This document shows, in pieces, positions 1 through 13,871 of a DNA stretch of 13,871 bases; the first letter of the stretch is position 1; each line of letters starts with the position of its first letter. The translations under genes were made by a program, and so were the position numbers. The DNA lies in contig JANXTN010000041.1 in assembly GCA_025352435.1 (NCBI GenBank), forward strand, positions 1-13,871, written 5' to 3'. Origin of the DNA: Ferruginibacter sp. (GTDB lineage: Bacteria; Bacteroidota; Bacteroidia; Chitinophagales; Chitinophagaceae). The notes under the pieces are model-generated. The model was not told where the DNA came from and searched no databases. It saw only the letters and a list, made by a program, of their open reading frames with translations.

Positions 1-331
1 ATAGTTAATGACAATGATGAATAATAGCTATAAGTCTACCGTTCAAGTAATTGCTAAACAGGGAGATTACTACAGAAAATCCTTGCAGTAAATATTCTAC
101 AGGATTAATCAATCCCACACTACTTACTTTCTTAAAAATTATATAGACTTTTATTTTATCCATTTATCCTAAGAAAAGTTAATCCCTATCACCTAAGAAT
201 AAACAATGATTTATTTTAAATGCTCTCTTTATGGGAGCATTTTTTTTTAAAATAAATGCTGAATGATACTACTTGAAAAGATTTGAACCAATGAAAATAG
301 ACAAATCAATAAAATATTAATGCAAATAAGT
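1..331. other. Intergenic region without a convincing gene
   Basis: No supportable coding sequence is seen in these 331 bases. One frame reads to a stop at 22-24 from the left edge and could be the last seven codons of a plus-strand gene that begins outside the window. A 27-codon frame at 8-91 has no recognisable features. The only clear element is the hairpin plus T-run at 218-248. The rest is AT-rich, with no tRNA-like fold or tandem repeat noticed. Confidence 0.6.
218..248 (+). terminator. Strong intrinsic terminator
   Basis: A 10-bp stem pairs AAATGCTCTC (218-227) with GGGAGCATTT (233-242) around a 5-nt loop, with one T/G wobble. A T-run continues through 248. The T-tract makes it a plus-strand terminator, probably for a gene left of the window. 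Read on the minus strand, the downstream tail is mixed A/T, so it would serve the L,D-transpeptidase gene only weakly. Confidence 0.8.
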
Positions 332-1240
332 TTACTTCAGTTTTTCTTTTTTTGCCTGCTGTTGCATAATAGCCGGTAAGAACTGCTTGATAGTATTTTC
401 AAGTTCTTCCACACTGATATCCAATGCATTTTTATTTTGGGCAAGTGCATGCCATGGTCGGCTGTTTCCAAATGGATAATTTCCAAAAACTACTACTGGC
501 GTTCCTTGTGCCAAAATATTATCTGTCCCTTTTATCGTCCATTGGTCTGCCCAATCATATAGATATTTTGCATCTTTTTCGCTCAATCGTAAGCAGGAGT
601 GAGAGGCCGGATACCCTGGCATTTCATATTGGTGAAAACCTACCCCTAGTTTATTTTCAATATTAAAATTCCATTTTAAATCCCATTCATCATTAAAAGT
701 ACTTTTGGTTTGCTCTGCTTTCCAGTTTGTATAAAACAAACCTGTTGGCGTCGTATCTGCTTTACGACCCATACTTGTTGGCCCGGAATAAACTAATTTT
801 CCATTTTCGTATGCGGCAAAAGATTGTGTAGGATAAGAAAAGAATAGTATCTTTTTAACCTGTCCAAGAAAAGGAGCATCAAGAGGAAAAGGAAAATAAT
901 TTTTGATATTTAAACTTAAATCTGAAGGAACAACAATTGTATCAAATCTTTTTAAAAACTTTACATCGGCACGGTTTATTACAGCTATTATTTTCAAATT
1001 GTTTGTATCTGCTGTTTTAATAAACCTTTTAATGCTGTCTTTTGAAATTAAAAGATGGTAATCTACAGAAGGCCTTGTGAGAACAGAATCTTTTGATGTA
1101 ACCTGGGGTTTGTGTGCTGTATCTGCACTGGTAATTATAACTGTTGTGGTTGTTGGAGAAGTATTTTTTTCTTTGATGTTACAGCTATACAGGAAAGCGA
1201 TTATTGACAAGAATCCAAGTATCTTTTTTAGCATATTCAA
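332..1240 (-). CDS. L,D-transpeptidase (YkuD family) lipoprotein
   Basis: Probable periplasmic L,D-transpeptidase, which would form 3-3 cross-links in peptidoglycan or attach proteins to it. The N-terminus is a lipoprotein signal: two lysines, a hydrophobic stretch, then lipobox LYSC with Cys20 as the lipidated residue. A Thr/Ser-rich linker follows (about 24-58). The YkuD domain occupies about residues 127-252, with His203 and the catalytic motif SHSCLRL at 213-219, where Cys216 is the nucleophile. The family consensus is SHGC, so Ser215 replaces the usual Gly; the rest of the motif is intact. The Lys-rich C-terminal tail after about residue 265 is outside the domain. The gene stands alone, 97 bp downstream of the AlkB-like gene on the same strand. 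Family assignment is firm; the exact cross-linking role is not shown by sequence. Confidence 0.88.
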   Translation of the reverse strand: MNMLKKILGFLSIIAFLYSCNIKEKNTSPTTTTVIITSADTAHKPQVTSKDSVLTRPSVDYHLLISKDSIKRFIKTADTNNLKIIAVINRADVKFLKRFDTIVVPSDLSLNIKNYFPFPLDAPFLGQVKKILFFSYPTQSFAAYENGKLVYSGPTSMGRKADTTPTGLFYTNWKAEQTKSTFNDEWDLKWNFNIENKLGVGFHQYEMPGYPASHSCLRLSEKDAKYLYDWADQWTIKGTDNILAQGTPVVVFGNYPFGNSRPWHALAQNKNALDISVEELENTIKQFLPAIMQQQAKKEKLK

Positions 1241-1337
1241 TTTTTCATTATCGAGGAAACATTATGCCAAAAAATTAAAATACTAACAGAAATTTAGGAG
1301 AGTAATAGGATTATAAACTTTGTGTCAACAACTTATT

Positions 1338-2414
1338 TTATTGCAAGGAATGGAGTGTATTAGTTTCCCCATTTTGAGTTTCAAATTGTAAAATTTTCTT
1401 GTTCATTATTTTGCACCAAAGCGGTGGTAACAGCGCCAATAACATTGAGCCGGGGTAGCCAGTTGGTAGCTGTGGGGTGTTGTCGTAATGCTTAAGTATT
1501 TGATATTTTCTGCTTGCAAGATAATGATGGTCGCTGTGCCGGCTTAGTTCAAATAATAGCATCCTTCCAATTGCGTGATTACTGTTCCAGCTGTGCTGCG
1601 GCATTGTGCGTTCAAAAGAATGTGAGGAAATAGTTTTTCTTTGCAAGCCATAGTGTTCAATATAATTTACAGTTTCCAATAAAAGTATGCCCATAAAGGC
1701 GGAGCATAAAAAATAGATGGTGATCCATCCACCGAAAAGCAAATAAATCAACCCTACAAATGCTGCCTGTATAATATGTGCCTGCAACATTTCATTTTGG
1801 AGACTAAAAATGCTTTTGTCTTTTTTCTGCATCTCACTGTTTGCAATATGCCAAGCAGATAAATAAGAAAATATAATGGTTCTAAAATAAAATATATACA
1901 ACCATTCATTGTAACGTGCGCTGCTAGGGTCGTTTGGTGTAGCTACATTTTTATGATGCCCTTTGTTATGCTCAATAAAAAAATGCATATATAAACTGCT
2001 GAGTAAAGATATTCTTGCAAGCATTTGTTCAAATTTATTTTTTCTGTGCCCTAGCTCGTGCGCTACATTAATACCAAATGTGCCACAAAGCATACCCATG
2101 GCGGTTATGCGGCCAATGATATCCACAGTATTAAGATGCGAGGCTATAAATGAATAAAGAAAAAAGAATAAGGTTGGTATTTGTATAAACACAATCAAGT
2201 ACAATAGGTAATCATATATCCTGTCGTTTTTAGAAAGCTCCTCTTCAGCGGCAGACATGTTGCCGGAGTCAGGCTTTATGAATAACTCCAGCAGAGGAAC
2301 AAATACCCATGAATAAATAATTACAAGCCAGCACAAAATACCTGTGTTTGTAAAACTTATAAAAGCAAGTAAATAAACAATTAATGGGTTCAGGTATTTT
2401 ACATACTTAAACAT
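1338..2414 (-). CDS. alkB: AlkB-type membrane di-iron monooxygenase (alkane 1-monooxygenase family)
   Basis: Integral membrane non-haem di-iron hydroxylase of the alkane 1-monooxygenase family, which inserts oxygen at the terminal carbon of alkyl chains using electrons from rubredoxin. All diagnostic histidine motifs are present in order: HELGHRK (119-125), EHNKGHH (148-154), NYIEHYGLQR (250-259) and RHSDHH (292-297). Several hydrophobic segments lie before box 1 and between boxes 2 and 3, as expected for a multi-pass protein. The 358 residues are slightly shorter than Pseudomonas AlkB (about 400). The ATG at 2414 directly precedes a hydrophobic first helix. No rubredoxin, rubredoxin reductase or alcohol dehydrogenase gene lies in the window, so the electron donor must be encoded elsewhere. 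Substrate is not readable from sequence: n-alkanes are the family default, but other lipids or terpenes are possible. A palindrome sits 23 bp upstream. Confidence 0.87.
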   Translation of the reverse strand: MFKYVKYLNPLIVYLLAFISFTNTGILCWLVIIYSWVFVPLLELFIKPDSGNMSAAEEELSKNDRIYDYLLYLIVFIQIPTLFFFLYSFIASHLNTVDIIGRITAMGMLCGTFGINVAHELGHRKNKFEQMLARISLLSSLYMHFFIEHNKGHHKNVATPNDPSSARYNEWLYIFYFRTIIFSYLSAWHIANSEMQKKDKSIFSLQNEMLQAHIIQAAFVGLIYLLFGGWITIYFLCSAFMGILLLETVNYIEHYGLQRKTISSHSFERTMPQHSWNSNHAIGRMLLFELSRHSDHHYLASRKYQILKHYDNTPQLPTGYPGSMLLALLPPLWCKIMNKKILQFETQNGETNTLHSLQ

Positions 2415-2436
2415 GGCAGTTTAGTTTATTGTAATT

Positions 2437-2456
2437 TACACAAACCCGTTTGTATA
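2437..2456. promoter_or_regulatory. Operator-like palindrome upstream of alkB
   Basis: The half-sites TACACAAAC and GTTTGTATA face each other across two bases, matching at 8 of 9 positions with a perfect inner ACAAAC/GTTTGT. The centre is about 32 bp upstream of the alkB start codon. A near match to the Bacteroidota -7 element, TGCATTTG on the minus strand (2464-2457), lies just upstream, so a bound protein would cover the expected transcription start. This is a plausible repressor site, for example for a TetR-type regulator, but no regulator gene is present nearby. Confidence 0.4.
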
Positions 2457-2497
2457 AGCAAATGCACTTATATAAATGTAGCGTTCTTCTTTAAAAA

Positions 2498-2806
2498 TTA
2501 TGGTCTTGTGTTATTTTTTCCTTCCAGATAGTCTACCTGTTGCACAGAACCCAAACGAAATTTTAAAGGGATTTTTGTTGCTTTTTCAAACTTTAATTCC
2601 TGTCTGCAAAAAAAAGCGAGATTGCAGCTGTAAAATGTGGGAGAAACTAGCATCGATGGCGATACGTAATTATTTTTCTTGACTGTAGAATCTGATACTC
2701 TTTTAATTAGAATATTTTTTTTAAACAAGGAAGACGTTGCCTGGCTAAATGCAGTGTCACACGCAATTACTACGCAAAATAATAATGTTATAAATTTGAT
2801 TTTCAT
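2498..2806 (-). CDS. Small secreted protein of unknown function
   Basis: A 102-residue protein with no assigned function. Residues 1 to about 23 form a signal peptide (Lys-rich start, hydrophobic core, AFSQA cleavage region), so the mature protein would be about 80 residues in the periplasm or outside. The mature part has two cysteines six residues apart (Cys61 and Cys67, CX5C), then a charged segment with KFEKATKIP and FRLGSVQQVDYLEG (about 72-96). That C-terminal pattern resembles short hypothetical proteins I recall from other Bacteroidota, an impression I could not check. It lies 83 bp upstream of alkB on the same strand and is divergent from rpoN. The signal peptide and conserved-looking tail support a real gene rather than a chance frame. 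Confidence 0.65.
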   Translation of the reverse strand: MKIKFITLLFCVVIACDTAFSQATSSLFKKNILIKRVSDSTVKKNNYVSPSMLVSPTFYSCNLAFFCRQELKFEKATKIPLKFRLGSVQQVDYLEGKNNTRP

Positions 2807-2909
2807 TTATAATGCTTAATGATTGTAAATTTACGAACTTAACAACTGTTTCGTTTTAACCGGTAAGTAACGGATTTAAGTTAAACAATATTTATTTAGA
2901 TATTTTCTC

Positions 2910-4394
2910 ATGGGTTTACATCAGAGTTTACAACAAAAGTTATTACAAAAACTTTCGCCACAACAAATACAGTTAATGAAACTTTTGCAGGTGCCTACTG
3001 CAATTTTAGATGAACGTATAAAAGAAGAAATAGAAGAAAACCCGGCACTTGAACAGGCTGATGAAGATAGCCACGATGATGAATTTGAAAAAGATGAGTT
3101 TACTGAGCCCGGAGAAGAAGAGTATAAAACAGAAGGTACCGAAGATGAATATGAAAACATTGATATAAGTGACTACGTACATGAAGGAGATGATGATGTA
3201 GGGGATTATAAAATGAGGGATGAAAATTATCCTGAAAAAGATGATAACAGGGTAATACCACACAAAGTGGAAACGAGTTTTATGGAGATCATGCTTCAAC
3301 AACTTGGGTTATTAAAGTTGAGCGAAAAGCAAATGAAAATTGCGGAGCAACTTGTGGGTAGTTTAGATGATGATGGTTACTTGAGAAGAGAAACAAGTGC
3401 AATAATAGATGATCTAGCGTTTAGGCAAAACGTTGATACGGATGAAGTTGAAATTGAGCAACTGTTGTTGCAGATTCAGCAATTTGATCCACCAGGTGTT
3501 GCTGCAAGAAACTTACAGGAGTGTTTGTTATTACAGCTTCAAAGAAAAACTGACCAGGGAAAAATAATTGAAATATCAATAAAGGTTTTAGAAAAGTATT
3601 TTGATGAGTTTACTAAAAAGCATTACGAAAAAATACAGCGTGCGCTCACACTCACTGATGAGCAGTTAAGAGAAATTATTAGCCAGATTGTAAAGCTAAA
3701 CCCAAAACCGGGCGGCACTGCAGGCGATACAGGGAAGAATACGAACTACGTAATTCCTGACTTTTTTATTGCAAATAACGTCGGCAAATTAGAGCTTAGT
3801 CTTAACAGTAAGAATGCACCGGATCTTCGCATTAGTGAAGGTTACAGAGATATGCTGAAGGACTATGATAAAGGCACAAAAAAGGACAAGAGACAAAAAG
3901 AAGCTGTGCTTTTTATTAAACAAAAAATAGATAGTGCAAAATGGTTTATAGATGCTATCAAACAAAGGCAAAATACTTTGTTGAATACCATGGAAGCCAT
4001 TATGAACTATCAGCATGAATTCTTTTTAACAGGGGATGAAACAGAACTTCGTCCGATGATATTGAAAGATATTGCAGAACGCACGAACCTTGATATTTCT
4101 ACCGTGAGCCGTGTGGCAAACAGCAAATTTGTACAGACAGAGTTTGGAACATACAGGTTGAAATTCTTCTTTAGTGAAAGTTTACAAACAGATAGTGGCG
4201 AGGAAGTAAGTACAAGAGAGGTGAAAAAAATATTGACAGATCTTATTGAAGAGGAAAGTAAAAAACATCCCTACAGCGATGAGAAGCTAACCGACATGCT
4301 ACAGGAAAAAGGTTATAATATTGCTCGCAGAACTGTTGCAAAATATAGGGAGCAATTAAATATTCCTGTTGCAAGATTGAGAAAAATATTATAA
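2910..4394 (+). CDS. rpoN: RNA polymerase sigma-54 factor
   Basis: Sigma-54 directs RNA polymerase to -24/-12 promoters and needs AAA+ enhancer-binding activators to open them. The domains are in the usual order. Region I is Gln/Leu-rich (1-50, including LSPQQIQLMKLLQVP). A long acidic region II follows (about 50-112, runs of Asp/Glu). The core-binding region includes QFDPPGVAARNLQECL (191-206). A helix-turn-helix is at about 385-415 (IAERTNLDISTVSRVANSK). The RpoN box ARRTVAKYRE is intact at 472-481. The length of 494 residues is normal. The start at 2910 gives the canonical N-terminus. The PAP2-like gene begins one base after the stop, so the two are very likely co-transcribed. No activator gene is in the window. 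Confidence 0.97.
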   Translation: MGLHQSLQQKLLQKLSPQQIQLMKLLQVPTAILDERIKEEIEENPALEQADEDSHDDEFEKDEFTEPGEEEYKTEGTEDEYENIDISDYVHEGDDDVGDYKMRDENYPEKDDNRVIPHKVETSFMEIMLQQLGLLKLSEKQMKIAEQLVGSLDDDGYLRRETSAIIDDLAFRQNVDTDEVEIEQLLLQIQQFDPPGVAARNLQECLLLQLQRKTDQGKIIEISIKVLEKYFDEFTKKHYEKIQRALTLTDEQLREIISQIVKLNPKPGGTAGDTGKNTNYVIPDFFIANNVGKLELSLNSKNAPDLRISEGYRDMLKDYDKGTKKDKRQKEAVLFIKQKIDSAKWFIDAIKQRQNTLLNTMEAIMNYQHEFFLTGDETELRPMILKDIAERTNLDISTVSRVANSKFVQTEFGTYRLKFFFSESLQTDSGEEVSTREVKKILTDLIEEESKKHPYSDEKLTDMLQEKGYNIARRTVAKYREQLNIPVARLRKIL

Positions 4395-4395
4395 G

Positions 4396-5061
4396 ATGGA
4401 GGCCATTTTACCTAAAGAAATTCTACCTGAAAAAAAATTTGTTCCTACTTATTTGAAATGGTCGGCTAATTTCTTTTCCTATATTTTTCATCCCATTTTT
4501 GTGCCGTTGTATGCCATTGCTTTTATTGTATACATACACCCATCTTATTTTTCCGGATTTTCTGCAAAGGCAAAATTGTATACCGTTTTAATCAGTGCTT
4601 ACAATTTAATATTTTATCCTTTACTCAGTATTGTCTTACTAAGGGCGGTAGGGTTTATAGATTCTGTTTTTCTTCGTACAAAGAGAGATCGCATCATTCC
4701 GTACATGGCATGTGGTATTTTTTTCTTTTGGGCATATACCGTTTTTAAAAAGCAGGAAGTATATCCTGCTATAATACCCTCTTTTATTTTGGGTGTCTTC
4801 CTTGCTGCATCTGCGGGATTGATTGCTAATATTTATTACAAAGTAAGTATGCATGCTATTGCGATGGGCGGTTGGCTTGGTTTATTTTTGGTAATTGCAA
4901 AAGGTAATTCTATGCTAATGACGTGGCCTATCGCTTTTGTACTTTTATGCACGGGAATTGTTTGTACTTCCCGTTTGCTGGTGTCTGATCATACTGAGAA
5001 AGATATTTACTCAGGCTTGTTTATAGGATTAATTGCACAATTTATTGCTGCCGCTGTTTAA
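4396..5061 (+). CDS. PAP2-like integral membrane protein (putative phosphatase)
   Basis: A 221-residue protein with about six hydrophobic segments. Three motifs match a divergent type-2 phosphatidic acid phosphatase pattern: a basic KRDRIIP segment (96-102) in place of motif 1, KVSMHA (149-154) in place of PSGH with His153, and SRLLVSDHTEKD (192-203), which keeps the exact SR-x5-H-x3-D spacing of motif 3 (His199, Asp203). If active it would dephosphorylate a lipid phosphate or pyrophosphate (phosphatidate, undecaprenyl-PP or similar) at the membrane. The missing Pro-Ser-Gly of motif 2 and weak motif 1 make activity uncertain. Its start lies one base after the rpoN stop, so translation is probably coupled. 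A PAP2-superfamily relationship is inferred from motifs, not from a search. Confidence 0.6.
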   Translation: MEAILPKEILPEKKFVPTYLKWSANFFSYIFHPIFVPLYAIAFIVYIHPSYFSGFSAKAKLYTVLISAYNLIFYPLLSIVLLRAVGFIDSVFLRTKRDRIIPYMACGIFFFWAYTVFKKQEVYPAIIPSFILGVFLAASAGLIANIYYKVSMHAIAMGGWLGLFLVIAKGNSMLMTWPIAFVLLCTGIVCTSRLLVSDHTEKDIYSGLFIGLIAQFIAAAV

Positions 5062-5095
5062 TACCTTCAGATCTTCTTTACTATCGGTCAAATTT

Positions 5096-5120
5096 TAACT
5101 GGCAACAAACTTGCTAGTTA
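5096..5120. promoter_or_regulatory. Stem-loop upstream of the DUF4197 gene
   Basis: TAACTGGCAA (5096-5105) pairs with TTGCTAGTTA (5111-5120) around the loop CAAAC, giving 10 bp with one G/T wobble. It ends 12 bp before the DUF4197 start and lies 35 bp after the preceding stop. There is no T-run on either side, so it is a poor intrinsic terminator. It could be an operator, an mRNA leader structure affecting translation, or a 3'-end protecting hairpin for the rpoN transcript. Confidence 0.45.
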
Positions 5121-5132
5121 CTTAGAAACAAA

Positions 5133-5864
5133 ATGCTTTTTATGAAATTATTATTTACACTTCTAATCGCATCCATAACATTTGGCTCTTGCGAAACACT
5201 TCAACAAGTAGCCACAGCAGCAGGCGCAGGTACTCTTCCTGGGGGCGCTATATCAAACACAGAAGCTGCGGCAGGTATTAAGGAAGCTTTGGCGCAGGGA
5301 ATTACAAAATCAGTATTGCAATTAAATACAACGGATGGTTTTTTTAGAAATGAATTATATAAAGTTTTGTTACCGCCTGAAGCAAGAAAAATCGAAAACA
5401 CTTTGCGTGACCTTGGATTTAGTAGGTTGGTAGATAAAGCAATTTTGCAAATAAACAGAGGCGCCGAAGACGCAGCAGGTTATGCAAAACCAATTTTTGT
5501 AGACGCAATAAAAAGTATGACTTTGAGCGATGCTATAGGTTTAATAAGAAATGGCGATACTAGCGCAACTCATTTTTTTAGAGAAAAGACAACTGCTAAA
5601 TTACTTGCTGCATTTAGACCTGTGATTGAATCTTCTTTAGGCAAAGTAGATGCAACAAAATATTACGGCGATATGATCACGAAGTATAATACTTTTCCAA
5701 CCACATTTAAAAAATTGAATCCTGATCTATCCAGTTATGTTACACAAAGAGCAACAGATGCCTTGTTTAATTTAATAGCCAAAGAAGAAATTAATATACG
5801 AACAAACTATGCAGCTAGAACTACAGATATTTTGAGAAGAGTTTTTGGCGGGGCCTATAGATAA
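5133..5864 (+). CDS. DUF4197 family lipoprotein
   Basis: Protein of the DUF4197 family, whose biochemical role is unknown to me. The N-terminus is a lipoprotein signal with lipobox FGSC (Cys20 from the first Met). An in-frame Met at 5142 also keeps the signal peptide and could be the true start. The mature protein is largely helical, with the family pattern GIKEALAQGITKSV near residues 49-62, repeated Asp/Gly-poor helices, IRNGDTSATHFFREKT at about 147-162 (the most characteristic stretch) and a C-terminal helical segment ending RRVFGGAYR. No transmembrane segment follows the signal. It is separated from the rpoN operon by 71 bp containing a stem-loop, so it may be an independent unit. It converges on the patatin gene with an 11-bp gap. 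Confidence 0.85.
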   Translation: MLFMKLLFTLLIASITFGSCETLQQVATAAGAGTLPGGAISNTEAAAGIKEALAQGITKSVLQLNTTDGFFRNELYKVLLPPEARKIENTLRDLGFSRLVDKAILQINRGAEDAAGYAKPIFVDAIKSMTLSDAIGLIRNGDTSATHFFREKTTAKLLAAFRPVIESSLGKVDATKYYGDMITKYNTFPTTFKKLNPDLSSYVTQRATDALFNLIAKEEINIRTNYAARTTDILRRVFGGAYR

Positions 5865-5875
5865 GGATTAATGTT

Positions 5876-6949
5876 TTAATTTGTATCTTTTTTATCTGCA
5901 AAGTGCAGGATTTTTTCCTTGTTTTTAAAAAAATCTGTAGCAGCGGTCACACCGTTTTCGTACAACATTTTTTTATCTTTCATACTCATCTTTCTTATCC
6001 GTGGGTTAATGTTTCCATAACTCACATAAATTGTTCTGCCTTTTTCATTTTCTAAATCAGGATATTTTCTCGCAATGGTTTCCATCATTAAGTTACCAAA
6101 AGCATGCATGTAGTCTCCCATGTTTTTGGGGTAATAAGGTGGTATGTCTATTGAATTTTTATTGATAGAATCTATCTGCGCCTGTCGCTCCAGTTTTATC
6201 CCCAAAGTTTGTTTGTTAAAAATAAGCTCGTTACATACTAGTGGCGACCCGCCTGTTTTACAGCTATCAAACATACATATTGGATAATTGCATAGCATAC
6301 CCCCATCTGCATAATAATTTATGAAAGACACTGTATCTCCTTTACGTATTTTTTTCAAAGAATTGTCTAAAGCTATTGGTGTAAAATAAAATGGAATACT
6401 TCCGCTTATACGAACCGCAGTTGCAATAGAAAAATTTGGTGTTTCCTCATAAGAAAAAATCTCCAGTCTTTGCTTGCTGATATTTGTTCCCGTACAAAAA
6501 AGATCTCTGTAAATATGATTTTGCATTTTTAAATTGTGTAAATCACTAAATGTAAGGTCTGCATTGCCCGTTTTTGCCTGAAGCATTTCCTTTAGCCATT
6601 TCTCATATTTATCTCCTTTATACAATCCAAATTTTCTTCTAACCCTTTTATATTTTCCCAATAGACCGCCTTTACCGTCATTGAATTTTTGAAATGGTAA
6701 CGACATTAATATGCTATCCATTTCATCTGCGTTATAACCTATGCTTAACATTAAACCGGCAATTGCCCCGGCAGAAGAACCTGCTACATTTTCTATTTGT
6801 TTTAAAATACCTCTTTCTTCTAGCACTTTAAATGCGCCCGCATATGCAACGCCTCTTACGCCACCACCTTTTAATGCCAGATTTTTATAAGAAGGTTGTG
6901 TTTGTCCTGTTGAAAAAAAAGGAAGTAATAAAAGGAATAATATTTTCAT
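5876..6949 (-). CDS. Patatin-like phospholipase, exported
   Basis: Probable lipid acyl hydrolase with a Ser-Asp catalytic dyad. Numbered from the Met at 6949, residues 1 to about 15 form a signal peptide (MKILFLLLLPFFSTGQ). The patatin domain starts at once: oxyanion-hole glycines GGGVRG (28-33), nucleophile elbow GSSAG (57-61) with Ser59, and DGG (215-217) with Asp215. The protein is 357 residues. An upstream in-frame Met at 6991 would put 14 unrelated residues before the signal peptide, so the start at 6949 is preferred. It lies 45 bp downstream of the flavin reductase gene on the same strand and may be its last operon partner. No C-terminal beta-barrel is present, so it is likely soluble or periplasmic rather than an autotransporter-like patatin. 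Confidence 0.9.
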   Translation of the reverse strand: MKILFLLLLPFFSTGQTQPSYKNLALKGGGVRGVAYAGAFKVLEERGILKQIENVAGSSAGAIAGLMLSIGYNADEMDSILMSLPFQKFNDGKGGLLGKYKRVRRKFGLYKGDKYEKWLKEMLQAKTGNADLTFSDLHNLKMQNHIYRDLFCTGTNISKQRLEIFSYEETPNFSIATAVRISGSIPFYFTPIALDNSLKKIRKGDTVSFINYYADGGMLCNYPICMFDSCKTGGSPLVCNELIFNKQTLGIKLERQAQIDSINKNSIDIPPYYPKNMGDYMHAFGNLMMETIARKYPDLENEKGRTIYVSYGNINPRIRKMSMKDKKMLYENGVTAATDFFKNKEKILHFADKKDTN

Positions 6950-6994
6950 GCAATAAAAATATAAATGTAATGCTTGGCTTATGTAATGCAAAAG

Positions 6995-7885
6995 TTAAAT
7001 AATATCATTGGCCAACAAAACCTGCCATGCTGAAGTAGTATCACCTTCATTTAAAAGTGATGCAGCAAGCTTATGAGTTTCAGATTCCATTTCCTGTAGA
7101 TCAAGATTAAAATATTGTACAATTTGTTTCAACATCTCATTTTCAAAAGCAGGATCTATTACAGGTAATTCAGTCACATTTGCCAACTGCGCTAAATGAT
7201 TTCCCGTTAGTGTTTTGCTGTTGCGGATTGCATGCGGCAACGAATCTATCCCAATACCTATTTGAGCATTGGGCTTTGCAACTTTAAATAAATTTTCATT
7301 AGCAATTTTGCAATACCAGTCACCACCCAATCGTGCAACCAAATTGTATTTTGTCTGATCAATTTTATTATCGTTATCAAGTATGCTTTCATCAATGTGC
7401 ATTGCAAGCACTTCACAAATCACCAGATTTCCTGCACCACCTTCTGTGCCAAGTGGTTTTATCTCCATCACTTTACATTCAAATTTTACTTTGCTTTCTT
7501 TTACCATTGGCGGTTTTATAAGCGTTGCAGGTTCTTCGGTAAATCCTGCTTTTATAAATTCATTTTCAGATTTTGCAAAGTCGCAACTAGCTAGTGACAT
7601 CTGCTGCACCATATCATAGTCCACCATATTAATTACCACCTCCGGCACGTCCATGACGTTTTGCAAAGTATGCTTTGTGCTGTTATCTCTTACCCGACTG
7701 GCAGGCGAAAAAATTACTATTGGCGGGTTAGAAGAAAACAAATTGAAAAAACTGAATGGTGATAGGTTTACATTCCCTTCTTTGTCTATTGTAGATGCAA
7801 AACAAATAGGCCTCGGCGCAATTGCATGTTGAAGATGGCTTTGTACATCAGCGGAGGAGACATTATGTAAGTCTATTGATAGCAT
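6995..7885 (-). CDS. Flavin reductase family protein (FMN-binding split barrel)
   Basis: A 296-residue flavoprotein of the flavin reductase-like split-barrel family (DIM6/NTAB type). The flavin-binding barrel covers about residues 12-190. It includes HAIAPRPICFASTIDKEG (19-36) and the following NLSPFSFFNLFSSNPPIV stretch, a highly typical core, and VICEVLAMHID (about 153-163). The remaining roughly 100 residues form a charged, helical C-terminal extension (PHAIRNSKTLTGNHLAQLA onward), seen in the longer members. From family knowledge, such proteins accompany the homogentisate branch of tyrosine catabolism in many Bacteroidota; the FAH-family gene directly upstream fits that. The exact reaction is unknown. 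A decayed 260-bp inverted-repeat unit ends 17 bp before its start codon. Confidence 0.88.
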   Translation of the reverse strand: MLSIDLHNVSSADVQSHLQHAIAPRPICFASTIDKEGNVNLSPFSFFNLFSSNPPIVIFSPASRVRDNSTKHTLQNVMDVPEVVINMVDYDMVQQMSLASCDFAKSENEFIKAGFTEEPATLIKPPMVKESKVKFECKVMEIKPLGTEGGAGNLVICEVLAMHIDESILDNDNKIDQTKYNLVARLGGDWYCKIANENLFKVAKPNAQIGIGIDSLPHAIRNSKTLTGNHLAQLANVTELPVIDPAFENEMLKQIVQYFNLDLQEMESETHKLAASLLNEGDTTSAWQVLLANDII

Positions 7886-7902
7886 ATTATTATTTTATTT
7901 AC

Positions 7903-7925
7903 TTCACCGCAGAGTGTGAGAGTTA
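7903..7925 (+). repeat. Left terminal inverted repeat
   Basis: It begins TTCACCGCAGAG and ends AGAGTTA. Compared with the reverse complement of 8140-8162 it shares the blocks TTCACC, GAG and AGAGTTA without gaps, 18 of 23 identities. Confidence 0.6.
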
Positions 7926-7945
7926 AAAGATTTTTCGCAGCGTTA

Positions 7946-8153
7946 TTAGAAATTGCTTAAGACTCTTTTAAATCCCTCTTTGAGCAGCGGAACATCAAAG
8001 TTTATCAGGTACCCTAAATTTTAGATTTATAATCTATTATAAATTCACACTCTACAGGTAAATTTATCTCGTAAGTTTTGCCCAAAGAATCTTGTAATCC
8101 ATGTTGTATAATAAATTAAAATCTCAGCGTATCCTCATGTAACTCTTATTCTC
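7946..8153 (-). pseudogene. GxxExxY family protein remnant
   Basis: On the minus strand, the frame at 8014-7946 reads GYLINFDVPLLKEGFKR, then five more residues and a stop. This is the characteristic C-terminal end of GxxExxY proteins (PD-(D/E)XK nuclease-like, common in Bacteroidota). A different frame at 8103-8014 reads HGLQDSLGKTYE followed by INLPVECEF and then YKSKI plus a stop, resembling the N-terminal G-L-x-E-S-x-Y-E signature and the following strand. A third piece near 8153 reads ENKSY, like the usual ENELSY start. The segment encoding the catalytic Asp and Glu-x-Lys core is missing. Intact members have about 125 residues, whereas only about 70 codons of space remain, with at least one frameshift and several stops. 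Not functional. Identification rests on recalled family pattern, most securely the C-terminus. Confidence 0.65.
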
Positions 8154-8162
8154 CGAGGTGAA
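8140..8162 (-). repeat. Right terminal inverted repeat
   Basis: Read on the minus strand from 8162 it begins TTCACCTCGGAG and ends AGAGTTA, the imperfect mirror of 7903-7925. Its outer base is directly next to the FAH stop codon (8163-8165). Confidence 0.6.
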
Positions 8163-9167
8163 TCATTTCTTCAACTCGAATATCGAAAAATCACTCTCAT
8201 CTGCTACAATAGTATTTTTCAACAATCCTAATCCATCAATTTCCATTTCAACTACATCCCCATGTTGCAGCCATTGCTCTGCATAATTTGGATCGTTTAA
8301 TTTGCCTGTTCCATTTAATTCTAAAAAACAACCTGTGCCTACCGTTCCGCTGCCAATTACATCACCTGCATAAAGATTTACGCCGTAAGCGCATCGTTCT
8401 AAAATTTCTGCGAAGGTCCAATCCATATCTGCCAGGTTGCCTTGGCTCACTTGAATACCATTTACTTTACAAGTCATTTTTAAATTCCAGCTTTTACCCG
8501 TGTGTCCCTCTTTGCACGGTACTTCGTAAGGTTCCAATTCATCAAGCGTTACGAGAATTGGTCCAATTGCCGTTGAAAAATCTTTTCCTTTTGCAGGGCC
8601 AAGGTTCAAAATCATTTCTTCCATTTGCAAACGTCTTGCACTCATATCGTTCATGATCATCAGTCCTGCAATGTATTCATCCGCTTCTGAAGCTTTAATA
8701 TTTTTTGCATACTTACTCACCACAATAGCAGCTTCCAATTCAAAATCAAGTTTTTCAAAATGATCAGGCATACAAATGATATTGCCGGGACCTTGTATGC
8801 TGTTGTGGTTGGTAAAATAAAATATTGGATACTGATCAAACTCGGGAATCATATCTACTTTTCTATTTCGTCTTGCAGCTGCAACATGTTGCCGAAAAGC
8901 ATAACCATCCCTACAGCTTGTAGGGTTAGGAACCGGAGCAATTATTTCTGCATTCGCATAATTTCCGTAGGATTTATTCTCATAGCCACCATCTTTAACC
9001 TTTCTCTCAGCAGCTTGTGCAATAGGAAGAACATCTTCCCAATAATTTAAAAACATCGACATGCTTATGGGCAAATCAGGATGCAGTTTATCCGTATCAT
9101 AAATTTTTTCGTTTATTACAAGCGCTAGTTGCTCGTGGTCGTCTTTTAAATATGTAATCAGCTTCAT
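8163..9167 (-). CDS. Fumarylacetoacetate hydrolase family protein
   Basis: Enzyme of the FAH superfamily. True fumarylacetoacetase cleaves fumarylacetoacetate to fumarate and acetoacetate, the last step of tyrosine breakdown. The active-site residues line up with those of mammalian FAH from memory: Asp87 and His94 in RDGYAFRQH with the same 7-residue spacing, metal ligands Glu143 and Glu145 in DFELEAAIV, Asp174 in MNDMSARRLQ, and Lys195 in GPAKGKDF. The N-terminal 75 residues form the usual small domain. At 334 residues it is shorter than eukaryotic FAH (about 420) but normal for bacterial FAH-family enzymes. The flavin reductase gene lies downstream on the same strand. Homogentisate dioxygenase and HPPD are not in the window. 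Other ring-cleavage hydrolases share this fold, so the exact substrate is inferred. Confidence 0.88.
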   Translation of the reverse strand: MKLITYLKDDHEQLALVINEKIYDTDKLHPDLPISMSMFLNYWEDVLPIAQAAERKVKDGGYENKSYGNYANAEIIAPVPNPTSCRDGYAFRQHVAAARRNRKVDMIPEFDQYPIFYFTNHNSIQGPGNIICMPDHFEKLDFELEAAIVVSKYAKNIKASEADEYIAGLMIMNDMSARRLQMEEMILNLGPAKGKDFSTAIGPILVTLDELEPYEVPCKEGHTGKSWNLKMTCKVNGIQVSQGNLADMDWTFAEILERCAYGVNLYAGDVIGSGTVGTGCFLELNGTGKLNDPNYAEQWLQHGDVVEMEIDGLGLLKNTIVADESDFSIFELKK

Positions 9168-9225
9168 GGAATTTATTATTGAAGAGAACGAAATTTGAAG
9201 AAAGTTGCTATAATGTTAAGAATGA

Positions 9226-9233
9226 CAAATTTA
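9226..9233 (-). promoter_or_regulatory. Putative Bacteroidota -7 element for the FAH gene
   Basis: On the minus strand this reads TAAATTTG, an exact match to TAnnTTTG. It is 59 bp upstream of the FAH-family start codon in a 124-bp divergent intergenic region. I see no good TTG at the expected -33 position. Confidence 0.35.
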
Positions 9234-9265
9234 GCCTTCCAATTTCTTTAAAAAAAAGGATTTTG

Positions 9266-9273
9266 TATATTTG
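9266..9273 (+). promoter_or_regulatory. Putative Bacteroidota -7 element for the fatty acid hydroxylase gene
   Basis: TATATTTG matches TAnnTTTG exactly, 18 bp before the ATG at 9292. The -33 position, with a 19-base spacer, holds TTTC rather than TTTG. The predicted leader is only about 12 nt, with no Shine-Dalgarno sequence. Confidence 0.45.
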
Positions 9274-9291
9274 TAATTATTAACGCATTAC

Positions 9292-9963
9292 ATGGAATTT
9301 CAAAAAATACATAATAAGGGTCAGGCACAAATTTTTAGGAATAATTATTTAGAATACCTCACAAAAACGCATCCCCTGGTTATTTGGGGAATGTACTTAC
9401 CCATTCTAATATTTTTGCCATACTACTCCTTGCAATCACTTGAATATTCCGGGCTGAATGTTTTATTCATCTTTATCAGCGGAGTTTTGGTTTGGACATT
9501 AACTGAATATATTTTACATCGTTTTGCCTTTCATTATCACCCCGAAACCGATAAAGGAAAGAGAATCAATTATGTATTACATGGCAATCACCATGAATAT
9601 CCCAGAGATAAAGAAAGACTGTTTATGCCGGCGGCACCAAGTTTAATTATCGCATCAATGTTTTTCTTTTTTTTCTACCTGATAATGGGTAAAAACGTGT
9701 TTGCATTTTTTCCGGGGTTTATGCTTGGCTATTTAATTTATGGAACGATGCATTTTGCCATTCATGCATGGAACCCGCCTTTTAAGTGGATGAAAGGATT
9801 GTGGAGAAATCATCATCTTCATCATTACAAGCATTCAGATATGGGCTTTGGAGTGAGCAGTACTTTTTGGGATCATGTTTTTGGAACCATGTTCGATCTT
9901 AAAAAAGAAAAAGAAGATAAGGAGAAAGTAAAAGAATTGATGTTTACCAAAAAGTCTGTATAA
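9292..9963 (+). CDS. Fatty acid 2-hydroxylase-like protein (sterol desaturase superfamily)
   Basis: Membrane di-iron hydroxylase most like the catalytic domain of fatty acid 2-hydroxylases (FA2H/Scs7), which add a 2-OH to acyl chains of sphingolipids. The histidine boxes are in order: HRFAFH (76-81), HGNHHEYPRDKERL (97-110), HFAIH (154-158) and HHLHHY (174-179), followed by FGVSSTFWDHVFGT (186-199). Hydrophobic pairs at about 30-72 and 114-152 supply the membrane segments. The N-terminal cytochrome b5 domain of the eukaryotic enzymes is absent, as in other bacterial members of 200-230 residues. The last 20 residues are Lys/Glu-rich. Many Bacteroidota make sphingolipids with hydroxylated acyl chains, so that substrate is likely but inferred. 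It converges with the next gene with a 3-bp gap. Confidence 0.87.
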   Translation: MEFQKIHNKGQAQIFRNNYLEYLTKTHPLVIWGMYLPILIFLPYYSLQSLEYSGLNVLFIFISGVLVWTLTEYILHRFAFHYHPETDKGKRINYVLHGNHHEYPRDKERLFMPAAPSLIIASMFFFFFYLIMGKNVFAFFPGFMLGYLIYGTMHFAIHAWNPPFKWMKGLWRNHHLHHYKHSDMGFGVSSTFWDHVFGTMFDLKKEKEDKEKVKELMFTKKSV

Positions 9964-9966
9964 ACC

Positions 9967-10272
9967 TTACCAACGTTCCTCGTCCGAATCGTCAATACTG
10001 GTTTTATTTTCTTTCCTTGATTTTATTTTTTCCAAATGGCGCTGTATAAATAATGCGGCTATTATTTTACCCGCATCTTCTTTCTTATTTTCTGCAAGTA
10101 ATTTGTTTAATTTTTGTTCGTTGATGTCTGCCCGGTAAAGAATGTAAATGAGTTTATTGAAATCATTTATTATCAAGAAATTTATCTTTTCTGTAAGAAA
10201 CTCTACAAAATTTGTCTCGTTTGATTGTAGACTGAATGAGTCATTTACAATATGAACGATTTCATTTTCCAT
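9967..10272 (-). CDS. Hypothetical protein linked to the DUF2400 gene
   Basis: A 101-residue soluble protein that I do not recognise. It is predicted to be helical: an N-terminal segment with NETNFVEFLTEKINFLIINDFNKLIYILYRADI (about 18-50), then a Lys-rich helical half (EQKLNKLLAENKKEDAGKIIAALF) and an acidic tail ending DDSDEERW. There is no signal peptide, membrane segment or cysteine pair. Its start codon is two bases after the stop of the DUF2400 gene, so the two are almost certainly translated from one mRNA. The internal residue pattern (alternating hydrophobic and charged positions) and the tight spacing support a real gene. A role with DUF2400 is possible but untested. Confidence 0.7.
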   Translation of the reverse strand: MENEIVHIVNDSFSLQSNETNFVEFLTEKINFLIINDFNKLIYILYRADINEQKLNKLLAENKKEDAGKIIAALFIQRHLEKIKSRKENKTSIDDSDEERW

Positions 10273-10274
10273 AG

Positions 10275-11048
10275 TTAGAATTTTTCTAAAACACCTAAAG
10301 CAAAAAGTGCAAAATCATATTTTGCAGGATCGTTTTTATCCAATGTTTTCATGGCTTCCGTGAGTTCTACAGCGGCAAGCCAATCAGTAGGTTTTCTTTG
10401 TAAAAGCCCGAAATGTCTTGCTACTCTTGCCACATGCAAATCTAAAGGGATTACTAGTTGTGCGGGAGATATAATTTTCCATATTCCAAAGTCTACGCCA
10501 TTATTATCATTCCTTACCATCCAGCGCAAATACATATTCAAACGTTTGCAACTTGAATTTTTCGCAGGAGATGCTATGTGTTTTAGTGTGCGTTTAGGTA
10601 CGTTTTCCAAAGAGAAAAAATAATCGTAAAAGCCATCTAAAGCATTTTCAATAGTAGTATCATTTTTATTCATTGAGTTTGTAAAGGCAGTTTCCAGCGA
10701 ATCATATTTGCTGTAGTGGTGCTGAAAAAAATCTATAAAATATAAAAGATCGGTAGGATTAAAAGTGCGGTGTTTAAAATGCAATAATTTTTTTAGTTCG
10801 CCTTCACTGTGGTGCAAACAAAACTCATGAGGTGCATTGTCCATCAATAGCATCAATTCTTTGCTTTTATTGATGATAGTTGTTCTGTTGCCCCAGGCAA
10901 AAATAGCTGCAAAAAAACCTGCAATTTCAATGTCCTGTTTTTTGGTAAAAAAATGAGGTATGCAAATTGGATCTGGTCCAATAAAAAAAGGTTGATTATA
11001 TTCATCAACCTTTTTGTTTAAAAAATCTTTAAGTTTTTTATTAATCAT
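10275..11048 (-). CDS. TIGR02757/DUF2400 family protein
   Basis: A 257-residue soluble protein of the TIGR02757 (DUF2400) family, whose function is not established to my knowledge. The family hallmarks are DPICIPHFFTKKQDIEIAGF (26-45), the next residues to about 75 (AWGNRTTI, LMDNAPHEF), CKRLNMYLRWMVR (167-179) and IPLDLHVARVARHFGLL (200-216), ending KYDFALFALG. The segment around Asp203 resembles the part of HhH-GPD DNA glycosylases that carries the catalytic Asp (V-D-T/V-H-x-x-R/H), suggesting a distant relation to DNA base-excision enzymes. No iron-sulfur cysteine cluster is seen. The gene lies 57 bp downstream of the cystathionine enzyme, beyond a hairpin, and is followed at two bases by the 101-residue gene. 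Confidence 0.85.
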   Translation of the reverse strand: MINKKLKDFLNKKVDEYNQPFFIGPDPICIPHFFTKKQDIEIAGFFAAIFAWGNRTTIINKSKELMLLMDNAPHEFCLHHSEGELKKLLHFKHRTFNPTDLLYFIDFFQHHYSKYDSLETAFTNSMNKNDTTIENALDGFYDYFFSLENVPKRTLKHIASPAKNSSCKRLNMYLRWMVRNDNNGVDFGIWKIISPAQLVIPLDLHVARVARHFGLLQRKPTDWLAAVELTEAMKTLDKNDPAKYDFALFALGVLEKF

Positions 11049-11086
11049 TTTTATTAAAACAAAAACTTTAAATTATTAGGATTCAA

Positions 11087-11107
11087 AAGTCCTCCTGTGG
11101 AGGATTT
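11087..11107 (-). terminator. Hairpin after the cystathionine enzyme gene
   Basis: On the minus strand AAATCCTCC pairs with GGAGGACTT around ACA: a 9-bp stem with one wobble and a 3-nt loop, followed by TTG within CTTTTG. The stem overlaps the stop codon (11106-11108). The T-run is short, so it is probably a leaky terminator that may let some transcription reach the DUF2400 gene. Confidence 0.5.
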
Positions 11108-12266
11108 AGGAAGCCTCAATTGCAATTTTCAAATCCTCTACCAAGTCCTCTGCATCTTCAATACCCACGCTTAATCTAATCAAACCATCAGCAAGTCCAT
11201 TTTTAATTCTTTCTTCCCGTGGTATACTTGCATGCGTCATACTTGCCGGGTGGTTTATTAGTGATTCTACACCCCCTAAACTTTCTGCCAAGGCAAATAA
11301 TTTTGTTGATGTAAGAACCTTATTGGCCGCATCCATGCTATTATCTTTCAAAACAAAACTCATCATACCACCAAAACCCCGCATTTGTTCTTTTGCAATA
11401 TTATAATTATGATGGTCTTCAAAGCCACACCAGTAAACCCTTTCAACTTTTGGATGGTTCCGTAAAAAATTTGCAACTACAATACCATTTTCACAATGCT
11501 GTTTCATGCGAACATGCAACGTTTTAATTCCTCTTAAAACAAGGAAACAATCCATTGGTCCCGGTACAGCACCACAGCTTTTTTGGATAAAATATAATTG
11601 GTCTCTTAATGCATCGTCGTTTAATATTAATGCACCTTGTATTACATCACTATGGCCACCAAGGTATTTTGTGGCAGAATGCATTACGATATCTGCACCA
11701 AGATCTAAAGGGTTTTGTAAATAAGGAGAAGCAAAAGTATTGTCTACACAAAGCCATGCACCAGCTTCTTTAGAAATTTGTGCAGCAGCTTTTATATCTG
11801 TAATGTTCATTAAAGGATTCGTCGGCGTTTCTATCCAGATTAATTTTGTTTTTGTTGTTACAGCCTTCCTAATATTTTCAACGTCTGTAGTATCTACATA
11901 AATAAATTTGATACCATACTTTTCAAAAATCTTGGTAAAAAGTCTATAAGTACCGCCGTACATATCGTTGGCTGCAATTACCTCATCGCCTGGGTTTAAT
12001 AATTTAATTACTGCATCCGTTGCCGCAACACCACTCCCAAATGCAAGTCCGTGTTTGCCATTTTCTATAACAGCCAATGCATCCTCTAAAGCCTTTCTTG
12101 TTGGATTTTGGCTACGAGCATATTCATAACCCTGGTTTACACCCGGCGCTTGTTGCACATAAGTACTCGTTTGGTAAATAGGCGTCATAATAGCGCCGGT
12201 ACTTGGGTCTGGTACTGTGCCTGCGTGTATAAATTTAGTTCCTAATTTATGATGGTTGTTACTCAT
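11106..12266 (-). CDS. Cystathionine gamma-synthase/gamma-lyase family PLP enzyme
   Basis: Cytosolic PLP enzyme of the Cys/Met metabolism family, acting in transsulfuration (joining cysteine to an activated homoserine, or cleaving cystathionine). The PLP lysine is Lys200 in SATKYLGGHSD (197-207). Other family residues are YEYARSQNPTR (47-57, phosphate-binding Tyr/Arg), SGVAA (78-82), Tyr103, Asp175 in VDNTFASPY, and SLGGVESLINHPASMTH near the C-terminus. The 386-residue length is standard. The ESLINHP segment looks more like gamma-synthase than animal gamma-lyase, which has Glu-Leu/Val-Pro there, but synthase, lyase and beta-lyase cannot be separated safely by eye. A TAnnTTTG promoter lies 22 bp upstream and a hairpin overlaps the stop, so it may be a single-gene unit between asnB and DUF2400. 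Confidence 0.92.
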   Translation of the reverse strand: MSNNHHKLGTKFIHAGTVPDPSTGAIMTPIYQTSTYVQQAPGVNQGYEYARSQNPTRKALEDALAVIENGKHGLAFGSGVAATDAVIKLLNPGDEVIAANDMYGGTYRLFTKIFEKYGIKFIYVDTTDVENIRKAVTTKTKLIWIETPTNPLMNITDIKAAAQISKEAGAWLCVDNTFASPYLQNPLDLGADIVMHSATKYLGGHSDVIQGALILNDDALRDQLYFIQKSCGAVPGPMDCFLVLRGIKTLHVRMKQHCENGIVVANFLRNHPKVERVYWCGFEDHHNYNIAKEQMRGFGGMMSFVLKDNSMDAANKVLTSTKLFALAESLGGVESLINHPASMTHASIPREERIKNGLADGLIRLSVGIEDAEDLVEDLKIAIEAS

Positions 12267-12288
12267 ATTTCAAAATATTTATGTTCTG

Positions 12289-12296
12289 CAAAATTA
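12289..12296 (-). promoter_or_regulatory. Putative Bacteroidota -7 element for the cystathionine enzyme
   Basis: On the minus strand this reads TAATTTTG, an exact TAnnTTTG match, 22 bp upstream of the start codon at 12266 and within the 71-bp gap after asnB. No strong -33 TTG is visible. It suggests the gene is not only transcribed by read-through from asnB. Confidence 0.4.
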
Positions 12297-12337
12297 ACTG
12301 TATGGTTCCTATAAACACGATCCTCTTTCCTTAAAAA

Positions 12338-13871
12338 CTATAAAATTTTGGCAAGATTTAAGAATCGCCAATCTATATTTTCAGCTTCGTGTGGGTGTTT
12401 TGGTACAATACTGTTTTTAAGTACTGCAGCATTTAAAATGTTTTCTTTCACCAGTTTTTCTTTGCAGGAGAAAATCATTTCCTGCAATTGCTTGTTTTTC
12501 ATCCAGCTTTTTTGTGGTGTTTCAAAACCTATCTTATTTGTATTCCAAAGAATTTTATCAGGTATTTTTCCTGCCATCGTTTTTCTTAAAATATATTTTG
12601 TAAAGCCATCTTTTATTTTATAAGACGATGGTAGAGAAAAAATAAAATTAACCAGTTCAAAATTTAAAAACGGCAGCCGTACTTCTGTACCGTGCGCCAT
12701 GCTATTCCTATCAGCGAAGCGCAACAATTCTTCCAACCCATGTTGCATGGTATTGCTATAAAGAATGTCATTCAACTTGGTAACTACCGGTTTATAAATT
12801 CCCTGCCATTCCCTCCCTTTTATTTTCTGTAAAAGTTCGCTGTGAATAAACTGACTCTTTATGATTTTATTGTATTCCCTTTTTTCTAAAGCAAGTGCAG
12901 TATGAGCGGGCAAATAACCTGCAAGAACATTTTTATAATTCCATACTAAAGGAATTCCTGCTTTCCGAAGAAACTTCTTTTGCTTATGAAGCTGAAAATA
13001 TTTCCCCTTTGAACTCAACTCCTGCAAATACCAATGTAAATATTTTGAATAGCCGCTCAGTATTTCATCTGCACCCTGGCCATCTAACAATACTTTGATA
13101 TTATTAACCGCTGCCAATTCGTATACTTTGTATTGCGCATAAATGCTTGATGATGGAAACGGTTCTTCCTGATGGTAGCAAAGTTTTTCAAAATCTTTTA
13201 GCAGACCTTCGCTTGTGGGCGTAACAGTAAAATTATTAAGAGAAAAGCTGTTACAGATTTCGTTAATAAAACTGCTCTCATCTTTATTGAAGCCCGGAAA
13301 TACTGCAGAAAAAGTTTTAAAGTTCCGTTTTTTATCTTCAGCACTTTTTTTAATAAAGTATGCAATTGTTGAACTGTCGATACCTCCACTCAAACTTGTT
13401 CCAATAGCCACATCACTTCTCAGCCGTAGTTTTATAGAATTTTCTAACAGAAATGCCATCTTTTGAATGGTCTCTTTTTCAGAAATTTCTATGCTGTTTT
13501 GTTTATTAATATCTCTGTATCTCCTTAGTGTAAAATCCATGTTGCTTAAAGAAAGCGTGCCGGTATATGCAGGCGGCAATGAAAAAATATATTTATAAAA
13601 TGTTTGAGATTTTTTTGCAGCGTTTTGTACCTGCCCGAGTGCAAGGTAATTTACCATCATTTTTTCATCTGCACTTTTTGTAACACCTGCCGCCCATAAT
13701 GCTTTCATTTCGCTACCAAAGGCAAATACGCCGTTATCTAAAAAGTAGTAGAAGGGTTTCTCTCCAAAAATATCTCTTGCACAAAAAAGTTCTTTTGATA
13801 CATCATCCCAAATGCCAAACGCAAACATGCCATCAAAATATCTAACACAATCATCTTTATAAAAATCATAT
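12338..13871 (-). CDS. asnB: Asparagine synthase (glutamine-hydrolysing), 5' partial
   Basis: Glutamine-dependent asparagine synthetase, cut by the right edge. The frame stays open past the Met at 13828 to the edge, reading FYKDDCVRYFDGMFAFGIWD, the usual end of the glutaminase domain, so the true start with its catalytic Cys lies outside. Numbered from the Met at 13828: ARDIFGEKPFYY at 17-28, the ATP-pyrophosphatase P-loop SGGIDSS at 147-153, DGQGADEILSGY at about 248-259 and RNSMAHGTEVRLPFLN further on, all typical of the synthase domain. In Bacteroidota such AsnB paralogues often sit in surface-polysaccharide clusters, where they may amidate sugars rather than aspartate; nothing here settles this. 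The C-terminus (IDWRFLNLAKIL) looks complete. The cystathionine enzyme follows at 71 bp. Confidence 0.93.
   Translation of the reverse strand, partial: YDFYKDDCVRYFDGMFAFGIWDDVSKELFCARDIFGEKPFYYFLDNGVFAFGSEMKALWAAGVTKSADEKMMVNYLALGQVQNAAKKSQTFYKYIFSLPPAYTGTLSLSNMDFTLRRYRDINKQNSIEISEKETIQKMAFLLENSIKLRLRSDVAIGTSLSGGIDSSTIAYFIKKSAEDKKRNFKTFSAVFPGFNKDESSFINEICNSFSLNNFTVTPTSEGLLKDFEKLCYHQEEPFPSSSIYAQYKVYELAAVNNIKVLLDGQGADEILSGYSKYLHWYLQELSSKGKYFQLHKQKKFLRKAGIPLVWNYKNVLAGYLPAHTALALEKREYNKIIKSQFIHSELLQKIKGREWQGIYKPVVTKLNDILYSNTMQHGLEELLRFADRNSMAHGTEVRLPFLNFELVNFIFSLPSSYKIKDGFTKYILRKTMAGKIPDKILWNTNKIGFETPQKSWMKNKQLQEMIFSCKEKLVKENILNAAVLKNSIVPKHPHEAENIDWRFLNLAKIL

Follow-up and report, generated by a model that had tools for sequence, protein, structure and literature searches.

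A decayed GxxExxY gene within an imperfect palindrome of Ferruginibacter, and a possible repeat system built on a Cas4-like nuclease

The window analyzed here, a stretch of 13,871 nucleotides from a Ferruginibacter sp. contig (JANXTN010000041.1), carries in an operon gap the remains of a GxxExxY gene enclosed by imperfect inverted ends. This arrangement, from which the original prediction started, is real and general. Gene-plus-palindrome units of this kind are widespread in Bacteroidota and apparently represent an undescribed class. We read the window as holding a decayed copy of a two-part chromosomal element, a long imperfect palindrome that has as its loop the small gene for a PD-(D/E)XK nuclease (GxxExxY, PF13366/TIGR04256). 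The best reading of the unit, which we regard as equally balanced between right and wrong, is a system resembling REPIN/RAYT but built on a Cas4-like nuclease. The original prediction had missed the four-motif composition of the arms, the dispersed palindromes that lack the gene, and the parallel units that contain PF05635 genes.

The two operon genes flanking the unit, one of the fumarylacetoacetate hydrolase (FAH) family and the other flavin-reductase-like, are 277 nt apart. Their coordinates (Table 1) confirm the predicted geometry, in which the first base of the unit directly follows the FAH stop codon and 17 nt separate its other end from the next start. The predicted inverted match was also found: positions 7903-7925 and the reverse complement of 8140-8162 are identical at 18 of 23 positions (counted by eye; a search for the best-matching pair of 23-mers close to the edges also gave 18). 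In 1000 dinucleotide shuffles the number never exceeded 16. A longer local alignment of the ends extends over 46 columns with a score of 32, corresponding to 31 matches, and was equalled or exceeded in one of 1000 shuffles. The length of 23 bp originally given to the ends did not stand, however. Inspection by eye and comparison with congeners put each real end at about 40 nt, and on the minus strand the ends read as four GAG-like motifs spaced roughly 8, 8-9 and 11-12 nt (by eye). An Rfam scan of the window gave nothing at the gathering score; the unit sits in an operon gap, not in 23S rRNA.

Table 1. Coordinates of the unit and of its neighbors in the window
Feature	Position	Strand	Basis
Upstream operon gene, fumarylacetoacetate hydrolase family, PF01557	8163..9167	-	334-aa ORF; 178.8 bits
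5' (sense) unit end, four GAG-like motifs	8123..8162	-	Shuffles; similar layout in orthologous slots (by eye)
GxxExxY remnant, piece corresponding to residues 63-83 of the G046 orthologue	8023..8085	-	tblastn 67%, E 1e-6
GxxExxY remnant, C-terminal piece corresponding to residues 91-128, internal stops, other frame	7949..8062	-	tblastn 55%, E 3e-13
3' unit end, inverted copy of the 5' end (18/23 outer bases)	7903..7942	-	Alignment, shuffles
Downstream operon gene, flavin-reductase-like, PF01613	6995..7885	-	296-aa ORF; 63 bits

The reference for the remnant was the intact orthologue of genome G046, the closest congener, to which the window copy was matched by tblastn only. At the DNA level, 197 of 255 aligned bases are identical between the window gap and the G046 gap, relative to which the window has deletions of 146, 61 and 30 nt as well as smaller ones. 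Judging from its sequence, the GxxExxY gene of the window is dead, broken by deletions, with both ends still visible. L143, an intact orthologue from this slot, belongs to the GxxExxY family TIGR04256/PF13366, with 122.9 bits (cut-off 35) and 121.5 bits (cut-off 22), respectively, and GxxExxY has the fold and the catalytic residues of PD-(D/E)XK or Cas4-like nucleases. Between the FAH and flavin reductase genes of G046, the GxxExxY gene is the sole ORF of at least 80 amino acids, and the unit contains no transposase gene. GxxExxY genes are widespread and, to our knowledge, have no assigned role; their name and accessions are seldom mentioned in the literature searched.

Of 59 genomes of the genus searched for the FAH gene, the window genome among them, 48 have it. 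The gap behind it was read in 32 genomes, in 28 of which it is followed by a flavin-reductase gene. In five of them (G046, G053, G068, G008 and G015) the gap holds an intact GxxExxY gene with CGC[A/T]GAG-type ends (identified by eye). The gap of G040, 94 nt long, has both ends without the gene, that of G066 has a PF05635 gene (99.7 bits) between GGGTTA-type ends, and those of G011, G072 and G051 contain other gene-less inverted sequences (by eye). The remaining 17 genomes, the window genome apart, have a gap of 0-102 nt; these short gaps in congeners without the unit bear out the expectation that its removal would restore ordinary operon spacing.

The five proteins encoded in the FAH slot are mutually nearest in the set (58-80% identity, the next best being at most 58%) and form one clade (100/100) among the 22 proteins in the tree. 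Silent sites of their genes are near saturation (pS 0.70-0.85) and pN is low (0.12-0.28), which indicates purifying selection on the gene. The presence of related units, belonging to one protein clade, in the same gap of five congeners marks the window unit as long established, not as a recent arrival. The unit-bearing genomes are scattered over the FAH tree in a pattern that fits repeated loss or repeated entry alike. G008 is paired with G015 in the FAH tree (100/99), and G015 with G068 in the nuclease tree (98/89); as to possible horizontal entry into the slot, the FAH grouping withstood the AU test (p 0.07). In the slot of G008 (L068) the left end occurs three times in tandem, and truncated GxxExxY starts follow two of these copies (by eye).

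Inverted ends were expected to recur around other GxxExxY genes, and they do. The window genome has five further GxxExxY genes, one of them broken. In every one of the five the inverted flanks score above the 99th percentile of cross pairs, and the ends at each locus are of a different kind. In the window genome and 38 relatives, 89 matches were reduced to 72 loci by merging halves of one gene and dropping several contig-end, partial or stop-bearing rows; 70 of these loci were usable. The similarity between the left and right flanks of the same locus has a median of 43, compared to 23 in mismatched pairs. It exceeds the 95th percentile of mismatched pairs in 51 of the 70 loci and the 99th percentile in 38, leaving 19 genes without inverted flanks above the lower threshold. 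Among 30 control loci with PIN-domain genes, fetched from the matches in the same genomes, three exceed the 95th percentile and two the 99th.

Public genomes were scanned with one GxxExxY subfamily, and the best 80 of the 588 loci found (the named set, with 79 usable loci) are mostly from Bacteroidota, but also from Planctomycetota, Pyrinomonadaceae and a Methylobacter bin. The end array in this subfamily has the form TTAACCRCARAG NN CRCNAAG N3-6 CRCARAG NN CRCNAAG, in which the first gap is 1-2 nt. In the 79 usable loci of the best 80 of 588, the array scores above the 99th percentile of shuffled flanks on the left in 60, on the right in 67 and on both sides in 56; the corresponding numbers for the 70 loci of the mixed relatives set are 13, 8 and 7. 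Own pairs exceed the 95th percentile of cross pairs in 24 of the same 79 loci, a small number because the cross pairs share the array. A relaxed motif is found within 400 nt of the gene in 57 of the best 80 of 588 loci and in eight of the 72 GxxExxY loci of the mixed relatives, and within this distance of none of the 34 PF05635 genes among the matches listed and none of the 30 PIN genes. Related arrays also flank GxxExxY genes in records of Bacteroides finegoldii and Bernardetia that are labelled as plasmids (by eye).

The ends go with the gene, as the original prediction implied. Across 39 units, end similarity rises with protein identity, giving a rho of 0.32 for pairs below 80% identity that none of 2000 permutations reached (the best gave 0.16). 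End types vary between protein clusters, although the two largest clusters contain several types each. The motifs have been conserved over long vertical descent. In ten syntenic orthologues, 86% of motif positions on the left and 83% on the right are identical, compared to 57% and 60% of spacer positions. In the same orthologues the left and right spacers of one unit match at a fraction of 0.58, compared to 0.49 in cross pairs. The differences between arms in 95 alignments are G-U-compatible on the sense strand in 113 cases and of the opposite kind in 162, a skew that base composition may explain. Conserved motifs, hardly any conservation of spacer pairing and no G-U excess together indicate that it is the motif sequence, rather than a stem, that persists.

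The units are biased towards the direction of the host operon. Under a simple ORF rule, and with syntenic orthologues left in, both neighbors were identified for 68 of 90 units; both lie on the gene's own strand in 50 units and both on the opposite strand in seven. The numbers are 22 and 3 in the relatives, and 28 and 4 in the best 80 of 588 subfamily loci. Co-directional upstream genes end within 10 nt of the unit edge in 38 of 59 cases. When flanks were compared for the closest 60 of the 433 protein pairs with at least 72% identity, most pairs were found to share both. Several close pairs, however, show no flank similarity in the DNA compared, at 88% (L056/L063), 84% (L015/L054, L205/L214 and L173/L175) and 82% (L193/L233) protein identity, so units do relocate. 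The idea that GxxExxY units travel thus holds for some of them, but not for the long-settled copy in the window.

Palindromes with such ends are also found without the gene. A 16-nt end pattern is present in 22 of the 39 genomes that comprise the window genome and its relatives, and 70 loci fetched around its sites contain 94 distinct sites, 40 of which have a nearby inverted mate scoring above the 99th percentile of shuffles. These 40 sites constitute 29 distinct palindromes, ten of them in G034. One (L271), whose score of 22 lies just above the threshold, coincides with a GxxExxY unit end. Dispersed inverted doublets of the REPIN/RAYT type are present outside the gene's own unit. Nine palindromes were sized, at 52, 59 and, for seven of them, 82-95 bp. 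All sites listed for G032 have CAGAG and all those listed for G034 have CAAAG. Most sites in G034 lie inside a larger dispersed repeat, which may have another mover. This repeat (L323-L352) is about 225 bp long and gave 69 blast matches; its central CRCAAAG palindrome is variable, being absent or shortened in some copies.

In 198 genomes of the order, 426 sites, the units' own ends included, were counted in the 102 genomes with a gene of the subfamily, compared to 77 in the 96 genomes without one (kinship ignored). The number of sites exceeds two per gene in only 24 of the 102 gene-bearing genomes, by 273 sites in all. At least eight sites are present in 13 gene-bearing genomes and in one without the gene. 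G075 has 17 sites, yet no A3-type gene. In contigs labelled viral, the motif pattern gave 85 stretches, five of which read as palindromes, and a protein search found one GxxExxY locus.

In its workings the GxxExxY unit comes closest to a REPIN/RAYT pair, yet it contains no Y1/HUH transposase, the component by which such pairs are defined. With the REPIN/RAYT system as described (Bertels and Rainey 2011, PMC3116915), the unit has in common a gene tied to short inverted repeats, dispersed gene-less inverted doublets, co-variation of gene and repeat type, and units that are sometimes clustered. The two differ in the enzyme, here a PD-(D/E)XK nuclease (PF13366) instead of a Y1 transposase, in the arms, each composed of some four arrayed motifs, and in the position of the gene, which the arms enclose. 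We infer, as the most economical account rather than as a demonstration, that the units are moved by their own nuclease. The nuclease would recognize its own motif arrays, about four short motifs forming each arm of the palindrome, and would on rare occasions cause palindromes, whether or not they contain the gene, to be copied or relocated, the role proposed for RAYTs with regard to REPINs. Between moves, selection on both gene and ends would retain a unit in its operon gap. If this is true, GxxExxY genes are part of palindromes whose spread they may bring about, a REPIN/RAYT-like arrangement has arisen on an unrelated enzyme, and there is an experimental handle on GxxExxY proteins and on a set of intergenic repeats.

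A broader and more tentative proposal, which we consider somewhat more likely to be wrong than right, is that of a new class of repeat systems. PD-(D/E)XK (Cas4-like) nucleases would recognize and spread palindromes made of their own motif arrays, in gene-bearing (autonomous) and gene-less (~90 bp) forms with co-evolving motifs, inherited in operon gaps of Bacteroidota. The four-helix proteins of PF05635 would be a second, parallel class with the 23S rRNA intervening sequences (IVS) as its special cases, which would give these sequences a wider family.

It is unlikely, although the possibility is a substantial one, that the units are passive and MITE-like, a Y1/HUH (RAYT-like) or other transposase moving palindromes and units in trans with the nuclease as cargo. 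Y1_Tnp is present in 159 of the 198 genomes of the order, including all 19 genomes with at least five sites, and Y1-bearing genomes exceed the others in sites even when they lack an A3-type gene (mean 1.08 vs 0.23). When only Y1-bearing genomes are considered, however, those with the GxxExxY gene have more sites than those without it (mean 4.47 vs 1.08), and the ends track the GxxExxY protein. The relaxed motif is absent from the 18 Y1 loci that were read, taken from nine site-rich genomes holding 41 Y1 matches. These Y1 genes (L406-L423) have inverted flanks of their own in 11 of 17 usable cases, consistent with ordinary RAYTs.

IS elements and MITEs have inverted ends and gene-less derivatives. 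GxxExxY units have both too, but they carry no transposase gene, showed no target duplication and stay long in one place. The original prediction had looked to empty sites in relatives for such a duplication; an all-against-all blastn of 513 loci yielded 32 candidate rows, and neither an alignable empty site nor a target duplication was found. Members of the dispersed repeat of G034 account for 29 of the rows, two rows (L290/L289) are one orthologous pair with the palindrome in both, and in the last (L201/L203) both members carry the gene. The units were also considered as plasmid or phage cargo, which was rejected: tblastn with one protein found eight of 72,556 plasmid records and none of 50,697 phage records.

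Quite improbable, in our estimate, is an RNA-level element similar to an IVS, in which the inverted ends would be kept as an RNA stem and RNase III would excise the gene from the operon transcript or silence it. PMC4990558 describes in the Coxiella IVS an ORF within terminal inverted repeats that form a 28-bp stem, and calls the function and origin of 23S rRNA intervening sequences unclear. The architecture, a small ORF within terminal inverted repeats, is the same as that of the GxxExxY units, but the latter lie in operon gaps and encode GxxExxY (PF13366) instead of S23p/PF05635. PF05635 itself occurs in parallel units of these genomes, as in the FAH gap of G066. A set of 34 PF05635 loci was assembled from five of six own-genome matches and 29 others among the matches listed; of its 32 usable members, 18 have inverted flanks above the 95th percentile and nine above the 99th. 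Inverted flanks are therefore not peculiar to the GxxExxY nuclease. The prevalence of units co-directional with both neighbors would also suit an RNA element. The sense strand, however, shows no excess of G-U-compatible differences, vertical descent has preserved the motif sequence but hardly any spacer pairing, and a stem would not need motif arrays. Selection for an RNA stem thus found support neither in wobble asymmetry nor in the comparison of own and cross spacer pairing.

Bacterial intergenic DNA often forms hairpins, but an ordinary operon gap, with a terminator or attenuator hairpin next to a decayed gene and chance pairing of the ends, is a most improbable explanation given the shuffles of the 23-mer match, the recurrence of inverted ends around other GxxExxY genes compared to the PIN family, and the similar ends in orthologous slots.

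Many PF05635 (23S IVP) genes (L037-L041 and L083-L111) have inverted arrays of 7-9 nt repeats, which differ from copy to copy (the period was determined by eye). At locus L002, a second right end (positions ~1900-2016) follows an apparent second GxxExxY C-terminus and is positioned between two genes resembling a split methionine synthase (both by eye).
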